DNA of 64,000 bases from Aeriscardovia aeriphila (lineage in GTDB: Bacteria > Actinomycetota > Actinomycetes > Actinomycetales > Bifidobacteriaceae): assembly GCF_002259595.1 (NCBI RefSeq), contig NZ_MWWU01000001.1, positions 62,001 to 126,000 of the forward strand. Direction: 5' to 3'. The notes beneath the pieces were generated by a model. The model worked only from the letters and a program-made list of their open reading frames with translations, had not been told where the DNA came from and did not search any database. Positions 1 through 64,000 of this stretch are shown here, piece by piece (positions within the stretch are counted from its first letter, which is position 1; the number at the start of each line of letters is the position of its first letter). The position numbers were made by a program, and so were the translations under genes.

Positions 1-417
1 GAAGCTATGGGCGACCATTTGAAGCTGGTGCGTTTGAATGCGCAGCAGTGGCATGATGAAGTGACGAATGCTCCGGAAGGCAAGATGAAGTACGATATGG
101 CTGCCTTCTTGGATAGTGGTTTGTACACCTTCTCGAAGTTCACGCATGATACGTGGTGGCATTTCGACTCTGTGGAAGCAGATAAGGCGTATGAGGCTGC
201 CAGCACGGCAAAAACGCAAAAAGAGTATGAGCAGCAGATTGATCAGGCTGCTCAGCACTTGCTGGCCAATCAGCCGTGGACGTGGCTCTACCAGATGAAT
301 AGCGTGAGCTTGTGGAAGAAGGGCTTCACTGGTATGCCAACTTCCATGCTGGATGAGTGGGTGGATTTGAGTAACGTCGCTACCACTGGCAGTAGCCCCA
401 GCAGTAGCAGCAAGTAG
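1..417 (+). CDS. ABC transporter solute-binding protein, family 5 (C-terminal fragment)
   Basis: The reading frame is open from the first base, so the start lies outside the window and only the last 138 or so codons are seen. The segment is rich in Trp and Tyr and ends in a Ser-rich tail (SSPSSSSK). The pattern of a short helix pair followed by 'LLANQPWTWLYQMN' resembles the C-terminal lobe of oligopeptide-type (DppA/OppA) extracellular binding proteins, in which a half-by-half 'partner residue' helix is followed by a Pro-Trp loop. The role would be capture of peptides or another solute outside the membrane for an ABC importer. No permease or ATPase gene follows, so it is either the last gene of its operon or a solo binding protein. 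The family call rests on a fragment only. Confidence 0.6.
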   Translation, partial: EAMGDHLKLVRLNAQQWHDEVTNAPEGKMKYDMAAFLDSGLYTFSKFTHDTWWHFDSVEADKAYEAASTAKTQKEYEQQIDQAAQHLLANQPWTWLYQMNSVSLWKKGFTGMPTSMLDEWVDLSNVATTGSSPSSSSK

Positions 418-538
418 CAAGCTGGGCACACCCGCTTCCTTGCGCTCGCCGCGCGCACGCCCCCCCGTACATCCCAGCGTTCTGGGCGCGAGCTCGCGCT
501 AGCGCCACACGTCACAATGCCTTTATAGACTTAAACGC
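418..538. other. Intergenic spacer before valS
   Basis: This short spacer has a C-rich run (cgcccccccg) and a GC-rich palindromic stretch (gcgcgagctcgcgct, 486-500). It may form a weak hairpin downstream of the binding-protein gene. There is no clear Shine-Dalgarno sequence in front of valS. Confidence 0.4.
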
Positions 539-3358
539 ATGGATAAAAACGGTGTGATGCTTGCTGACCTCACCCCACTTCCTGACAAAGTGGGTGTTGA
601 AGGCCTCGAAGATAAGTGGACCGAAAAATGGGCCGCTGAAAAAACTTATGCTTTCGATGGAAACCATCCTCGTGGCGAGGTGTACTCCATCGATACCCCA
701 CCGCCAACTGCTTCTGGCCATCTGCACGTCGGCCATGTGTTCTCCTACACACATACCGACGTGATCGCCCGCTATAAGCGCATGCGCGGTTACGACGTGT
801 TCTACCCGATGGGCTTCGACGACAACGGCCTGCCAACCGAGCGTCGTGTTCAAAACTACTTTGGTGTGCGCGTCGACACATCTCTTCCTTACGACCCGAA
901 CTTTAAGCCACCTTTCCACGGCACTGAAGGCAAGAAGCTGGAAGCTCGCGATCAGGTTCCCTGCTCTCGGCGTAACTTCATCGAACTGTGCGAACAGCTC
1001 GCCACCTCCGATGAGGAACAATTCCGCGACTTGTGGACCAAGATTGGCCTGTCCGTAGATTGGGACCAGGTGTATCACACCATCGGTGAGCGTCCTCGCA
1101 AGGTCGCTCAGAAGGCCTTCCTGCGCAATCTCGCTCGTGGCGAGGTGTACCAGAAGGAAGCTCCTGGCTTGTGGGACGTCACTTTCCAGACGGCCGTTGC
1201 TCAGGCTGAGCTGGAAGCTCGCCCTTACCCGGGCAACTACCACAAGCTGGCCTTCCACAAGGCTGATGGTTCTGGTGACGTGTTCATTGAAACTACTCGT
1301 CCAGAATTGTTGGCTGCTTGCTGCGCTCTGATTGTCAATCCTGATGATGAGCGTTATAAGGACCTTCCTGGTACGAAGGTTCTCTCCCCTGTTTTCGGTG
1401 TGGAAGTTCCTGTTTACGCTCATCCTTCTGCTCAGCCTGATAAGGGCACGGGCGTGGTGATGTGCTGCACCTTTGGTGATACTACTGATGTTCAGTGGTG
1501 GCGTGAGCTTCACCTTCCTACTCGCTCTATCATCATGCGTAATGGTCGCATCAACCCAGAAACCCCTGAGTGGATCACTTCCGACAAGGGCCGCGAAGTG
1601 TACGCAACTTTGGCTGGTAAGACGACCTTCTCTGCTCGTAAGGCAATGGTGGAGGCTCTTCAGGAAACTGGCGAAATGATTGGCGAACCGGTGCCAACCA
1701 TGCGCGAGACGAACTTCTATGAGAAGGGCGAAAAGCCTCTCGAGATTATCACTTCTCGTCAGTGGTACCTCTCCAATGGTGGTACGGACCTTGAGCTTCG
1801 TGACAAGCTGTTGGCTCGTGGCCGTGAGCTCGTTTTCCATCCTGATTTCATGCGTGCTCGCTATGAGAATTGGGTCAATGGTTTGAATTCTGATTGGCTC
1901 ATTTCCCGCCAGCGCTTCTTCGGTGTTCCTTTCCCGCTGTGGTACCCAGTCAAGGACAACGGTGAAGTCGATTATGACCATCCGATCACTCCTGAAGAAA
2001 GTGAACTTCCTGTTGACCCAACCTCGGATACTCCTGCAGGTTTCACAGAGAGCCAGCGCGGCCAGGCGGGCGGCTTTGTAGGCGAATCTGATGTGATGGA
2101 TACGTGGGCAACCTCGTCTCTGACTCCTCAGATCGTCACTCACTGGGATGAGAACGACGGCCTGTATGAAAAGACCTTCCCGATGGATCTGCGCCCTCAG
2201 GGTCAGGACATCATCCGCACCTGGCTGTTCTCCACCATCGTGCGCGCTCAGCTGGAGAATAACTGTCTGCCATGGGCTGATACTGCTCTTTCTGGTTGGA
2301 TTCTTGACCCTGACCACAAGAAGATGAGTAAGTCCAAAGGCAACGTCGTTGTTCCAACTGAACCTATTGATGAGTATGGTGCTGATGCAGTGCGCTACTG
2401 GGCTGCTTCAGCTCGCCTGGGTATGGATGCCACATATGATGTCGGTCAGATGAAGATCGGCCGTCGCTTGGCAATCAAGCTGCTGAACGCTTCAAAGTTC
2501 GTTCTGGCCATTGGCCGCGAGGATGAGAACTTCCATGTGAGCGAACCTGCTCATGTGACGTGGGACCCTTCCAACATCACGAAGCCGCTCGACCGCGCTG
2601 TGATGGCTCGTTTGGGCCGCGTGGTGAAGCAAGCGACGAAGGACCTCGAGAATTACGAGCATTCGAAGGCTCTTGAGACCGTCGAGACTGCTTTCTGGAA
2701 CTTCTGCGACAACTATATCGAGTTGGTGAAGAACCGCGCTTACGGCACGTCTACTTTGGGAAACCAAACCCCGAGTGAAGCCGATATTCTTTCTGCTCGT
2801 ACCACTTTAGGTTTGACGATGGATTGCTTCGTTCGACTCTTCGCTCCATTCCTGCCCTTTGCAACAGAAGAAGTGTGGCATTGGATGCATGAGGGCGAAG
2901 GTTCTGTCCATCGCGCTTCTTGGCCTGAGGCGAGCTTCTACACGGGCATTGCTCTGGGTGTTGCTCCTGAGGTTTTGGACGAGGCTGGTAAGGCTTTGGC
3001 CGCTTTGCGTAAGCTCAAGTCCACCGCTAAGGTGTCGATGAAAACTCCTATTCTTGACGTCACCCTGGGTACCTTGCCTCAAACTGTTGAACAGGTGAAG
3101 GCCTCTTTGGATGACATTATGGAGGCTGGTCGCGTCACTGGTAATCTCAAGCTCAAGGCATTGAGCATTGAGGAGATTCGCACGAAGTTGCGCGAGCAAG
3201 TGGAGCAGGAGCTTGCTGCTAAGCCAAAGAAGGGTAAGAAGGCTGAGCAGGAGGCTCAGCAGGCTCTTGAAGCTGCGGCAAACATTGATGAGAACTCGAA
3301 TGTTCCTCTGCTGGCTGAGAACTCCACCTTGGGTGAGGCTCCAGCTAAGAAGAAGTAA
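539..3358 (+). CDS. valS: Valyl-tRNA synthetase
   Basis: This class I aminoacyl-tRNA synthetase charges tRNA-Val in the cytoplasm. The ATP-binding HIGH motif appears as HLHVGH at about residues 61-66 and the KMSKS loop as KKMSKSKG at about 594-601. Between them lies the editing (CP1) domain, with the ETTRPE element near residue 250 that hydrolyses misacylated Thr-tRNA. The C-terminal part carries the anticodon-binding helical bundle (FCDNYIELVKNRAYG) and a Lys/Glu/Ala-rich tail. At 939 residues it is of normal length for the actinobacterial type. The start at 539 has no strong ribosome-binding site; an in-frame ATG six codons later (557) is possible. A strong hairpin follows the stop. It is transcribed away from the preceding binding-protein gene and appears monocistronic. 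Confidence 0.97.
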   Translation: MDKNGVMLADLTPLPDKVGVEGLEDKWTEKWAAEKTYAFDGNHPRGEVYSIDTPPPTASGHLHVGHVFSYTHTDVIARYKRMRGYDVFYPMGFDDNGLPTERRVQNYFGVRVDTSLPYDPNFKPPFHGTEGKKLEARDQVPCSRRNFIELCEQLATSDEEQFRDLWTKIGLSVDWDQVYHTIGERPRKVAQKAFLRNLARGEVYQKEAPGLWDVTFQTAVAQAELEARPYPGNYHKLAFHKADGSGDVFIETTRPELLAACCALIVNPDDERYKDLPGTKVLSPVFGVEVPVYAHPSAQPDKGTGVVMCCTFGDTTDVQWWRELHLPTRSIIMRNGRINPETPEWITSDKGREVYATLAGKTTFSARKAMVEALQETGEMIGEPVPTMRETNFYEKGEKPLEIITSRQWYLSNGGTDLELRDKLLARGRELVFHPDFMRARYENWVNGLNSDWLISRQRFFGVPFPLWYPVKDNGEVDYDHPITPEESELPVDPTSDTPAGFTESQRGQAGGFVGESDVMDTWATSSLTPQIVTHWDENDGLYEKTFPMDLRPQGQDIIRTWLFSTIVRAQLENNCLPWADTALSGWILDPDHKKMSKSKGNVVVPTEPIDEYGADAVRYWAASARLGMDATYDVGQMKIGRRLAIKLLNASKFVLAIGREDENFHVSEPAHVTWDPSNITKPLDRAVMARLGRVVKQATKDLENYEHSKALETVETAFWNFCDNYIELVKNRAYGTSTLGNQTPSEADILSARTTLGLTMDCFVRLFAPFLPFATEEVWHWMHEGEGSVHRASWPEASFYTGIALGVAPEVLDEAGKALAALRKLKSTAKVSMKTPILDVTLGTLPQTVEQVKASLDDIMEAGRVTGNLKLKALSIEEIRTKLREQVEQELAAKPKKGKKAEQEAQQALEAAANIDENSNVPLLAENSTLGEAPAKKK

Positions 3359-3396
3359 CGCTCAAGATTGTCACGCTGCGTTTTCCCTGCCTGGAA

Positions 3397-3435
3397 AATG
3401 AAAAAGCCGGAGGTTTTTCCTCCGGCTTTTTCATT
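3397..3435. terminator. Bidirectional rho-independent terminator between valS and the surface-protein gene
   Basis: The arms (aatgaaaaagccggagg, 3397-3413, and its exact complement, 3419-3435) flank a five-T loop, with A-runs and T-runs on both sides. It can stop valS on the plus strand and the convergent surface-protein gene on the minus strand. Confidence 0.93.
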
Positions 3436-3446
3436 GTGTTAGCTGA

Positions 3447-6400
3447 TCAGACGCTCATCGCACTGTCGCGACGCCACACAATGATAATCCCAAACATCAG
3501 CGCGGCAAGCAGAAGCGTATAGACTGCTGCGACAACGAGCATTTGCCAATCGCCTGTTGCTGGCATTGTAGCGATCACCGCGCTCTTTTGGTTGACCAGG
3601 GTAACGCTCGTTCCATCAACAGAGCACCCACCTGAGCCCTTCGAACCTTCAGGAGCAGTATTCACACAGGTGATCGTCACTTTTGGTGTCGCCTCCATGG
3701 TGAGATCATCTTCGTTATAGCCCACGCTAATATGCGCTTCCCATGTGGTGTTCTTGTAACCAGGCTGAGCTTTCGTTTCCTTGAGAACATACTCGCCCGC
3801 TGGTATATTCTTCCAGTCGTAATGATCGACATTCGTGTAGGTTTCCGTCTTCGTCACCGAAGAAGACGGAGCAGAAGAATATGTAGACGCATCGCCATCC
3901 CAGCCCTTGAGTGATTCAACGAGTTTAACCTCACTGGCAGCAACAGATTTGCCAAACTGATCGACCTTCTTGAAGGAGAAAGAGCCAAACAGTGTTTTCA
4001 GGCTAGAAGGAACTGATTGCACTGGCGAACGTCCATCCACAGTGAATGCTGCAGCATTCACTGATTGAATAGTTGGGTTGGCCTTTGCCAACAGTGCAGG
4101 ATCATCTTCACCAATATTTTCAGGGATCTGGGTTGGCAAGATCAAACGCACGCGAGAGTAGGCTGGAACATCGCCGAAACTGACACGGAAACTAGTGATG
4201 CCATCCCAAGGAATAGTCGGATCATCCATCGTCGTATCCACTCGAGTGATGCTCGAGTCGGCACTGGACGCATCCCATGTCATTCCTGTTGCACGAGGGT
4301 CGGTGGTGTAGCGAATGTTCAGTTTCGACAAGTCGTAGTCGGTCGTCTTTCCCGTTTGGAAATTGTAGAGAACAGCAGTAACCTTTCCTGCCAATCTGAC
4401 GGGGAATTGTGTACCTCGAGCTTGACCGTTCACCAGCATCACGTCGCCGACATTGGGAACAGTGTCGAACATTTGCAGATCTTTACGAACAACAGAGCTG
4501 CCATTGTTGTAGGACAGTGCCCAGTAAACCGTTCTTCCTGGAACGATCGTCATGCTCGTTTCACCCAAACCTTGAGAGGCGTGAGCAGCAGGATAGCTTC
4601 CGTACAAGCTCTTGATGAAGGAATCACCTTCTGCAGTCAACGTCGTGTACGAGCCCATGGAGAACACAATGTTCTTATTCGGGCCAAAGTGCATTGTGTC
4701 CTCAATGGTGTTGGAGTCGTCCTGAACAGGGGCGTTATCCGCTGTGAAGAAGGCTGGAACCTTATTCGCACCATTTCCCGAGAAGGACTGAGAGAAGTCT
4801 ACCTTACCGTTGACTTCAATCCACATTGTGCCTGAAGGGTAGAGGGAGAATGCTTTTTTGGCTGCATCTTGGTTGATGTGGAAGATCAAAAAGTCCTGAC
4901 CAGTACCCCTGTAGTTTTCCACTTTCTCCCAGCTGCTGACAAAGGTGCTATTCCATGTTCCTGGCAAACCATCGGCATTCTGGTTATGAGTTCCCGTCAT
5001 CGTAAAACCAGGGGGGATTGGGGCGAGAACGCGGAGGTCTTTGTAATCCTTCTCTGGGTCGAGGAAGGCTCGCACTGCGTAAACGAGAAGAGGATCGCTG
5101 CCATCCTTCGTCAGATTAGAGTTAAAGGCCCATGCATTCAGCACGAGCTTTTCTGGGGCAGGGGCTAGCAGATGTGTTTCTGCTCTCGACCAGCCAAACA
5201 GAGTGGAGGTTTTATGTGTCGAGAAGTAGCCAGCAGACAAATCAGCATTATTGACAAAAGTGTTATTCGTTGTTGTCACTGAGTCATAGTTGATAGCAGA
5301 AGGGTCTTTCCATTGAGTTTGGAAAAGCGCGTTGATCTGTTCACCGTAGTTGAGCGCATAAGTCTTGGGGACAACAATTTGCGCAGAAACATAGGTTTTT
5401 GACGTGTCAAATGTCAGCGCATTACTCACCGTTTTATCTGCCGACCAAGTCAGCGGGTAGGTATCTTCATGGCCATCTTCAGTACGCGCAACGACAACGG
5501 TTTGCCCAGCATCAGCTAGTGTAGTGAGATTCGGCCACCAGTATTGTCCGCGCGGGCGAACATACAGCTGGTCGAGTCCAGTTATTTTGAAGCGAGAATC
5601 ATTAGTAACAGCTTTGCCTTGCCCATCCGTGATGGAGCGGTCAGAAAGAACGATATTCGTTGCAGCGACATTCGACGTATTCGACCAGCGCACAGTCCAC
5701 TGCAAAGGTATGTTCTTGTGTGCGGAGGTTTGAGTGAAATCGCTCGGAGCAAACTTTTCTGGGCCTGCCGACTTGATGAAACCGCCAACCACAACGGTCT
5801 GCGGCGAGCTAGCAATATTCGTCCGCTGAACTACCGTATCTGCAGGATTATTGGCGTAAGCGTCGATATATGCCTTATTGACAATCTGAGTGGATGGGTC
5901 TCCATCAGTTACGCCGGTCAAAGGCAGGTAGGGAAAAGTCAAGCCAATGGAATACTGTGGCAAAGAGCGATCCAAGCTATGCATTACAGCAATTTCGTTG
6001 TACTTGTCATTGCTCTCATCTGCACGGAAGCATGCTGTCGTACCATCTGGGGAAAGCTTCCACCCATCGGCCTGCGATTGGCGCGACAATTGCGCCGTGT
6101 GCTGCTGGCCATCAGCGCCTATGTAGGTAGGCAGAATATCGCAAATATCATATTTGCTCACTCGGCGAAGGTTACTGCCGTTAGTAATAGAGAAGTTGAA
6201 GATCACCGGAGCAAGATCATCGGGGCTAATATATTTCACCCCATCTACTGTTGTCGCGTACGTAGTTGCACCCTGTTGGGTTCGTGGCCCGTTGAGGCTC
6301 AGCTGCGGGGTAGGGTACGCATAGGTGACGGCCAGGGTATCTTTTCCTGCAGTTTGAGCTTGTTGGTCAGAAGAATACGACACTGAGATTGGCAGGCGAT

Positions 6401-6902
6401 AGTCGAGGGGAACATCCGTTCCCCATGCCACGGAAACTGGAATTACCACACTGGACGTGGCATCATAGGTAGGCCAGGTGATGGTAAATGTCCAGTTGCC
6501 TTGAGCATCTTTCACAGGAGTGGAAATGGTATGCGGGCCACCCCATTGATCAGAGAAACCTGGGATGTTCGGCGCTTGAACGGAGTCGCCAGGCATGGTA
6601 ACGGTGACGCGATAATTGGTCGGGTTTTTCTGACCTTGAGAATTGACACGAATATAGAACTTGAAACCTGTTTGAACAGATTGTTCGGAAACTTGCGTAT
6701 GCGCGTCCAGCGACACACCGGATGCCACATAGTAATCAGGATCATCAGTGACAGCGTGCGCGAAGGAAGCAGAAGAGAAAGCCACCATGGCTGCCATAGC
6801 GAGCGCAATCAGCAGTGCAATGAGCTTGCGCATTCTGAATTGATGCTTGTTGCGTACAGGCATTAGCCTTTGTACCACGTTTCTCACCTTCTTCTGGCTC
6901 AT
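3447..6902 (-). CDS. Cell-wall-anchored surface protein with Cna-B/SpaA-type domain
   Basis: This predicted 1151-residue secreted adhesin has a long basic N-region followed by a hydrophobic signal segment (residues 24-50, ending SFAHA). The middle is a long series of beta-rich, Thr/Ser/Asn/Asp-rich repeats of DUF11/isopeptide type. Residues about 970-1075 form a Cna-B (SpaA-like) domain with the diagnostic 'FKKVD..G' start and 'YVLKETKAQPGY' end; the Lys of the first and the Glu of the second normally form an intramolecular isopeptide bond. The C-terminus has MPATG (about 1112-1116), a hydrophobic helix and a WRR tail, which is a sortase sorting signal with Met in place of the usual Leu. No sortase or partner pilin gene is adjacent, so a housekeeping sortase probably anchors it. 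An inner start at 6833 (MRKLIALL) is the alternative. Confidence 0.85.
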   Translation of the reverse strand: MSQKKVRNVVQRLMPVRNKHQFRMRKLIALLIALAMAAMVAFSSASFAHAVTDDPDYYVASGVSLDAHTQVSEQSVQTGFKFYIRVNSQGQKNPTNYRVTVTMPGDSVQAPNIPGFSDQWGGPHTISTPVKDAQGNWTFTITWPTYDATSSVVIPVSVAWGTDVPLDYRLPISVSYSSDQQAQTAGKDTLAVTYAYPTPQLSLNGPRTQQGATTYATTVDGVKYISPDDLAPVIFNFSITNGSNLRRVSKYDICDILPTYIGADGQQHTAQLSRQSQADGWKLSPDGTTACFRADESNDKYNEIAVMHSLDRSLPQYSIGLTFPYLPLTGVTDGDPSTQIVNKAYIDAYANNPADTVVQRTNIASSPQTVVVGGFIKSAGPEKFAPSDFTQTSAHKNIPLQWTVRWSNTSNVAATNIVLSDRSITDGQGKAVTNDSRFKITGLDQLYVRPRGQYWWPNLTTLADAGQTVVVARTEDGHEDTYPLTWSADKTVSNALTFDTSKTYVSAQIVVPKTYALNYGEQINALFQTQWKDPSAINYDSVTTTNNTFVNNADLSAGYFSTHKTSTLFGWSRAETHLLAPAPEKLVLNAWAFNSNLTKDGSDPLLVYAVRAFLDPEKDYKDLRVLAPIPPGFTMTGTHNQNADGLPGTWNSTFVSSWEKVENYRGTGQDFLIFHINQDAAKKAFSLYPSGTMWIEVNGKVDFSQSFSGNGANKVPAFFTADNAPVQDDSNTIEDTMHFGPNKNIVFSMGSYTTLTAEGDSFIKSLYGSYPAAHASQGLGETSMTIVPGRTVYWALSYNNGSSVVRKDLQMFDTVPNVGDVMLVNGQARGTQFPVRLAGKVTAVLYNFQTGKTTDYDLSKLNIRYTTDPRATGMTWDASSADSSITRVDTTMDDPTIPWDGITSFRVSFGDVPAYSRVRLILPTQIPENIGEDDPALLAKANPTIQSVNAAAFTVDGRSPVQSVPSSLKTLFGSFSFKKVDQFGKSVAASEVKLVESLKGWDGDASTYSSAPSSSVTKTETYTNVDHYDWKNIPAGEYVLKETKAQPGYKNTTWEAHISVGYNEDDLTMEATPKVTITCVNTAPEGSKGSGGCSVDGTSVTLVNQKSAVIATMPATGDWQMLVVAAVYTLLLAALMFGIIIVWRRDSAMSV

Positions 6903-7533
6903 TCACCCGTTGTACCCATTTGACGTTCAACAGTGTTCGCCCCTCTGTTGCGCGTGAGCTCTTCACACAGATGGTTCGCGTGCGCCCATTCTGTACCCTG
7001 TCAGCCTTATATCAGTGCGTGCAACACTGTTATCTCTCATCTTCCGGGCAGAGGACGGCATACTGTCACATCTCTCAACAGTATTCAGTCTATCACGCGC
7101 TCTACTCATTCTGCACAGCATGTATTTGTTTCTTTCATTCCGCGAGAAACAGGAAAAAGATGACAATAATTTGTGGCACTGTACTATGCCACAGTGATAA
7201 TCTAAACGGCGCTTCTGAGAGAATTCAGAAAATATGAAAAGTTTTTGATAAAAGACGAATGCTGTTCTTTCCTTGGCTTCTTTTTCAAAACGCCAGAATT
7301 TATTCTTCTTGCCCAAAAAAAACAAAAGCACATTAGAATGACAGTGTGCGATGAACGATAGCCATCACACACTGTCTGTTCAATGGGGAGCGGATGCTTC
7401 GGGCTCGTGAGAGGGAACCCTCTTGCGAGCCCTTGCTTTTACCACATGTTCTCGCTGCACGATCGATGTTGTTGCTTTTCACGAGCACTCGCTTGCTATC
7501 ACGCTCTCTTTTCTATCGCTCTGTTTTCTTAAC
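6903..7533. other. Long intergenic region with two hairpins, no gene recognised
   Basis: About 630 bases separate the divergent-facing surface gene and the end of rho. It is A/T-rich around 7100-7330 and probably contains the surface-gene promoter on the minus strand. Two hairpins lie near its end: 7340-7353 with 7363-7376 (gacagtgtgcgatg and its near complement), and 7401-7415 with 7418-7432, the latter followed by ttgctttt on the plus strand. Open frames in this stretch lack ribosome-binding sites and protein-like composition. Confidence 0.5.
7401..7441 (+). terminator. Hairpin with T-rich tail
   Basis: The arms gggctcgtgagaggg and ccctcttgcgagccc pair except for two central mismatches, with a two-base loop, and are followed by ttgctttt. 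No plus-strand gene ends just before it, so it may end an unrecognised transcript or guard against read-through. Confidence 0.5.
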
Positions 7534-7566
7534 AAAAAGGCCGCCCGAAGGCGGCCCGATGATTTT
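7534..7566 (-). terminator. rho gene terminator
   Basis: The stem ggccgcc (7539-7545) / ggcggcc (7550-7556) with a cgaa loop is followed, read on the minus strand, by a five-T run. It lies about 60 bases downstream of the rho stop codon. Confidence 0.9.
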
Positions 7567-7623
7567 TTATCCTCAGGAACGCAGCTTGTCTGCGTTCACT
7601 CGCGGTGACAATCTTGAGCGATA

Positions 7624-9996
7624 TTACTGCTTACCCAACTGCTGGTTAAGCTGAGCACCTTGAGCGCCCATGTTAGCCACAAGCTGAGCATAGAACTCGC
7701 GGTTTGTCGCCGTCTTCTTCAAACGAGGAACAAGCTGAGAGTAAGCCTGCTCAGCTTCCATACCACCGAAGAGACGACGCAGGCGGTACGTCACCGCCAG
7801 CTCATCGGCAGGAGTGATGAGCTCCTCACGGCGAGTGCCAGAAGCGTTGATATCCACTGCTGGGAACATACGCTTATCAGCCAGATCGCGCGAAAGGCGA
7901 AGCTCCATGTTGCCAGTGCCCTTGAACTCCTCGAAAATGACCTCATCCATCTTCGAACCAGTCTCCACCAAAGCGGAGGCAATAATCGTCAGAGAACCTC
8001 CATTTTCAATGTTGCGAGCTGCACCAAAGAATCGCTTCGGCGGGTAGAGAGCTTGAGCGTCCACACCACCCGAGAGAACACGGCCGGAGGCAGGCATAGC
8101 AATGTTGTATGCGCGAGCCAAGCGCGTCATGGAATCGAGGAGCACGACGACATCCTGGCCCAACTCGACCAAACGCTTAGCACGTTCAATTGCCAGTTCA
8201 GCAACTGTCGTGTGGTCAGAAGCTGGCTTATCGAAGGTAGAGCTGATCACCTCACCATGAACCGTACGCTGCATATCGGTCACTTCCTCCGGCCGTTCGT
8301 CGACGAGGACAACCATGATATGGCACTCCGGGTTATTTTCATGAATGGCGTTGGCGATGGACTGCAACGTGATCGTCTTACCAGCCTTTGGCGGGGAAAC
8401 GATCAAACCGCGCTGACCCTTGCCAATAGGAGAAACAATGTCCATCATGCGGCCAATCAGCTTGTTCGAGCTCGTCTCCATCTTCAAACGCTGCTGCGGG
8501 TAAATTGGGGTGAGCTTGTTGAAGTCTGGCCTGTTCTGAGCCTCTTCCACACTCAAACCATTGATCTGAGTGATGGCCTGCAATGGCACGAACTTCTGAC
8601 GAGAGTTGTGGTAGTCATTGCTCTGCGGGGAGCGAATAAGGCCACGAACGGCATCGCCCTTACGCAAGCCATACTTGCGAACATGACCCATGGAAACGTA
8701 GACATCGTTAGCACCCGGCAAATATCCCGATGTACGAATGAAGGCGTAGGAATCCATGAGGTCAACGATGCCGGCCACTTCGACCATTGCTGGTTCTTGT
8801 GGCTGCTCGGCTGCGTCCTGATAATCTCGAGCGTCCTGCTCTTCGTTGTTTTCCGTGCGCTCGTAACGCTGAGAAGAGGCGTTGTCATTGCGGTCAGTGC
8901 GGGTGCGGCGACGGTTGTTGTCGCGAGAGTCGCGCGTATCGTGACGATCAGCCTGGCGAGCGTTGCGACGGGCGAAGCGGGAGTTGCGGCGAGAATACTG
9001 GGTATCCTCCTCTTCTGAACTGTCGTCAGTGACGCGAACGGTGCGGATCACTGTCGCTTCGTCATTCTCCTCGTTGCGGTAGTCGCGACGGCGTGGACGG
9101 CGGTTGCCGTCTTCCTCCTCGTTATTGGCGTTCGAGGAGTTGTTCTGAGCGTTACCAGAACGGTCAGGCAAGGAAGCCAAAATGTCATCCAAGCTGTGGC
9201 GAGGTGCACCAGCAGAGCGAGTCACGCGGCCACCTTGGCGGCGAATGGATGGACGACCAGTTTCACGGCCTTGAGGAAGGGTGATGCCCAGGTCGAGGTT
9301 TTCAATGCCCTCTGCCTTGTCGTGGTGCAATTCGCCGAGGGACTCGTGCAGATCAGGCAGCTGGGAAGCGTTGCGATCCGCGCGATTTTGGCGCTCGTCA
9401 CGCTCGTTGCGATCCGCGCGCTCAGTACGGGAGTTGCGCTCGTCATGCTCGGAACGCTCGCGCTCATTGCGAGAGTCGGTACCCCCGTCGTCGCGCAGGC
9501 GTGGACGGTGCTCGAAGCGGCCATTCTGCTGGCGGTAGATATGCGGTGGCTGGTGCTCCTCGCTACGCTCCGAGTTTTCTCCGCCTTGCTCTTCATGGTT
9601 ATTCTTGTCGGAAGCGTGTGAAGAAGAACGACGAGCATCGTTGCTGGCGCTCTCCTGTGCTACACGCTGAATGCTGCGCTCGAGGTCATCGAGAAGATGA
9701 GTGCCGAAGGCGAGTTCTTCACGCTCTTTAGCTTCACGCGCATCGTTCTCACGTTCTTCGCGTTCGCGGGCCTCTTGGCGGGCTTGCAGCACAGCCTTGG
9801 TAGAACCTGGCTTGCGGCCGCGGCGAATTTCACCCACAGTCACGCCTGCTGGTGCTGGGCCGCCGCTGCGTGCGGCTTCCAAGGTTGCAACAAGTTGAGG
9901 CTTACGCATGGTTGAAACGCCACGAATGCCCATCTGACGAGCGACCTGCTTGAGGTCGGTGAGCTTCATATCTGCGAAATTCTGGGCTGCTGCCAC
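7624..9996 (-). CDS. rho: Transcription termination factor Rho
   Basis: Rho is the hexameric RNA-dependent ATPase/helicase that ends transcription. The N-terminal Rho_N/SAP-like helical domain ([16 protein letters not shown]) is followed by a very large low-complexity insert, about residues 75-400, rich in Arg, Asn, Asp and Glu, which is typical of actinobacterial Rho. The CSD-like RNA-binding domain starts near 400 ([20 protein letters not shown]). The ATPase core has the P-loop at about 530-545 ([12 protein letters not shown]), Walker B ([14 protein letters not shown]) and the R-loop. I place the start at a GTG (9996) because it has GAAAGG six bases upstream and begins [17 protein letters not shown]; frames further upstream have no family similarity. 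That gives 790 residues. A promoter is visible about 110 bases upstream. Confidence 0.95.
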
Positions 9997-10104
9997 AACA
10001 CACCTTTCATGGACTTTTACCACGTGTATACACGGGTAGAGTCGTAATAAAAGAATTGGAAAGTTGAAAAGAGCCGAAACACTACAGCTCATATCACTGC
10101 TCTG

Positions 10105-10134
10105 AGTATATTCCAGCCTCTACCCTAACGGCAA
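10105..10134 (-). promoter_or_regulatory. Candidate sigma-70-type promoter of rho
   Basis: Read on the minus strand there is TTGCCG (10134-10129), an 18-base spacer and TATACT (10110-10105). The leader to the GTG start of rho would be about 100 bases, which leaves room for the autoregulation often seen for rho. This is a match by eye only. Confidence 0.5.
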
Positions 10135-10267
10135 GCAAAACGCCCGATGCTCAACAATTTCGCCATGAACCGCTTCAGATGAGTATGCGGCGGCACGGTG
10201 ACACGGCGGCACAGCAGCATTAGCGGCCCGCGGCACGGTGCCCCCCCCACCGAAGAACCTCCGGGCA

Positions 10268-10306
10268 AACAAAACCGCGGTGCAAGCCGAAGCTTGCACC
10301 GCGGTT
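10268..10306 (-). terminator. pgi terminator
   Basis: A perfect 15-base stem (aaccgcggtgcaagc, 10273-10287, with 10292-10306) closes a cgaa tetraloop. Read on the minus strand, it is followed by TTTTGTTTG. It lies downstream of pgi. Confidence 0.9.
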
Positions 10307-10395
10307 CAGGTTGTGAAGCAACTTCACAGCTGAAGCGTCATGAGTTTGTCATGAGTTCACCATGCATTCACACACGCGCATCAGCGGGCGCACAC

Positions 10396-12093
10396 TCACT
10401 TGCGGTGAGCGCGGTAGAAGTTGATGAGAGCCTGAGTGGACTGGTCCTGAGCTGCCAGAGCCTTGTCATCCTTGGACAGAGCTGGAGCGATCTCGAGAGC
10501 GAGCTTCTTACCAAGCTCAACACCCCACTGATCGTAAGAATCCAAGCCCCAAACGGTGCCCTCGACGAAAGTGATCATCTCATAGAGGGAGATGAGCTCG
10601 CCCAGTGCAAATGGGGTAAGGGAGTCACCGAAGATGGAGGTAGTTGGACGGTTACCAGTGAACACGCGAGCTGCAGCAACAACTGGGTTCGTGGTGCCCT
10701 CAGCATGAACCTCATCGAGGGTCTTGCCGAATGCGAGAGCCTTGGTCTGAGCCAGGAAGTTGGAGAGGAAGAGCTCCTGAACATCCTGGTCGCCATCCTT
10801 GGTTGGATAAGCGGTGTTAGCGAAGGCCAGGAAGTCAGCTGGGATCAGGTGGGTGCCCTGGTGGATCAGCTGATAGAAGGAGTGCTGGCCGTTGGTTCCT
10901 GGCTCACCCCAGAAGATCTCACCGGTCTTAGAGGTAACTGGGGTACCATCCCAGCGAACACCTTTACCGTTGGACTCCATGGTCAGCTGCTGCAAGTATG
11001 CAGGGAAGCGATGCAGGTACTGGTTGTAAGGCAGCACTGCGTGAGCTTCAGCGTTGAAGAAGTCGGTGTACCACACGTTCATCAAGCCCATGAGAGCCAC
11101 GACGTTCTTCTCCACTGGAGTGTTACGGAAGTACTCATCCATAGCATGGAAGCCCTCGAGGAACTGCTCGAAGCGCTGTGGGCCGAGGACGATGGCGAGG
11201 ATGGTACCGACGGCAGAATCCACGGAGTAACGGCCACCAACCCAGTTCCAGAAGCCGAAAGTATTCTTCTCGTCGATGCCGAACTCGCGCACGCGCTCGA
11301 GGTTGGTGGAAACGGCGATGAAGTGAGCGGCAACGGCCTTCTTCTTGGACTCATCAGAGCCGTCGATGGCGCCGTTCTTCTCGAGGGTGTCGAGCAACCA
11401 GCGACGTGCGTCACGAGCGTTAGTCAGGGTCTCGAGAGTGCCGAACGTCTTAGAAACGATGACGAAGAGAGTGGTCTCTGGGTCGAGGTCCTTCACCTTC
11501 TCAGCCTGATCCTGTGGATCAATGTTGGAGATGAAGCGAGCAGTGAAGCCAGCGTCTGCGTATGGCTTCAGTGCTTCGTAAACCATGACTGGGCCCAGAT
11601 CAGAGCCACCGATGCCGATGTTGACGACGGTGGTAATCTTCTTGCCGGTCACGCCAGTGTGCTCGCCGGAGCGAACCTTGTTGGCAAAAGCGTAAATGCG
11701 GTTGAGAACTTCGTGAACGTCAGCAACAGTGTCCTGGCCGTCGACGATGAGCTTGCCTTCGTCGGAAGCTGGACGGCGCAGTGCGGTGTGCAGAACAGCG
11801 CGATCCTCAGTGTTGTTGATGTGCTCACCAGAGAACATAGCCTCGGTGCGCTCTTGCAGCTTGACAGCCTTAGCAAGGTCAGCGAAGAGAGCAAGAGTTT
11901 CTGGCTTGATCAGGTTCTTGGAGAGGTCGAAATGCAGATCGCCAGCTTCGAAGGAGAGCTTAGCGGTACGCTCTGGGTCCTGCTCGAACCACTGGCGCAG
12001 GTTGATGCCTTCGGACTGCAGATCGTCATAGTGCTTCTGCAGTGCCTGCCAAGCGTCGGTCTTCGTAGCATCGACTGGTGGATTGATGGCCAT
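10396..12093 (-). CDS. pgi: Glucose-6-phosphate isomerase
   Basis: This cytoplasmic enzyme interconverts glucose 6-phosphate and fructose 6-phosphate, the entry step to the fructose-6-phosphate phosphoketolase 'bifid shunt' in this family. The two PGI signatures are visible: [14 protein letters not shown] near residue 155 with the following SNIDP, and [12 protein letters not shown] near the C-terminus. The catalytic-region [13 protein letters not shown] (about 270) and the [16 protein letters not shown] stretch are intact. The start at 12093 is chosen for its GGAAAGGA ribosome-binding site; the frame continues 14 codons further upstream without family similarity. The length of 565 residues is normal for the long (E. 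coli-like) type. It is a single-gene unit with its own terminator. Confidence 0.97.
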
Positions 12094-12224
12094 TATTGTC
12101 CTTTCCGCGCCAAAGCCCAACAAGAGCGGGCGCAAAACAGCCTCATTGCATCCGTAACGCTGTCAATTTAGCAACGATTGCAGACACTGACGCATACCGG
12201 TTGCTGAGGGCTCATTTTTGAGTA

Positions 12225-12241
12225 CTGATAATCTTGAGAAA
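12225..12241 (+). repeat. CTGATAATCT motif copy, intergenic
   Basis: An exact core extended to ACTGATAATCTTGAGAAAC. It lies between the pgi start and the end of the acyltransferase gene, and a degraded second copy (tccaagattttcagg) follows at 12254-12268 in the opposite orientation. Confidence 0.7.
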
Positions 12242-12314
12242 CTCTTTATTTTCCAAGATTTTCAGGAAGCTTTACTCTTACCCACAAGCTTTCGCCATCG
12301 GTTGCAAAAAGGCC

Positions 12315-13592
12315 TCACGCGAGCCTCATGAGCTTGAGCAGAGGGCGCCGGACGACACGGTCCAACAGCAAAATCGCCACAATATAGAGCGCGGACAGCA
12401 GAGTGCCTAACACAATGAATGCTAACACTACCACCGGTTTATACGTCATCATACCCGGAAGCGAGTGCGAGAAAAGCAGCGAGCCACTCGGCAGAGGAAG
12501 CGCGCGATTCGTTGAGCCTGGAGCGATGCCCAAAACGGCGCACAGAAGCGGGCGGATCCAGCTTTCCCACACGGGGTTGAAAAGCGACTGGAAAATGTAG
12601 AAGCCCAAAATGCCAGAAGCGGCACTGATAATGACGCGGTTCCAACGGGCTTTTACCGACGCCTCAGCCCAGGAAAGCCCGGACTCATCGACGACAGGCC
12701 TCAACTCGCGCTGCTCGCGGTGGCGGTCGCGCAGGTTCATGGCTTGCATCAGGCAGCCGACGGCCAACAGGAAGGAGAGCACCGACGTGGACTTGTAGGT
12801 CAGCGCGCCGATCACTGCCCTATCGCCAGGAAGCGCGAGGCCTGCCATGAAGATGACAGTGACGAAGAGAATGCCGATGAAGAAGATGCCGGAGACGTGA
12901 CGGAAGGAGCGCCACGAGTCAGCAATGACGCCGGAGACGAGGAAGGCGACGACGTAGGTTGCGCCGGAGAGCAGCTTGCGCCAGTCGAAAACCCAGCTTG
13001 ATTGGGCGACTTGGTCAAAGAAGACAACGTAAAGGTTCAAGCCCATAACGGTGACGAACAAGATTGCCACCACGTTGGCCCAGGTTTCGATGCGTACGGC
13101 CAGCCATGCGAAAACCGGGGCGAAGGCGACGATGATGGCGTACAACCAAATAAATTCCAAGCCCATGGTGAAGCGGCCCACCACGCCGGTGGAAAAGTAA
13201 TCCATGGGGAGCACGAGGGAGAGCAGCCAGCACAGTGCGCCGATGATGGCCACCGAGGCGACGATGACAGCGATGCGGCGCAAGGTTTTGCGCGTCTGGC
13301 GTTTCCAGTAGCCGGGAGTACGGCTGTCCTTTTCAAGGCTCGGCATAATGAAGAAACCCGAGATCATGAAGAAGACGTTGTTGCCGAACGAACCAAGCAG
13401 GGCGATGAGGGCGAGCAGGAAGAGGGCAGTGAATGATGTTGTCATGCCGCTGACGCCAATGCCTACGCCGTCGTCCATGTTGTGGAAGAGTGCGTTGATC
13501 CATGGCAAAAAGGTATGGAATACAGCAATTCCCAAGATTGACACAATACGGAGAACTTCCACTTCGATATCGCGTCTCTTGACTGAAGCCAT
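12315..13592 (-). CDS. Membrane acyltransferase, acyltransferase-3 (OafA-like) family
   Basis: This polytopic membrane protein of 425 residues has about ten hydrophobic segments. The family pattern is visible at the N-terminus: an early helix with 'LRIVSILGIAVFHTFLPW', containing the His of the conserved Arg-x10-His pair, and 'NNVFFMISGFFI' in helix 2-3, followed by a basic stretch of the form 'RKTLRRI'. Such proteins transfer acetyl or other acyl groups to extracellular polysaccharide or peptidoglycan sugars. The start at 13592 is set by the strong GAGGAGGT site; 26 in-frame codons upstream lack such a site. The substrate cannot be told. The neighbours give no operon context, although the FemX-type gene nearby also acts on the cell wall. 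Confidence 0.8.
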   Translation of the reverse strand: MASVKRRDIEVEVLRIVSILGIAVFHTFLPWINALFHNMDDGVGIGVSGMTTSFTALFLLALIALLGSFGNNVFFMISGFFIMPSLEKDSRTPGYWKRQTRKTLRRIAVIVASVAIIGALCWLLSLVLPMDYFSTGVVGRFTMGLEFIWLYAIIVAFAPVFAWLAVRIETWANVVAILFVTVMGLNLYVVFFDQVAQSSWVFDWRKLLSGATYVVAFLVSGVIADSWRSFRHVSGIFFIGILFVTVIFMAGLALPGDRAVIGALTYKSTSVLSFLLAVGCLMQAMNLRDRHREQRELRPVVDESGLSWAEASVKARWNRVIISAASGILGFYIFQSLFNPVWESWIRPLLCAVLGIAPGSTNRALPLPSGSLLFSHSLPGMMTYKPVVVLAFIVLGTLLSALYIVAILLLDRVVRRPLLKLMRLA

Positions 13593-13896
13593 GGTCACCT
13601 CCTCGCTGATCACTGCGTGAAGCTGTGCTTCTGCCGGCTGCCGAGGGGCTCGTTTCTCAGCGAGCGCCACTGGGCTATCGTCAGGCTTGCTTCTGCGTTG
13701 TCACCTGTATGTAAAGCTAAGTGCTTCATCTGAAAGCTGCTCGGCGGTTATCTGAGTGTTTTCTGAGAATTTACAGGTAGCCGGGTAGGGAGCGGCGGCG
13801 CGCAGGGCGGCGCGCGGACAGGGCCTTGCATTGAGAGGCTGTTATGTTATACACTTCTTCATTGTTCGTGGTGTCACTGTTTCAGCAACACCGCCT
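13593..13896. other. Intergenic region upstream of tRNA-Thr
   Basis: It has a GC-rich patch (gcggcggcgcgcagggcggcg, 13790-13811, shown in part) and a likely tRNA promoter near 13840-13860 (ttgcattgagaggctgttatgttatac: TTGCAT, about 17 bases, then TATGTT/TATACA). No protein-like frame is seen. Confidence 0.4.
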
Positions 13897-13969
13897 GCCG
13901 CTTTAGCTCAGTCGGTAGAGCGTCTCCCTCGTAATGAGAAGGTCGACAGTTCGATTCTGTCAAGCGGCT
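13897..13969 (+). tRNA. tRNA-Thr (anticodon CGU)
   Basis: A 73-base cloverleaf. The acceptor stem GCCGCTT pairs with AAGCGGC, discriminator T. The D arm is GCTC..GAGC and the T arm CAG-TTCGATT-CTG. The anticodon loop CTCGTAA gives CGT, which reads Thr codon ACG. The anticodon stem (TCTCC with TGAGA) has a C-T mismatch at its lowest pair (31-39), where related tRNAs normally have C-G. CCA is not encoded. Confidence 0.93.
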
Positions 13970-13974
13970 CTGAG

Positions 13975-14002
13975 GCCTTGAGTTTTTCTCGAGGCTTTTT
14001 GT
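13975..14002 (+). terminator. Terminator after tRNA-Thr
   Basis: The stem gccttgag / ctcgaggc (one T-G wobble) with a five-T loop is followed by ttttt. It lies six bases after the tRNA 3' end. Confidence 0.85.
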
Positions 14003-14086
14003 TTACCTAGGGTCAGTCCCCAGCTGGGGTAGGCCTCAGAGGAGTTAACCCCGCAGGCCTGAGCCTCGCTAGGGTTATCCTCTATT

Positions 14087-14168
14087 GCGCGAGTGGCGAA
14101 ATTGGTAGACGCGCAGGATTTAGGTTCCTGTGACTTCGGTCGTGTGGGTTCAAGTCCCATCTTGCGCA
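14087..14168 (+). tRNA. tRNA-Leu (anticodon UAG)
   Basis: An 82-base class II tRNA. The acceptor stem GCGCGAG pairs with CTTGCGC with one G-T wobble, and the discriminator is A. The anticodon stem CAGGA/TCCTG encloses TTTAGGT, giving TAG, which reads CTA/CTN Leu codons. The short variable arm is GACTTCGGTC and the T arm TGGG-TTCAAGT-CCCA. CCA is not encoded. Confidence 0.95.
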
Positions 14169-14179
14169 CGCAGCACACA

Positions 14180-15538
14180 TCACCTTCCCAGCAGGTGATG
14201 GGCAATCTGCTTCATCGCATAGGTCACCGGCTTGAGTACCACACTGAACTGGCCCGTCATTTCCGCCACATAGCCTTGGAAACCTTGCTTGAACTCGAGC
14301 ACACCATGGCCTTGCGAATTCGGATCATTAAAAACGCCATCAATTCCGTAGAAGTTATATGACATGAGCCCGCGCTTGAGCGATTCTGTCATCACCCAAT
14401 GCTGCAAAGCTGTCGGACCATAGAACTTCGCATACTTTTCATCCGAGCCGGAGAACAAGTAGAAAGCTTGACGAGGGTGCCACACAAACATGGCTGCGGA
14501 AATATCAACCGTCGTCCCATCCTGCTCGATGTACTCGTGAGCGCGGGCGATGCGGTTTTCGCAGGCAGTGAGCGTTTTCTGAGCAGTGGCAATCTTTTTG
14601 TGTACTGACTCAGGGTAGCGAGAGGTTGCCAGCAAGGCTTGCAAACGCGCGATTTCCGCCTCAGCCTTCTGCTTTTTGGCCTCCCACTGCTCGAGGTAAT
14701 ACTTCAGGTCAAGTGTGGCGAGCATAAACTGCGCCTTATCGCCAAGGTTGTCGTACAAGGCTTGGAAGTACTCGAGCGGGCGGTTGTCAAAACCTTGCTT
14801 TTCGCTGGCTAGCTCGCACAGATGATGGAAGATTGGCAATTCGTCGCGGCCAATTGCACGCACTGTTACACCCGATTTTGCAGCGATTTTGACGTTACGA
14901 CGAGTGTTTTTGGAATAGCTGGCAAGCAGGGCTTTCTCATCAGCGATAGTGCTGAGGTCCTTGAGGTAGCGCCACCGCGGAATGGTCGTGTAACCCACGG
15001 TAAAGCCAGAATGCTTGAAGCCTAGCTTCTCCAGAGTGGCAATCTCAGGCTCGCGAGCGAAAGCGACAGGAGAAATGGCAGGGCGAGAAGAGCCGTCACC
15101 AGCGTCGTGGCTGGCCGCCGGCACGTCGTCACCAGCGTCGTGGCCGGCCGCCGAGAAGCCGTCACCCATCAGGCTGCCGTCGGAATTGCGCAGGTTATAG
15201 ATAGTTTCGGGAATGATCTCGAGCTGGGAAGCGCCATTTTTGCGAGCGCGCTGTTGAAGCTGAGTGAAGAAGAAAGTGACAAGTTCTTCGTCGTGATAAT
15301 CCAGAAGAGGACCGTTATGCACGACACTGAAAGTGGAAAGGCGAGAGTGGTAGGTTTCCAAAACGCAAGCAGCGACTACCGTTCCCTCCCTCTTGACGGC
15401 GAGGATTTCAACCTGCGTACCTTGAGATCTCCTCATCGCGGCCATCTGGCTTGTCTGTTGGAAATTGCCCTGAGGCAAGCTCGCGCTGAAAGAATCCAAA
15501 TCTTGAGGCGAGATTTCTGTAAACTGCAGTGAACTCAT
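14180..15538 (-). CDS. FemX/FemAB-type peptidoglycan interpeptide-bridge aminoacyltransferase
   Basis: Enzymes of this family use aminoacyl-tRNA to add amino acids to the lipid-II stem peptide. The 452-residue protein has two GNAT-like halves. Residues near 330-400 form the charged coiled-coil arm (YLEQWEAKKQKAEAEIARLQ), which is typical of FemA/FemB/MurM. The second half has 'FYLFSGSDEKYAKFYGPTALQHWVMTESLKRG' and 'NFYGIDGVF..G..EFKQGFQG', both family hallmarks. The start at 15538 has ACGGAG five bases upstream. The first half carries an unusual in-frame duplication (AAGHDAGDD / AASHDAGDG) near residues 128-147, coded by a tandem DNA repeat at about 15096-15160. The gene is convergent with tRNA-Leu, whose 3' end lies 11 bases from its stop codon. 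Confidence 0.88.
   Translation of the reverse strand: MSSLQFTEISPQDLDSFSASLPQGNFQQTSQMAAMRRSQGTQVEILAVKREGTVVAACVLETYHSRLSTFSVVHNGPLLDYHDEELVTFFFTQLQQRARKNGASQLEIIPETIYNLRNSDGSLMGDGFSAAGHDAGDDVPAASHDAGDGSSRPAISPVAFAREPEIATLEKLGFKHSGFTVGYTTIPRWRYLKDLSTIADEKALLASYSKNTRRNVKIAAKSGVTVRAIGRDELPIFHHLCELASEKQGFDNRPLEYFQALYDNLGDKAQFMLATLDLKYYLEQWEAKKQKAEAEIARLQALLATSRYPESVHKKIATAQKTLTACENRIARAHEYIEQDGTTVDISAAMFVWHPRQAFYLFSGSDEKYAKFYGPTALQHWVMTESLKRGLMSYNFYGIDGVFNDPNSQGHGVLEFKQGFQGYVAEMTGQFSVVLKPVTYAMKQIAHHLLGR
15096..15160. repeat. Two tandem near-identical 33-base units inside the FemX gene
   Basis: The core gtcaccagcgtcgtggc-ggccgccg occurs twice in a row (17 bases identical, one base different, then eight identical), and gtcacc starts a third partial unit. 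It is in frame and adds about 11 residues per unit to a surface loop between the two halves of the protein. Confidence 0.8.
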
Positions 15539-15815
15539 CAATACTCCGTAGGTAGATCGGTAGGTAGCGGTCGCAAACACCTCATTATAACGAGCGGAAA
15601 CCCGCCACACAGGCACGCCCTGCAGCACGAGTGCCTTTCACCCTGCGCGCAATTCACACAATTTTCACCGCATATTCAAGGTCGAGCAGGTGTGTCATCG
15701 CCCATATTTTCTAAGCTATTCAGGTCATACACGTACCGAGTGAGACGCTACTTCCGACCCCACACCGAGCCAGCGAGCAAGCTACTCCCACTCACCACCA
15801 CCTGCTCGGAGTACT

Positions 15816-16817
15816 ATGAACATGCTCTTGCAGCCTATAGCGCTGCTTTCCGCCATCGCAGTTGGATACTGGTTGAAGCATACCGGCCGCGTTCCTGCCA
15901 ACAGTTACAAGGCCTTGCAAAAAGTGATCTTCGATTTCACTCTTCCTGCAGCCATCATCTACTCGTTCACCATTCGCCACCCGGAGAAGAACATGCTGCT
16001 CATCTCTGTGTTCGGCTTTATTTGCGCTGTTCTGCCGCTACCTGTTCTCTTCCTGGCAACGCGCAAGAGGCCGGTGAATGAGCGCTTCTTCTTGATGCTC
16101 AACGGCTCGGGCATGAATGTGGGCAACTTCACTTTCCCTGTGGTGCAAGCCTTGTGGGGCACTTCCGGAATGCTCACTTCGGTGATGTACGACATCGGCA
16201 ACTGCCTGGTGGTGGCCGCAACCTCGAATTCCGTGGCCTCCATGCTGCTCAAAATCCGCCCGGACAAGCCTTTGAGCGAGTCGACCTATCGCGATGAAAA
16301 CGGCACGCTCCACGTTCGCGTCTCCTCCAAGGACCCGGATGCTCGTCGTCTCGAAAGGCGTGCGAACATTCGCGCTATGCTTCTGAGCTATTGGCGTTCT
16401 TTGAGTTTCGTCGTTTACATCATCTTGGTCATCATGCTGCTCGCGGGTGTGCGCGTACCTCAGCCGGTAGGCACGTTCTTGAAGCCAATCGCCGACGGCA
16501 ATTCGCTATGCTCCATGGTGATGATCGGCCTGATGATGGAACTGCCAACGAACGCTGAGCAGGTCAAGCTCGTGCTTCAAGCCTTCTCCTGGCGTATGCT
16601 TTTCGCCATCATCTGCTTCTCGGCCGCTTGGTTCTTGCTGCCTTTCGACCCGGTGACGCGCAAGATCGTGGCCGTCACCACCCTCTCCCCTGCCTCGATT
16701 TTCGGCACGTACTTCACTGATCGCATGTTAGGTGACGCTAAACTCGCTGGTTTCCAGTTGACGTTGACGAGTTTCTTCTCGCTCATCGTCATGACGGTGA
16801 TCTACTTCGTGCTTTAA
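15816..16817 (+). CDS. AEC-family transporter (auxin efflux carrier / malate permease type)
   Basis: This 333-residue inner membrane protein has two blocks of about five helices separated by a charged cytoplasmic loop (about residues 145-190). 'IAVGYWLKHTGRVP' at the N-terminus and 'LNGSGMNVGNFTFPVVQALWG' near residue 95 fit the AEC fold, in which Gly/Asn/Pro residues break the helices. Family members export or exchange small organic acids; the substrate here is unknown. CGGAG lies seven bases before the ATG. It is followed by a strong terminator shared with convergent rdgB. Confidence 0.85.
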   Translation: MNMLLQPIALLSAIAVGYWLKHTGRVPANSYKALQKVIFDFTLPAAIIYSFTIRHPEKNMLLISVFGFICAVLPLPVLFLATRKRPVNERFFLMLNGSGMNVGNFTFPVVQALWGTSGMLTSVMYDIGNCLVVAATSNSVASMLLKIRPDKPLSESTYRDENGTLHVRVSSKDPDARRLERRANIRAMLLSYWRSLSFVVYIILVIMLLAGVRVPQPVGTFLKPIADGNSLCSMVMIGLMMELPTNAEQVKLVLQAFSWRMLFAIICFSAAWFLLPFDPVTRKIVAVTTLSPASIFGTYFTDRMLGDAKLAGFQLTLTSFFSLIVMTVIYFVL

Positions 16818-16865
16818 AGTATTTCTCAAGATTTTCACCGCGCAACATCACCCGCGCAACAAATT

Positions 16866-16901
16866 GCCCGCCTGTGGTTACCACAGGCGGGCTGTTGTTT
16901 T
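16866..16901. terminator. Bidirectional terminator between AEC gene and rdgB
   Basis: A perfect 12-base stem (gcccgcctgtgg, 16866-16877; 16881-16892) with a three-base loop is followed by tgttgtttt. A-rich sequence on the other side gives U-runs on the minus strand. Confidence 0.92.
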
Positions 16902-16905
16902 CGTG

Positions 16906-16922
16906 CTGATAATCTCAAGAAA
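16906..16922 (+). repeat. CTGATAATCT motif copy beside a terminator
   Basis: Reads CTGATAATCTCAAGAAA. A degraded inverse copy (agtatttctcaagatttt, 16817-16834) lies on the far side of the hairpin, so the two copies bracket the terminator as an imperfect inverted repeat of about 24 bases. Confidence 0.75.
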
Positions 16923-16930
16923 TACTGAGT

Positions 16931-17563
16931 TCAGAAAAGCAAAGAAGTGACGTCGGCAGCAAGCTTGCGCATCGCCTTGCCACGGTGAGAAATGGCGTCC
17001 TTCTGCTGCTCGCTCATCTGAGCAAAAGTGAGCGGGCGAGTTGGGTCTTCTTGCTCGTCAGGCAGGAACACAGGATCATAGCCAAAACCTGCATCACCCC
17101 GCTCTTCGCGCAGAATTCTTCCCGGGCACTCGCCCGTCTGAACAACCTCACGCGAGCCGCTGTCACCAGGAATAACGAGAGCGGCAGCACACATGAATCG
17201 GGCTGTTCGCTTATCATCCGGAATATCCGAAATTTGAGCGAGAAGCAGAGCTTTGTTCGCGGCGGAATCACCATGCTTGCCTGCCCATCGAGCCGAGAGA
17301 ATGCCAGGAGCTTGGCCCATCACGTCAACAATGAGGCCAGAGTCGTCAGCAATGGCAGGGCTTCCCGACTTTTCGGCCACAAAGCGAGCCTTCAGCAATG
17401 CGTTTTCGCTGAAAGTGACACCTGTTTCCACAGGGTCGGGCAGGCCGAGCTCGCCAGCGGTGGTCAGTTCCACATCGTCAAAAGCTTCGCCGATGCTCTC
17501 GCGCAGAATGGCGCGCAGCTCAGGAACTTTACCGGGGTTGTGCGTTGCTAAAACGATTCGCAT
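16931..17563 (-). CDS. rdgB: dITP/XTP pyrophosphatase (non-canonical purine NTPase)
   Basis: This house-cleaning enzyme hydrolyses dITP, ITP and XTP to monophosphates so that deaminated purines stay out of DNA. The N-terminal ATHNPGKVPEL (substrate-binding S/T-x-N-x-x-K) and the ENALLKARFVAEKSGSPAIADDSGL block with acidic catalytic residues are intact, as are GYDPVFLPDE and SHRGKAMRKL near the C-terminus. At 210 residues it is of usual length. It lies downstream of rph on the same strand, 83 bases apart; this rph-rdgB pairing is common in actinobacteria, which supports both calls. Confidence 0.96.
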   Translation of the reverse strand: MRIVLATHNPGKVPELRAILRESIGEAFDDVELTTAGELGLPDPVETGVTFSENALLKARFVAEKSGSPAIADDSGLIVDVMGQAPGILSARWAGKHGDSAANKALLLAQISDIPDDKRTARFMCAAALVIPGDSGSREVVQTGECPGRILREERGDAGFGYDPVFLPDEQEDPTRPLTFAQMSEQQKDAISHRGKAMRKLAADVTSLLF

Positions 17564-17646
17564 AGGAAACCTTTCTGTACTTCAGGCACTTACGCGCACT
17601 TGGACGCGCTTTCGCTTATTGGTCGCGCTGGGGGCGCCGACGCTTA

Positions 17647-18411
17647 TTACTGCTGTTCCAGCGCCTCGCGCTGCAACTTTTGCAAGTCAGCATTGCCCTT
17701 GGCAGCAAGGTCAAGCAAAGTGTTCAACTGGTCACGGTCAAACGGGCCATGCTCAGCAGTGCCCTGAATTTCAATGAACTTGCCTTCGCCGGTCATCACC
17801 ACATTCATATCGGTGCCTGCAGTGGAATCCTCCGGGTAGGGAAGGTCAAGCATAGGAACGCCTTGAATCACACCGACGGAAATTGCGGAAACCTGATCGC
17901 GCAAAACTGTGGCGTTGCGTGCAATCAGGCCCTTTTCGCGAGCCCATTCAACAGCATCGACGAGGGCAACATACGCTCCGGTGATGGAAGCGGTGCGAGT
18001 GCCGCCATCGGCTTGGAGAACGTCGCAATCGATGAGAATCTGGTTTTCACCCATCGCAGCGAAGTCCACAACTCCGCGCAGGGAGCGGCCGATCAGCCTG
18101 CTAATCTCCTCGGACCTTCCGGCAACATGGCCACGCACCGAGTCGCGCTGCGTGCGCTGGGATGTGGCGCGAGGAACCATAGCGTATTCGGCGGTAACCC
18201 AACCCAAGCCAGAATCGTGACGCCAGCGAGGAACACCTTCCACCCAGCTGGCAGTGCACAGAACACGAGTATTTCCAGCTTCAATCAGCACGGAACCTTC
18301 GGGAGCGCTCGTCCAGTGGCGGGTAATTTTCACCGGGCGGATCTCATCGACGTGGCGGCCGTCATAGCGAGCCACCTCTCCATTGACCGTGCGAACAAGC
18401 TGAATATCCAT
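17647..18411 (-). CDS. rph: Ribonuclease PH
   Basis: A phosphorolytic 3'-5' exoribonuclease that trims tRNA precursors. The RNase PH fold is recognised by [32 protein letters not shown], the RSLRGVVD element and [27 protein letters not shown], with the phosphate-binding Arg and the Asp of [21 protein letters not shown]. The length of 254 residues matches the family. GATGGGAG lies six bases upstream of the ATG. It is probably co-transcribed with rdgB. Confidence 0.97.
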
Positions 18412-18583
18412 GTTTCACTCCCATCGTTAGAGACCGCTCTCAGACTATCGCTACGCATTGATTGGGCGCAGGTGCGAGCACACGGCTGTCCAAGCCTCGA
18501 CAATTGCTCACTCTTTGTCCAGCGCGAGCCGTGCAGGCGAGCAAAATGCACCCGCACGCCAGCTCAGCCGCTAGAGTGAAAGC

Positions 18584-19252
18584 ATGAATTTCCTCAAGAG
18601 ACTCCTTCTCGCAGCCATTCGCATCGGCATCGGCGTTCTCGCCCTCGCCGCCACGTACAGCGCCTGGAGCGGACAGACGCCTACTCGCCTGCTGTATTTC
18701 ACCACGGAATCGAATATTGGCATTGGTGTCGTGTTTATCTGGGCTGGTTTGGCCGCGCTCTTGAAGGGCGTCGAACCTCCTGCTTGGCTTAAAGGTGCGC
18801 TCACGCTCTACATTCTCATCACTGGAATCGTGGGGACTTTCATCCTGCCGGTTCCTAACCTCGCCACAGAACCGGTTATTTTTGGCGTTCTAGCCCGCAC
18901 TTTCGTCGTCCACCGGGTCGTTCCGCTACTCGCTCTGGCCGATTTCGTGCTTTTCGACGTGCATCGCCGCTACAAGTGGCATTACGCCTTCTCCTGGCTT
19001 TCCTGGCCGCTGTTCTTCCTGCTTCTCATCCTCGCGCACGCTCACTTCATGCCTGCTCAAGGCATTTCCGGCTTGCCAGACGATAGGAACCCGTGGCCAT
19101 ATGGCTTCATGAACCTTGCGAAGCTCGGCGTCGCGCAGTTTAGCGTCAACATGGTGTTGCTGCTGGTCGCCTTTGTGGTGGTGGGTGGAATCTTACTGGC
19201 CGTCGACCGCCTCCTGCCCGCTAAGCCGTTGCTTTTGGCTACCAAGGCGTGA
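18584..19252 (+). CDS. Pr6Pr-family integral membrane protein
   Basis: A 222-residue protein with six predicted membrane helices. The pattern 'YFTTESNIGIGVVFIWAG' in helix 2, 'RTFVVHRVVPLLALADFVLFD' in helix 4 and 'NPWPYGFMN' before the last helix is that of the Pr6Pr family (six-helix proteins related to FAR-17a/AIG1). The biochemical role of the bacterial members is not established. It is a single gene, and a hairpin made of two inverted motif copies begins at its stop codon. Confidence 0.75.
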   Translation: MNFLKRLLLAAIRIGIGVLALAATYSAWSGQTPTRLLYFTTESNIGIGVVFIWAGLAALLKGVEPPAWLKGALTLYILITGIVGTFILPVPNLATEPVIFGVLARTFVVHRVVPLLALADFVLFDVHRRYKWHYAFSWLSWPLFFLLLILAHAHFMPAQGISGLPDDRNPWPYGFMNLAKLGVAQFSVNMVLLLVAFVVVGGILLAVDRLLPAKPLLLATKA

Positions 19253-19299
19253 GATTATCAGTTCGCTGCATCACTCGCGCTGATAATCTCAAGAAACTT
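19251..19299 (+). terminator. Hairpin built from an inverted pair of CTGATAATCT motifs
   Basis: GAGATTATCAG (19251-19261) and CTGATAATCTC (19280-19290) are exact complements separated by 18 bases, and aagaaactttt follows. The left arm overlaps the TGA stop of the upstream gene. This is the only place where two exact motif copies pair, giving an 11-base stem usable as a terminator. Confidence 0.75.
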
Positions 19300-19375
19300 T
19301 TGCCCGTGCGTTACCCTAGAATGGCAAGTAGCCGCGGGCTTTTACATACCTGCCCGGGCCTCGAAAGGATGCCTC

Positions 19376-20749
19376 ATGAATACTTTTGAAGCGGCAACTG
19401 CTACCCCAGCTTTGATGACGGATATGTACGAGTACACCATGCTCGAGGCGGCGTTGAAGGATGGAACAGCGCAACGCCAAAGTGTTTTTGAGGTGTATTC
19501 CCGCCATCTTCCGGGAGATCGTCGTTATGGAGTCGTGGCTGGTTTAGGTCGTTTGCTTCCTCTCATCGAGAATTTCCGCCCAAATGAGGCTCAGCTCAAG
19601 TTCTTGCGCGACCGTCACGTCATTTCCGCCGATACGCAAAAATGGTTGGAAAACTACACATTCCACGGCACTATCCGCGCTTACCGTGAGGGCGAGGTGT
19701 ACTTCCCGAATTCGCCGATTTTGCAGGTGGAAACCACTTTTGGCGAAGGCACGCTGCTGGAAACCTTGATTTTGTCGGTACTCAACTATGATTCCGCGGT
19801 CGCCACCGCCGCTTCGCGTATTGTCACGGCCGCTCAGGGCCGCCCGTGCATGGATATGGGCGGACGCAGGGCTAACGAGTATTCCGCGATCGCGGCTGCT
19901 CGCGCTTCCATCGTGGGTGGATTTGCGGGTACTGCTAATCTTGCGGCAGCTATGGCCTATGATTTGCCAGCAATTGGAACGGCTGCGCACAGCTTTACCC
20001 TCGTGCACGATAACGAGGAGCAGGCTTTCCGCTCTCAGGTGGACGCTTTGGGCACGTCGACGACTTTGCTGACCGACACTTACAACGTCGAAGAGGCTAT
20101 TACTCGCGCGGTTGAGGTTGCCGGCACCGACTTGGGCGGTATTCGCATCGACTCTGGTGACCTCGCGTCGATGGCGCAGCAGGCTCGCTCTCAGCTGGAC
20201 GCTTTGGGCGCAACGCACACCAAGATCACCGTGACGAACGACTTGGACGAGTACTCCCTGCTCAATTTGCGTGACGCTCCGGTCGATTCGTATGGTGTGG
20301 GCACTCGTTTGGTGACGGGCTCTGGCCATCCGACTTCTGAAATGGTGTACAAGCTCGTCGAGCGTGAGAGTGCGGATGGGCGTATGCAAGGCGTGGCCAA
20401 GCATGCGGCTCATAAGGCTTCGGATGCTTGGCGTAAGGGCGCATGGAGGTCGTACCGCTACAACGTTGCTGACGCGGAGTATGTGGTGGCCGGCAGTCAG
20501 CGCGATGTTGAGGCCTGGGGCAAGCAGCATGAGGGTGAGGATATGCGCCCACTACTCATCACGGCTATTGACCATGGTGATGTGGACAGCTCGCTGGCCA
20601 CTCCTCAGGCTTTGTTGGCGGCTCGAGATTATCACCGCCAGCAACTCGAGGCTTTGCCTATTGTCTCCCGTTCGTTTAAGGCTGGCGATCCCGCCATCCC
20701 TACGCTTGTGGAGCATGTTGACCCAGAGGGCGGGCAAGCCGAGAGCTGA
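19376..20749 (+). CDS. pncB: Nicotinate phosphoribosyltransferase
   Basis: This enzyme makes nicotinate mononucleotide from nicotinate, PRPP and ATP in the NAD salvage route. The N-terminal 'ALMTDMYEYTMLEAAL..GTAQRQSVFEVYSRHLP' is the bacterial NAPRTase signature, and the active-site region with GRRANEYSA, GTAAHSFTLVH and the later 'GIRIDSGDLASMAQQAR' and 'SYGVGTRLVTG' phosphate-binding segments are present. The 457-residue length is typical of the actinobacterial form. The start has GAAAGGA nine bases upstream. Confidence 0.95.
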   Translation: MNTFEAATATPALMTDMYEYTMLEAALKDGTAQRQSVFEVYSRHLPGDRRYGVVAGLGRLLPLIENFRPNEAQLKFLRDRHVISADTQKWLENYTFHGTIRAYREGEVYFPNSPILQVETTFGEGTLLETLILSVLNYDSAVATAASRIVTAAQGRPCMDMGGRRANEYSAIAAARASIVGGFAGTANLAAAMAYDLPAIGTAAHSFTLVHDNEEQAFRSQVDALGTSTTLLTDTYNVEEAITRAVEVAGTDLGGIRIDSGDLASMAQQARSQLDALGATHTKITVTNDLDEYSLLNLRDAPVDSYGVGTRLVTGSGHPTSEMVYKLVERESADGRMQGVAKHAAHKASDAWRKGAWRSYRYNVADAEYVVAGSQRDVEAWGKQHEGEDMRPLLITAIDHGDVDSSLATPQALLAARDYHRQQLEALPIVSRSFKAGDPAIPTLVEHVDPEGGQAES

Positions 20750-20771
20750 ATTTAAGCTGCGCCCGCCCGCG

Positions 20772-20810
20772 CATACCCGCGACGCGCGCGTTCATACCCG
20801 CGACGCGCGC
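20772..20810. repeat. Two GC-rich 18-base direct repeats
   Basis: catacccgcgacgcgcgc occurs at 20772-20789 and 20793-20810, a 21-base period, between pncB and the MFS gene. Each unit contains the self-complementary gcgcgc, so the stretch could also fold. Confidence 0.75.
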
Positions 20811-20893
20811 CGGCATGTTTGTCTCCCGTCTCTTGCGAAAATAGGGGAACCGGACAAAGACGACCTGTTCCCCATTTTTGAGGAGATGTTTCG

Positions 20894-22150
20894 ATGGCCA
20901 ACTTGTTACTTGCCATCATTTACCTAGCATTTATTAGCCTCGGCCTGCCTGACGGTCTGTTGGGTGCCGCCTGGCCGAGCATGTACCCGCAATTCCACGT
21001 TTCTGTTGACCTTGCCGGTTACGTTTCTATGGTCATTTCGGCGGGGACGATTATTTCTGCTCTGCTTTCCGATCGCGCTACTTTGCGTTTTGGCGCTGGT
21101 AAGGTGACCGCCGCTTCGGTGACCTTGACGATGATCGCTCTCTTTGGTTTCTCGTTCTCCACGCAGTACTGGATGTTGCTGTTGTGGGCTATTCCGTATG
21201 GTCTCGGCGCTGGTGGTGTTGATGCGGCGCTCAATAACTATGTGGCGCTTCATTACGCTTCTCGTCATATGAGTTGGCTTCACTGCATGTGGGGCTTAGG
21301 TGCGACGGTAGGCCCTGCAATCATTGGCTACACGCTTTCCGCCCATCAGGGGTGGCAGCGCGGTTACCAGATCGTGGCAATCTTGCAGCTTGTTTTGACC
21401 TTTATCATCATGGTGAGCTTGCCGTTGTGGAAGGCTCGGCCAGGCCAAGCCTCAGCACAGCCCAAGATTACCAGTGACGCTTCAACTTCCGCGGACTCTT
21501 CTTCCCCCTCCACCTCTTCTGAGCCTCCAACCTCCGCTGCTCCAGAGCGCGCGCTGAGCTTGCGCGAAGTTCTGCGCATTCCTGGAGCAAAGGAGATTCT
21601 CGTCTGCTTCTTCTTCTACTGCGCAGTGGAACAGACCAGCATGCTGTGGGCCAGCTCCTATTTGAAGTTGTGGCGCGGCCTCGATGGCAAGACGGCAGCT
21701 CAAATGGCATCGCTCTTCTTCATTGGCATCACCGTGGGCCGCGGCCTTTCTGGCTTTGTGACGATGAAGCTGAACGATACGCAGATGATCCGCTTGGGCG
21801 AAATCATTTTGTGCGTAGGCCTTGCGATCGTGATGATCCCTGGGCCTGCGTGGCTGGCCTTCACTGGTTTGATTCTCGCTGGTTTGGGTTGTGCACCGAT
21901 TTACCCGTGCATTATTCACTCCACCCCAGCGCATTTTGGTGCGAAGAATTCTCAAGCAGTGATCGGCGTACAGATGGCTACTGCATATATGGGAAGCCTT
22001 GCAATGCCACCGATTTTCGGTGTGGTTGCGCGTCACACGAGCTTTGCCATCATGCCGTTCTGGCTGTTTGCAGCAACGGTGATTATGGCGCTCATGCATG
22101 AGGCTTTGGTTCGCCGCGCTCCAATGCATTCCGAGCTGGAAACTGCGTGA
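20894..22150 (+). CDS. Major facilitator superfamily transporter
   Basis: A 418-residue protein with 12 predicted membrane helices. 'GLPDGLLGAAWPSM' in helix 1 resembles the FucP/YfkF-like sugar-type branch of MFS. The motif-A-like loop 2-3 is SDRATLRFGAGKV. The central cytoplasmic loop (about residues 185-220) is a low-complexity Ser/Thr/Pro insert; part of it is coded by a degraded copy of the window-wide motif (cccaagattaccagtgac). GAGGAGAT lies six bases upstream of the ATG. A substrate cannot be assigned; the pncB neighbour is not necessarily linked. Confidence 0.85.
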   Translation: MANLLLAIIYLAFISLGLPDGLLGAAWPSMYPQFHVSVDLAGYVSMVISAGTIISALLSDRATLRFGAGKVTAASVTLTMIALFGFSFSTQYWMLLLWAIPYGLGAGGVDAALNNYVALHYASRHMSWLHCMWGLGATVGPAIIGYTLSAHQGWQRGYQIVAILQLVLTFIIMVSLPLWKARPGQASAQPKITSDASTSADSSSPSTSSEPPTSAAPERALSLREVLRIPGAKEILVCFFFYCAVEQTSMLWASSYLKLWRGLDGKTAAQMASLFFIGITVGRGLSGFVTMKLNDTQMIRLGEIILCVGLAIVMIPGPAWLAFTGLILAGLGCAPIYPCIIHSTPAHFGAKNSQAVIGVQMATAYMGSLAMPPIFGVVARHTSFAIMPFWLFAATVIMALMHEALVRRAPMHSELETA

Positions 22151-22225
22151 TGAACCGGACTGCGTGACGCCCTCAACCGCGTGATGAACCGCGCCGAGCT
22201 GAACCGCACGCTGAGCTGCTACAAC

Positions 22226-22257
22226 AAACGCCTGCCTTCAAATGAGGGCAGGCGTTT
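22226..22257. terminator. Terminator between MFS gene and DUF3039 gene
   Basis: The 11-base stem aaacgcctgcc / ggcaggcgttt with an internal loop is followed by ctgtttg. A-rich sequence on the left gives a U-run for the minus strand gene. Confidence 0.85.
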
Positions 22258-22276
22258 CTGTTTGCTTTACAGCGCT

Positions 22277-22651
22277 TTACTGCTGAGATCCACCCATCAG
22301 CTGCGCATAAATCTTCTTGCACTCCGGGCAAATCGGGTAACCATCGGGCTTGCGCGTCGGAACCCACACCTTACCGCACAGGGCAATCACTGGCCTGCCC
22401 GTTCCTGCAGACTTTTGCATTTGTGCGCGGGACACATAGTGGGCGAAACGGTCAGCATCACCGTCATTGTTGTCCAGATCTGGCTTTTCCTGTGTATCAG
22501 GACGGTCGAGAACCTGAGTTTGGCCTTCATTCTCAGAGTGGAAACCCATCTCATCGATAAAAGAAGGAGCACCCGTTGAAAGAGCACCCGTTGAAAGAGC
22601 ACCCGTTGAAAGAGCAGCCGTCGTGTGCGCATTCATCATTTCCTCAGCCAT
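22277..22651 (-). CDS. DUF3039 domain protein
   Basis: This 124-residue actinobacterial protein of unknown function has a conserved C-terminal part that reads 'DRFAHYVSRAQMQKSAGTGRPVIALCGKVWVPTRKPDGYPICPECKKIY', with three Cys (one in GKxW context and a C-x2-C) suggesting a metal-binding site. I start it at the ATG 22651, five bases from GAGGAG; an in-frame GTG two codons upstream is possible. The N-terminus contains three perfect 15-base repeats coding for repeated ALSTG units, a likely source of length variation between strains. Confidence 0.8.
   Translation of the reverse strand: MAEEMMNAHTTAALSTGALSTGALSTGAPSFIDEMGFHSENEGQTQVLDRPDTQEKPDLDNNDGDADRFAHYVSRAQMQKSAGTGRPVIALCGKVWVPTRKPDGYPICPECKKIYAQLMGGSQQ
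22569..22613. repeat. Three perfect 15-base tandem repeats in the DUF3039 gene
   Basis: The unit gcacccgttgaaaga occurs three times without a base change, and further partial units flank it. The 15-base length keeps the frame, so copy number could vary without breaking the gene. Confidence 0.9.
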
Positions 22652-22737
22652 ATCCACTCCTCACTCTTTTGCTCCTATCTTAGAGAATTCGGCAGAGAAG
22701 TGTTTCACCCGGTACCCAATCCGCTAGCCTAGAAACT

Positions 22738-23229
22738 ATGAGAATTGCAGTATGCCCCGGCTCCTTCGATCCGGTCACTTCCGGGCATTTAGACGTCATC
22801 GAAAGAGTGGCCCAGCTCTTCGACCAAGTTCATGTTCTGGTCGCCGTCAACAGCGCTAAAAAGCCCCTCTTCACCGAGCACGAACGTGTCACCTTGCTTG
22901 CACAAGCTTTGAAGCAGGATGGCTACGAGGCTCCTCGCGTCATTGTTTCTTCTACAGAAGGCCTGATTAGCACGTACTGCCAATCTGCAGGTGCTCAGGT
23001 TATCGTCAAAGGCTTGCGCCAAAACGGCGATTATGAGGCGGAGCTCGGCCAGGCGCTCGTCAACCGCCAACTGGGACGTATCGAAACGATGTTTTTGCCG
23101 GCCGACCCGAGCCGTGAGCATATTTCGTCGAGCATCGTCAAGGATGTTGCGCTGCACGGGGGCAATATCACCGGAATGGTGCCCGATTGCGTGGTTCCCG
23201 CCCTTTTGAGCAAGCTTGCTCAACGCTAA
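22738..23229 (+). CDS. coaD: Phosphopantetheine adenylyltransferase
   Basis: This enzyme catalyses the fourth step of coenzyme A synthesis, joining 4'-phosphopantetheine and ATP to give dephospho-CoA. The T/HxGH nucleotide-binding motif is present as '[24 protein letters not shown]', and '[12 protein letters not shown]', '[22 protein letters not shown]' and '[20 protein letters not shown]' follow in the family order. At 163 residues it is of normal length. The next genes (coiled-coil, DUF177, rpmF, rnc) follow on the same strand in the arrangement usual for this family. Confidence 0.97.
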
Positions 23230-23315
23230 ACCATGACAGCCGCCCCAAGCCTTGGAATTACGGGAATGGTGGACAATAATAAGAGACGGAACTGGTGAGC
23301 GAAGGAGAGAAGAGA

Positions 23316-24473
23316 ATGCCGGAAGAAAATGTCGGTCCTGATACCCAAACTCGTGTCGTTGCTGCAATGACTCCGCAGCAAGCGATGAGCACCGAGGGGC
23401 ATGCCCACGTCACACAAAATCAGCATTCCCAGCAAGATTATCAGCACGATGAATCTTCCTCTGATGATGACCTCGCCAACGCTCAAGCACTTGCTGACCA
23501 AGGAAACACTGTTTTCGCCAGCGACGATGACGACGAGCCGAGCAGCTCTCCTTCCGAGGAGATCTACCGTCAACAGATGAAGGCTCGCGACAACGGCGAG
23601 GGCCGAGAAACCAGCGAAAATGGTAGTCAGCGCAGTGATGATGGTGTGGTGCATGCGGGTGCGCATTCGAACGTGCATGCAGGCGCGAATGCGGGCTCTC
23701 GTGCGAACCCTTCTGCGAGCGCGGGTGCTCAGAGTTCTCCGAGTTCTGAGCCTTCGTCAGCCTCGCCGGCCGCAGCAGCAGCTTCAGCATCGCCAGCTTC
23801 ATCTGCACACCAGGCACATTCGAGTGCCCAGCGCGCAGCATCTCTTCCCCCACAGAACACTCAGGAGCGCAGCATGGATCGTTTTGACGTTGATAATCAA
23901 GAGTCGGAATTCCAGATTGCTTTCGACATCCTCGACCAAATCACCGACCTCGTCGATGACGCGCATCCCGTCATGTTCCAGCCAGGCTACGTAAAAATCG
24001 ACCGTGATGAGCTGGAAATGCTGGTGAACAACCTGAGGGAAGCACTACCAACCCAGCTTTCTCACGCCTCCGAGATCATGCGAGCAGCCAACCGCGAGCT
24101 TGAGGAGAAGCAGAAACAAGGTGCCAGCATCGTCAACGATGCCAATCAGCAGGCGAAAGCCATGGTTGATAAGGCTGAAGCTCAAGCGCATGACACTATT
24201 TCCAAGGCTGACCAGCAGGCGAAGTCGCGCTTGGCACAAGCTCAGCAGCAGGCAGATTACCTGGCGGGCCAGCAAAATGTGATGGTTCTGGCTCGTCAGA
24301 AGGCAGAAACTGTGGTGGCGACGGCACAATCTCAGGCCACGCAGATTCGCCAGGGTGCTGACTCGTATGCAGCTCAGGTGCTTGGTGACCTTTCTGAGCG
24401 TTTGAGCAAGCTCAGCCGCGATGTGAACGGCGGCTTGGATGTTCTGCATCAAAGGATGAACGAGCAGAACTAA
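23316..24473 (+). CDS. DivIVA-like coiled-coil cell-division/growth protein
   Basis: A 385-residue soluble protein. Residues about 1-185 are a disordered, Ser/Ala/Gln/His-rich leader. From about 195 comes a conserved segment (FDILDQITDLVDDAHPVMFQPGYVKIDRDELEMLVNNLREALP) and then a long Ala/Gln/Lys coiled coil to about 360. This organisation, and its position just after coaD, matches proteins annotated as DivIVA-like or 'cell division initiation' in bifidobacteria. A scaffold role at the septum or pole is inferred from the family. I start at ATG 23316 because AAGGAG lies eight bases upstream; a GTG 21 bases earlier overlaps that site. Confidence 0.75.
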   Translation: MPEENVGPDTQTRVVAAMTPQQAMSTEGHAHVTQNQHSQQDYQHDESSSDDDLANAQALADQGNTVFASDDDDEPSSSPSEEIYRQQMKARDNGEGRETSENGSQRSDDGVVHAGAHSNVHAGANAGSRANPSASAGAQSSPSSEPSSASPAAAAASASPASSAHQAHSSAQRAASLPPQNTQERSMDRFDVDNQESEFQIAFDILDQITDLVDDAHPVMFQPGYVKIDRDELEMLVNNLREALPTQLSHASEIMRAANRELEEKQKQGASIVNDANQQAKAMVDKAEAQAHDTISKADQQAKSRLAQAQQQADYLAGQQNVMVLARQKAETVVATAQSQATQIRQGADSYAAQVLGDLSERLSKLSRDVNGGLDVLHQRMNEQN

Positions 24474-24579
24474 GAGTGGCGCGGGCCGCGCCGCTGCTCA
24501 ACGACCACCCCGCGAGTGTCAACCGAGCCGGCCACTCGCGCTGAGAGCAGAACCCCTGATTCCGACTTAAGGTAACGAT

Positions 24580-25257
24580 ATGGAAACTATGAACTTGCCA
24601 GAAAAACACTGGCGTCACTCTGCTGACGAAGTAGATAGGCACTGGAAGTACGCCAACCAGTCACCATGGGCTATTCGTGTGGGTGACATCTCCGGGCGCG
24701 TGGGCGAAAGCCAAGAACTCGACATCACCCTTCCCGCACCGAGCGGAATTGGCGACGACTTCTACGGCATCACGGCCGATAGCGATGTGGACGTCACGGG
24801 CCACTTTGACGCCATCAAAGACGGCCTCGTGTTCATTGGCGAAGCCACCGCTGCTGTTCACGGCCAATGCTCGCGCTGCTTGAAGGACCTTTCCGGCCCT
24901 CTGAGCGTGAACTTCACCGTTTTCATGCCACTGAAGGCGAGCACAGCAGAAGAAGACGAGCGTTTGGGCCGTGGTTCGAGCGCACAGAAAGATGTCAACG
25001 TGGATGAGGACGAGGGTGAGGATGTTTACCCTCTGCTCGAGGACGGTATGTATGCCGACTTGGAGAGCCTTCTGCGCGATGCCTTCGCTGATGCCATGCC
25101 ACAAACTCCGCTGTGCCAGCCTGATTGCAAGGGTTTGTGCCCTCTCGACGGTGTTAATCTCAATGATCACCCCGAGCACCACCATGACGAGGCGAAGGAT
25201 GATCGCTGGTCAGCTCTGGCCAGTTTGAAAGCTCAGCTTGAGGCGAAAGAAGACTAA
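24580..25257 (+). CDS. DUF177 (YceD) family protein
   Basis: A 225-residue acidic protein of the DUF177/YceD family, whose members sit next to rpmF in most bacteria and are linked to 23S rRNA accumulation in some species. The conserved central 'VHGQCSRCLKDLSGPL' and the C-terminal 'LCQPDCKGLCPLDGVNLNDHPEHHH' with paired Cys are present, consistent with metal or RNA binding. TAAGGTAACG precedes the ATG at 24580. The operon context with rpmF (149 bases downstream) and rnc supports the assignment. Confidence 0.88.
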   Translation: METMNLPEKHWRHSADEVDRHWKYANQSPWAIRVGDISGRVGESQELDITLPAPSGIGDDFYGITADSDVDVTGHFDAIKDGLVFIGEATAAVHGQCSRCLKDLSGPLSVNFTVFMPLKASTAEEDERLGRGSSAQKDVNVDEDEGEDVYPLLEDGMYADLESLLRDAFADAMPQTPLCQPDCKGLCPLDGVNLNDHPEHHHDEAKDDRWSALASLKAQLEAKED

Positions 25258-25405
25258 CGCTGGCCACTGTGGTGGTTTGCGAAAGCTAACAGCCGCGCGT
25301 GAAGAGCTGACCAGCGAAGTTGCGTGACACCAAGCTGACAAAATCCGCCCGATGCGTTAGTATATGCAAGGCTTAAGCTAATAATCGATCGAAATAGAGG
25401 AAATC

Positions 25406-25600
25406 ATGGCACTGCCAAAGTACAAGACCTCCCGTGCGAATACGCACTCGAGGCGTGCGAACTGGAAGGCCCAGGCTGTCGCAACTGTCACTTGCCCGAA
25501 TTGCGGAGCTCCATCGCTCCCTCACCAGGCTTGCCCAGCTTGCGGTTCCTATCACGGCCGCACTTACAAGTCTGCTATGAAGGCTGATCACGCTGCCTGA
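25406..25600 (+). CDS. rpmF: 50S ribosomal protein L32
   Basis: 64 residues. The N-terminal '[22 protein letters not shown]' is the L32 signature, followed by a zinc ribbon (C-x2-C at 'CPNCGAP' and 'CPACGSY'), so this is the C+ zinc-binding form. GAGGAAATC lies just before the ATG. The promoter may be the TAGTAT near 25361. Confidence 0.97.
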
Positions 25601-25619
25601 GTTACAGATAAGCGTCTGA

Positions 25620-25655
25620 AGACCCTGCCATCGACGGGTGGCGGGGTCTTTGCAT
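25620..25655 (+). terminator. Terminator after rpmF
   Basis: The imperfect stem agaccc-gcc / ggc-gggtct around catcgacggg is followed by ttgcatttt. It separates rpmF from rnc but may be only partial. Confidence 0.75.
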
Positions 25656-25754
25656 TTTCAGGCTCGCCCACGCAACACAGCACAGCGAGCACCCGCGCCC
25701 GCCGCGTTCGCTCACGCGACACCGCGCGACGCACACACACTGACAAGGAGACCC

Positions 25755-26738
25755 ATGGCTCACACTCGCGATAAGCAGAGCAACGAGCTGCTGCGCAATG
25801 ACGTGCAGGTAGATTACAGTTTCGACACCACCGGCTCTCAAGCCCTTCTCGATGCCTTGGGAACAAGCTTGAGCCCCGAGATGCTCGTGCACGCTCTCAC
25901 TCATCGCTCTTTCGCCCATGAAAACCCAGGCCTGCCCAACAATGAGCGCCTCGAGTTCTTGGGGGACGCGGTGCTCGAGCTCGTGGTGACGGAAACCATT
26001 TATTCTCAATACCCTGACTGGCCGGAAGGCCATCTCGCTCCCCTGCGCGCGAAAGTCGTTTCCCAAGATTCTCTGGCCGCTATTGGCCGCGAGAAGCTAC
26101 ACGTTGGCCACTACATTTTGTTGGGCAAGGGCGAGATGGAAAACGGTGGCGCTGATAAGCCGTCGATTTTGTGCGATACCGTTGAGGCCTTGATCGGCGC
26201 AGTGTTCTTGGAACATGGTATTGACGGCGCTCGCCCGATTATTCACCGTCTCATTGATGACACTTTGGCTCATGTCGCACAGTTGGGCCCCGCTCTCGAC
26301 TGGAAAACTGCTCTGGTGGTGGCCTGCCATGGCAAGAACCTGGAAGACCCTACATACCGTATGGAAGTTTCTGGGGACCTCACGTCTCCGGTTTACACCG
26401 CTCATGTGGTAATGGCCGACGGCTCCGAGATTGCCACTGCTCAAGCAAGCTCGAAGAAAAAGGCTCAAATGAAGGCCGCTCACTTCGCCTACCAGATTGT
26501 CACTGGCGAAGTTTCTTCACAGGAGAGCGCAGAGCAGCGCGAGGAGAACCGCGAGACGACGCAAGCGGCAGAGGGGATGAAGAGCACTGATAATCTGGAG
26601 CCCAACATTGGCAGCAAGCCAGTGGTGAGGGCCACCGACTCGAGCGACCCGGCGCTGCTGCATCAAGTTCAGAAAATCGAGCGCGAGATTGAGGAAGGCG
26701 CGCCTCAGGCGAAGCGCAAGAAGAAGTGGTATTACTGA
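25755..26738 (+). CDS. rnc: Ribonuclease III
   Basis: This endonuclease cuts double-stranded RNA and processes rRNA precursors. The catalytic signature 'NERLEFLGDAVLELVVTE' (about residues 55-72) has the conserved Glu and Asp, and 'DTVEALIGAVFLEHG' completes the acidic site. A double-stranded-RNA-binding domain follows (DWKTALVV..HGKNLEDPTYRMEVSG...KKKAQMKAAHFAYQ). The start at 25755 has AAGGAG six bases upstream, giving 327 residues. That is longer than usual because of an acidic/basic tail of about 80 residues which contains one copy of the STDNLE-coding motif (about residue 276). The stop codon overlaps the next start by one base (TGATG). Confidence 0.96.
   Translation: MAHTRDKQSNELLRNDVQVDYSFDTTGSQALLDALGTSLSPEMLVHALTHRSFAHENPGLPNNERLEFLGDAVLELVVTETIYSQYPDWPEGHLAPLRAKVVSQDSLAAIGREKLHVGHYILLGKGEMENGGADKPSILCDTVEALIGAVFLEHGIDGARPIIHRLIDDTLAHVAQLGPALDWKTALVVACHGKNLEDPTYRMEVSGDLTSPVYTAHVVMADGSEIATAQASSKKKAQMKAAHFAYQIVTGEVSSQESAEQREENRETTQAAEGMKSTDNLEPNIGSKPVVRATDSSDPALLHQVQKIEREIEEGAPQAKRKKKWYY
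26585..26600 (+). repeat. CTGATAATCT motif copy inside rnc
   Basis: Codes for STDNLE in the non-conserved C-terminal tail of RNase III, outside both functional domains. Confidence 0.7.
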
Positions 26739-27307
26739 TGGCTGACCAGTTGAAGAAGAATGCGAGGAAGGCTGCGCAAACTGCGAAATCTGCGTCGAGT
26801 ACGACGGGCGCAGATTCTCACCACAGTGCGAAGCCACTCAAGGGGAATGCTGGTAAGGCGAAAGGTGGCGAGGCGAAAGCCCAAGAGAACCTGCCAGCCG
26901 GCCGCGTGGACGCGAGCGTACCTGGCTTCGTGCGCACTGTGATGCCGTTCCTTCGCCCTGCCTCCCCTGCCTCGAGTGTGCCGGAGATGTGGATCAGCCT
27001 GTGTCTCATCGTGCTTTTCAGCGACTTTTCGATGCCAGCGAACCCGACGCGTGATGGCAATATCACGATGATGAGCATCATCATTCTCATCTTGTTCATC
27101 TGGATGATCAAGCGCAATCTGACGTGGAGAAAGCAGCAGCCATGGCGCGTGTTCGTCGCACTGCCCGTCATGATGGGCTTTGCGGGCTTGCTGTTGTGGA
27201 TGAACACGGACGCCATGCGCATTGTGGTGGCGGTGTTGGCAGCATTTTACGCGCTGATAATCTTCCTGCTCGGACGCAATTTCCAGCACATCCAGCACAA
27301 ACGCTGA
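26738..27307 (+). CDS. Hypothetical membrane protein coupled to rnc
   Basis: This 189-residue protein, which I do not recognise, starts inside the rnc stop (overlap TGATG), so translation is probably coupled. The first 65 residues are basic and Ala/Lys-rich, then come four hydrophobic segments (about 82-100, 108-127, 140-157, 162-182) with short basic loops such as KRNLTWRKQQPWR. A cytoplasmic N-terminus is likely. The final helix is partly coded by one CTGATAATCT copy (27254), which here reads LIIFLL rather than DNLE. The neighbourhood (RNase III, ribosomal protein) does not indicate a function. Confidence 0.75.
   Translation: MADQLKKNARKAAQTAKSASSTTGADSHHSAKPLKGNAGKAKGGEAKAQENLPAGRVDASVPGFVRTVMPFLRPASPASSVPEMWISLCLIVLFSDFSMPANPTRDGNITMMSIIILILFIWMIKRNLTWRKQQPWRVFVALPVMMGFAGLLLWMNTDAMRIVVAVLAAFYALIIFLLGRNFQHIQHKR
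27254..27263 (+). repeat. CTGATAATCT motif copy in a membrane-protein gene
   Basis: A core-only copy without the AGAAA extension. It falls in a different reading frame from the other coding copies and may be a chance match. Confidence 0.4.
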
Positions 27308-27397
27308 GCTACAGGCCGGCGTGTCCAACTACCAGCGAAACCCGGCTGCCAAAGAAACCCAGCCACCGGCGCGACCACACCGGCGCGCAACCAGTGC

Positions 27398-29416
27398 TTA
27401 CTCCTCCAGGAACTCGCCGAGCTGCATCCACTCGTCTTCGAGCTGCGCCTTCTCCTTGCCCACGCTCTCATGCTGAGCGGTGAGGTCAGCAAGCTTCTTC
27501 AGCTCCTCTTGCAAAGCGTCGCCACTCGCCGCACCCACAGCGTCAGAAGCATCAGCCATCTTGCGGTCCAAATCAGCCAGGTCAGCCTCCAGCTTGTCAA
27601 TCTTGCGCATAATAGCCGTCTGCCGCTTGCGCGCATCGAACTTCTTGCGCTTCTCTTCCTTCGACTCCTCCGCCTGCGCATCGGTAGCCACCGAGACCAG
27701 CGAATCCGTCAAACCAGCAGGCATACCCACAGCAGCCGGCTTGCCCAACACACCGTTGAGCACCACACGCTCCGACTCGCTTGCCGTGAGGGAGAGCGCG
27801 GTGTCAGCAGCAGGGGCCACCCCTTCAGCAGCGAGCAAACCCACTTGCTTGCGTCGCTTTTCGATGACGTTGAGGTAGTCATCCACACCGCCCGGCAGGT
27901 GGCGAACCGTGCCGTTGATCAGGGCGAACTGGTGGTCAGTGACGCGCTCGAGCAGGAAGCGGTCGTGCGAAACGACGATCAAAGTTCCTGGCCAGTCGTC
28001 GAGGAGGTCTTCCATGACGGCGAGCATGTCGGTGTCAAGGTCGTTACCTGGCTCGTCGAGGATGAGAACATTCGGTTCATCCAGCAGGATCAACATCAGT
28101 TGCATACGTCGCTTTTGGCCACCGGAGAGGTCGCAGACAGGCGTCATCATTTGTGCCGCGTCAAAACCGAGGCGTTCCAACAGTTTCGCCGGTGTATATT
28201 CCTTGCCGTCCACTACGTAGATCGACTTGTAGCGCGTCAGCACTTCCTTGACTTTGGCGTCGCCGAGCTTGGTGACCTCGTCAAGGCGCTGGGAGAGCAC
28301 GGCGAACTTGACGGTTTTGCCGATCTTCACTCGCCCGCTTGTTGGCGCGATGGAGCCGTCGATCAGGCCCAGCAGCGTTGATTTTCCAGCGCCGTTTGCT
28401 CCGACGATGCCGAAGCGGTCGCCAGGGCCGATGATCCATGTGAGGTCTTTGATGACGGTTTTTTCGGCGGGTTTCTCAAGATTATCAGTGCTGGTAATCT
28501 CCCCGGACTTTTCATTGTGCAGCGGGTAGGTTTTCGTCACGTCTTGCAACGTGACAACGTCTTTACCCAAGCGTGAGGTTGCCATTGCTTTGAGTTCCAC
28601 TGAGTTGCGTACGGGTGGGACGTCAGCAATCAGCGCCTCAGCGGCTTTCACGTGAAACTTTTGTTTGGTTGAGCGCGCACGAGCACCACGAGTGAGCCAG
28701 GCAAGCTCTTTACGCGCCAAATTCCTGCGCTTTGTTTCGGAAACTTGAGCCTGACGGTCACGCTCCACGCGCTGCAAAATATAAGCAGAATAGCCGCCTA
28801 CGAAGGGGTCGATCACTCCATCGTGCACTTCCCACATGCTTGTGCACACTTCGTCGAGGAACCAGCGGTCGTGTGTGACCACGAGCAGAGCGCCCTGTCC
28901 ATCAGACCACCGGTTTTTCAAATGCTCAGCGAGCCAGTGAATGGTGACGATATCCAAGTGGTTGGTCGGCTCGTCGAGGGCAAGAATATCCCAATCGTGT
29001 AGCAGGAGGCGCGCGAGGTCAGCACGCCTGCGCTGGCCACCGGAGAGGTCGTTGACGCGCGCATCGAGCGGAATATCAGCGAGTAGTGTTTGCACGATTT
29101 CGCGGCTGCGCGGGTCGGCAGCCCATTCGTGGTCTTCCCTATTTTCCAAGGCTGCTTCGCGGATGGTTGCTTCGCCGTCGAGCTGGTCGGTTTGGCCGAG
29201 AATTCCCATGCGCAGGCCGTTGCGTCGGATGACGCGGCCAGAGTCGGGTGGCATCAGCCCGCCCATCAGGCGCAGCAGGGTTGACTTTCCATCGCCGTTG
29301 CGACCCACAATTCCGATGCGGTCGCCTTCATTCACGCCTTGCGTTTGGTCCACGAAAACGGTTTTCGTGGCGTAGGCAAGGGATACATGTTCAATTCCAC
29401 AGTCAAAAATAGGCAT
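27398..29416 (-). CDS. ABC-F family ATPase (Uup-like ribosome-associated)
   Basis: A 672-residue protein with two ATPase domains and no membrane segments, the ABC-F design; family members act on the ribosome and some give antibiotic protection. The first Walker A is GRNGDGKST (about residue 36) with LSGGQRRRADLARLLL and LLLDWDILALDEPTNHLD; the second Walker A is GANGAGKST (about 345) with LSGGQKRRMQLMLILLDEPNVLILDEPGNDLD. The inter-domain linker is the place of family-specific contacts. The C-terminal 100 residues form a charged coiled coil (MRKIDKLEADLADLDRKM), as in Uup, which binds branched DNA/RNA. Residues about 310-315 read STDNLEK, a copy of the window motif just before the second domain. 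AAAGGG precedes the ATG at 29416. Confidence 0.88.
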   Translation of the reverse strand: MPIFDCGIEHVSLAYATKTVFVDQTQGVNEGDRIGIVGRNGDGKSTLLRLMGGLMPPDSGRVIRRNGLRMGILGQTDQLDGEATIREAALENREDHEWAADPRSREIVQTLLADIPLDARVNDLSGGQRRRADLARLLLHDWDILALDEPTNHLDIVTIHWLAEHLKNRWSDGQGALLVVTHDRWFLDEVCTSMWEVHDGVIDPFVGGYSAYILQRVERDRQAQVSETKRRNLARKELAWLTRGARARSTKQKFHVKAAEALIADVPPVRNSVELKAMATSRLGKDVVTLQDVTKTYPLHNEKSGEITSTDNLEKPAEKTVIKDLTWIIGPGDRFGIVGANGAGKSTLLGLIDGSIAPTSGRVKIGKTVKFAVLSQRLDEVTKLGDAKVKEVLTRYKSIYVVDGKEYTPAKLLERLGFDAAQMMTPVCDLSGGQKRRMQLMLILLDEPNVLILDEPGNDLDTDMLAVMEDLLDDWPGTLIVVSHDRFLLERVTDHQFALINGTVRHLPGGVDDYLNVIEKRRKQVGLLAAEGVAPAADTALSLTASESERVVLNGVLGKPAAVGMPAGLTDSLVSVATDAQAEESKEEKRKKFDARKRQTAIMRKIDKLEADLADLDRKMADASDAVGAASGDALQEELKKLADLTAQHESVGKEKAQLEDEWMQLGEFLEE
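28471..28490 (-). repeat. CTGATAATCT motif copy inside the ABC-F gene
   Basis: Read on the minus strand it is CACTGATAATCTTGAGAAAC, coding STDNLEK, with a partial second copy (GGTAATCT) just upstream. It lies in the variable linker before the second ATPase domain. Confidence 0.75.
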
Positions 29417-29510
29417 AGCCCTTTGATTTTACGTGTTAGGCGTGAAGAACTTGATGCACTCTCTGATAGCTCAACCCGAGAATTCTGCCGATATCGCGCA
29501 GTGATAATCC

Positions 29511-29546
29511 CATAAAACAGGCTCCGAGGAAGAACCTCGAAGCCTG
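29511..29546 (-). terminator. Terminator of the GH3 gene
   Basis: The stem caggct-cgagg / cctcg-agcctg with an aagaa loop is followed on the minus strand by TTTTATG. The right arm ends inside the first bases of a CTGATAATCT copy (29544), so the motif adjoins and partly forms the hairpin. Confidence 0.8.
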
Positions 29547-29560
29547 ATAATCTCAAGAAA
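29544..29560 (+). repeat. CTGATAATCT motif copy next to a terminator
   Basis: Reads CTGATAATCTCAAGAAA, overlapping by three bases with the terminator of the downstream-facing GH3 gene. Shortened copies are also seen at 29502-29510 (gtgataatc). Confidence 0.75.
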
Positions 29561-29629
29561 CTCTTACCGCTTTCCAGCAAAGCCAAGCTTGCCAGCTTTA
29601 CCGGCGGCCCAGCTTACCGATGTACAGCT

Positions 29630-31939
29630 TTACTGTCCCTCAGCCCTCAGCTGCTCGACAGCCTGATACATTGCCTCGCGGCTGGTAGCGTCCTGAGTAA
29701 AGCCGACAGCGTTAGCAAATGGCATTGCAGTGAACATTTCTTGCGCTTTGTCATCAACGTCGACATCAAACGGCTTACCGCCATTCTTCAAGTAAAGCTC
29801 GTAAGCGTGAGAGTCGCGAATCCACTCAGCCAGAGAATTCATCTCGTCGAGCGGCATTGACTTATCATCATCTGCAATGTCAACAGGAAGCGTCTCCACC
29901 ACATCACGGCTTGAGCGAGCCACTTGCAGCTGGTAGGTGCCAGCTTGAACATGCCAATCATGGCGAGCTTCTGACCAGTAAGCGAAACTGCGCTCATCAA
30001 GGTCGATCATCACATGCTCACGCTCACCAGCCTTGACAAACACTTTGGCAAAGCCCTTCAGCTCATGAACAGGGCGGTCAACAGCGCAATCTGTTGGAGG
30101 GCACACATACAGTTCCACAACCTCAGCACCGTCTCGGTCGCCAGTATTGTGAACATCGAGTTCGACGCGAGCAGTGCGTGGAGAGGTGAGCTCAGCCTTC
30201 ACATTCTCATATGCAAAGCTCGTGTATGACAATCCAAAGCCAAACGGGAAGGCGACAGGAACGCCAACTGTGTCATAGTGGCGGTAACCGACGTAAATGC
30301 CGTCATTATATTCCGTCACATGCTCGCCGCCAGGCCAGGTTTCATAGTTCGGAACATCTTGCAAGCGCAGAGGGAAGGTTTCAGCCAGGCGACCCGATGG
30401 GTTAGAGCGGCCAACCAGCGTATCGAGAACAGCGCGGCCACCAGCCTGACCCATCAGCCAGGTTTCCACAATGGCCTGAGAGTGTGCGGTGACCTCGCGA
30501 AGATCCACCACAGAGCCGTTGGAAAGGACGACAACCGTGTTCTTGTTAACTGCGCTCACCTGCTTGAGCAGTTCGACCTGCTTGGCTGGGATGGCGAGAG
30601 TGGTACGGTCGTATCCCTCTGATTCATCAATGTCTGGCAATCCTAAGAAGAGCACAACAACATCATGCTTCTTCGCCGCTTCCAGCGCCTGGTTCGTCAG
30701 TTCTTGGCTTTGTGGCTCATTGTCCAAAGTAAAGCCAGGAACAAACTCGACGCGCTTCTTCAGCTCAGCATTGCTCTCCAACTCAAGAGCGTGGAGAACT
30801 GAGGTGACTTTGGTGGGGTTGATGTGGCTGGAACCGCCGCCTTGGTAGCGAGGAGTGCGCACAAATTCACCAATGAAAGCGTATGTTTGCTCACCTTCAG
30901 CTTGGAGAGGAAGGAGGTTGCTCTCATTCTTCAGCAGCACGATGCTTTCCAAAGCCGCTTCATAGGCCACTTCGTCATGCGCGTCCACGTCGTAGGTGAA
31001 ATCTGTTTGCATTGCGGGACGCACTTTTTCGATGAGTTCGATCATGCCCTGTGCCATCTTCTCCAGCTGGCCGGCAGAAATCTTACCCATACGAACCGCT
31101 TCCACCACTTGATTATCTGTGTTGGATGGTGGCATTTCGAGGTTTAAGCCAGCGTTGATGGAGGCGACGCGATCATGCACAGCACCCCAATCGCTCATGA
31201 TAATGCTGGAGAAACCCCACTCTTTGCGCAACACATCCGTGAGAAGCCACTTGTTCTGAGAGGAATAGTGCCCGTTGATCTTGTTGTAAGCGCACATCAT
31301 CGTCCACGGTTCGCACGTCTTGACAATGTGTTCGAAAGCTGGCAAGTAGATTTCGCGCAGTGCACGCTCGCTGATACGCTCATCAATTTGGAAGCGGTCG
31401 GTTTCCTGATTATTGGCCGTGAAATGCTTCAGAGAAGTGCCAATACCTTGAGATTGCACACCTTCGACGATGCCGATAGCTTCGTGGCCTGCTAAGAAGG
31501 GGTCTTCACTCCAAAATTCGAAGCTGCGCCCATCCAAAGGGTTGCGTTTGATGTTCACGCCTGGGCCGAGAATGACGGCTACTTTTTCTTGACGGCATTC
31601 CTCACCCATAGCGACGCCCGTCTTCCGGGCAACTTCAGGATTCCAGCTCGACGCCATGGCAGCTGCTGGTGGGAAGCAGGTGGCAGGAACCGTATTGGGG
31701 TGGTCGATGAGGCCTTCTGCTTTGCGTAATCCATGAGGGCCATCAGTGATCATGAAACCTTCCAACCCAACGCGCTTGACAGGTGTCAAATGCCAGGCAT
31801 CTGAACCTGAGGTCAAGCTTGCTTGCTCTTCAATAGTCAAGTCGCTGGCCTTGAGAGAGGTAGCCTCAGCCGCGCTGTGAACTACACTGTGCTGCGTGCC
31901 CTGAATTTCTTCATTTTCTTGATTGTCAGTACTGCTCAT
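29630..31939 (-). CDS. Beta-glucosidase, glycoside hydrolase family 3
   Basis: This 769-residue cytoplasmic enzyme (no signal peptide) releases glucose from beta-glucosides. Residues about 60-300 form the (beta/alpha)8 domain; KHFTANNQETDR is the conserved KH-x(3)-N element, and the nucleophile is the Asp of IIMSDWGAVHD near 248. The second, alpha/beta domain follows (residues 330-560), then a fibronectin-III-like domain near 600-690 (VELDVHNTGDRDGAEVVELY). The start at 31939 has GGAGGA seven bases upstream, and the frame extends 11 codons further upstream without a site. The N-terminus reads SSTDNQENEE, coded by a decayed copy of the motif (tactgacaatcaagaaaa). Together with the phosphoketolase-type pgi route, it fits plant-glucoside use. 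Confidence 0.92.
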   Translation of the reverse strand: MSSTDNQENEEIQGTQHSVVHSAAEATSLKASDLTIEEQASLTSGSDAWHLTPVKRVGLEGFMITDGPHGLRKAEGLIDHPNTVPATCFPPAAAMASSWNPEVARKTGVAMGEECRQEKVAVILGPGVNIKRNPLDGRSFEFWSEDPFLAGHEAIGIVEGVQSQGIGTSLKHFTANNQETDRFQIDERISERALREIYLPAFEHIVKTCEPWTMMCAYNKINGHYSSQNKWLLTDVLRKEWGFSSIIMSDWGAVHDRVASINAGLNLEMPPSNTDNQVVEAVRMGKISAGQLEKMAQGMIELIEKVRPAMQTDFTYDVDAHDEVAYEAALESIVLLKNESNLLPLQAEGEQTYAFIGEFVRTPRYQGGGSSHINPTKVTSVLHALELESNAELKKRVEFVPGFTLDNEPQSQELTNQALEAAKKHDVVVLFLGLPDIDESEGYDRTTLAIPAKQVELLKQVSAVNKNTVVVLSNGSVVDLREVTAHSQAIVETWLMGQAGGRAVLDTLVGRSNPSGRLAETFPLRLQDVPNYETWPGGEHVTEYNDGIYVGYRHYDTVGVPVAFPFGFGLSYTSFAYENVKAELTSPRTARVELDVHNTGDRDGAEVVELYVCPPTDCAVDRPVHELKGFAKVFVKAGEREHVMIDLDERSFAYWSEARHDWHVQAGTYQLQVARSSRDVVETLPVDIADDDKSMPLDEMNSLAEWIRDSHAYELYLKNGGKPFDVDVDDKAQEMFTAMPFANAVGFTQDATSREAMYQAVEQLRAEGQ

Positions 31940-32103
31940 TCTTCCTCCGACTTCGTTGTCGTTACTGAACACTTCTATTATTCCAAGAGGCTTGTAAATA
32001 ACATACTCAATAAGCGCACAAAGGAATCACATCCCCACCAACAAGGAATCACAGCCCGTCAAAATTGGCCGCGAGTGTCGTCTTTGTTTCTTAGTCTTGA
32101 CAT
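31940..32103. other. Divergent promoter region of the GH3 gene and cysS
   Basis: The spacer is 164 bases with A/T-rich patches at 31970-32030. It contains a weak direct repeat (aaggaatcacatc / aaggaatcacagc, 32020-32055). No named operator is recognised. Confidence 0.4.
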
Positions 32104-33879
32104 ATGAGTGAGAATACGAGTTTGTCGGATACTGCATCCCAGATTGCAGACCCCGCCTATCGCGTCAGCGAAGGGCCTACCCCGCAAAAAGTGAGTAAAC
32201 AAGCAGCAACTCTACGCGTGTATAACACAGAAAGCCACACCACATCAGCTTTCCAACCACTCACCCCCGGCCAGGTACGCATGTATGTGTGCGGTGCCAC
32301 CGTTCAATCCGCACCTCATATCGGACACATGCGAGCAGCCGTCGCTTTTGACGTGGTGCGTCGCTGGCTCACTCGTTTAGGCTATGACGTCGTTTTCGTG
32401 CGCAACGTCACTGATATTGACGACAAGATTCTTGCCAAGGCAGCCCAAGCCAACCAGCGCTGGTGGGCTCGCGCCTACCATTACGAGCGTGTTTTCACCC
32501 ACGCTTACGCGCAGCTCGGTGTTATCCCTCCTACCTATGAGCCGCATGCTACTGGTGAAATGCCCGAGATGATCGCCCTGGTGAAGCGTCTCATCGAACG
32601 CGGGCACGCCTACGAGGTTCTCGATGCCGCAGGCCATGGCACCGGCAACGTGTATTTCTCTGTTCCTAGCTGGCCTGATTACGGAGCTCTCACCCATCAA
32701 ACCTCGGGAACACTGTCCTCAAGCGCACTATCTACAAACGAATCATCCCCTACCGCCCTGCCCTCAAACGCATTGTCCTCAGCACAGCACGCAAGTAACG
32801 CGGCGACACAGCAGACGAACACTGTTGCCACCCACGCTGTCACCACAGAAGACGAAGATGCTCGTATTGCCGATGAAATGGGCCCTTCCGTCGACCAGGT
32901 TGGCGAAGACAAATACAACCCCAGCGACGATTCTGACGCTAATCTCAAGCGTGACCCTCGCGACTTCGCCCTGTGGAAAGCAGCAAAGGATAGCGAGCCT
33001 GCGGATGCTCGCTGGCAGGCTGACTTTGGCCATGGCCTTGTGTGGGGAAGGCCCGGCTGGCATTTGGAATGCTCAGCAATGAGCCACCGCTACCTCGGTG
33101 ACGATTTCGACATTCATGGTGGCGGCCTCGACCTGCGTTTCCCTCACCATGAAAATGAAATGGCACAATCCAGAGCTGCTGGCTGGGGGTTTGCTCACAC
33201 GTGGATGCACTCTGCTTGGGTGACTGCCAAGGGCGAAAAAATGAGTAAATCCTTGGGCAACGGCCTGGCAGTTGATGTTCTCTTAGCTCACTGCAGCGCA
33301 TGGGTTGCTCGCTATGCACTCGCATCCGTGCATTACCGTGCCATGCTCGAGTGGTCCGATCAAACCTTGCAAGAAGCAACTGCAGCGTATGAACGGATCA
33401 CCCGCTTCGTCTCAGCCGCAGGCGAATACATCCACGGCCAACCAAGCCGCGAAGAAATCACCACCTTGAGCGCTGATAATCTTGAGCACGCCTTTGTTGA
33501 TGCAATGAACGAAGATTTCGCCGTTTCCCAAGCTCTTGGCGTCGTTTTCGCTACGATTCGCGAAACCAACCAGCTCATGCAAAACGCAAATACCGAGCAG
33601 GAAAAGGTTCGTGCCAATCTCGTTCAAGTCAGAGCCATGCTCGACTGCCTCGGCCTCGACCCCTTGAGCCCGGTGTGGAAGCAGGAAAAGACGGAGCAAG
33701 CCCCGGAGCATGAGGCCCTCGAAACCCTTGTTTCCTCTCAGCTTCAGGCTCGCCAACAAGCTCGAGCCGAACGCAACTTTGCACTGGCCGATCAGATTCG
33801 TGATAATCTCACCGCTGCGGGAATTGTCGTTGAAGATACTGCTCAAGGTCCCCGCTGGTCTGTAAAGAAGGTAGACTAA
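32104..33879 (+). CDS. cysS: Cysteinyl-tRNA synthetase
   Basis: This class I synthetase charges tRNA-Cys. The HIGH motif is PHIGHM (about residue 70), the zinc and Cys-binding site starts at CGATVQ, and KMSKS is KGEKMSKSLGN near 378. The C-terminal helical domain with 'LARADQIRDNLTAAGIVVEDTAQGPRW' is complete. At 591 residues it is about 100 longer than usual. The excess is an insert at about residues 205-260, rich in Ser, Thr, Ala and Asn (SSSALSTNESSPTALPSNA), between the conserved YGALT and RDPRDFALWK blocks. Residues about 455-461 read SADNLEH, another copy of the motif. The start has no strong ribosome-binding site. The next gene, ffh, follows after five bases. Confidence 0.95.
   Translation: MSENTSLSDTASQIADPAYRVSEGPTPQKVSKQAATLRVYNTESHTTSAFQPLTPGQVRMYVCGATVQSAPHIGHMRAAVAFDVVRRWLTRLGYDVVFVRNVTDIDDKILAKAAQANQRWWARAYHYERVFTHAYAQLGVIPPTYEPHATGEMPEMIALVKRLIERGHAYEVLDAAGHGTGNVYFSVPSWPDYGALTHQTSGTLSSSALSTNESSPTALPSNALSSAQHASNAATQQTNTVATHAVTTEDEDARIADEMGPSVDQVGEDKYNPSDDSDANLKRDPRDFALWKAAKDSEPADARWQADFGHGLVWGRPGWHLECSAMSHRYLGDDFDIHGGGLDLRFPHHENEMAQSRAAGWGFAHTWMHSAWVTAKGEKMSKSLGNGLAVDVLLAHCSAWVARYALASVHYRAMLEWSDQTLQEATAAYERITRFVSAAGEYIHGQPSREEITTLSADNLEHAFVDAMNEDFAVSQALGVVFATIRETNQLMQNANTEQEKVRANLVQVRAMLDCLGLDPLSPVWKQEKTEQAPEHEALETLVSSQLQARQQARAERNFALADQIRDNLTAAGIVVEDTAQGPRWSVKKVD
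33471..33488 (+). repeat. CTGATAATCT motif copy inside cysS
   Basis: Reads CGCTGATAATCTTGAGCA and codes SADNLEH in the linker between the catalytic body and the C-terminal helical domain. A related gtgataatctc occurs at 33802-33812 near the 3' end of the gene. Confidence 0.7.
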
Positions 33880-33884
33880 CAAAC

Positions 33885-35513
33885 ATGCCAACAGCTTTCA
33901 GTTCCCTTACCGATAGGCTCACCAACGCCTTCAAGCACTTGCGCTCCAAAGGCAAGCTCAGTGAGACCGATATCGATTCGACCATCCGCGAAATCCGTCG
34001 CGCCCTGCTCGACGCCGATGTCGCCCTCCCTGTGGTCCGCTCCTTCACATCCCAGGTGCGTGAACGCTGCCTTTCCACCGAAGTGAGCGACTCCCTCAAC
34101 CCAGCCCAACAAGTAGTGAGCATTGTCAACGACGAGCTCACCGCAATTTTGGGCCAAGGAGTTGATAGGCCTCTGAATTTCGCCAAGAACCCGCCTACCG
34201 TCATCATGCTGGCTGGCCTTCAAGGTGCTGGTAAGACGACGCTGGCAGGAAAGCTTGGCTATTGGCTCAAGCAAGCTGGCCACACACCTTTGCTCGTCGC
34301 GGCAGATTTGCAGCGCCCAAACGCCGTCACTCAGCTTAAAGTTGTCGGCGAACGCGCAGGAATCCCCGTGTTTGCCCCACAAGCAGGAGTGACCAGCAGT
34401 GACGAGACTGCCGAAGATGCCACAGTCGTCACTCCCGGCGCAACCCATGGCGACCCTGTTGCTGTAGCTCGCCAATCCCTGGAGTTTGCTCGCCAAAAGC
34501 TCTACGATATGGTCATCATCGATACCGCAGGCCGCTTGGGCGTTGACGAAGAACTCATGGCTCAAGCTCGCGACATCCGTGATGCAGTCCAACCTCAGGA
34601 AATTCTCTTCGTCATCGACGCGATGATCGGCCAGGACGCTGTGCAAACCGCACAAGCCTTCAACCAAGGCGTGAACTTCACCGGTGTCGTGCTCACCAAG
34701 CTCGATGGTGACGCTCGCGGCGGTGCTGCACTTTCTGTCGCCTCTGTGACGAACAAGCCAATTCTCTTCGACTCCACAGGCGAGGGCCTCACCGACTTCG
34801 AGGTGTTCCATCCCGACCGCATGGCCGGCCGCATTCTCGACCAAGGCGATATCCTCACTCTCATCGAGCAAGCCCAGAAGCAGTTTGACGAGCAGCAGGC
34901 TCGTGAATCTGCCGAGAAGCTGTCGGAAGGTACGTTCGGTTTAGATGACTTTATCGAGCAGTTGGAGCAGGTTCGTAAGCTCGGCCCGATGAAGAATCTG
35001 TTGGCGATGATCCCTGGTATGGCGCAGTATCGCAACCAGATTGACAATCTGGATGAAAAGACGATTGACCGTTCCGAGGCGATTATCCGCGCTATGACAC
35101 CTGCGGAAAGGCGCGATACGAGCATTATTGACGGCTCTCGTCGCGCGCGTATCGCCAAGGGTTCTGGTGTGTCCGTTTCGGAAGTGAATGGTTTGATCCA
35201 GCGCTTTGAAATGGCTGCCAAGATGATGAAGCGCGTTGCCAATGGCGCTACTTCTATTCCAGGTGTGAGACCAATCCCTGGTATGCATGGCGGTAAGAAG
35301 AAGGGTAAGAACCAGAAGAAGAAGCGTTCTGGTGTGTCTGGCAACCCTGCGAAGCGTCGCCAGCAGGAGGAAGAGTTGAAAGCTCGCCTTTCTGGTAAGC
35401 CGACTGCCTCCCAGCAGAATGGCTCGAGTTTCCACAAGCCTGCTGCTATGCCAGATTTGAGCCAGTTGGGCCAGCTCCCTCCTAGCTTGAATGGTGGCTT
35501 GTTCGGCCGCTGA
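33885..35513 (+). CDS. ffh: Signal recognition particle protein Ffh
   Basis: The GTPase subunit of SRP, which delivers nascent membrane proteins to FtsY and the translocon. The N domain is followed by the G domain with G1 GLQGAGKTTLAGKL (about residue 109), DTAGRLGVDEE (about 212) and TKLDGDARGGAALS (about 268). The Met-rich M domain, about 330-450, contains 'GLDDFIEQLEQVRKLGPMKNLLAMIPGM' and the SRP RNA-binding 'RRARIAKGSGVSVSEVNGLIQRF'. The C-terminal tail is basic and low-complexity (KKKGKNQKKKR), which is common in actinobacteria. Five bases separate it from cysS, so the two are co-transcribed. Confidence 0.97.
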   Translation: MPTAFSSLTDRLTNAFKHLRSKGKLSETDIDSTIREIRRALLDADVALPVVRSFTSQVRERCLSTEVSDSLNPAQQVVSIVNDELTAILGQGVDRPLNFAKNPPTVIMLAGLQGAGKTTLAGKLGYWLKQAGHTPLLVAADLQRPNAVTQLKVVGERAGIPVFAPQAGVTSSDETAEDATVVTPGATHGDPVAVARQSLEFARQKLYDMVIIDTAGRLGVDEELMAQARDIRDAVQPQEILFVIDAMIGQDAVQTAQAFNQGVNFTGVVLTKLDGDARGGAALSVASVTNKPILFDSTGEGLTDFEVFHPDRMAGRILDQGDILTLIEQAQKQFDEQQARESAEKLSEGTFGLDDFIEQLEQVRKLGPMKNLLAMIPGMAQYRNQIDNLDEKTIDRSEAIIRAMTPAERRDTSIIDGSRRARIAKGSGVSVSEVNGLIQRFEMAAKMMKRVANGATSIPGVRPIPGMHGGKKKGKNQKKKRSGVSGNPAKRRQQEEELKARLSGKPTASQQNGSSFHKPAAMPDLSQLGQLPPSLNGGLFGR

Positions 35514-35535
35514 GCTAACGAACATTGATAGATTT

Positions 35536-35583
35536 GCCCATGCACTGGTGTTGCTTTCCTTCCCAGTGCGTGGGCTTTTCTTT
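35536..35583 (+). terminator. ffh terminator
   Basis: The stem gccca-gcactgg / ccagtgc-tgggc (one mismatch) has a 14-base loop and is followed by ttttctttt. Confidence 0.88.
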
Positions 35584-35837
35584 TCTCACCTGCCTATGAG
35601 CTTTTCTCACCAGTGGGTCGGTGTGCTTTCACCAGTGCATCGACTGTGCTTTAGCCCCGCGTGGGCTTTTCTTTTCTCACACGTTTGTGTGCTAGTTTGT
35701 GTGCTAGTTTTCCTCGTTTCCCCAGGCTACAAGGAAAGAGTTCCCAAGACTGACACGAAAGACCACAGGAAAGAGTTGCAGGAAAGGGTTTCAGGAAAGC
35801 CCTACAGCTACTGTTTTCGTCACTGATCGGAGAGATT
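35584..35837. other. Repeat-rich spacer before the EEP gene
   Basis: gggcttttcttttctcac occurs at 35572-35589 and 35663-35680, the second behind a small agccc/gggct hairpin. tgtgtgctagttt occurs twice in tandem near 35692-35714, and aggaaag with short variants recurs four times at about 35736-35802 upstream of the next start. The last of these resemble Shine-Dalgarno sequences but are too far from the ATG. No gene is seen. Confidence 0.6.
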
Positions 35838-37130
35838 ATGGCCCCTCAAGCGCCTCCGCCCCTCACACCTTTGGGCATTGTTGTGCTCGTCTTGTGCGTT
35901 CTTACTGTGCTCGTTCTCTCTGTGCTTCATGTTTGCCTGACGCTGACGGGTAAGTTGGGTTGGCATCACCCTGTTCCGCAGTTGGCTGCTTTAGCTGTTC
36001 CTGTTGGTCTGGTCAGCCTTCCTGTTGAGCTTGTTGGTGGTATTCTCGCTGCTGTTGCGTGGCCGCACGCTTTGTCGACAGTTGCTCTTGTTGTGGCGTT
36101 GTTGCTCGCTTTGAGCCTTGCTCTGCTGTTCCGCCCTGATTTTTCCCGTCCACCTCGCACATCATCTACTACTCATTCTGTTTCTTCCTCCTCTCCTCGC
36201 CCAGCACGCTCATCTTCTCTCTCTCCTTCTTCCTCTCCTTTCCGCCAGCTTTCTCACTCGGAGAGCGTAGTGGTGATGAGCCTCAATTGCCGTTATGGTC
36301 GAGCTCAAGCCCGTGAGATTGTCACTGCTGTTTCTCAGCACAACGTCTCCGCGTTGTGCTTGGTAGAAGCAACTGATCAGCTGCTCGCTGCTCTGGATGA
36401 CGCAGGCATTGCTTCTTTCTTGCCGCATCGAGTTGTGGGAGCAAAGAACGGAAAAGAGAATGGCGGCTTCAACGTTGTGTTCTGCGCTGTTCCGCCTCTT
36501 CATGCCGAGCCTTCGAGTGTTTGCATTCCTGCCGCTAGCGTCCCTGTTCTCACTTTTCGTGCTCTCGGGAAACGTATTGCGGTTGCTGCTGCTCACCCGT
36601 ATTCGCCTCAGCGCGGAGCAAAAGAGTGGGGGCTGGGGATTGCTCAGTTATCCGCGCTGCCTTCCGCGGTTTTTGCTCGTCATGCTGACGCGCTCGTCAT
36701 CGCTGGTGATTTCAACTCGAATGTGAGCCACCCTACTTTCCGCTGGCTTCTTTCTGGTGGCTTACTGCCTGGCAATTACCTGGATGGGGAGCCCGAGGTT
36801 TCTTTCATTGCTGCTCGAGCTCACTCTCGTTCTCGCCGTCAGGCCAGTTCCCCTGTTCCTCATTCCCCTCAGCTCATTGATTCTTCGTTTGAGGCAGATA
36901 AACGCGGAGTAAAGCACTCTTTCCTCTCGCGTCGCTTCTTCCGTTCTCCCGCTACTTTTCCAGCTAACTGGCCTGTACTTCCAGCAATGATGGAGCTTGA
37001 CCATGTGTTGCATACTGATGCACTGAAGTGCACTGAGCTGCGTTCTCTTCGTATCCCGGGGTCAGACCATAAAGCTCTCCTCGCCCGGTTGGAAGTTGTG
37101 AAGCCCGCTGACGAGGAAACAGCTGACTAG
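35838..37130 (+). CDS. Membrane-anchored endonuclease/exonuclease/phosphatase-family protein
   Basis: A 430-residue protein with three N-terminal hydrophobic helices (about 10-30, 45-65, 75-95) and a Ser-rich linker to about 138, followed by an EEP-fold catalytic domain. The motifs of the Mg-dependent phosphodiesterase/nuclease fold are present: 'VVMSLNCRYGRAQAREIV' (Asn), 'LCLVEATD' (Glu), 'AAAHPYSP' (His), 'VIAGDFNSN' (Asp/Asn) and 'LDHVLHT...GSDHKALLARLEV' (final Asp-His). Similar actinobacterial proteins are membrane-facing and their substrate is unknown. The start is set by GGAGAGATT before ATG. Two small membrane-protein genes follow within 20 bases. Confidence 0.8.
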   Translation: MAPQAPPPLTPLGIVVLVLCVLTVLVLSVLHVCLTLTGKLGWHHPVPQLAALAVPVGLVSLPVELVGGILAAVAWPHALSTVALVVALLLALSLALLFRPDFSRPPRTSSTTHSVSSSSPRPARSSSLSPSSSPFRQLSHSESVVVMSLNCRYGRAQAREIVTAVSQHNVSALCLVEATDQLLAALDDAGIASFLPHRVVGAKNGKENGGFNVVFCAVPPLHAEPSSVCIPAASVPVLTFRALGKRIAVAAAHPYSPQRGAKEWGLGIAQLSALPSAVFARHADALVIAGDFNSNVSHPTFRWLLSGGLLPGNYLDGEPEVSFIAARAHSRSRRQASSPVPHSPQLIDSSFEADKRGVKHSFLSRRFFRSPATFPANWPVLPAMMELDHVLHTDALKCTELRSLRIPGSDHKALLARLEVVKPADEETAD

Positions 37131-37146
37131 AAGGAAGTAGGGAACT

Positions 37147-37461
37147 ATGAAGAAACCCAACTACCTTTACTCTCTATTGGTTGCTAGCTTCCTCTGGGTG
37201 GCAATCTTTCTGATAGGTTGGTTTCTCTACCTTTCTCTCAACCGTACAGAGTACATTTCGCTGGACAGCTCTTGGCTCATACTCGGTGTGCCGCTCATTG
37301 CTTGCTTGTGTGACTCTCTTTTTCATGCCATTAAGAAAGCACCTGTCACTGTTGCTGAGCGAGTTTCTCAAATGCTCGGCATACTTTTTGCTCATTTAGT
37401 TCTCCCTTTCATGCTCTTTAATTGGTTTCATGAAGGGGTTCATCAGAAGGTACACAAATGA
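37147..37461 (+). CDS. Small hypothetical membrane protein
   Basis: A 104-residue protein with three predicted membrane segments (9-30, 43-59 and 74-92) and an aromatic-rich composition. I do not recognise the family. It starts 16 bases after the EEP gene with AGGAAGTAGGGA just upstream, and its stop region overlaps the next start by four bases (ATGA). The three genes thus form one unit. Confidence 0.7.
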   Translation: MKKPNYLYSLLVASFLWVAIFLIGWFLYLSLNRTEYISLDSSWLILGVPLIACLCDSLFHAIKKAPVTVAERVSQMLGILFAHLVLPFMLFNWFHEGVHQKVHK

Positions 37462-38351
37462 GAAAAATACGCCAGCTACAAAACAGCAGGAAATCCCATT
37501 CATCTCTTACACGCTTGTGGCGTAACACTCGAAAGACGTGCGCCACTTATGAGACTTTTCTTGTCACTCTTCTCTCGTGGATTATTCCATCGCTCTTCTC
37601 TGTACACATGGCATCCTTTTACGCTCTGATCACCTTCCCCATAAAAAACGCAGAAGATAATCTTTACACTCAGACTTCTTTCCTTTTCCCGTTTGCCATT
37701 CTCTTTTGGCTTTTCTATGATTCACAATTGCCCATGATGCTTGATCAGTATCTTCAACGAATAACAGCATTATGGTTTTGTGCCGCAGCAATTCTACTGT
37801 GCGCCTATATCTTCGAGCCAATCTACCTTTTCCCACGCATCTGTGTGTACTTCGTCTTGTGGTGGGCAGTTTACGTTGTATTGGTCGGCTATCTTCAGAA
37901 ACCTATGCCTCGTTCCCCGCTGAGAACGTTTGTTTCTGATTACCAGAAACGAGAGATGGTTCAATTCATTTGTTGGAGGTTGGGAGCAATTATGCTGTTT
38001 CTCTTCGAGATACTACTTACAGCTAAAACGATTACTCCTTCCATGTTCCTTTTACCCCCTGTTTCTTCTGCTAATGCTACAGGAAGGCAACTATTGTCAT
38101 TCACCGTATTCGGCCCTATGATGTGGTTACTAAACCGCAGAGTTTCTCATTCTCTTTATTACTATCCTGATTATTATTCAGAGAATGTTAGCTACTCTCT
38201 CACAAGTTCCAAACACCAGTTCATCAAAGATCATTGGGTTTCTCTGATAACAACCGTGCTCGCCACAATTTACATTATTCTTTTACTCATCTTCTGTTTC
38301 ATCCTCGTCTTCGCGTACCTCGTTGGAGTTGCAGCACGACCAGAATACTAA
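37458..38351 (+). CDS. Hypothetical polytopic membrane protein
   Basis: A 297-residue protein with a basic N-terminus (about 30 residues) and about eight hydrophobic segments. I do not recognise the family. It overlaps the preceding gene by four bases. Base composition is lower in G+C than the flanking core genes, and Phe, Tyr and Leu are abundant, which suggests recent acquisition. It could work with the preceding small protein as a two-part membrane system; there is no motif for an enzyme. Confidence 0.7.
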   Translation: MRKIRQLQNSRKSHSSLTRLWRNTRKTCATYETFLVTLLSWIIPSLFSVHMASFYALITFPIKNAEDNLYTQTSFLFPFAILFWLFYDSQLPMMLDQYLQRITALWFCAAAILLCAYIFEPIYLFPRICVYFVLWWAVYVVLVGYLQKPMPRSPLRTFVSDYQKREMVQFICWRLGAIMLFLFEILLTAKTITPSMFLLPPVSSANATGRQLLSFTVFGPMMWLLNRRVSHSLYYYPDYYSENVSYSLTSSKHQFIKDHWVSLITTVLATIYIILLLIFCFILVFAYLVGVAARPEY

Positions 38352-38361
38352 AAGCCTCCTC

Positions 38362-38406
38362 TCCCCTGAAGGCAAATCTCCACTTCGACGAGTTTCCTTC
38401 AGGGGA
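38362..38406. terminator. Hairpin between the convergent membrane-protein and DUF1906 genes
   Basis: tcccctgaagg (38362-38372) and ccttcagggga (38396-38406) pair perfectly with a 23-base loop. The T-run is weak on both sides, so it may protect ends rather than terminate. Confidence 0.65.
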
Positions 38407-38437
38407 AAGAAGTACTTACACTACAATGTTCTGTTAT

Positions 38438-40813
38438 TTACTGCTTTGCATCCATCAAAAAGTCGGAATAAACATCAGCAATGATTTCCGCTTCGACACT
38501 TGTAGGGAAGTAATCGGCATGAGCTGCTTTTCGTAGAAGATACTGCGGAATCTTAGAAATTCCTACTGCATGCCATATGCCCGTCAGCACTCCTTCACAA
38601 ATTTGCTGATACTGCTGAGCAACATTCCTTCTATCACCAAAGAAACGCTCTAGAAAGAATCGACGAAGCCGATCCGCAGCTTCTTCTTGATAAATCTTAT
38701 TTAAAGCGGAAGAAAGCGAATGCTCGTTAAGAGGATTGTCACCCATTGCTTTTGCAACAAGCCATGCATCCGCATCCGCAACAGCATCAAGCAGACCAAA
38801 TGAACTGTTAGTAAGAGCCCCGATATGTGCTTGCATCCACTGTTGCAAATCGCCGGGATGGGACTCGCGGGTATATTGGCCCCAAACTTGCAAGAGATCT
38901 AGGCCCCAACCTCCTAGGGAACTTACGGTAAATTTACTAGGGTCACGTTCTACTCCCCATGTGAGATATCCCAAAGTCGAAGCTGCCCAATGAGCAATAT
39001 CACGGTCTTTCAGCAGATGTTTAATGTCAGGTTGCTCCTTACAAATTTCTGCACAAGTTACCCTTGCTTCTGCTAGCTCAGGAGGTTGAGCAGCCTCCGG
39101 AGTATACGCCTCCCACATTCCATCACCGTTCAATCCCCAATACTCAGGCTTTCTCAACCATTGAAGAATGAATGTACCAATACTCGGTTTCTGCGCACGC
39201 AAGGAAGCAGTACCCTCGTCCAAAGCTTCAGCACATTGCGTTTCCGTTTTACGTACCCACTCATACAGAGGATCATCAAAGGATGCTGAGACCTCGGACA
39301 TCAGGTGGTCAACTGGCAGAGTATCACCGCCAAATGCAACTCGATCAAGGGCTACGTCACCGAAGTAGTTCTCGATTTCAGTAAACTGATCGTAGCTCCA
39401 CTTGTTAGGAATAGGATAACCGAGGTTTCCAGAGAAGCCAGACGACATATCTGAAACGAAGGCACTCACTGCTAAACCTGTATCCATCACTCGTTGGCAA
39501 ACGTGTCGAGACGCATAGATACCAACTTTGTAACCGCCTTGAAGCGTACTAAACACTCCGTGGAAATAAGGGATGATTAACGAGTCGATCTGGTAATCCA
39601 TGACATCCATATCTACAGAGAAGAAAATCACTGTTGGAGGAATATGAAGAGCCGATGCATGTTCATATGCCTCACGGCCATGTCGCTCTCCAATTTCTTC
39701 AGTGAAGTCACTTTCACTGCGGGAATTCTCTTGGAAAATAGGGAAGAACCTCAAGCCAGCATTGAGAATTCTCTGCAACTCGCCTGGCCTAATCGCCTTA
39801 AAGTACTCTTCTGGCTTGAGCTTATCCATTCCTGGTTCACTCAAATACCTACCCACGATGGAATAACCATCAGCTTTTAGCCTGTTTGCAAGAGATTCAG
39901 TAATCTCAAAACGAGTATCACAAGCAACGCACGCTCGATTTGGGTCACCCTTAGAAGTCAATAAACTCATCCAGGTACTTTTATCAAACACCCCGGTGCG
40001 AGGAAGAGAATAATGATCTTGGAAGCGCAACAACGAATTTGTCAGTGTTTCATCCCATTGAGAGGAAACAATTACATTAACGTCATTGCACAAGAGAGCA
40101 ACTTTTCCTAGCCACACCCATTCAAGGTAAGCAGAAGAATTGTCAGATGTAATCTTTTTTAAATGAGCGGTAGTTCCTGAACCAAAGTTGCCAGTAGCCA
40201 AATCAGGAGTGTAACCCTCCAAGCTCTGAAGTACTTGAATCAGTGCCACATTCATCTGCCTACCGTAAACCCCATCAGTTGGAATCAATCCGGTATATGC
40301 AAGGTACGTGGCATTGATGTGTTGCTGAATTTGTCGAATTTCAGGTTTGCCACCATAGTCTGCGAGCAGTACGAATTGATCCATACTGAGCAGAGCTTTC
40401 ATAATAGGCAAAGTCACGACAGAGTCAGCTGCAATGCCAGCATCATTTTGGAGTTTAGCAATGGCCCCTGCTGTACCACTGTAAAAATGGCGAGTAATCG
40501 CACTTGCTCCCGTGGAATAGCCTTTGCACCACAGTGCTCCTTGGATGATTCCATAAACATTACTCTCAGCAGAGTCACCATCTGGCTGACGATGAATGCC
40601 CTGAGGCCAGCGAGTTGCAAAAAGTGATTGAGTGCTAGGCCCGAAGGCATCTGCGGTGCTTGTAATTCCCAGTTCAATTTGGAGCGCATGAAGCAAGGCA
40701 AAAACAGTAGTTTGACCTGTTCTTCCATTTTCTGGAATAGGGTCATAGCCTTCTCTACCTTGATACGTTGAATTAAGCCACTGTTGCGTAGCTAATACCA
40801 TCTGATCCACCAT
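38438..40813 (-). CDS. DUF1906 (glycoside-hydrolase-like) protein with N-terminal peptidoglycan-binding-like repeats
   Basis: A 791-residue protein without a signal peptide. The N-terminal 270 residues contain repeats of peptidoglycan-binding-1 type (QQWLNSTY..YDPIPENGRTGQTTVFALLHALQ; IRQIQQHINATYLAYTGLIPTDGVYG). Residues about 290-500 form the DUF1906 TIM-barrel-like domain (CDTRFEITESLANRLKADGYSIVGRYLSEP ... VIFFSVDMDVMDYQ ... GGYKVGIYASRHVC) found in Rv2525c-like lysozyme-related proteins. The last 290 residues are helical and not recognised. The start at 40813 has GAAGGAG eight bases upstream. The gene is A/T-rich compared with its neighbours. It could be a lysin or secreted wall-active protein; export without a signal peptide is unexplained. 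Confidence 0.75.
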   Translation of the reverse strand: MVDQMVLATQQWLNSTYQGREGYDPIPENGRTGQTTVFALLHALQIELGITSTADAFGPSTQSLFATRWPQGIHRQPDGDSAESNVYGIIQGALWCKGYSTGASAITRHFYSGTAGAIAKLQNDAGIAADSVVTLPIMKALLSMDQFVLLADYGGKPEIRQIQQHINATYLAYTGLIPTDGVYGRQMNVALIQVLQSLEGYTPDLATGNFGSGTTAHLKKITSDNSSAYLEWVWLGKVALLCNDVNVIVSSQWDETLTNSLLRFQDHYSLPRTGVFDKSTWMSLLTSKGDPNRACVACDTRFEITESLANRLKADGYSIVGRYLSEPGMDKLKPEEYFKAIRPGELQRILNAGLRFFPIFQENSRSESDFTEEIGERHGREAYEHASALHIPPTVIFFSVDMDVMDYQIDSLIIPYFHGVFSTLQGGYKVGIYASRHVCQRVMDTGLAVSAFVSDMSSGFSGNLGYPIPNKWSYDQFTEIENYFGDVALDRVAFGGDTLPVDHLMSEVSASFDDPLYEWVRKTETQCAEALDEGTASLRAQKPSIGTFILQWLRKPEYWGLNGDGMWEAYTPEAAQPPELAEARVTCAEICKEQPDIKHLLKDRDIAHWAASTLGYLTWGVERDPSKFTVSSLGGWGLDLLQVWGQYTRESHPGDLQQWMQAHIGALTNSSFGLLDAVADADAWLVAKAMGDNPLNEHSLSSALNKIYQEEAADRLRRFFLERFFGDRRNVAQQYQQICEGVLTGIWHAVGISKIPQYLLRKAAHADYFPTSVEAEIIADVYSDFLMDAKQ

Positions 40814-40908
40814 AATGGTGTCTCCTTCCATTTTTCGATCTTCACTGAATTCTTTGTGTCAATTTGCTTATGTTGAGTTTTCATCAATTGCATGAGTTAA
40901 CTGCTTAC

Positions 40909-40928
40909 TTACATGTCGATCACCTCCT
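40909..40928 (-). promoter_or_regulatory. Perfect Shine-Dalgarno followed by a start-stop (ATG TAA)
   Basis: On the minus strand AGGAGGTG (40928-40921) is followed six bases later by ATG (40914-40912) and at once by TAA (40911-40909). It lies about 95 bases upstream of the DUF1906 start, in its leader. A start-stop of this kind can hold an initiating ribosome and affect the mRNA; it could equally be chance or a remnant. The plus strand here resembles the 3' end of 16S rRNA because of this strong complementarity. Confidence 0.5.
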
Positions 40929-40987
40929 TTCTAGGTGTTAAGTAAATAGCTTGTTAGCTTTGTTGCGAATTTTAAAGTTAAAAAAAA

Positions 40988-41638
40988 TTAGCAGCAAAGC
41001 TTCAGGTTTTTCATCCTAAACTTCATAGCCTCCACAGACACCTGGAAAAGAGCTGACAAGTTCTCGATAACAGAAATCTTCTCAGGCCGAGAGAGTTCTG
41101 CCCACTACTTTCCCTTCAGTTCATTATCGAAAGCGCAGTGAACCATCGGTTCAGGCATCAATAGAGCAGCTGCCAAACAATTGGCTTGCACCTCGCATCT
41201 GTTTCTCTGGTTGCCTTTATTGCAATACTGCACGGCACCGGCAAGATTTTTATGGTAGTGGAGATGCGCACATTCGTGCATAAAAGTAAAACGGCTACGC
41301 GCTGAGGAGGAATGCAAATAAATGTCCACATCCAGAAGAATCGTGTTCTCAGGGTAAGAACGGCTCTGAGCGCTCCCATCCTCAGAAAAAACAGTAACAG
41401 AAGTTTGCGCCAGCGTTGACAAACCCAAAATGCTCCCATCTTGAGACAAACGGGCATAATCAATTGTTGCATTCATATAAAACTCAACAAAAGAATCAAC
41501 ATCGAGCGCCTGCGGGACCTTCAAAAACTTTCCACCTTCAAAGCCACGCAATATCTTGATGGCATCGTTTTCCATTTCGTCATAGGGCTTATATTTCAGC
41601 CCGTAAGTTGGCACGTTAGCTGTTACCATAAACCTCAT
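40988..41638 (-). pseudogene. ImmA/IrrE-type metallopeptidase, interrupted by an in-frame amber codon
   Basis: The first 177 codons (41638-41108) give a DUF955 zinc peptidase with HEXXH as FMHECAHLHYH near residue 119 and the following 'EVQANCLAAALLMP' that completes the metal site. They end with TAG at 41105-41107. The frame then continues for 38 more codons to TAA at 40988, and that stretch reads like the missing end of the family (WAELSRPEKISVIENLS... FQVSVEAMKFRMKNLKL), where related proteins have a helix 'LAxxFxVSxxAMxxRLxxLGL'. So either one point mutation truncated the gene, or the codon is read through. Such proteases cut their partner repressor; the XRE gene upstream overlaps by four bases. 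Confidence 0.8.
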
Positions 41639-41988
41639 CGCCCCTCAATAAACTTGATAACCGATTCCCAGTCTTTATCAGAAAAATCCTTTTGCTGAGC
41701 CCTTCTCAATGCAACGCGAGCATTTGAAGTGTTCATGATGTAACCAGAGATATCCGCCGGCGCCTGATTATCACGAGTTCGTGCCGCCGCATCAAAGAGA
41801 AAATCCCTTTCTTGGGTGCTCAGGTTAAGTATGTTGGCAATCTCAGTCAGCTTATTTTCCGGGGCAGCACGCCTTCCCTTCTCAATATCGCTCAAGTAGG
41901 GAGCTGTGATATCCAAACGAGATGCAAACTCTCGCATTGTCAACCCTTTCTCCTTGCGCTTCTGCGCAAGAAAAGTTCCAAAATCCAT
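41635..41988 (-). CDS. XRE-family transcriptional regulator
   Basis: A 117-residue protein with an N-terminal Cro/C1-type helix-turn-helix (KRKEKGLTMREFASRLDITAPYLSDIEKGRRAAP, residues about 10-44) and a C-terminal helical part. It overlaps the following ImmA-type gene by four bases (ATGA), the standard pairing in which a protease removes the repressor under stress (ImmR/ImmA in ICE and phage systems, IrrE/DdrO in deinococci). The start has AGGAGAACTGAC upstream. The target genes are not obvious; the DUF1906 gene downstream, 180 bases beyond the truncated immA, is a candidate. Confidence 0.88.
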   Translation of the reverse strand: MDFGTFLAQKRKEKGLTMREFASRLDITAPYLSDIEKGRRAAPENKLTEIANILNLSTQERDFLFDAAARTRDNQAPADISGYIMNTSNARVALRRAQQKDFSDKDWESVIKFIEGR

Positions 41989-42067
41989 GTCAGTTCTCCT
42001 CTTTCTGTTCTGTTGTTAGCTTATCAGCTAACACGGAAAGATACAAGACCTTCTCAGAAAAAATCCC

Positions 42068-42817
42068 CTATTTCTCCTGCGCTTCCCACTCTTCGCGCGT
42101 GATGGAATAGATTTTCTCATCCCAGTACTCGTCGATCAGCGGCATCCAATGGTGATGATCCTCGCCATATTCGCTCATGCCAATCTTGCGCATTACGGCC
42201 TGGGAGCCAGCATTGCCGAACTTAAAGCGACCCCATACCGTCTCAATTTCTGTATGTGTAAAGGCAAACTTGAGCAAGGCATTGGCTGCTTCCGTCGCGA
42301 TGCCATTGCCCCACAGAGGTGCCGCCACCCAATAGCCCAAAGCCTGGTCGTGAGTAGAGAGATCGAGAGGCTTACCATCCTTATCCGTCAGCCCAATGCT
42401 CGACTGCAAGGAGATCGCACCAATAGGCTCATCGGCAGGAATGATCACCGTATGGCCGTCACCCTCTGGCTCGACCGTTTCGACAGGCTCTCCGAAAACT
42501 GAGAAGCGCTGGCGGGGAACGTCTCGCAACTGGGCAAACTGAGGATTATCAGCAAGAATGCTATCAGGCAGTTTCACTGCCTGACGAAGAGTAATAGCCC
42601 ACGTCCAGGGCTGAGCAAAAACAGTGCGAATAGTCTCCAGCGACTCTTCTACCGACTCCGGCGGTCTCCACCCGCACAGAGCGCCGATGCGAGGGTCTTG
42701 TGCTGCTCGGAATTCTGCAGGAGCATCGGTTTCGCGGAAAGGCCGCAGCAGAAGGCGCTCAGTTGTGATATCAGGGGTGAGCATTGTGGGCATGGAAATG
42801 CTTTCGCCATCGCTCAT
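42068..42817 (-). CDS. GNAT-family N-acetyltransferase (RimJ/RimL type)
   Basis: A 249-residue enzyme of the Acetyltransf_3 group, which acetylates protein N-termini or small amines with acetyl-CoA. 'TERLLLRPFRETDAP' at the N-terminus and 'LGYWVAAPLWGNGIATEAANALLKFAFTHTEIETVWGRFKFGNAGSQAVMRKIGM' near residues 160-215 contain the CoA-binding loop. AGGAGG lies seven bases upstream of the ATG. Residues about 80-140 hold an unusually long segment between the family blocks. Substrate unknown. Confidence 0.88.
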   Translation of the reverse strand: MSDGESISMPTMLTPDITTERLLLRPFRETDAPAEFRAAQDPRIGALCGWRPPESVEESLETIRTVFAQPWTWAITLRQAVKLPDSILADNPQFAQLRDVPRQRFSVFGEPVETVEPEGDGHTVIIPADEPIGAISLQSSIGLTDKDGKPLDLSTHDQALGYWVAAPLWGNGIATEAANALLKFAFTHTEIETVWGRFKFGNAGSQAVMRKIGMSEYGEDHHHWMPLIDEYWDEKIYSITREEWEAQEK

Positions 42818-42898
42818 TGCTATACCTCCTGCTGGGCTATATTGTCGTGGCCTGCACTTGACGCCTTACTTTAGCAGCCTCTCCGCCCGAGCCAGCCG

Positions 42899-43255
42899 TC
42901 AGGCATTTTCCTGAGCACTGTCCTGAGCACTGTCACCCGCGCTCACCTCGACGTCAGGAGCATCACCCTTCTCCTCATCTGGACTTTCCTCATCGCTCTT
43001 CTTCTCATCACTCCTTTCCTCGTCACCCTTCTCCTCAACTGGGCTCTCCTCATCAGCCGATTTCACCAGCCCAACCCAAGCGTTATAGCCAGTCCAGCCG
43101 ATCACCACCAGCAGGCATGCAGCAAAAACCCACGTTGCCCACGAGGTTAAGCTGCCATCCTTATTCGCTTCATAAAGGCTTTGCCCCAGCCACAACACAC
43201 AGGCCAGTGCCGTCAACGCATACAGGCGAGCTCGTGCACGTTCATTGAGTTGCAT
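42899..43255 (-). CDS. Small membrane protein with acidic tail
   Basis: A 118-residue protein with two hydrophobic segments (about 10-28 and 40-60), and then a tail dominated by Glu, Asp, Lys and Ser in short repeats (DEESPVEEKGDEERSDEK), coded by near-repeats of ctcatc and cttctc units. I recognise no function. GTG 43258 or ATG 43255 are both possible; GGAAGG lies five or eight bases upstream respectively. A CTGATAATCT copy sits directly upstream of the start. Confidence 0.6.
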   Translation of the reverse strand: MQLNERARARLYALTALACVLWLGQSLYEANKDGSLTSWATWVFAACLLVVIGWTGYNAWVGLVKSADEESPVEEKGDEERSDEKKSDEESPDEEKGDAPDVEVSAGDSAQDSAQENA

Positions 43256-43267
43256 CACGATAGCCTT

Positions 43268-43281
43268 CCAGATTATCAGTG
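43268..43281 (-). repeat. CTGATAATCT motif copy upstream of a membrane-protein gene
   Basis: Read on the minus strand as CACTGATAATCTGG; it lies 12 to 14 bases upstream of the start of the 118-residue gene, overlapping its ribosome-binding site. Confidence 0.7.
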
Positions 43282-43381
43282 CGAAAAGCTCGGCCTCCTT
43301 GTGGAAAGTCCTCCCATAAGGAAACCGAGCTTCTCATTCATGAGGGAAATAACAGTATTCAGCAATCGTTCAGCAGTTACC

Positions 43382-44608
43382 TTAGCTCTTCTTGCGCTTG
43401 GAGAGGATGTCAAAGGCAACAGCTCCCAGGAGCACGAGGCCCTTGATCGTCTTCACGATTGCGGTATCCACACCCATAATCGACAGGCCTTGGTTAATCA
43501 CACCCATGACGAATGCGCCAACCACTGCGCCTGGAATGGTACCAATACCACCAGTAACAGCTGTGCCACCGATGAAGCAGGCTGCGATGGCGTCCATCTC
43601 GAACTCCATACCTGCTTGTGCAGTTGCAGAGGCCAAACGCGAGAGCATGCACACTGCAGCAACCGCAGAGAGGAAGCCCATGTGCACGAAGAGCATGAAG
43701 TCAACGCGCTTGGTGTTAATACCCGAGAGGATTGCAGCCTTGCGGTTGCCACCCACCGCGTACACATGGCGGCCGAACACGGTACGAGTGAGGATGAAGT
43801 TGTACACCAACACCAGCACTGCAACAATAACCAGCATGATTGGCGTACCACCCTGAGTGTCGTTACCAGAGGAGGCAAGCAGGTAGGTGACGAAGATGAT
43901 AGCAATGGAGAAGATGACAAGTTTAATGATTGTCAATGCCATTGGCTCAGGAACGAGACCGACCTTGATGATGCGTGCGCGCTTGCGCAGCTGAGTGAAC
44001 ACGAGAGCTGCAATGCACAGAAGGCCCAGAACTATTGTTAATCCGTCGAACGGACCCCAGAAACCCAGGATGTTCGGCAAGTAGTTGCGTGCGATACCAC
44101 GGAACTCGTTAGAGGTGATAGGAACCGATTCACCCACGATCACTGTTGCCAGGCCGCGGAACATGAGCATGCCAGCCAAGGTGGTAATGAAGCCTGGGAT
44201 TCCCACATAAGCAACCCAGAAACCTTGCCAGCAGCCAATCACCAAACCGACCAGCAGAGAGATGACAATAGCCAGTCCCCAGTTGACTCCTGCTCGTTCC
44301 ATCAGCAGTGCACACACGCCGCCGATGAATGCGACCAAAGAGCCGACGGACAAGTCGATATGGGTGGCGATAATCACCATCACCATACCGATGGCGAGAA
44401 TAATGACGTATGCGTTCTGCTGGATGAGAGAGACGAAGGAGTTCGGCTTCAGAAGAACACCACGCGTCAAAATCTCAAAAACGAGAACGATTACTAACAG
44501 TGCGCCGACAATACCGTATTGACGTGCATTGTTTGCCACGGAGCGAAGAACGCTCATAGTCTCATTCTTCTCCTGCTTCTTTGCAGGTGCTGCAGTTGCG
44601 CTGCTCAT
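43382..44608 (-). CDS. Sugar ABC transporter permease (MmsB/XylH type)
   Basis: A 408-residue inner membrane protein with about ten helices. The BPD_transp_2 features 'GMVMVIIATHIDLSVGSLVAFIGG' and 'LITRGVLLKPNSF' are visible, as is 'GGTAVTGGIGTIPGAVVGAFVMGVINQGLSIMGVD' near the C-terminus, a signature of permeases for pentoses, ribose and related sugars. It overlaps the ATPase gene by four bases (ATGA). It is the last gene of the operon binding protein, ATPase, permease. Substrate not known; MmsB/GguB-type systems take galactose, xylose or arabinose. Confidence 0.93.
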   Translation of the reverse strand: MSSATAAPAKKQEKNETMSVLRSVANNARQYGIVGALLVIVLVFEILTRGVLLKPNSFVSLIQQNAYVIILAIGMVMVIIATHIDLSVGSLVAFIGGVCALLMERAGVNWGLAIVISLLVGLVIGCWQGFWVAYVGIPGFITTLAGMLMFRGLATVIVGESVPITSNEFRGIARNYLPNILGFWGPFDGLTIVLGLLCIAALVFTQLRKRARIIKVGLVPEPMALTIIKLVIFSIAIIFVTYLLASSGNDTQGGTPIMLVIVAVLVLVYNFILTRTVFGRHVYAVGGNRKAAILSGINTKRVDFMLFVHMGFLSAVAAVCMLSRLASATAQAGMEFEMDAIAACFIGGTAVTGGIGTIPGAVVGAFVMGVINQGLSIMGVDTAIVKTIKGLVLLGAVAFDILSKRKKS

Positions 44609-46176
44609 AGCGCTACCTGCCTTTCCTTAGTCATACCTCGCATCAAATATTCCTGCGTAAAGCCTTGGCGAGGAACGTTATCTGTGACTACACCCTGGCT
44701 GACGGTGTAAATTCGATCGCAAATGCCGATCAGCTCTGGCAGCTCAGACGAGATCACGATAACAGCTTTACCCGCATCGGCAAGCTGATCGATAATCTCA
44801 TAAATCTCATACTTAGCGCCAACATCAATTCCTCGTGTTGGCTCATCCAGAATGAGGATATCCGGGTCAGAAATCACCCATTTGGCGAGAACAACTTTCT
44901 GCTGATTACCACCAGAAAGCGTCGAGACTTGCACATCGATATCACGGCATTTGATGTTGAATTCCGTACGGTACTTTTCGGCTTCCTTGCGCTCGATATT
45001 GTCGTCCATCACGCCTTTCTTACTCATCTTTTTGAGCGAGGCGAGGGAAGCATTTTCTCGCACGTTTTGCAACAAGTTCAAGCCATAAACCTTACGGTCT
45101 TCGGTGGCGTAAGCCAAGCCTGCATCGATAGCATCCTGGACGGTTGGCAGCTCTACTTTCTTGCCTTTCACATAAATATCGCCGGAAATGTGAGAGCCAT
45201 ATGTCTTTCCAAAGATTGACATTGCCATTTCTGTACGCCCAGCGCCCATCAACCCTGCCAAGCCAACAATCTCGCCAGAGCGTACAGCGATGTTTGCATG
45301 GTCGACGATGACTCTGTTGGGGTCCAACGGGTGATGAACCGTCCAGTTTTCAACGCGGAAGAACTCTTCTCCTGGCGTATTGGATGGGTGGTGAGGGTAA
45401 AGATTTGTCAGTTCGCGGCCCACCATCTTACGGATCAGCTCATCCTGGTCGAGAGGTGTTTCTGGTGTGATGAACATTTCACCGACAGTTGCGCCGTCTC
45501 GAATAATGGTGACGTTATCAGCGATTGCTGCAACCTCGTTGAGCTTATGGGTGATGATAATGCTCGTCACACCGTGCTCATCTCGAAGCTGGCGAACAAG
45601 GTCGAGCAAGTGAGCAGAATCCTCATCGTTCAATGCTGCGGTTGGCTCGTCCAAAATGAGGAGCTTCACATTTTTGGATAAAGCCTTGGCAATCTCAACG
45701 AGCTGCTGCTTACCCACGCCGATATCCATAATCTTGGTATCCGGGTCTTCAGGAAGGCCGACGCGGTCGAGGAGCTTCTTTGCTTCTGCGCGCGTCTTAT
45801 CCCAGTCGATAACGCCATGGCTCGAACGCTCATTGCCGATAAACAGATTTTCAGCAATGGAGAGGAACGGGCTTAATGCCAATTCCTGGTGAATGACGAC
45901 GATGCCGTCTGCCTCAGAATCATTAATATTCTTGTATTTGCAAACCTTACCGTCGAAAGTAATGGTTCCCTCATACGAACCGTAAGGGTAAACGCCTGAG
46001 AGCACGTTCATCAGTGTGGATTTGCCCGCACCGTTCTCACCGCAGATTGCATGAATTTCACCACGCTCGACTGTCAAATCCACACCGGAGAGTGCGGTGA
46101 CAGGGCCGAAGCGTTTGACAATGTGATCCATGGTGAGAATAACGTCTCTGGCATCCTCGTGAGTGTGCTGTGACAT
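44605..46176 (-). CDS. Sugar ABC transporter ATP-binding protein, double domain (MmsA/XylG type)
   Basis: A 523-residue cytoplasmic protein of two fused ATPase domains. The first has Walker A GENGAGKST near residue 43, the signature of the family in 'GVGKQQLVEIAKALS' and Walker B 'LLILDEPTAAL'. The second has a degenerate Walker A (GLMGAGRTE, near 285), 'LSGGNQQKVVLAKWV' and 'ILILDEPTRGIDVGAKYEIY', as is usual for this family. The start at 46176 has CAGGAGA five bases upstream; earlier in-frame codons have no support. It overlaps the permease start by four bases. Confidence 0.95.
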   Translation of the reverse strand: MSQHTHEDARDVILTMDHIVKRFGPVTALSGVDLTVERGEIHAICGENGAGKSTLMNVLSGVYPYGSYEGTITFDGKVCKYKNINDSEADGIVVIHQELALSPFLSIAENLFIGNERSSHGVIDWDKTRAEAKKLLDRVGLPEDPDTKIMDIGVGKQQLVEIAKALSKNVKLLILDEPTAALNDEDSAHLLDLVRQLRDEHGVTSIIITHKLNEVAAIADNVTIIRDGATVGEMFITPETPLDQDELIRKMVGRELTNLYPHHPSNTPGEEFFRVENWTVHHPLDPNRVIVDHANIAVRSGEIVGLAGLMGAGRTEMAMSIFGKTYGSHISGDIYVKGKKVELPTVQDAIDAGLAYATEDRKVYGLNLLQNVRENASLASLKKMSKKGVMDDNIERKEAEKYRTEFNIKCRDIDVQVSTLSGGNQQKVVLAKWVISDPDILILDEPTRGIDVGAKYEIYEIIDQLADAGKAVIVISSELPELIGICDRIYTVSQGVVTDNVPRQGFTQEYLMRGMTKERQVAL

Positions 46177-46245
46177 GTCATTCTCCTGACATAAGGACCG
46201 GGTGACCATTTTCACAGCCACCCGGTTCTTCAAAGTGGTGAGCTA

Positions 46246-47415
46246 TTACTTCTTCAAGCTATTGACCAGCTCGTCGAAGCGAGCCTGCGTCACATAGCCA
46301 GCCTTGACGAGGTCATCAAGGTTATCCTTGGTGATGTTCTGTGGATCCAAGAGCTTGGAAGGAACATCGATCTTGCCGTTGTTGAACTTGCCGTTGATGC
46401 CGGAAACTTCCTTGCCCTCAGCAATCTCAACAACCATCTTGTAGACAGCATCAGCCAGTTCGTTGACGTTCTTGAACACGGTTTCTGCTTGCTTGCCTGC
46501 TGCAATGTTAGCGATGGCAATCTCCATGGCATCCTGGCCGGTCATCACTGGCCAAGTATCAGTGCCAGGCTTCATATCAGGGCGCTTTGCTTCGATAGCA
46601 TTGATCACACCCATTGTGATGCCGTCATATGGAGAGAGAACTGCATCGAGCTTCTCGCCGTGTGCATAAGTGGAGTCGAGGATGGATTCCATGTCCTTCT
46701 GTGCCTGTTCCGTCTTCCACGACTGAACCGAAATGGCCTGCCACTGGCTGAGCTTGAAGTCCTTGGTGACACCGCCGCCGTGGCGAGATGGGGACACCAA
46801 CTGGCCGCTCTTAAAGTATGGCTGAAGCAGATCCCATGCTCCCTTGAAGAAGTACTTGGCGTTGTTATCATCTGGAGAGCCGGTGAACAGCTCAATGTTG
46901 AACGGGCCCTTTGCGCCATCCTTCAAACCAAGCTTGTCGATGATGTAGTTAGCTTCCAACACACCAACTTGCTCGAGCTGGAAGGTTGCATAGTAGTCGA
47001 CGGCGTCCGTGTTCATAATCAGACGGTCATATGCAATAACCTTAGCACCCGCATCACGAGCTTTTTCGACTGCTGGGCCGACTGCGGTGCCATCCTTGGC
47101 AGCAACAACAACGACCTTGGCGTTGTTGTTCACCATGTTTTCGATATCAGCGTTCTGCTGTGCTGGTTTATCATCAGCGAAGGAAAGAATAACCTTATAG
47201 CCAGCCTTCTCGAGCTTTGCCTTGAGGTTATTACCGTCCTTATTCCAGCGTTCCTCAGACTTCGTCGGCATAGAGATGCCGATTGTTGCGCCTTTCTCGA
47301 TCTTTGCGCCGTCACCCTTTGCAGAGCCACCGCCTCGAGTTGAGCCACACGCTGCGAGACCAAAGCACATTGCTGCTCCTGCCAGCAGTGCCATCATCTT
47401 CTTTGCGAGCTTCAT
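46246..47415 (-). CDS. Sugar ABC transporter substrate-binding lipoprotein (ChvE/XylF type)
   Basis: A 389-residue lipoprotein. The signal peptide ends in the lipobox LAAC (Cys 23), and the mature N-terminus is Gly/Ser-rich. The periplasmic-binding-protein-4 fold is recognised by 'GISMPTKSEERWNKDGNNLKAKLEKAGYKVILSFADDKPAQQ', 'KVIAYDRLIMNTDAVDYYATF' and 'TGQDAMEIAIANIAAGKQAETVFK'. It is the first gene of the operon and probably the most highly expressed; a hairpin is not evident after it. AAGGAGAAAC precedes the ATG. Divergent from the ROK regulator. Confidence 0.94.
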   Translation of the reverse strand: MKLAKKMMALLAGAAMCFGLAACGSTRGGGSAKGDGAKIEKGATIGISMPTKSEERWNKDGNNLKAKLEKAGYKVILSFADDKPAQQNADIENMVNNNAKVVVVAAKDGTAVGPAVEKARDAGAKVIAYDRLIMNTDAVDYYATFQLEQVGVLEANYIIDKLGLKDGAKGPFNIELFTGSPDDNNAKYFFKGAWDLLQPYFKSGQLVSPSRHGGGVTKDFKLSQWQAISVQSWKTEQAQKDMESILDSTYAHGEKLDAVLSPYDGITMGVINAIEAKRPDMKPGTDTWPVMTGQDAMEIAIANIAAGKQAETVFKNVNELADAVYKMVVEIAEGKEVSGINGKFNNGKIDVPSKLLDPQNITKDNLDDLVKAGYVTQARFDELVNSLKK

Positions 47416-47487
47416 GTTTCTCCTTCACCATTGAGGGATTGATCTTCATTGATCCTCCGGTTTCCCGGTTGATAAAAGCTTATTGTA

Positions 47488-47523
47488 TTTAGTTCCCAAA
47501 GTCAATATCTTTATTCCAAAAGT
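47488..47523. promoter_or_regulatory. Candidate ROK-regulator operator pair
   Basis: In the 236-base divergent region, tttagttcccaaagt (47488-47502) and tttattccaaaagt (47510-47523) are near-identical 14-15-base direct repeats with a 7-base gap. ROK regulators often bind A/T-rich repeats next to the sugar genes they control. This is inference by pattern and position. Confidence 0.4.
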
Positions 47524-47651
47524 TTTAACTTCTGTTTTTAAATACATTCCCTGCTGTCTTTACCTTTATCCTTGCCTTTTCTTCACTGCCACAACGAAGG
47601 AATTCCTATAGTTTTACTGCTTTTCTGCTTGTATTCAGCTACAATCAACGT

Positions 47652-48845
47652 ATGCCCTCAGGATTTTTTGGCTCACACAAGTCTTTAAGGGAGGCAAATA
47701 AAGCCAAACTTTTAGACTCCCTTTATAAGTTCGGAGCTATGACTCAGGTAGAGCTTGCTGAACTCACCGGCCTGTCAGCCGGCACTATCTCTACCCTTGT
47801 GCGCCAAATGGCCGACGAAGGCGAACTCACCACGAGCAACACCATCAGGAACGGTAGGCGAGCAACCCAAGTTGAACTCGCTCGTCAAGAGGGCGTTTCT
47901 ATAGGACTGACAATCTCAACTCGTCAGCTGCACCTCGTCATTCTCGACTTCACCCGCGCAAGCCTGGGAGAACACACACTTCCTCTCGCTTTTGGGCACA
48001 AGCCTGATGACACTTTGCACCGAGCAATGCGCTTGATCAACGAAACACTCACCACCATTGGCGCCCAACCCGATGAAATTAAAGCTATTGGCGTTGGGCT
48101 GAGCGCACCGGTGAACTACCGCGAGAAAACGATCGCCATTCCAGGAATTCTTCCCGGTTGGGAAGGCATCGACGTCATCACACCGCTCACTAAAGTGTTC
48201 CACGTTCCCGTTTTCGTCGACAACGATTCCAATTTCGCCGCACTGTGCGAAGCTCGCGTCGGTGTAGCAGCAGGAAAGAAAAACTTCATTTACGTCGGCA
48301 GTTCTTACTCCGGAGTGGGAGCAGGTATCATTTCCCACGGTCTTCTTATGCGTGGGGTCACAGGAATGGCTGGAGAAATAGGTCACATCCAAGTTGATCC
48401 TCTCGGAGATATCTGCGCATGCGGAAATAGAGGCTGCCTCAACACCGTCGTCAACGAGCGCAGGCTCGTTTCCCTGTTGAGCATTACCCACGGAAACCTC
48501 ACGCTGGATTCTCTCGTCGATAAAGCTATTGAAGGCGACCCCGGCTGCCGCCGCGTCATTTCTGATGCCGCAGTGCGCATTGGCACTGTCACTGCAAACT
48601 TGTGCATCAGTATCGACCCTGAACTCGTCGTTGTCGGAGGAACTCTCGCACGCGCAAAGGAAGTGTTCACTGATCCTTTTGCTGAAGCGTTGCGAAGGCT
48701 ACTCTTCCCCAACGCCTTAACCCCTATTGAGGTTGTACCTGCGAGGTACTTAGAAACAAGCCCAGCACGTGGAGCTGCAATCTATGCATTGGAGCATCTC
48801 GATTCCACAGTCCACTCTCCGGGTTTCCTTCAAGGGAAGAAGTGA
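47652..48845 (+). CDS. ROK-family sugar-responsive transcriptional regulator
   Basis: A 397-residue regulator. Residues about 10-75 form a winged helix-turn-helix (LLDSLYKFGAMTQVELAELTGLSAGTISTLVRQMADEGEL). The rest is a ROK kinase-like domain with 'GVGLSAPVNYREKTI' and 'VFVDNDSNFAALCEAR', a 'GMAGEIGHIQVDPLGDICACGNRGCLNTVV' zinc site (C-x-C-x4-C, near residue 255) and 'DPELVVVGGTL'. NagC/XylR-type proteins of this class repress sugar transport genes and release DNA on binding a sugar ligand. Divergent from the sugar ABC operon, with the start next to its likely operator. The next ATPase gene starts one base after the stop. Confidence 0.93.
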   Translation: MPSGFFGSHKSLREANKAKLLDSLYKFGAMTQVELAELTGLSAGTISTLVRQMADEGELTTSNTIRNGRRATQVELARQEGVSIGLTISTRQLHLVILDFTRASLGEHTLPLAFGHKPDDTLHRAMRLINETLTTIGAQPDEIKAIGVGLSAPVNYREKTIAIPGILPGWEGIDVITPLTKVFHVPVFVDNDSNFAALCEARVGVAAGKKNFIYVGSSYSGVGAGIISHGLLMRGVTGMAGEIGHIQVDPLGDICACGNRGCLNTVVNERRLVSLLSITHGNLTLDSLVDKAIEGDPGCRRVISDAAVRIGTVTANLCISIDPELVVVGGTLARAKEVFTDPFAEALRRLLFPNALTPIEVVPARYLETSPARGAAIYALEHLDSTVHSPGFLQGKK

Positions 48846-48846
48846 C

Positions 48847-49725
48847 ATGACGTATTCTCACTACATTCCAGCATTATTAGAAGTCAACGATCTGTCCATG
48901 CGCTTTGGGGGCATCGACGCCCTCTCCCACATTTCGTTCAGTGTTGAACCTCATCAACTAGTTGCCATCGTTGGCGACAACGGAGCTGGAAAATCAACAC
49001 TATTGAAAATCCTCTCTGGCCTGCTCAAGCCCAGCTCAGGAACGATTGCGTTTCAAGGAAAAGAAGTATCTTTCTCCTCCATTAGAGAAGCGAATAATGC
49101 GGGCATTGCATCTGTGTTTCAAGAGCCACAGTTCTGTGATAATCTCTCTGTTTCTGCCAATCTGTTTTTAGGAAACGAGCTGAAAGATAAGTACGGGCTA
49201 CGCGATGACAGTACTATGTTTTCTCGCGCACGAGTAGCTCTGAAAACCTTGACTTCTGCAGTGCAAGTGAGCCGAGATATGGAAGGTTTATCCTCCGGCC
49301 AGCGGCAAACCGTTGCCATTGCACGAACCCTGCTCAGCGATCCATCTCTTATTTTGCTCGACGAGCCCACCAACTCACTCTCCGTCATGCAGACCGGAGA
49401 AGTGTTGCAATACTTGAGCAGCCTGCGTTCCCAAGGAAAGACGGTGCTCATGGTGATGCATGATCTGCCTGATGTGTTTGCTGTGTGCGACACCATCATT
49501 GTTCTGCGCCAAGGAACTGTCCGCGCGATACATCGCGTCGAAGAGACGAGTTACGAAGAAGTAATTGCTGAAATTGCAGGCGTGAGCGCGCAGAGTGACA
49601 CTTTCCATAGCATTATTGATAATCCGAAAGTTGACGGACTCATTCATCAGCATCGCCTCATCGAGCGCTCCAATGCCTACGAGGAGAGTGACGATAACGA
49701 CGAAATGATCGATGAGGACAGTTGA
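48847..49725 (+). CDS. Single-domain sugar ABC ATPase
   Basis: A 292-residue ATPase related to one half of MmsA/XylG, with Walker A GDNGAGKST (about 43-51), Q-loop 'VFQEPQFCDNLSV', signature 'LSSGQRQTVAIART' (about 148) and Walker B 'LILLDEPTNSL' (about 168); FrcA-type fructose transport ATPases have this size. The start at 48847 is favoured by GGAAGAAG just upstream and the one-base gap to the ROK gene. No cognate binding protein or permease is present, so it may serve another transporter or work with the double-domain system. The C-terminal 50 residues are acidic and not conserved in the family as I know it. Confidence 0.88.
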   Translation: MTYSHYIPALLEVNDLSMRFGGIDALSHISFSVEPHQLVAIVGDNGAGKSTLLKILSGLLKPSSGTIAFQGKEVSFSSIREANNAGIASVFQEPQFCDNLSVSANLFLGNELKDKYGLRDDSTMFSRARVALKTLTSAVQVSRDMEGLSSGQRQTVAIARTLLSDPSLILLDEPTNSLSVMQTGEVLQYLSSLRSQGKTVLMVMHDLPDVFAVCDTIIVLRQGTVRAIHRVEETSYEEVIAEIAGVSAQSDTFHSIIDNPKVDGLIHQHRLIERSNAYEESDDNDEMIDEDS

Positions 49726-49742
49726 GAAAGGCAGGTTGCTCA

Positions 49743-50102
49743 GTGAGCACGCTCGAAATTGTGATTACCATCGTCGTGGCATTGGCCGGCGTTGTTGCTG
49801 GCATCATTTACGGTTTTCTGCCGTGGCGGGTTGAGCAGATGGATAAGCAACAGCAAACCTGGCAAAAGAGCTTAGGAACGCTCGTTTTATGCGTCTTTGT
49901 TCTCTTGCTCGTCGCTCGCTATGACCTTGCCAGCTGGCTTATTTTGTTAGGCACACTTCTTGGGATTGCCATCGCCAAGATTCCTGCAATCCACACATGG
50001 GGTACCACGCGCTGGTTTGTGTTCCACCCTGCTGAACAAAAGGCGAGAGAACTGAAAAAGCACGAACGTGAAATGAGAAAGCAAACGCATTCGCGTCCAT
50101 GA
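49743..50102 (+). CDS. Small hypothetical membrane protein
   Basis: A 119-residue protein with three hydrophobic segments (about 4-24, 42-60 and 64-83) and a charged C-terminus (AEQKARELKKHEREMRKQ). I do not recognise it. GTG 49743, with AGG seven to ten bases upstream, starts 18 bases after the ATPase stop; the frame is open further upstream inside the ATPase gene. Co-transcription with ROK and ATPase is likely, while rpsP follows after 132 bases. Confidence 0.55.
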   Translation: MSTLEIVITIVVALAGVVAGIIYGFLPWRVEQMDKQQQTWQKSLGTLVLCVFVLLLVARYDLASWLILLGTLLGIAIAKIPAIHTWGTTRWFVFHPAEQKARELKKHEREMRKQTHSRP

Positions 50103-50234
50103 AATGAGGTATACTTCCAAGTTGTTGTCCATGTTGAAGGAGCCCTCAAACCTGTCAGCATGGGGAGAAGTGGACGACGCACCTTCACCCACAAGGAGCG
50201 GCAATCCGCGCTCTAAACAGATAAGGAGCCAATT

Positions 50235-50672
50235 TTGGCAACCAGGATTCGTCTTAAGCGTATGGGTAGGAAGTTCTACGCCTTCTATCGTATCGTCGTG
50301 GTCGATCAGCGCGCAAAGCGTGACGGTCGCGTCATCGAGGAGGTCGGCACCTACGATCCAAACACCCAGCCTTCGACCATCCACGTCAAGTCCGATCGCA
50401 TTCAGCACTGGCTGTCTGTCGGCGCTCAGCCTTCTGACCCAGTCCTCGTGCTGTTGAAGATCACCGGTGACTGGCAGACCTTCAAGCACCTTCCAGGTGC
50501 AGAGGGCACCTACCGCGAGCCAGCCGTGAAGTCCGCTGCTGTTGAAGCTGTGGAAAAGGCAGAGCTCGAGGCTCAGAAGCTCAAGGCTGCAAAGTCCGCA
50601 GCTGCTGAGAAGGCAAAGCAGGAAGCTGAGAAGGAAGATTCTTCCGAAGCTTCTGAAGAGTCTGCTGAGTGA
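50235..50672 (+). CDS. rpsP: 30S ribosomal protein S16
   Basis: 145 residues. The S16 core occupies residues 1-90 (ATRIRLKRMGRKFYAFYRIVVVDQRAKRDGRVIEEVGTYDPNTQPSTIHVKSDRIQHWLSVGAQPSDPVLVLLKITG), followed by a Lys/Ala/Glu-rich tail of about 50 residues, longer than in many bacteria. The start is TTG at 50235, fixed by AAGGAG five to six bases upstream and the core beginning MATRIRL. In most actinobacteria khpA follows directly; here a terminator and a 6.4 kb island intervene, so khpA, rimM and trmD must have their own promoter. Confidence 0.97.
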   Translation: MATRIRLKRMGRKFYAFYRIVVVDQRAKRDGRVIEEVGTYDPNTQPSTIHVKSDRIQHWLSVGAQPSDPVLVLLKITGDWQTFKHLPGAEGTYREPAVKSAAVEAVEKAELEAQKLKAAKSAAAEKAKQEAEKEDSSEASEESAE

Positions 50673-50690
50673 GTCTCTTCTGACGTTATA

Positions 50691-50726
50691 ACTGCTCGTA
50701 GCGAGAAATCGTTACGAGCAGTTTTT
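50691..50726 (+). terminator. rpsP terminator
   Basis: The stem actgctcgta / tacgagcagt with an interrupted gcga/tcgt extension and a gaaa-like loop is followed by ttttt. It stands 18 bases after the rpsP stop codon. Confidence 0.9.
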
Positions 50727-50738
50727 GTATATTCACCT

Positions 50739-51401
50739 TTATGCGCATACTTTCCTCTGCCTTGCGCCTTTTTGCATTTGTTCTGAATACTTCTCGTAGT
50801 TATTCATCAACACACTCATGCACCCGATGAGGAGTGCAAGCGAAACGAGAAGGAAGAGAAGCGTTGGCCAATCAAAGAAAGCAATCATCGTCACCATGAC
50901 GATGCCAGCAAGCCCACCAGCAAGAGAGCGAGGAAGCACCGCTGCCACAAAAGTACGCAACAGTGTGATGTCAGAAATAATGTGACTACTGACTTCTCCA
51001 CTTTCGCGTTGGTCATGATAAGCCAATGGCAGAGCTAAAACATGACGAAAGAGACGAATACGCAGCGCAATAATCCACTTATCTGCGCTCGAAGAGAGCA
51101 GATAAGTGGAAACAGAGATCAACACAGAGGATAAGAGAAGTGCAACACAGCCCAAAGCAGTGTAAGCAATAAGCTGACGAGAGTCTGACCATTGCACGAC
51201 AGCTGACCTGACGAAGAGAGGCATAGTTGCTCCCATCAAGCCTGCTATCACTCCAATAAGGACACCTACTATTACGGTAGGTTGACGGTAAAACTCTCGC
51301 AGTTGAGCAAACACGTGTTGCTCCTTCCCCTCATCCATCTGATGCCAGCCATTATGCGCAGTTGGCGAGGGCGAAAGGAAATGAGTGTCTGTTTTTTTCA
51401 C
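50739..51401 (-). pseudogene. ABC exporter, transmembrane half only (truncated)
   Basis: A 220-codon frame that matches the N-terminal two thirds of an exporter-type (ABC_membrane) transmembrane domain: helices at about 48-68, 79-100, 162-182 and 185-203, and the intracellular loop 'RIRLFRHVLALPLAYHDQRESGEVSSHIISDI' with the coupling helix. It ends in KGARQRKVCA, where a complete protein would continue for about 350 residues with the rest of the membrane domain and an ATPase. No ATPase sequence lies downstream; the frame stops 13 bases before the rpsP terminator region. A deletion or insertion boundary is likely. RamA/RamB-type exporters accompany class III lanthipeptides, but this identity is not proven. 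Confidence 0.75.
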
Positions 51402-51446
51402 AATAGGTATAGACAGGGTGGCAATCTGGAGCAGCCAATAAACAAG

Positions 51447-52841
51447 TTATTCGGCAAGCAGAGGGATTGTTGCTCGAACAATCCACACATCATCGTCGAT
51501 AGAAGTTTCGAGGCTTCCACCCAGTTGCTCAATAATATGCTGATGCAGTTGTAAACCCCTACCCGACTTACCACCACGACTTCGCGAAGAAAGAGTGTTC
51601 ATCGCAACGAGTTTCAGAGCCTGACAATCGGGAGCGAAGAGAAGAGAAACAGAGTACGTACCGTCAACAGAAGCATGCCGGCGAATATTAGCGAAAACCT
51701 CTGTCACCAGCTGAATAACCTCCTGGCGAGCCCGAACACTGATAGTGTCAGGAATTCCAGCAAGCTCAACATCAACAGTGCTAGCAAACCCAAGAGCATC
51801 CAGCTTCGCTTTTTCCCGGTTCGCAATGCGCGGCACAGCTTGCTGCAATGGCCCACGAGCATCAGCTACTTCATCAACAGGCTCTGGCTTACCACGAAGC
51901 CGATCAATAGCGAAGTGAGCTTTATCAAGAGCGTCCTGAGCTTCGTCGTACACATGTTGCCAATCAGAAGAAGTGGCAAGCTGAGAGTTTCCTAACGACG
52001 GCGAAGACTGAGATGAAGGTGAAGACGACGGTGAAGATGGAGATGAAAGCGAAATTGCTGTATTCTCTTGTCCCGTTTCTTCACTTGCAGTGAAGGATCG
52101 CTCTTGCAAAATATGGGAATATGCAATGGTGGCAATGAAAGAAAGATCATTAGTCAACCCATCATGCATTTGACTCGCCAAGCGGACATTACGTTCCAAC
52201 TGCTCAGCGCGCTGTTTCTCCACCTGCAATTGAGCCGCCTGAACGCGAACCTGCATAAGCCGCTGGATGTTGCGTATTAACATTCCTAGAAGCGCAGCTT
52301 GGAAAATATACCCCATTAATTGCAGCACTGCATCGCGAATCTGGTAAGAAGGGACAACATTGCGACTTACCAATACGCCCATCGAGACGGTGAGGAGCAG
52401 TAACGGAATACAGAAGGAGAAAAGGAGCTCCTTGCCGGAGCAATTCACGATTATCATGACGATGCAAGAAAGAGCAGTCAGAATAAAAGCAGCGCCATTG
52501 AAGGTCGGCATTGAAGCTACAATGCTCCATACGCTCAAAAAGAGCATCGCGAAAGGGTATGTTCTCCACGTCAGCCCGAATGTTAACCCCATGAGCAGGA
52601 GAGCAGGAAGAAGATGCTCAACGTTGAGGGGAGCAGGGCTCATCACGTAAATGGTAATTTCATAGATGAGAAGCACTATAGCTGCGATAACGCTAATAGT
52701 GTTTACCATTTTCCAATACGAAGCATCAGAAATTGGCTGTTCACTCTTGTTCTGAATATGGCGATTGTTACTCTTTTCTGCCTTCTGTTCAGCATGCCGA
52801 ATACCCGCATGTGGGAACAGCTGTTCCGCGAGCTTTCTCAT
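51447..52841 (-). CDS. NarL-type sensor histidine kinase
   Basis: A 464-residue membrane sensor. The N-terminal 175 residues hold five to six hydrophobic helices, then comes a coiled-coil linker and the HisKA_3 dimerisation box 'ASQMHDGLTNDLSFIATIAYSH' (phospho-His near residue 223). The HATPase domain follows with 'QLVTEVFANIRRHASVDGTYSV' (N box) and 'GGKSGRGLQLHQHIIEQLGGSLE' (G box). A Ser/Pro repeat-rich insert lies between residues 245 and 275. It overlaps the response regulator by four bases (ATGA), so the two form one system. Signal unknown; the neighbouring peptide and exporters suggest peptide or envelope sensing. Confidence 0.9.
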   Translation of the reverse strand: MRKLAEQLFPHAGIRHAEQKAEKSNNRHIQNKSEQPISDASYWKMVNTISVIAAIVLLIYEITIYVMSPAPLNVEHLLPALLLMGLTFGLTWRTYPFAMLFLSVWSIVASMPTFNGAAFILTALSCIVMIIVNCSGKELLFSFCIPLLLLTVSMGVLVSRNVVPSYQIRDAVLQLMGYIFQAALLGMLIRNIQRLMQVRVQAAQLQVEKQRAEQLERNVRLASQMHDGLTNDLSFIATIAYSHILQERSFTASEETGQENTAISLSSPSSPSSSPSSQSSPSLGNSQLATSSDWQHVYDEAQDALDKAHFAIDRLRGKPEPVDEVADARGPLQQAVPRIANREKAKLDALGFASTVDVELAGIPDTISVRARQEVIQLVTEVFANIRRHASVDGTYSVSLLFAPDCQALKLVAMNTLSSRSRGGKSGRGLQLHQHIIEQLGGSLETSIDDDVWIVRATIPLLAE

Positions 52842-53530
52842 TTTTGACCTTTCACCCACAGTGCAACCATTTGTACGCGGTTCTTCGCCCCCACTTTCTC
52901 ACACATACGTTTGATGTGAGTGGTTATTGTTCCGTTGCTCACACCGAGCTCTTTCTGAATTTCTGGCGTGGAATAGCCTTCCGAGCACAATCGGGCAATA
53001 CAGTTTTCTACTTCTGTAAAAGTTTCTATCCCTCGAGCTCGCGAATTCTGCGCTAACCGTTCGAATGCTTGGCGTGGAAGGAGAAAACTTGATTCCAGTG
53101 TGACGCTTTCAGCCGTTTTATGAGCATTAGTTGAGGAATCCCTCAGTGCAGTGACAATCTGGGAAAGTAAGGCGAGCAAAGCTGCAGGCTGACCTTTAGA
53201 AACGAGAGCTTGAGCTCCAGCGTGTGCCACTGAATCGCGATACTGCTCCAAGGGAAAAGACGTCATGGCGATGATCCACATTGAAGGATCATGAAGCCGG
53301 ATTTTCTTCGTCAGATCAATGCCATCAAGGCCTGGCATGGACATGTCGGTGAGCAGAATTGTAGGATGCCGAGCTGAACTCGCGCTCAGAGCAAGTTGCT
53401 GGGCCCGAAGCGGTTCACTCACAGCCCATACGAGCTTGATTTGCGGCAAAGCTTGAGAAATAAGGTTTTTTAACGCGACAAGGCTCAGCGGGTCATTATC
53501 GATCAATCCCAGTGTGATTTCCTTGCTCAT
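52838..53530 (-). CDS. NarL/FixJ-family response regulator
   Basis: A 230-residue protein with a receiver domain (IDNDPLSLVALKNLIS at the N-terminus, phospho-acceptor Asp in ILLTDMSMPGLDG near 61, switch Thr/Ser and Lys near 85-105) and a LuxR-type helix-turn-helix at about 165-225 (EVENCIARLCSEGYSTPEIQKELGVSNGTITTHIKRMCEKVGAKNRVQMV). The start at 53530 has GAGAAGG six bases upstream. RamR, the activator of the SapB class III lanthipeptide cluster, is of the same family. Divergent from the peptide gene, whose promoter it may control. Confidence 0.93.
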   Translation of the reverse strand: MSKEITLGLIDNDPLSLVALKNLISQALPQIKLVWAVSEPLRAQQLALSASSARHPTILLTDMSMPGLDGIDLTKKIRLHDPSMWIIAMTSFPLEQYRDSVAHAGAQALVSKGQPAALLALLSQIVTALRDSSTNAHKTAESVTLESSFLLPRQAFERLAQNSRARGIETFTEVENCIARLCSEGYSTPEIQKELGVSNGTITTHIKRMCEKVGAKNRVQMVALWVKGQK

Positions 53531-53766
53531 CGTGCCTTCTCTCTTACCAGCTGCTCGTCGCCAATTCCTTGGCTTGTAATCAGTTGCCACGCTATGCCAG
53601 CTGCTCGCCGCCACCATCTAGAAAATTCCCTGCTATTTCCTTCTTCAGCTTAGCTTCTTGCTACCGTCACACTTACAGATTGTGCAGAAAAACAGACAGT
53701 GATTTTGAAGCAACGATATAACAAGCCACACTGATAAAACAACATCCAACTGAAAGGAGAAATCCA
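53531..53766. other. Divergent control region of the regulator and peptide genes
   Basis: This 236-base spacer is the only one between the divergent regulator and peptide genes. The region 53538-53620 contains a near-duplicated sequence (taccagctgctcgtcgcca and tgccagctgctcgccgcca). A/T-rich patches lie at 53690-53750, with a TATAAC element near 53727. Confidence 0.45.
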
Positions 53767-53940
53767 ATGAATAGAATCCTATCTCTGCAACAACTGCCAG
53801 CGTCCACAAGCAGTGTAAATCAGCACATTAGAGATATGGGTAGCAGCTCATCAAGCAGCAGTTCAAGCAGCAGTAGCGTCGATGTAAACGTCGGCAAGGG
53901 CAGTGTAGTTAAAAGCTTTGTCAGTATCATCTGCCTATAG
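53767..53940 (+). CDS. Ser-rich precursor peptide, class III lanthipeptide-like
   Basis: A 57-residue peptide with a perfect ribosome-binding site (AAAGGAG, seven bases upstream). The N-terminus is MNRILSLQQLPAS; ILxLQxL is the leader motif recognised by class III (LanKC) synthetases. Residues 26-37 are twelve Ser in a row, then VDVNVGKGS and the end KSFVSIICL, which contains S50-x2-S53-x2-C56. Class III enzymes make labionin from S-x2-S-x3-C, so the spacing differs by one. There is only one Cys. It is followed by an ABC permease gene after 40 bases. It is too short for ordinary gene finders. Alternatives are an unrelated secreted or leader peptide; the leader motif and the nearby LanKC-like remnant support the RiPP reading. 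Confidence 0.7.
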   Translation: MNRILSLQQLPASTSSVNQHIRDMGSSSSSSSSSSSSVDVNVGKGSVVKSFVSIICL

Positions 53941-53980
53941 AAATTGAGTTACACCCCTGAATCAACATATAGGAGGATCA

Positions 53981-54757
53981 ATGAGAACGAATCTATATCA
54001 AGTAAATACAACATTCATCAAGCAAATTGCTCTTGAATTGAGAATCTTTCTCATTGATGCTCGGTTTGAGACCACTGCGATTTTCATTAACTTCATTCTT
54101 CCAAGCGCAGTACTAATTTTTACAGTTCTCAATACACCTCAGCAACTAATCAGCGATTCCACCTCTGCGAGGATCATTTTCCAGTTCACTACTTATATCT
54201 GCCTGACAACTGTAATGAACTTAGTTATCTCCTACCTTGTCAGCAGCAGACAAGAAGGAATTCTCCTTACTCACACTCATCTTTTTGGATCTCCCAGACC
54301 ATTTATCATGGGACTCATCCTTGGGCAATCCCTAGTTTCTACTGCCGAATCGGTACTGTTGAGCATACTAGGCATGTCCCTAACAAACTATTTCAATTGG
54401 AAGCTCATCCTAGCAGTTGCAATTGGTATACCACTTGCAACATTCATTCTCTCTTTCTTCCTATTGCCTCTGGCCCTATCTTATGGAACTGCAAGTAGCT
54501 CTGCCGCAGTTATTTCAGTAATTCTCTTGATACTCTTTAATCTGCCGAAAGAGGGGTCTCATCCTTTCCTAACATTTGTTCTGCAATTGAACCCTGTATA
54601 TTTCACTCAAAATGTTCAATCGTTCTTGCTGTCGACGGCAAGTATGAAAATCATTCCTCTATCTATGGGGAACTGCTTTGTGATCATCCTTTCGATACTT
54701 TCGAGCATTATCTCAATAAAACACCTTCCGCTAAGACCTCTGCTTAAGAGAGCTTAA
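53981..54757 (+). CDS. ABC-2-type transporter permease
   Basis: A 258-residue protein with about six hydrophobic segments and low G+C. The arrangement (first helix after a 30-residue basic start, 'TTYICLTTVMNLVISYLVSSRQEGILLTHTHLFGSPRPF', two long helices, C-terminal pair) fits ABC-2 permeases that export peptides or drugs. AGGAGG lies five bases before the ATG. It has no ATPase on its own strand; the ATPase gene at 55421-56182 faces it from the other side of the remnant region. Together with the peptide gene it is a natural export/immunity pair. Confidence 0.75.
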   Translation: MRTNLYQVNTTFIKQIALELRIFLIDARFETTAIFINFILPSAVLIFTVLNTPQQLISDSTSARIIFQFTTYICLTTVMNLVISYLVSSRQEGILLTHTHLFGSPRPFIMGLILGQSLVSTAESVLLSILGMSLTNYFNWKLILAVAIGIPLATFILSFFLLPLALSYGTASSSAAVISVILLILFNLPKEGSHPFLTFVLQLNPVYFTQNVQSFLLSTASMKIIPLSMGNCFVIILSILSSIISIKHLPLRPLLKRA

Positions 54758-54787
54758 GCATGATCAGTGGATAGAAAACACCTTGTT

Positions 54788-54820
54788 GAACCGCATCCTA
54801 ATTCAGATGCGGTTCATTTG
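54788..54820 (+). terminator. Terminator after the permease gene
   Basis: The stem gaaccgcatc / gatgcggttc (10 bases) with an 8-base loop is followed by atttg. The T-run is short. Confidence 0.75.
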
Positions 54821-54849
54821 TAGACTTACAAGCCTGATAGTACCTATGA

Positions 54850-55100
54850 ATTGAAAGTGAGCAGCATACGTGACACGTTCTGCCCTGACACGTTTACTAA
54901 CACGACGAGACACAATCCCCTTACGTGTTCGAGTTTTCACCTAAGTTCGCAAAACATGCAAACGAGGATAACCCAACTGATTCACAGTATGGGAATACGC
55001 ACCTAACTTCCAATACAAACGAACAGCTTTAACCTTGCTCTCACTCACCCGCACAGAAACCTCCAACAAACTGTTCGAGCAACAGATCGGCCGATAATCC
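54850..55100 (-). pseudogene. IS3-family transposase (OrfA) remnant
   Basis: Read on the minus strand, the conceptual frame gives 'VSESKVKAVRLYWKLGAYSHTVNQLGYPRLHVLRT' and then a TAG (54941-54943) where a Trp codon is usual, continuing as VKTRTRKG. The pattern '(K/R)AVxLYxxxG....xxxLGYP....LxxW' is that of the helix-turn-helix part of IS3-type OrfA. It has no start codon and no complete OrfB. It lies beside the decayed synthetase remnant, so the insertion may have caused the loss. Confidence is limited because only about 40 residues can be compared. Confidence 0.6.
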
Positions 55101-55137
55101 TAATTCGAGTTATAGAGACCTCCAAACCTAAAATACG

Positions 55138-55193
55138 AACTGCTCCCTGATAATCGATCGATTTCATATCCGTTCGATTATCAGGGAGCAGTT
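55138..55193. repeat. Perfect 20-base inverted repeat
   Basis: AACTGCTCCCTGATAATCGA (55138-55157) and its exact complement (55174-55193) flank a 16-base spacer, between the IS3-like and LanKC-like remnants. The right end meets the remnant's TAA stop. It may be a terminator of the lost gene on the minus strand or an insertion-sequence end. It contains TGATAATC in both arms but not the full motif. Confidence 0.85.
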
Positions 55194-55379
55194 TTACGCA
55201 TACATAGCAAATAATCTTAACTTAGATGAATGCAGTGGAAACCACTCACTCCAACTGCCTTCTTCAGAAATACTGTGGAAAGCAAGAAGAATACCTGCTG
55301 ATCCAGAGATATAGTCTGTGCTGCATTTATAGCCAAACCAACCTGGGACTAATACTTCAGAATCATCTCTGAGGAGATA
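55194..55379 (-). pseudogene. LanKC (class III lanthipeptide synthetase) C-terminal remnant
   Basis: The 61-codon frame reads YLLRDDSEVLVPGWFGYKC, then STDYISGSAGILLAF and SEEGSWSEWFPLH, before a stop at 55194-55196. The block C-STDYISGSAGILLAF matches the end of the cyclase (LanC-like) domain of class III synthetases (pattern L-S-x-D-x-x-T/S-G-x-A-G-V/I-x-L-A-L), and the following Trp-rich segment is also typical. It has no start codon and no ribosome-binding site; a stop (55380-55382) precedes it. A full enzyme needs about 850 residues (lyase, kinase, cyclase), and none of that remains here. This comparison is by memory of the family, not an alignment. Confidence 0.65.
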
Positions 55380-55420
55380 TTAAACAGTTGGTTCCCTTTG
55401 GTCAAACCTTCAGAGGAGGT

Positions 55421-56182
55421 TCACTCTTGCCCAAGCAGATTGCGGAAAATGTCTGACGACTGATGCGCATTCTCCCTCTTGAGGAATGAGGAAGCTTTCC
55501 CCGCGCGAATACGAGGTGTAGACAGCCCAGCCTGCTCTTCCATACTCCCCTGTTCCGTCAAACCAGTACCACGCATACCTTCGTCGCTCACAATGATGAG
55601 CCAAGGGTCACCGAAGAGGAAAATTTGTTCCATGCTGTGGAGGGTGACAACAACTGTCCTCTGCATCGTTTTCTGCAGTTGCTGAGAATCACTACCTGGA
55701 GTGGGCAAGAGTGACGTGATGGCATCAGCTATGAGGGTAGCATTGTAAGGGTCGACTCCTGAAAGCGGCTCGTCGAACAGGTACAGTTCTCGGTTCAACA
55801 TGCATGCGCTCCACACGCTGACAATCTGGGCTTGACCTCCCGACAGCATTCCCATCCGAGTTTTCCGGTGAGGCTCAAGAATTTGAATAAGCTTGTTCAG
55901 CACATCGGGAGAATTCCCCGCAGCTTCCGGCCCAGAAATGCCATCGATCTGCCGAATAATATCGATTTGTTCACTCACAGTCAGCGATTCAAATAAGCCA
56001 TGGTTCTGAGTGATATATGCCGTATTGGGTCGAACTGATTGCGTATCGTTTCCGTTCTCATCAATCTCGCCAGCAAGCGTATCCAGAAGAGTTGTTTTTC
56101 CAATTCCATTTCGACCAATAACGAGATTTACACAGTCATGAGCGAAGGGAATTTGCGAAACTTGGAATACCGGACGTACCAT
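55421..56182 (-). CDS. ABC transporter ATP-binding protein (peptide/lantibiotic export type)
   Basis: A 253-residue ATPase with Walker A GRNGIGKTT (about 21-29), a Q-loop 'TAYITQNHGLFESLTVSEQ', signature 'MLSGGQAQIVSVWSA' (about 112), Walker B 'LYLFDEPLSGVDP' (about 132) and switch His 'VVVTLHSM'. The start at 56182 has AGGAGG five bases upstream; the longer frame upstream lies in the preceding gene's 3' end. It is the natural partner of the ABC-2 permease at 53981. Its stop is 41 bases before the LanKC-like remnant. Confidence 0.88.
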   Translation of the reverse strand: MVRPVFQVSQIPFAHDCVNLVIGRNGIGKTTLLDTLAGEIDENGNDTQSVRPNTAYITQNHGLFESLTVSEQIDIIRQIDGISGPEAAGNSPDVLNKLIQILEPHRKTRMGMLSGGQAQIVSVWSACMLNRELYLFDEPLSGVDPYNATLIADAITSLLPTPGSDSQQLQKTMQRTVVVTLHSMEQIFLFGDPWLIIVSDEGMRGTGLTEQGSMEEQAGLSTPRIRAGKASSFLKRENAHQSSDIFRNLLGQE

Positions 56183-56231
56183 TTTTCCTCCTGATGTTGG
56201 TGTTGGTTTGTTAGCTATATCTGTTGTTTCG

Positions 56232-56786
56232 TTAAGCAACAGGTGGTTTCCCACATCTATCTCGGAATATTTCTTCCGAAAGTTTCCCTTGTTTATCGCT
56301 AAATGTTTCGCTGACAATACCTGTCAGCACGATGTTTCCATGATTGTCAAGATTGATGAAACGAGCAGAGGGAAAATGCTGCATCTCATTAAGGTTGTTA
56401 ACACTCACCACTGCAATGCTCTTTTCCTTTCTTCGCTCAGCACATATGTCAGCCAGAAGGTCAGCACGGTCTTTCCTTTCAGCGGTAGAAGAAAAAGACG
56501 GACCAAAGAAATACACCGACCGGTTGAGATGAGCGATTTCCCACATCATGACCACATTCCTTACAGAACCCGATACATGGTTGATACGCGCCTTCCGATA
56601 AGGACTAAGTTCTTCTTCCATTGCCTTCAGCAATACTGGAAATCTTGAGCTCTGCTCTTGGGGAAGAGGAGGATCGACCTGCGCCATCAACTTCATGTGT
56701 TGCTTCACAGTAAGCTCCTGGTACGGCATAGTGAGCACAAGAGCACTAGGGGCAGCACATCCGCGAGGAATGAAAAGCGCATGCAC
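56232..56786 (-). pseudogene. Degenerate ABC ATPase lacking Walker A
   Basis: A 184-codon frame that aligns by eye to the second two thirds of the neighbouring ATPase: 'TMPYQELTVKQHMKLMAQ' corresponds to the Q-loop (Gln lost), 'INHVSGSVRNVVMMWEIAHLNRSVYFFGPSFSS' to the signature and Walker B (both catalytic carboxylates lost), and 'SIAVVSVNNLNEMQHF' to the switch (His lost). No P-loop is present. An ATG with GGAGGAGGG upstream at about 56837 leads into a different frame, so a frameshift or deletion near the 5' end may explain the loss. It might instead be a structural, non-hydrolysing partner. Confidence 0.7.
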
Positions 56787-57166
56787 AGAATAAAATAATG
56801 AAATGGCCGTGCCTGCCCTACGCTAGCTGTCATTGTGAAATCCCTCCTCCCCTGGCTTAGAAGTTCCTTCACGTCAAAAGGCTACGTTGCCTCTTCGTAC
56901 TCAAGAAATCAGTGTCTGTTTTCTCGCAATATACTTCACAAGAAATGATGCAGTACATTTGTTATCGCCGTATACGGCCATGTGACGTTACACGTGAAAC
57001 GCCTTCCCAACCAGATCGTTATCGTGAAGCCGGCACTAGCAGAGGAAAAAATGACAGCCGCATATGCTCAAAATAGTTCCTCTCCCCTTTCTCTTCGCCG
57101 CAAGCCAGTAGAATGGCAACTTCTTTATGAGTAGAATGACAAGAGTTAGTGGGCGAAAGGAAGAAC
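56787..57166. other. Right border of the island and khpA promoter region
   Basis: Reading 56860-57110, I see no protein-like frame. The khpA promoter must lie here because rpsP is 6.4 kb away and terminated. The surrounding region is A/T-rich, with an imperfect palindrome (tgtgacgttacacgt, 56980-56994). Confidence 0.45.
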
Positions 57167-57409
57167 ATGCTAGCTGAAGCACTGAAGCACCTGATTAGCA
57201 ATATCGTTGATTTCCCTGCCGATGTGTCCGTTCGTGACATCGACACTTCTCGCGGCGAAATGTTGCGCGTGCGCGTCAACCCGGAGGATATTGGCCGTGT
57301 GATTGGCCGTGGCGGACGCACTGCTACTGCTTTGCGCACTGTCGTTGACGCCATTGCTGGTGAGCATGTGCGCGTCGACATCATGGATAACCGTCGCTCT
57401 CGTCGATAA
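57167..57409 (+). CDS. khpA: KhpA-type KH-domain RNA-binding protein
   Basis: 80 residues forming a single KH domain with the GxxG loop as VIGRGGRTATALRTV. It is a small RNA chaperone (YlqC/KhpA) that lies between rpsP and rimM in most Gram-positive bacteria. ATG 57167 has GAAAGGAAGAAC upstream; an in-frame GTG six codons earlier is less likely. It has kept its place next to rimM despite the island. Confidence 0.92.
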   Translation: MLAEALKHLISNIVDFPADVSVRDIDTSRGEMLRVRVNPEDIGRVIGRGGRTATALRTVVDAIAGEHVRVDIMDNRRSRR

Positions 57410-57525
57410 AATACGCGAGATGCTTGGCAATAAGGAATAATCCTGGTAACGCCGATCACGCCACCCCTATTACCATCCTTATGCCATCCAGTCTTGTCAA
57501 TCGTCGCCCAATTGTGAGGGAGTGT

Positions 57526-58065
57526 ATGCCTCGTACCGATAATCTCGAGAACCTCGTTCGCGTGTGCGTGATAGGCCGAGCTCAAGGTTTGCACGGTGAA
57601 GTCAATGTTCTCTCTTACACCGACTCTCCTGACGAGCGTTTTGCTCGCGGCTCTGAGCTTGTCGACGGCGGAGGTCGTACGTACCGGGTGCGCTCAGCCC
57701 GCCAGTTCAAACGTCGCTGGATTCTCAAGTTTTCCGGCGTGAGTGACCGAAACGCAGCCGAAGCTCTCAACGGAACAACTCTCTACGCTGAGCAAACTTA
57801 TGAGAATGAGAGCGAAGAAGACGATGTTGACGAGGGTATTTACTACGAAGACCTCATCGGCATGCGCGCTCAACTGGCTGACGGCACGAACCTGGGTGAG
57901 GTGACGGACGTTCAGGAAGCTCCAGCCCAATTGCTGCTCGTTGTGCGCGAACCTCAGGGCCATGAGTCATTAGTTCCTTATGTAGAGGCGATTGTTCCTG
58001 ATGTTGATTTGGACAATCGTATTCTCACTCTGGACCCGCCTGCAGGTTTGTTGCAAGAACACTGA
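57526..58065 (+). CDS. rimM: Ribosome maturation factor RimM
   Basis: 179 residues. The N-terminal domain begins VRVCVIGRAQGLHGEVNVLSYTDSPDERFARG and the C-terminal PRC barrel has YYEDLIGMRAQLADGTNLGEVTDVQEAPAQLLLVV and 'LVPYVEAIVPDVDLDNRILTLDPPAGL'. It assists 30S head assembly by binding S19. I start at ATG 57526 (GAGGGA upstream), so the first residues are MPRTDNLENLVRV: the motif-coded RTDNLEN lies directly at the N-terminus ahead of the conserved fold. The khpA-rimM gap is 116 bases. Confidence 0.93.
   Translation: MPRTDNLENLVRVCVIGRAQGLHGEVNVLSYTDSPDERFARGSELVDGGGRTYRVRSARQFKRRWILKFSGVSDRNAAEALNGTTLYAEQTYENESEEDDVDEGIYYEDLIGMRAQLADGTNLGEVTDVQEAPAQLLLVVREPQGHESLVPYVEAIVPDVDLDNRILTLDPPAGLLQEH
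57537..57550 (+). repeat. Near-exact motif copy at the rimM start
   Basis: ccgataatctcgag: one base from the exact core (CTGATAATCT), coding TDNLE at residues 4-8, before the conserved fold. The downstream TDNLE spelling and extension match the other coding copies. Confidence 0.6.
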
Positions 58066-58143
58066 GGACGCCTCTTTTTCTGGCGCATCCTGTGAGTTTG
58101 TTTGTTTGCCGGCCTTCTTACCCATTGTGACAAGTGATTACCT

Positions 58144-59046
58144 ATGCTTCTTGATATTGTTTCCGTTTTCCCTGACTACTTCAGCATTTTGAACCTCTCG
58201 CTTCTGGGGAAAGCTCAGGCTGATGGGCTTGTTGAGGTACGCGCTCACAATCTGCGTGATTGGACTCACGACGTGCACCATTCTGTCGATGACACTCCTG
58301 TCGGCGGCGGGGCTGGAATGGTGATGAAGCCGGAAATTTGGGCTTCGTGCTTGGATGAGCTGTTGGGTATGCCTGCGCTCACTGTGGATGCTTCTGCTCA
58401 AGCTATGGCGAATGCTACTGCTGACCTCGCGTCGTCTTTTTCTTCTGGCTACGCTCCAGATTATCAGCCTTCTTCTTCACCCGCGGATGATGAAAAACCG
58501 GTGTTAATCTTCCCGGACCCTTCAGCTCCGCTTTTTACTCAGGCTGCAGCTCAGGAATTGTCTCGCCACCACCATCTTGTGTTTGGGTGCGGCCGTTACG
58601 AGGGTATTGATGCTCGTGTGGGGCAGTATTATGCGGCTCAAGGAGTGGATGTTCGAGAGTATTCTCTCGGTGATTATGTTCTCAACGGTGGTGAAGTTGC
58701 CGTCTGCGTGATGATTGAGGCTATCACGCGCTTGATTCCTGGATTTATGGGTAACCCTGATTCGATTGTGGATGAGTCGTATACGGGTGAGCCGCTGCTG
58801 GAGCATCGTCAGTTTACTCGTCCGACGACATGGCGAGGCTTGTCTGTGCCGCCGATTTTGACGTCGGGAGACCATGCGAAGGTGGATCGTTTTCGTCGTG
58901 ATGAAAAGTTAGTGCGGACGAATGCTGTGCGCCCGGACCTTATCGAGAAGTTAGATACTCATTCTTTGGATAAAGCTGACCGCAAGCTTCTCATGAGCTT
59001 GGGGTGGGATGTGAGTGGGGACCATCCTCGTCGTGCGCGCAAGTAG
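58144..59046 (+). CDS. trmD: tRNA (guanine-N1)-methyltransferase TrmD
   Basis: 300 residues. It methylates G37 of tRNA next to the anticodon. The knot sequences '[63 protein letters not shown]', '[16 protein letters not shown]', '[42 protein letters not shown]' and '[10 protein letters not shown]' are all present. An insert of about 35 residues rich in Ala, Ser and Pro (near 83-118) contains a motif copy (58458). The family normally lacks it, so the protein is longer than usual. It follows rimM after 78 bases. Confidence 0.96.
58458..58467 (-). repeat. CTGATAATCT motif copy inside trmD
   Basis: AGATTATCAG on the plus strand. It lies in the variable Ala/Ser/Pro insert (coding DYQ) and not in the knot, so it costs little. 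Confidence 0.65.
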
Positions 59047-59161
59047 GAATTGAGGCCTGAGTCCAGCGAGTTGCTTCAGCTGAAGGCGTGGCAATTTACC
59101 TGCTCCCCCTGCGAACCTTAAAATAGAGGCGTAGGTTTGTGCCTCGTAGAAGGGAGAGAGA

Positions 59162-59566
59162 ATGGTCACACTCACTGAAGAAATGAAGGCCATGATCAAG
59201 GACAATCTTGGCTATGTTGCAACTGTTGATGAGAACGGAAACCCAGATGTCGGCCCTAAGATGTCGTTGACGGTTCTCGATGATTCTCACATTATGTACT
59301 ATGAGCGCACTGCTCGTCAGACTTTGGAAAACTTGCGCGCTAATGGCAAGCTCGTCATCGCTGTTGCTAACTTGGCAACGAAGAAGGGCTTCCGTTTCAA
59401 GGGCGATGTTGTTTTGCACAAGGATGATGACATTTATGCAGATGCCATCAAGTTCGCTGATGAGCATGGTCTCAAGCATCCAGAGGTTGTTCCAGTGATG
59501 GAAGTCCGCCGCGTTGAGCTTCTCGACGCTGGTCCAAAGGCTGGCACCTTGCTCGTGGAAGGCTGA
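59162..59566 (+). CDS. Pyridoxamine 5'-phosphate oxidase-family (FMN-binding split barrel) protein
   Basis: A 134-residue protein of the PNPOx-like fold: 'MVTLTEEMKAMIKDNLGYVATVDENGNPDVGPKMSLTVLDDSHIMYYERTARQTLENLRANGKLVIAVAN' is the FMN-binding half, and 'VRRVELLDAGPKAG' ends it. Family members bind FMN or F420/haem and act in redox stress or on small molecules; the ligand is not visible. AGAAGGGAGAGA lies next to the ATG at 59162. It appears monocistronic. Confidence 0.85.
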   Translation: MVTLTEEMKAMIKDNLGYVATVDENGNPDVGPKMSLTVLDDSHIMYYERTARQTLENLRANGKLVIAVANLATKKGFRFKGDVVLHKDDDIYADAIKFADEHGLKHPEVVPVMEVRRVELLDAGPKAGTLLVEG

Positions 59567-59631
59567 GATTATTAGCATGCGATGAGGTTGCGATACAACT
59601 TTCGTCGCACGTTTTTTCACTTTCACGCTGA

Positions 59632-59663
59632 GGGGAGCTTTCTTGCGAAGCTCCCCCCCCCCT
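59632..59663 (+). terminator. Hairpin ending in a ten-C run
   Basis: ggggagctt (59632-59640) pairs with aagctcccc (59648-59656) around a seven-base loop; the right arm merges into C10 (59653-59662). The T-rich tail (atttgtttta) is weak. The homopolymer run may vary in length. Confidence 0.65.
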
Positions 59664-59715
59664 ATTTGTTTTATCAGCGCTCTCCTTCCTTATTCAGGAA
59701 AACGATAATGACAAT

Positions 59716-59725
59716 CTGATAATCT
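59716..59725 (+). repeat. CTGATAATCT motif copy, intergenic
   Basis: Continues as caaatgac rather than aagaaa, so it is a core-only copy. It stands 80 bases before another exact copy in the same direction. Confidence 0.65.
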
Positions 59726-59795
59726 CAAATGACAAACACGACGCTGTGCATAGTGGCGAGAAAAAAACAGGACAGTGGTGTTCCGGTTTGCCGTA

Positions 59796-59812
59796 CTGAT
59801 AATCTGAAGAAA
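59796..59812 (+). repeat. CTGATAATCT motif copy just upstream of rsmD
   Basis: Reads CTGATAATCTGAAGAAA, ending 16 bases before the rsmD ATG. Its 3' end runs into the ribosome-binding site (GAAGGAGG), so it lies in the leader. Confidence 0.75.
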
Positions 59813-59828
59813 GTGAAGGAGGACGAGC

Positions 59829-60503
59829 ATGCGCCTAATTTCTGGCATTTTCAAGGGTTTTGAGGTGAAAGCTCCTCATGCGGGGACTCGGCCAACGACA
59901 GACCGTGCCAAAGAGGGGATTTTCTCGCATCTTGAGTCGGAGAATATGCTGGACGGTGTTGCTGTGCTTGACCTTTTTGCAGGTACGGGCACTCTTGGTT
60001 TTGAGGCGCTGTCACGAGGTGCATGCTCGCTGGTGCTCGTCGATAATTCTTCCCAAGCTTATGCGCTATTGAATGATGCCCTGCGTCGTATGCGTAAACT
60101 AGGCGCGTGGGATTCTTCTCATATGCAAGCCAGCGTTCGGCGGATGAATGCGCAGAATTTTGTGGCGTACTTGGCTTCTCCCCGCATAGATTCCCCTCAG
60201 AAATCCCTCTCAACGCTACCTTCTGGCGAGCTCCCTTCCCAGGAGGCGAGCGAGCTTTCTGAAAAGCAAGAACAGTGGGATCTCGTGTTTCTTGACCCTC
60301 CTTACGCTTTCTCGGATGAAGCATTTAACCAGTTAATGGCCGATCTGGCACAGACGGGAAGGCTTTCCTCAGTGTGTGAAATTGTAGCGGAACGCTCGTC
60401 TCGTACTGCAATTCCGATGCCTCCCGATGGGTGGAGCATTGAGCAAAGCAAGAAATATGGAGAAACAGTTATCTATTACATTGTGCGAGCAGAAAGCTTG
60501 TGA
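59829..60503 (+). CDS. rsmD: 16S rRNA (guanine(966)-N2)-methyltransferase RsmD
   Basis: 224 residues. It methylates G966 of 16S rRNA. The N-terminal 'MRLISGIFKGFEVKAPHAGTRPTTDRAKEGIFSHLE' and the SAM motif 'VLDLFAGTGTLGFEALSRGA', followed by the catalytic LDPPYAFSDEAF (about 155), are clear. A linker (about 117-147; DSPQKSLSTLPSGELPSQEAS) is longer than usual. AAGGAGG lies seven bases upstream of the ATG at 59829, and a motif copy lies just before that site. Confidence 0.94.
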   Translation: MRLISGIFKGFEVKAPHAGTRPTTDRAKEGIFSHLESENMLDGVAVLDLFAGTGTLGFEALSRGACSLVLVDNSSQAYALLNDALRRMRKLGAWDSSHMQASVRRMNAQNFVAYLASPRIDSPQKSLSTLPSGELPSQEASELSEKQEQWDLVFLDPPYAFSDEAFNQLMADLAQTGRLSSVCEIVAERSSRTAIPMPPDGWSIEQSKKYGETVIYYIVRAESL

Positions 60504-60832
60504 GCCTTGGCTAGGGCTGAAAGTCGGGAATTTTGAGAAAGAATTGAGATCACCACCGAGCATAATCGGAGAACTGTGACAATACTGCAGCAAACTGCCG
60601 GCAATTCAAGGTCCCGCTTTTCAGATTTATTCCCGAAAACTTTTAGTTTCTGATTTAGGCGAAAATACAGTTTTTGTTCAGCTCCTCCCGCTAAGCTGAC
60701 CAACAGAAACAGACAGCTTAGAGGCTGGTGAAGTGGAGCAGGTATTCAACTCTTCGCTGAACTCAACAGCTATCTGCAAGAGAGTGTGAGAATGTGGCAA
60801 GCAATACCACATTCATGGCAGAAGGAGAACTT
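60504..60832. other. Intergenic region between rsmD and the nitroreductase gene
   Basis: There are no clear hairpins. The sequence 60510-60620 is A/T-rich with runs of GA. A promoter-like TTGAGA (60529) and TATAAT-poor downstream sequence are seen. The frame in 60794-60832 is not chosen because it lacks a ribosome-binding site. Confidence 0.35.
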
Positions 60833-61438
60833 ATGGAATCCGCAGTGATCAATGCTTTGAAGAATCGTCGCTCTATTTACGCACTGGGTTCTGGCAGCCC
60901 AATCTCCGACGATGAGATCGCTCAGCTCGTCAAGGATGCTGTCGAGGCAATCCCATCCGCTTTCAACGCACAGACTCAGAGCGCTGTCGTTCTCTTCGGT
61001 GAGAAGCATCAGCAGTTGTGGCAGATCGTTCGTGAAACTCTCTTCGCCATGCTCCCAGACGAGGAAGCCAAGGCAAAGACTGGCGCTAAGCTCGACAGCT
61101 TTGCCGCAGGCCATGGCACTGTTCTCTTCTTCTCTGATGTGGCAACTGTTGCTGATCAGCAGAAGAACTTCCCACTCTATGCAGATCACTTCCCACAGTG
61201 GGCTGATGAGGGAATCGGCATGCTCCAGATTGCTGTGTGGGCTGCTTTGGAAGAAGCTGGCTTGGGTGTGAACCTGCAGCACTACAACCCACTCATTGAT
61301 GAGAAGGTTGCTGCAGCCTTTAATATTCCTGCTGGTCGTCAGCTCGTCTCCCAGATGGTGTTTGGCGAGGTGAAGGCTCCTGCCGGTGAGAAGCAGGATA
61401 ACGTCTCTCTCGAAGACCGTTTCAAGGTTCTCAAGTGA
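60833..61438 (+). CDS. Nitroreductase-family FMN oxidoreductase
   Basis: A 201-residue protein of the nitroreductase fold. 'NALKNRRSIYALG' is the N-terminal FMN-phosphate-binding pattern (R-R-S-x-Y/R), followed by 'VEAIPSAFNAQTQSAVVLFG' and 'WAALEEAGLGVNLQHYNPLIDEKVAAAFNIP'. Family members are NAD(P)H-dependent reductases of nitro compounds, quinones or enals. GAAGGAG lies five bases before ATG 60833; the 13 in-frame codons further upstream have no such site. Confidence 0.9.
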   Translation: MESAVINALKNRRSIYALGSGSPISDDEIAQLVKDAVEAIPSAFNAQTQSAVVLFGEKHQQLWQIVRETLFAMLPDEEAKAKTGAKLDSFAAGHGTVLFFSDVATVADQQKNFPLYADHFPQWADEGIGMLQIAVWAALEEAGLGVNLQHYNPLIDEKVAAAFNIPAGRQLVSQMVFGEVKAPAGEKQDNVSLEDRFKVLK

Positions 61439-61469
61439 GCTTGCTCTAAGCTCCGGCTTCTGTTGCTCG

Positions 61470-61483
61470 AGATTATCAGTGCA
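61470..61483 (-). repeat. CTGATAATCT motif copy between nitroreductase gene and its terminator
   Basis: Read on the minus strand GTGCACTGATAATCTCGAG. It lies 31 bases after the stop and 23 bases before the hairpin. Confidence 0.75.
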
Positions 61484-61505
61484 CAGAAGCATCTTTGTTT
61501 GCATT

Positions 61506-61531
61506 GCCGCGGGTTTTACCCGCGGCTTTTT
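61506..61531 (+). terminator. Terminator shared by the nitroreductase gene and recG
   Basis: The eight-base stem gccgcggg / cccgcggc around tttta is followed by ttttt on the plus strand. It suits the nitroreductase gene; on the recG side no U-run follows. Confidence 0.85.
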
Positions 61532-61577
61532 GTGTTGTGAGCAGAAAACCGCTCCAGCGGTCTAGCGTACTGACGGC

Positions 61578-63977
61578 TTAGCTCTTGGTCAGGTACTTTT
61601 CGTTCGCCCGCAAGAAGTCCAACACTGCGCCCATGAGCTGCGGGTAGGCTGTCAGGTTCGAATCTGCTTGGAGAAGGTCACGCGCCTGCTCACGAGCAGA
61701 TTCGATCATCGCCGCATCCTTCACCACGCGCAACAGCTTGAAGGAACTCTTCCCACCGCTCTGCGCATCACCCAGAACATCACCGACACCGCGCAATTCA
61801 ATGTCCGCTTGGGCGATCTGAGCACCATCATGTGAGGATTGAATCACTTTCAAACGCTGCTCGGCCAAACTACCTGGTTCAGCGGTGGAGATTAGGAAGC
61901 ACCAGCCTTGCGTTCCACCGCGACCCACGCGGCCACGCAGCTGGTGTAACTGGGTGAGGCCGAAGTGGTTGGCATCGAAAATGACGATGCAGCTCGCCTG
62001 CTTCACATCCACACCCACTTCGATCACGGTTGTGGCCACCAGCACCGGTGTAGCACCACTTTCAAAATCGGCCATCACCTGGTTTTTCGTGTCTTCGTCG
62101 TCGCGGCCAGTCAAAGTGGCGAGCTTAATTCCAGCAAATTGCGGTAGTGCAGAAAGTCTCTCTTGGATTTCCGTCACCGAATGCAGAGGATGCTGCGCAT
62201 CCATGCCCGCATCTTCCTCGTCTTCCGTGAAGTATTCCACTCCGGACGCCAGTTCGCGGTGTGCAGCATTATTCGTGCTATCGATGGCCGGGCAAATAAT
62301 ATACGCGCGTTCGCCCTGCTCGATTCTGGCGCGCACATGCTGGAAGACTTGTGCCATCAGCGGCCCGTTTGCTTCCGGGATGATGTGCGTGCGGATAGGT
62401 TGGCGTCCTGATGGCAGGCCTTTGAGTTCGCTGAGTTCGAGGTCACCAAACCACGTCATTGCAGCGGTTCTCGGGATTGGTGTTGCCGTCATCACCAGCA
62501 GGTGTGGGGTGCGCTCTGCCTTAGAAAGCAGCGTATCGCGCTGTTCTACGCCGAAGCGGTGCTGCTCGTCGATGATGGCTAAAGCCATGCGAGGGGCTTG
62601 GAAGTGCGTTGAAAAAGCCGCGTGGGTGGCGATCACCAGGCAGGGTTCGCCGCTGGCCACGAGCGCGAGATTTTCTCGCTTTTCCTTCTGTTTCAGCGCT
62701 CCCGTCAGCAGCACGACTGGTGGCAAGTCTGCCCCCTCGAGCTGGGCGATTCGCTGGCGAATATTCTCATAATGTTGCTCGGCAAGCACTTGAGTGGGCG
62801 CAACAAGCACTGCCTGGTAGCCTGCATCAACCGCTTGGAGCATCGACAGCAGCGCGACCAAGGTTTTGCCAGAACCCACTTCACCTTGCAGGAGGCGCTG
62901 CATAGGGTGAGTGAGTGCCATGTCAGTGCTAATCTCGCGAAGTACCTGCTCCTGGCCTGGGGTGAGCGTGAAGGGCAAGCTCGCGCACAAACGTGCCATA
63001 AGGCTGGGCTTTCCTTGCGCAGTAAGGCCGGTGGCAAGGGAAGGCTCGGGGCAAGGGAAGGATTCTTTTTCCTCGGTTTGACGGCGTTGGTGTAAAAGGC
63101 TGGTTTGCGAGACGAAAGCCTCTTCGAAACGCATGGTGCGCAGGCCTTCATAAAATTCCTGCGTGGTTTGCGGGTTGTGAATGGCGACGAGGGCTTGGAA
63201 GCGGCTCATCAGCTGGTTTTTCTCGCGAATCTGTTGTGGCAAGACGCTGGGTACGCTTTGGCTCTCGAATTTCTCCAGATTATCAGTGCTCACCATCGCC
63301 TGCTCGCTCGCAGCCCTCAGCTCGCTCGCAGCACACGCCAATTCCGCTGGGCGCGCAGGCGCAAGCTCACCCTCGCTCACGCTCGTCGACGCAGGAGTGG
63401 CCTGGCCCATCAGCCCATCTTGGAGGGCGAGTGCGGTGAGAAGCCCCACAATCTGCTCATGGATACGGTCGGTCGAATAGCGAGCGGAAGCGTGATACAC
63501 CGGGCGCGGACGCGTTGCTCTGTCAATAGCAGCCTGAGCGGTGGGAGCGTCGTGGCCAATCACCTGAATATCGGGGTGAGTGAACTGCAAAACATTGTTG
63601 TATACGCTCGCGGAACCGTTGAACACAATCTCCGTGTTCGCACTCAAGCGCGAGAGCATCCAGGAAGAATACCCCTGGTTGCGCGAGAAGAACACAAGTT
63701 CCGCCGTGGCGGTATCATCTTCAACCACAGCGATGACGCGGGTTCCTCGCCGTGCTGCAAAGGGAACGGCACGGCTGGAGAGCACACGCGCATGCACAGC
63801 AACAGCTTGGCCGCTCGCCGCATCGCGCAAAGAAGTGAGCGGCAGAGGGTCGGTGACGCGGAAGGGGTAGTAGGTGAGCGCGTCAGCAACGGTTCGCAAG
63901 CCAAAATGCTTGAGCATCGTCGCTTTACGCTTGTTACCCAGAGCAGTTTCCAAGGGCATTTCCCACGAAAGGCGCAT
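61578..63977 (-). CDS. recG: ATP-dependent DNA helicase RecG
   Basis: 799 residues. It drives branch migration of Holliday junctions and fork reversal. The N-terminal wedge/OB domain (LSWEMPLETALGNKRKATMLKHFGLRTVADALTYYPFRV...) is followed by the helicase core with Walker A LLQGEVGSGKTLVALL, DEQH (AIIDEQHRFGVEQRD), TATPIPRT and 'QLHQLRGRVGRGG'. An extra segment at about 185-235, rich in Ala, Ser and Glu and containing STDNLEKF (a motif copy), lies in the linker ahead of the core, so the protein is about 50-100 residues longer than most RecG. GGAGGAGAGA lies next to the ATG. The gene is complete, with 23 bases left in the window. Confidence 0.96.
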   Translation of the reverse strand: MRLSWEMPLETALGNKRKATMLKHFGLRTVADALTYYPFRVTDPLPLTSLRDAASGQAVAVHARVLSSRAVPFAARRGTRVIAVVEDDTATAELVFFSRNQGYSSWMLSRLSANTEIVFNGSASVYNNVLQFTHPDIQVIGHDAPTAQAAIDRATRPRPVYHASARYSTDRIHEQIVGLLTALALQDGLMGQATPASTSVSEGELAPARPAELACAASELRAASEQAMVSTDNLEKFESQSVPSVLPQQIREKNQLMSRFQALVAIHNPQTTQEFYEGLRTMRFEEAFVSQTSLLHQRRQTEEKESFPCPEPSLATGLTAQGKPSLMARLCASLPFTLTPGQEQVLREISTDMALTHPMQRLLQGEVGSGKTLVALLSMLQAVDAGYQAVLVAPTQVLAEQHYENIRQRIAQLEGADLPPVVLLTGALKQKEKRENLALVASGEPCLVIATHAAFSTHFQAPRMALAIIDEQHRFGVEQRDTLLSKAERTPHLLVMTATPIPRTAAMTWFGDLELSELKGLPSGRQPIRTHIIPEANGPLMAQVFQHVRARIEQGERAYIICPAIDSTNNAAHRELASGVEYFTEDEEDAGMDAQHPLHSVTEIQERLSALPQFAGIKLATLTGRDDEDTKNQVMADFESGATPVLVATTVIEVGVDVKQASCIVIFDANHFGLTQLHQLRGRVGRGGTQGWCFLISTAEPGSLAEQRLKVIQSSHDGAQIAQADIELRGVGDVLGDAQSGGKSSFKLLRVVKDAAMIESAREQARDLLQADSNLTAYPQLMGAVLDFLRANEKYLTKS
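63277..63292 (-). repeat. CTGATAATCT motif copy inside recG
   Basis: Read on the minus strand as GAGCACTGATAATCTGGAG; codes STDNLEKF at about residues 229-236, in the non-conserved linker of RecG. Confidence 0.75.
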
Positions 63978-64000
63978 TCTCTCCTCCTCCCATTCACATG

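Follow-up and report, generated by a model that had tools for sequence, protein, structure and literature searches.

A short Ser-rich open reading frame encoded beside a fragment of a class III lanthipeptide synthetase (LanKC) raises the question of whether the peptide is a genuine lanthipeptide precursor and whether its gene cluster still functions. The locus lies in a stretch of 64 kb (referred to as the window) of a 1.63 Mb draft assembly from a gut bacterium related to bifidobacteria. The assembly consists of 12 contigs, is 84% complete and is the only genome available for its species. The nearest named relative found is an Aeriscardovia aeriphila MAG, and the window was assigned to the same genus (Bifidobacteriaceae) by this kinship. 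The MAG comprises 70 contigs, and its lan locus is divided between contigs C3 (locus L046, CASERW010000003.1) and C59 (locus L056, 1–8163), both with related regulators.

The open reading frame at 53767–53940 (forward strand) encodes 57 aa (MNRILSLQQLPASTSSVNQHIRDMGSSSSSSSSSSSSVDVNVGKGSVVKSFVSIICL), is preceded by an AAAGGAG Shine-Dalgarno sequence and reads as an earlier note on this DNA had described it, with an ILxLQxL leader, a run of 12 Ser and a C-terminal S-x2-S-x2-C. Its leader MNRILSLQQL (residues 1–10, with the motif LSLQQL) fits the (I/V)LxLQ criterion for class III and is the sole such ORF in the 64 kb. The core SFVSIIC fits the SxxSx(2-5)C pattern, which was counted as a class III core motif in a published survey (PMC11251773). 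The leader motif by itself has no significance, as ~1.1 occurrences are expected per 64 kb of Markov random sequence. Leader and C-terminal SxxSx(2-5)C together occurred 32 times in 3592 random 64-kb sequences, or ~0.009 times per window. The peptide scored below the cut-off of the NCBIfam precursor model (NF038154; 10.7 vs 22 bits) and did not match the SapB/AmfS model. Sub-threshold scores were also obtained for several precursors adjoining intact LanKCs (e.g. 15.7 and 15.9 vs 22, 13.6 vs 30), among them the lanA of the relative (15.7). Among 99 related genomes, a query with the peptide alone retrieved only itself, in a search so insensitive that it missed the relative's lanA, and a three-row precursor profile recovered nothing in the genus beyond the two precursors already known. 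Because the combination of leader and core is so rare in random sequence and the same architecture occurs in the precursors of the nearest LanKCs, we conclude from sequence that the peptide is a real class III precursor (lanA) by family, position and regulation. A modified product of such a precursor would contain dehydroalanine and lanthionine or labionin.

On the opposite strand, the 61-codon fragment at 55194–55379 had been interpreted as the end of a LanKC, and the profile search was positive: the fragment matched positions 799–832 of the 833 positions of NF038151 (class III LanKC) with E = 1.6e-5. It is also identical at 57 of 61 positions (93%) to residues 857–917 of a LanKC that is encoded intact, with 917 aa, at the syntenic position of the A. 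aeriphila MAG (L046). This enzyme exceeds the curated cut-off (619 vs 575 bits) and possesses RamC_N lyase, kinase and LANC_like cyclase domains. The fragment represents the last 61 codons of such an enzyme, the remaining ~2.6 kb being deleted; a LanKC with lyase, kinase and cyclase is absent from the window, which contains the remnant of a cluster and not a working one. The synthetase, already reported missing from the locus, was absent from the whole 84%-complete assembly in both profile searches and searches with the relative's LanKC. No LANC_like match was obtained anywhere in the assembly, even at E 10, and the relative's LanKC retrieved the fragment and two weak kinase-only matches (~15 bits), with no second enzyme. 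As NF038151 matches ordinary kinases in every genome, only matches spanning lyase and cyclase were counted. The dN/dS of the fragment (0.147, with 5 of 13 changes nonsynonymous) resembles that of the intact neighbours (0.15–0.18), which suggests, at the low power of 61 codons, that constraint on the enzyme persisted through most of the divergence; the loss of LanKC thus looks recent. Elsewhere in the family, LanKC pieces only were found in G210, G211, G217 and G220 (L018–L021 and L057–L059), all from one genus; they comprise the N-terminal 160–180 residues in three genomes and the C-terminal 195 in one, and two of the pieces start close to the beginning of a contig. In the Bifidobacteriaceae, decay may be a recurrent fate of class III loci. 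In a Bifidobacterium-group genome (G132), an intact LanKC is accompanied by three candidate precursors of class III (L050, 5905–6045, 6069–6203 and 8807–8941), two of which pass the NCBIfam cut-off.

The description of the locus as decayed was borne out by this remnant together with separate deletions against the relatives. Aligned with L046, the window consists of 86–92% identical DNA broken by losses of ~2606 bp of LanKC, 867 bp within a permease-ATPase-like gene, 220 bp that contain lanA in the relative, and 1136 bp from a lipoprotein gene. Comparison with L056, which covers the locus on its rpsP side, shows a further loss of ~1275 bp from an ABC exporter. The exporter remnant (50739–51401, reverse strand) retains the N-terminal membrane part with 220 aa (~650 aa in the relative; Pfam ABC_membrane, E 1.3e-17), and the L056 homologue carries both membrane and ATPase domains. 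The permease-ATPase-like gene, which encodes 487 aa in L046, is reduced to 56232–56786 (reverse) by the ~867 bp internal deletion near position 56750. The junction sequences place the site of the deleted lanA, the counterpart of L046 8175–8324, at 56845–56876, and the lipoprotein-like gene (L046 8600–9757) persists as a tail at 56974–57134 (forward) that lacks the ~1136 bp. A segment without counterpart in L046 (54758–55110), described in the earlier note as an IS3-like remnant, may be what is left of an insertion sequence, but its only recognisable peptide had no Pfam or plasmid match. An inverted repeat with 23-nt arms (55138–55193; RNA fold −39.3 kcal/mol, z −9) sits between the permease and the dead LanKC and is probably a two-way terminator; L046 has a similar hairpin. 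No Rfam family was detected in 50000–58500 of the window, and a sigma-70 promoter scan performed no better than chance.

The genes that remain open include the permease, the ABC ATPase and the NarL-type regulator pair, all found where the earlier note had placed them. The sensor histidine kinase (51447–52859, reverse) is an open frame of 470 aa that had no Pfam match and was assigned to the NarL-partner type by sequence motifs and pairing; it shares 87.6% aa identity with its L046 counterpart over 426 codons (dN/dS 0.18). The NarL/LuxR-type response regulator (52841–53530, reverse; Pfam Response_reg 2.3e-13, GerE 5.2e-11) is intact and 89.6% identical (dN/dS 0.18), and the intact ATPase (55421–56182, reverse; Pfam ABC_tran 8.6e-17) is 90.5% identical. 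The ABC-2-type permease (53981–54757, forward; 258 aa) is intact as well; it is only 57% identical to the L046 permease with saturated dS, in contrast to a dS of 0.2–0.35 in the flanks. Thus, the regulator pair, permease, ATPase and peptide are open, whereas the synthetase, the exporter, the second transporter and the lipoprotein are broken. With synthetase and exporter both broken, production and export have most likely been lost. The genes around the relative's intact LanKC are the same and identically ordered, and the A. aeriphila cluster agrees with the window in place, gene order, regulator, ATPase, operators and LanKC C-terminus. It differs in that LanKC, lanA (MKNILDLQKM...SFGSFVCR) and lipoprotein are intact, and in that no lanA precedes its permease.

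A 17-bp motif, AAAACAGACA(G/C)TGATTT, occurs at three sites in the 1.63 Mb genome with at most one mismatch, all within the lan locus, whereas the reversed motif as a control had no site in the genome. Copy 1 (AAAACAGACAGTGATTT, 53689–53705, forward) is located 61 nt upstream of the start codon of the peptide and is identical upstream of the permease in L046 and L056. Copy 2 (AAAACAGACACTGATTT, 56906–56922, reverse) has been kept though the lanA downstream is gone, and copy 3 (AAAACAGACACTCATTT, 51379–51395, reverse), which has one mismatch, lies upstream of what is probably the true start of the exporter remnant. The first two copies are also present in L046, before permease and lanA; the contig starts inside the kinase gene, so that the site of the third lies outside it. 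The operator in front of the peptide indicates that its gene belongs to the lan regulon, and we infer that the NarL-type regulator binds the motif. As the peptide is lacking in front of the A. aeriphila permease, and the two genomes diverge at ~53740–55100 and become close again after the permease, the divergence and the saturated permease dS point to a lanA-permease cassette that was swapped or differentially retained. The peptide heads this cassette, which is unlike that of A. aeriphila.

The lan cluster has been inserted between rpsP and the KH-domain gene, since rpsP, KH, rimM and trmD are contiguous in another Aeriscardovia genome. In a third Aeriscardovia species, a different insert of ~3.7 kb separates rpsP from the KH gene (L070, G003:C2:68500-77500), and this spot thus seems to accept variable DNA. 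The A. aeriphila MAG contains two versions of the regulator/permease module on two contigs (L046 and L056), with regulators 90% and 74% identical to those of the window, and only one rpsP and one trmD. The doubling reflects either tandem modules or mixed strains.

The 12-Ser stretch and the S-x2-S-x2-C spacing had both been considered unusual, a view that did not hold for either. The spacing lies within the published SxxSx(2-5)C range (PMC11251773) and is the norm in the clade of the nearest LanKCs. This well-supported clade (100/99 and 96/97, with the L046 enzyme) comprises A. aeriphila, the Bifidobacterium-group genome G155, Jeotgalibaca dankookensis and Lactobacillus helsingborgensis, and in a small sample its precursors end in SFGSFVC(R), SSWSWFC, SSFSIFC and SHTSFHC(K)/SHKSKYC, all of them S-x2-S-x2-C. 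The L. helsingborgensis row of the tree had been labelled 'other' before its motif was noticed. In the sister group (Staphylococcus, Priestia and S. salivarius), precursors mostly end in S-x2-S-x3-C, and a candidate L. plantarum precursor in this group is ambiguous. LanKC relatives were located on 37 plasmids, and none was found in phages. The nearest plasmid-borne LanKC (37% identity) belongs to a J. dankookensis cluster (NZ_CP019729.1, L107), whose precursor MKNPVLDLQ...GGGSSSSSSSSSIENSSFSIFC shares a Ser run and S-x2-S-x2-C with the window peptide: nine consecutive Ser lie between a Gly-rich stretch and the core. In contrast to the window, this cluster looks intact, has a single ABC transporter, lacks a NarL pair in the annotated stretch and comes from another phylum. 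The A. aeriphila precursor contains GSDSGSSASST. The recurrence of spacing and Ser run in precursors of the clade indicates that both are group features. Replication slippage in a dead gene is an unlikely source of the run, because AGY and TCA codons are mixed and a Ser run recurs in Jeotgalibaca.

The likeness to ramCSABR proposed earlier stood in part. The ATPase and the NarL-type pair are present, and SapB/RamS shares the class III leader motif, a LanKC and a NarL-type regulator. However, the A. aeriphila LanKC groups with Bacillota-type LanKCs, apart from the separate clade of actinobacterial LanKCs. Its best solved relative is ThurKC of the andalusicin system of Bacillus thuringiensis (8sap, E 3e-100). 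The andalusicin core carries 11 dehydrations, made by ThurKC, and a single labionin region (PMC10604976); a methyltransferase and seven near-identical precursors are encoded, neither of which was seen in the window, and no long Ser run is described in the text consulted. A literature search of limited reach returned nothing on lanthipeptides of Jeotgalibaca, on class III lanthipeptides of the Bifidobacteriaceae or on runs of Ser. The best reading is that the locus descends from a Ser-rich class III group that extends across two phyla and has been little described. More tentatively, the window peptide could have the longest run in an undescribed group of class III found across Bifidobacteriaceae and Bacillota, whose distinct LanKC clade would convert the leader-adjacent Ser run to oligo-dehydroalanine and close a tight C-terminal S-x2-S-x2-C ring; we regard this as possible, but doubtful in its entirety.

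In a working ancestor, the NarL-type two-component system would have bound the shared operator before each lan operon and thereby switched on precursor, synthetase and exporter. LanKC would have bound the LxLQ leader, and core serines would have been phosphorylated and eliminated to dehydroalanine, with a labionin or lanthionine closed at the C-terminal S-x2-S-x2-C. The Ser run would have become an oligo-dehydroalanine stretch or remained a linker. In the window lineage, separate deletions removed most of LanKC, the ATPase half of the exporter, part of the other transporter, the lipoprotein gene and the far-end lanA, and the regulators, permease and ATPase still open may continue to confer immunity.

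We therefore consider it probable, on these genomic comparisons, that the locus is a class III lanthipeptide cluster that was disabled recently and the peptide an unmodified orphan precursor, given the profile match of the fragment, its 93% match to an intact syntenic LanKC, five separate deletions, the lack of any other LanKC or LanC in the assembly, the operators, the leader and core of the peptide and the dN/dS of the fragment. Against this reading counts that the lesions are known from one genome of the species, that a second LanKC could be missing from an 84% complete assembly of 12 contigs, and that the peptide scores below the cut-off of the precursor model. The same incompleteness would leave room for a peptide still in production, with a class III enzyme encoded in the unassembled part acting on it in trans, as would the intact leader, core, Shine-Dalgarno sequence, operator and permease and the two related regulator/transporter modules that A. 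aeriphila may hold. We judge this improbable, because the searches of the assembly for LANC_like domains and with the relative's LanKC yielded no such enzyme and the ABC exporter is also truncated. Even less probable is that the deletions are assembly or mixed-strain artefacts of a draft genome. Draft assemblies can misjoin, and the relative with the intact locus is itself a MAG of 70 contigs, but five separate lesions with diverged junctions lie within 6 kb of an assembly that has 12 contigs, and 87–92% identical DNA flanks them on both sides.

Compatible with a disabled cluster, the locus could have been retained as an immunity or sensing module against the peptide of producers such as A. 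aeriphila. The genes that have stayed open are precisely the regulator pair, the permease and the ATPase, whereas those for the synthetase, the exporter and the lipoprotein have been disrupted, and the operator copies are retained. For the pneumococcal blp locus, it has been suggested, and contested, that transport was lost while immunity persisted (PMC4739728). On the other hand, broken and intact genes have the same dN/dS (0.15–0.19) with no sign of selective retention, and an immunity role of the permease is an assumption. We therefore hold such retention to be a plausible, though not the likelier, outcome.

The disabled-cluster interpretation connects an enzyme that has been lost with the intact version in a sister species, which makes a recent switch from producer to non-producer directly testable; whether the remaining ABC pair still protects is testable through the same comparison. 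The locus also draws attention to a LanKC clade in which the core is consistently S-x2-S-x2-C and two members, from different phyla, have long Ser runs. As the Jeotgalibaca and A. aeriphila clusters look intact, their expression could show whether Ser runs become oligo-dehydroalanine.
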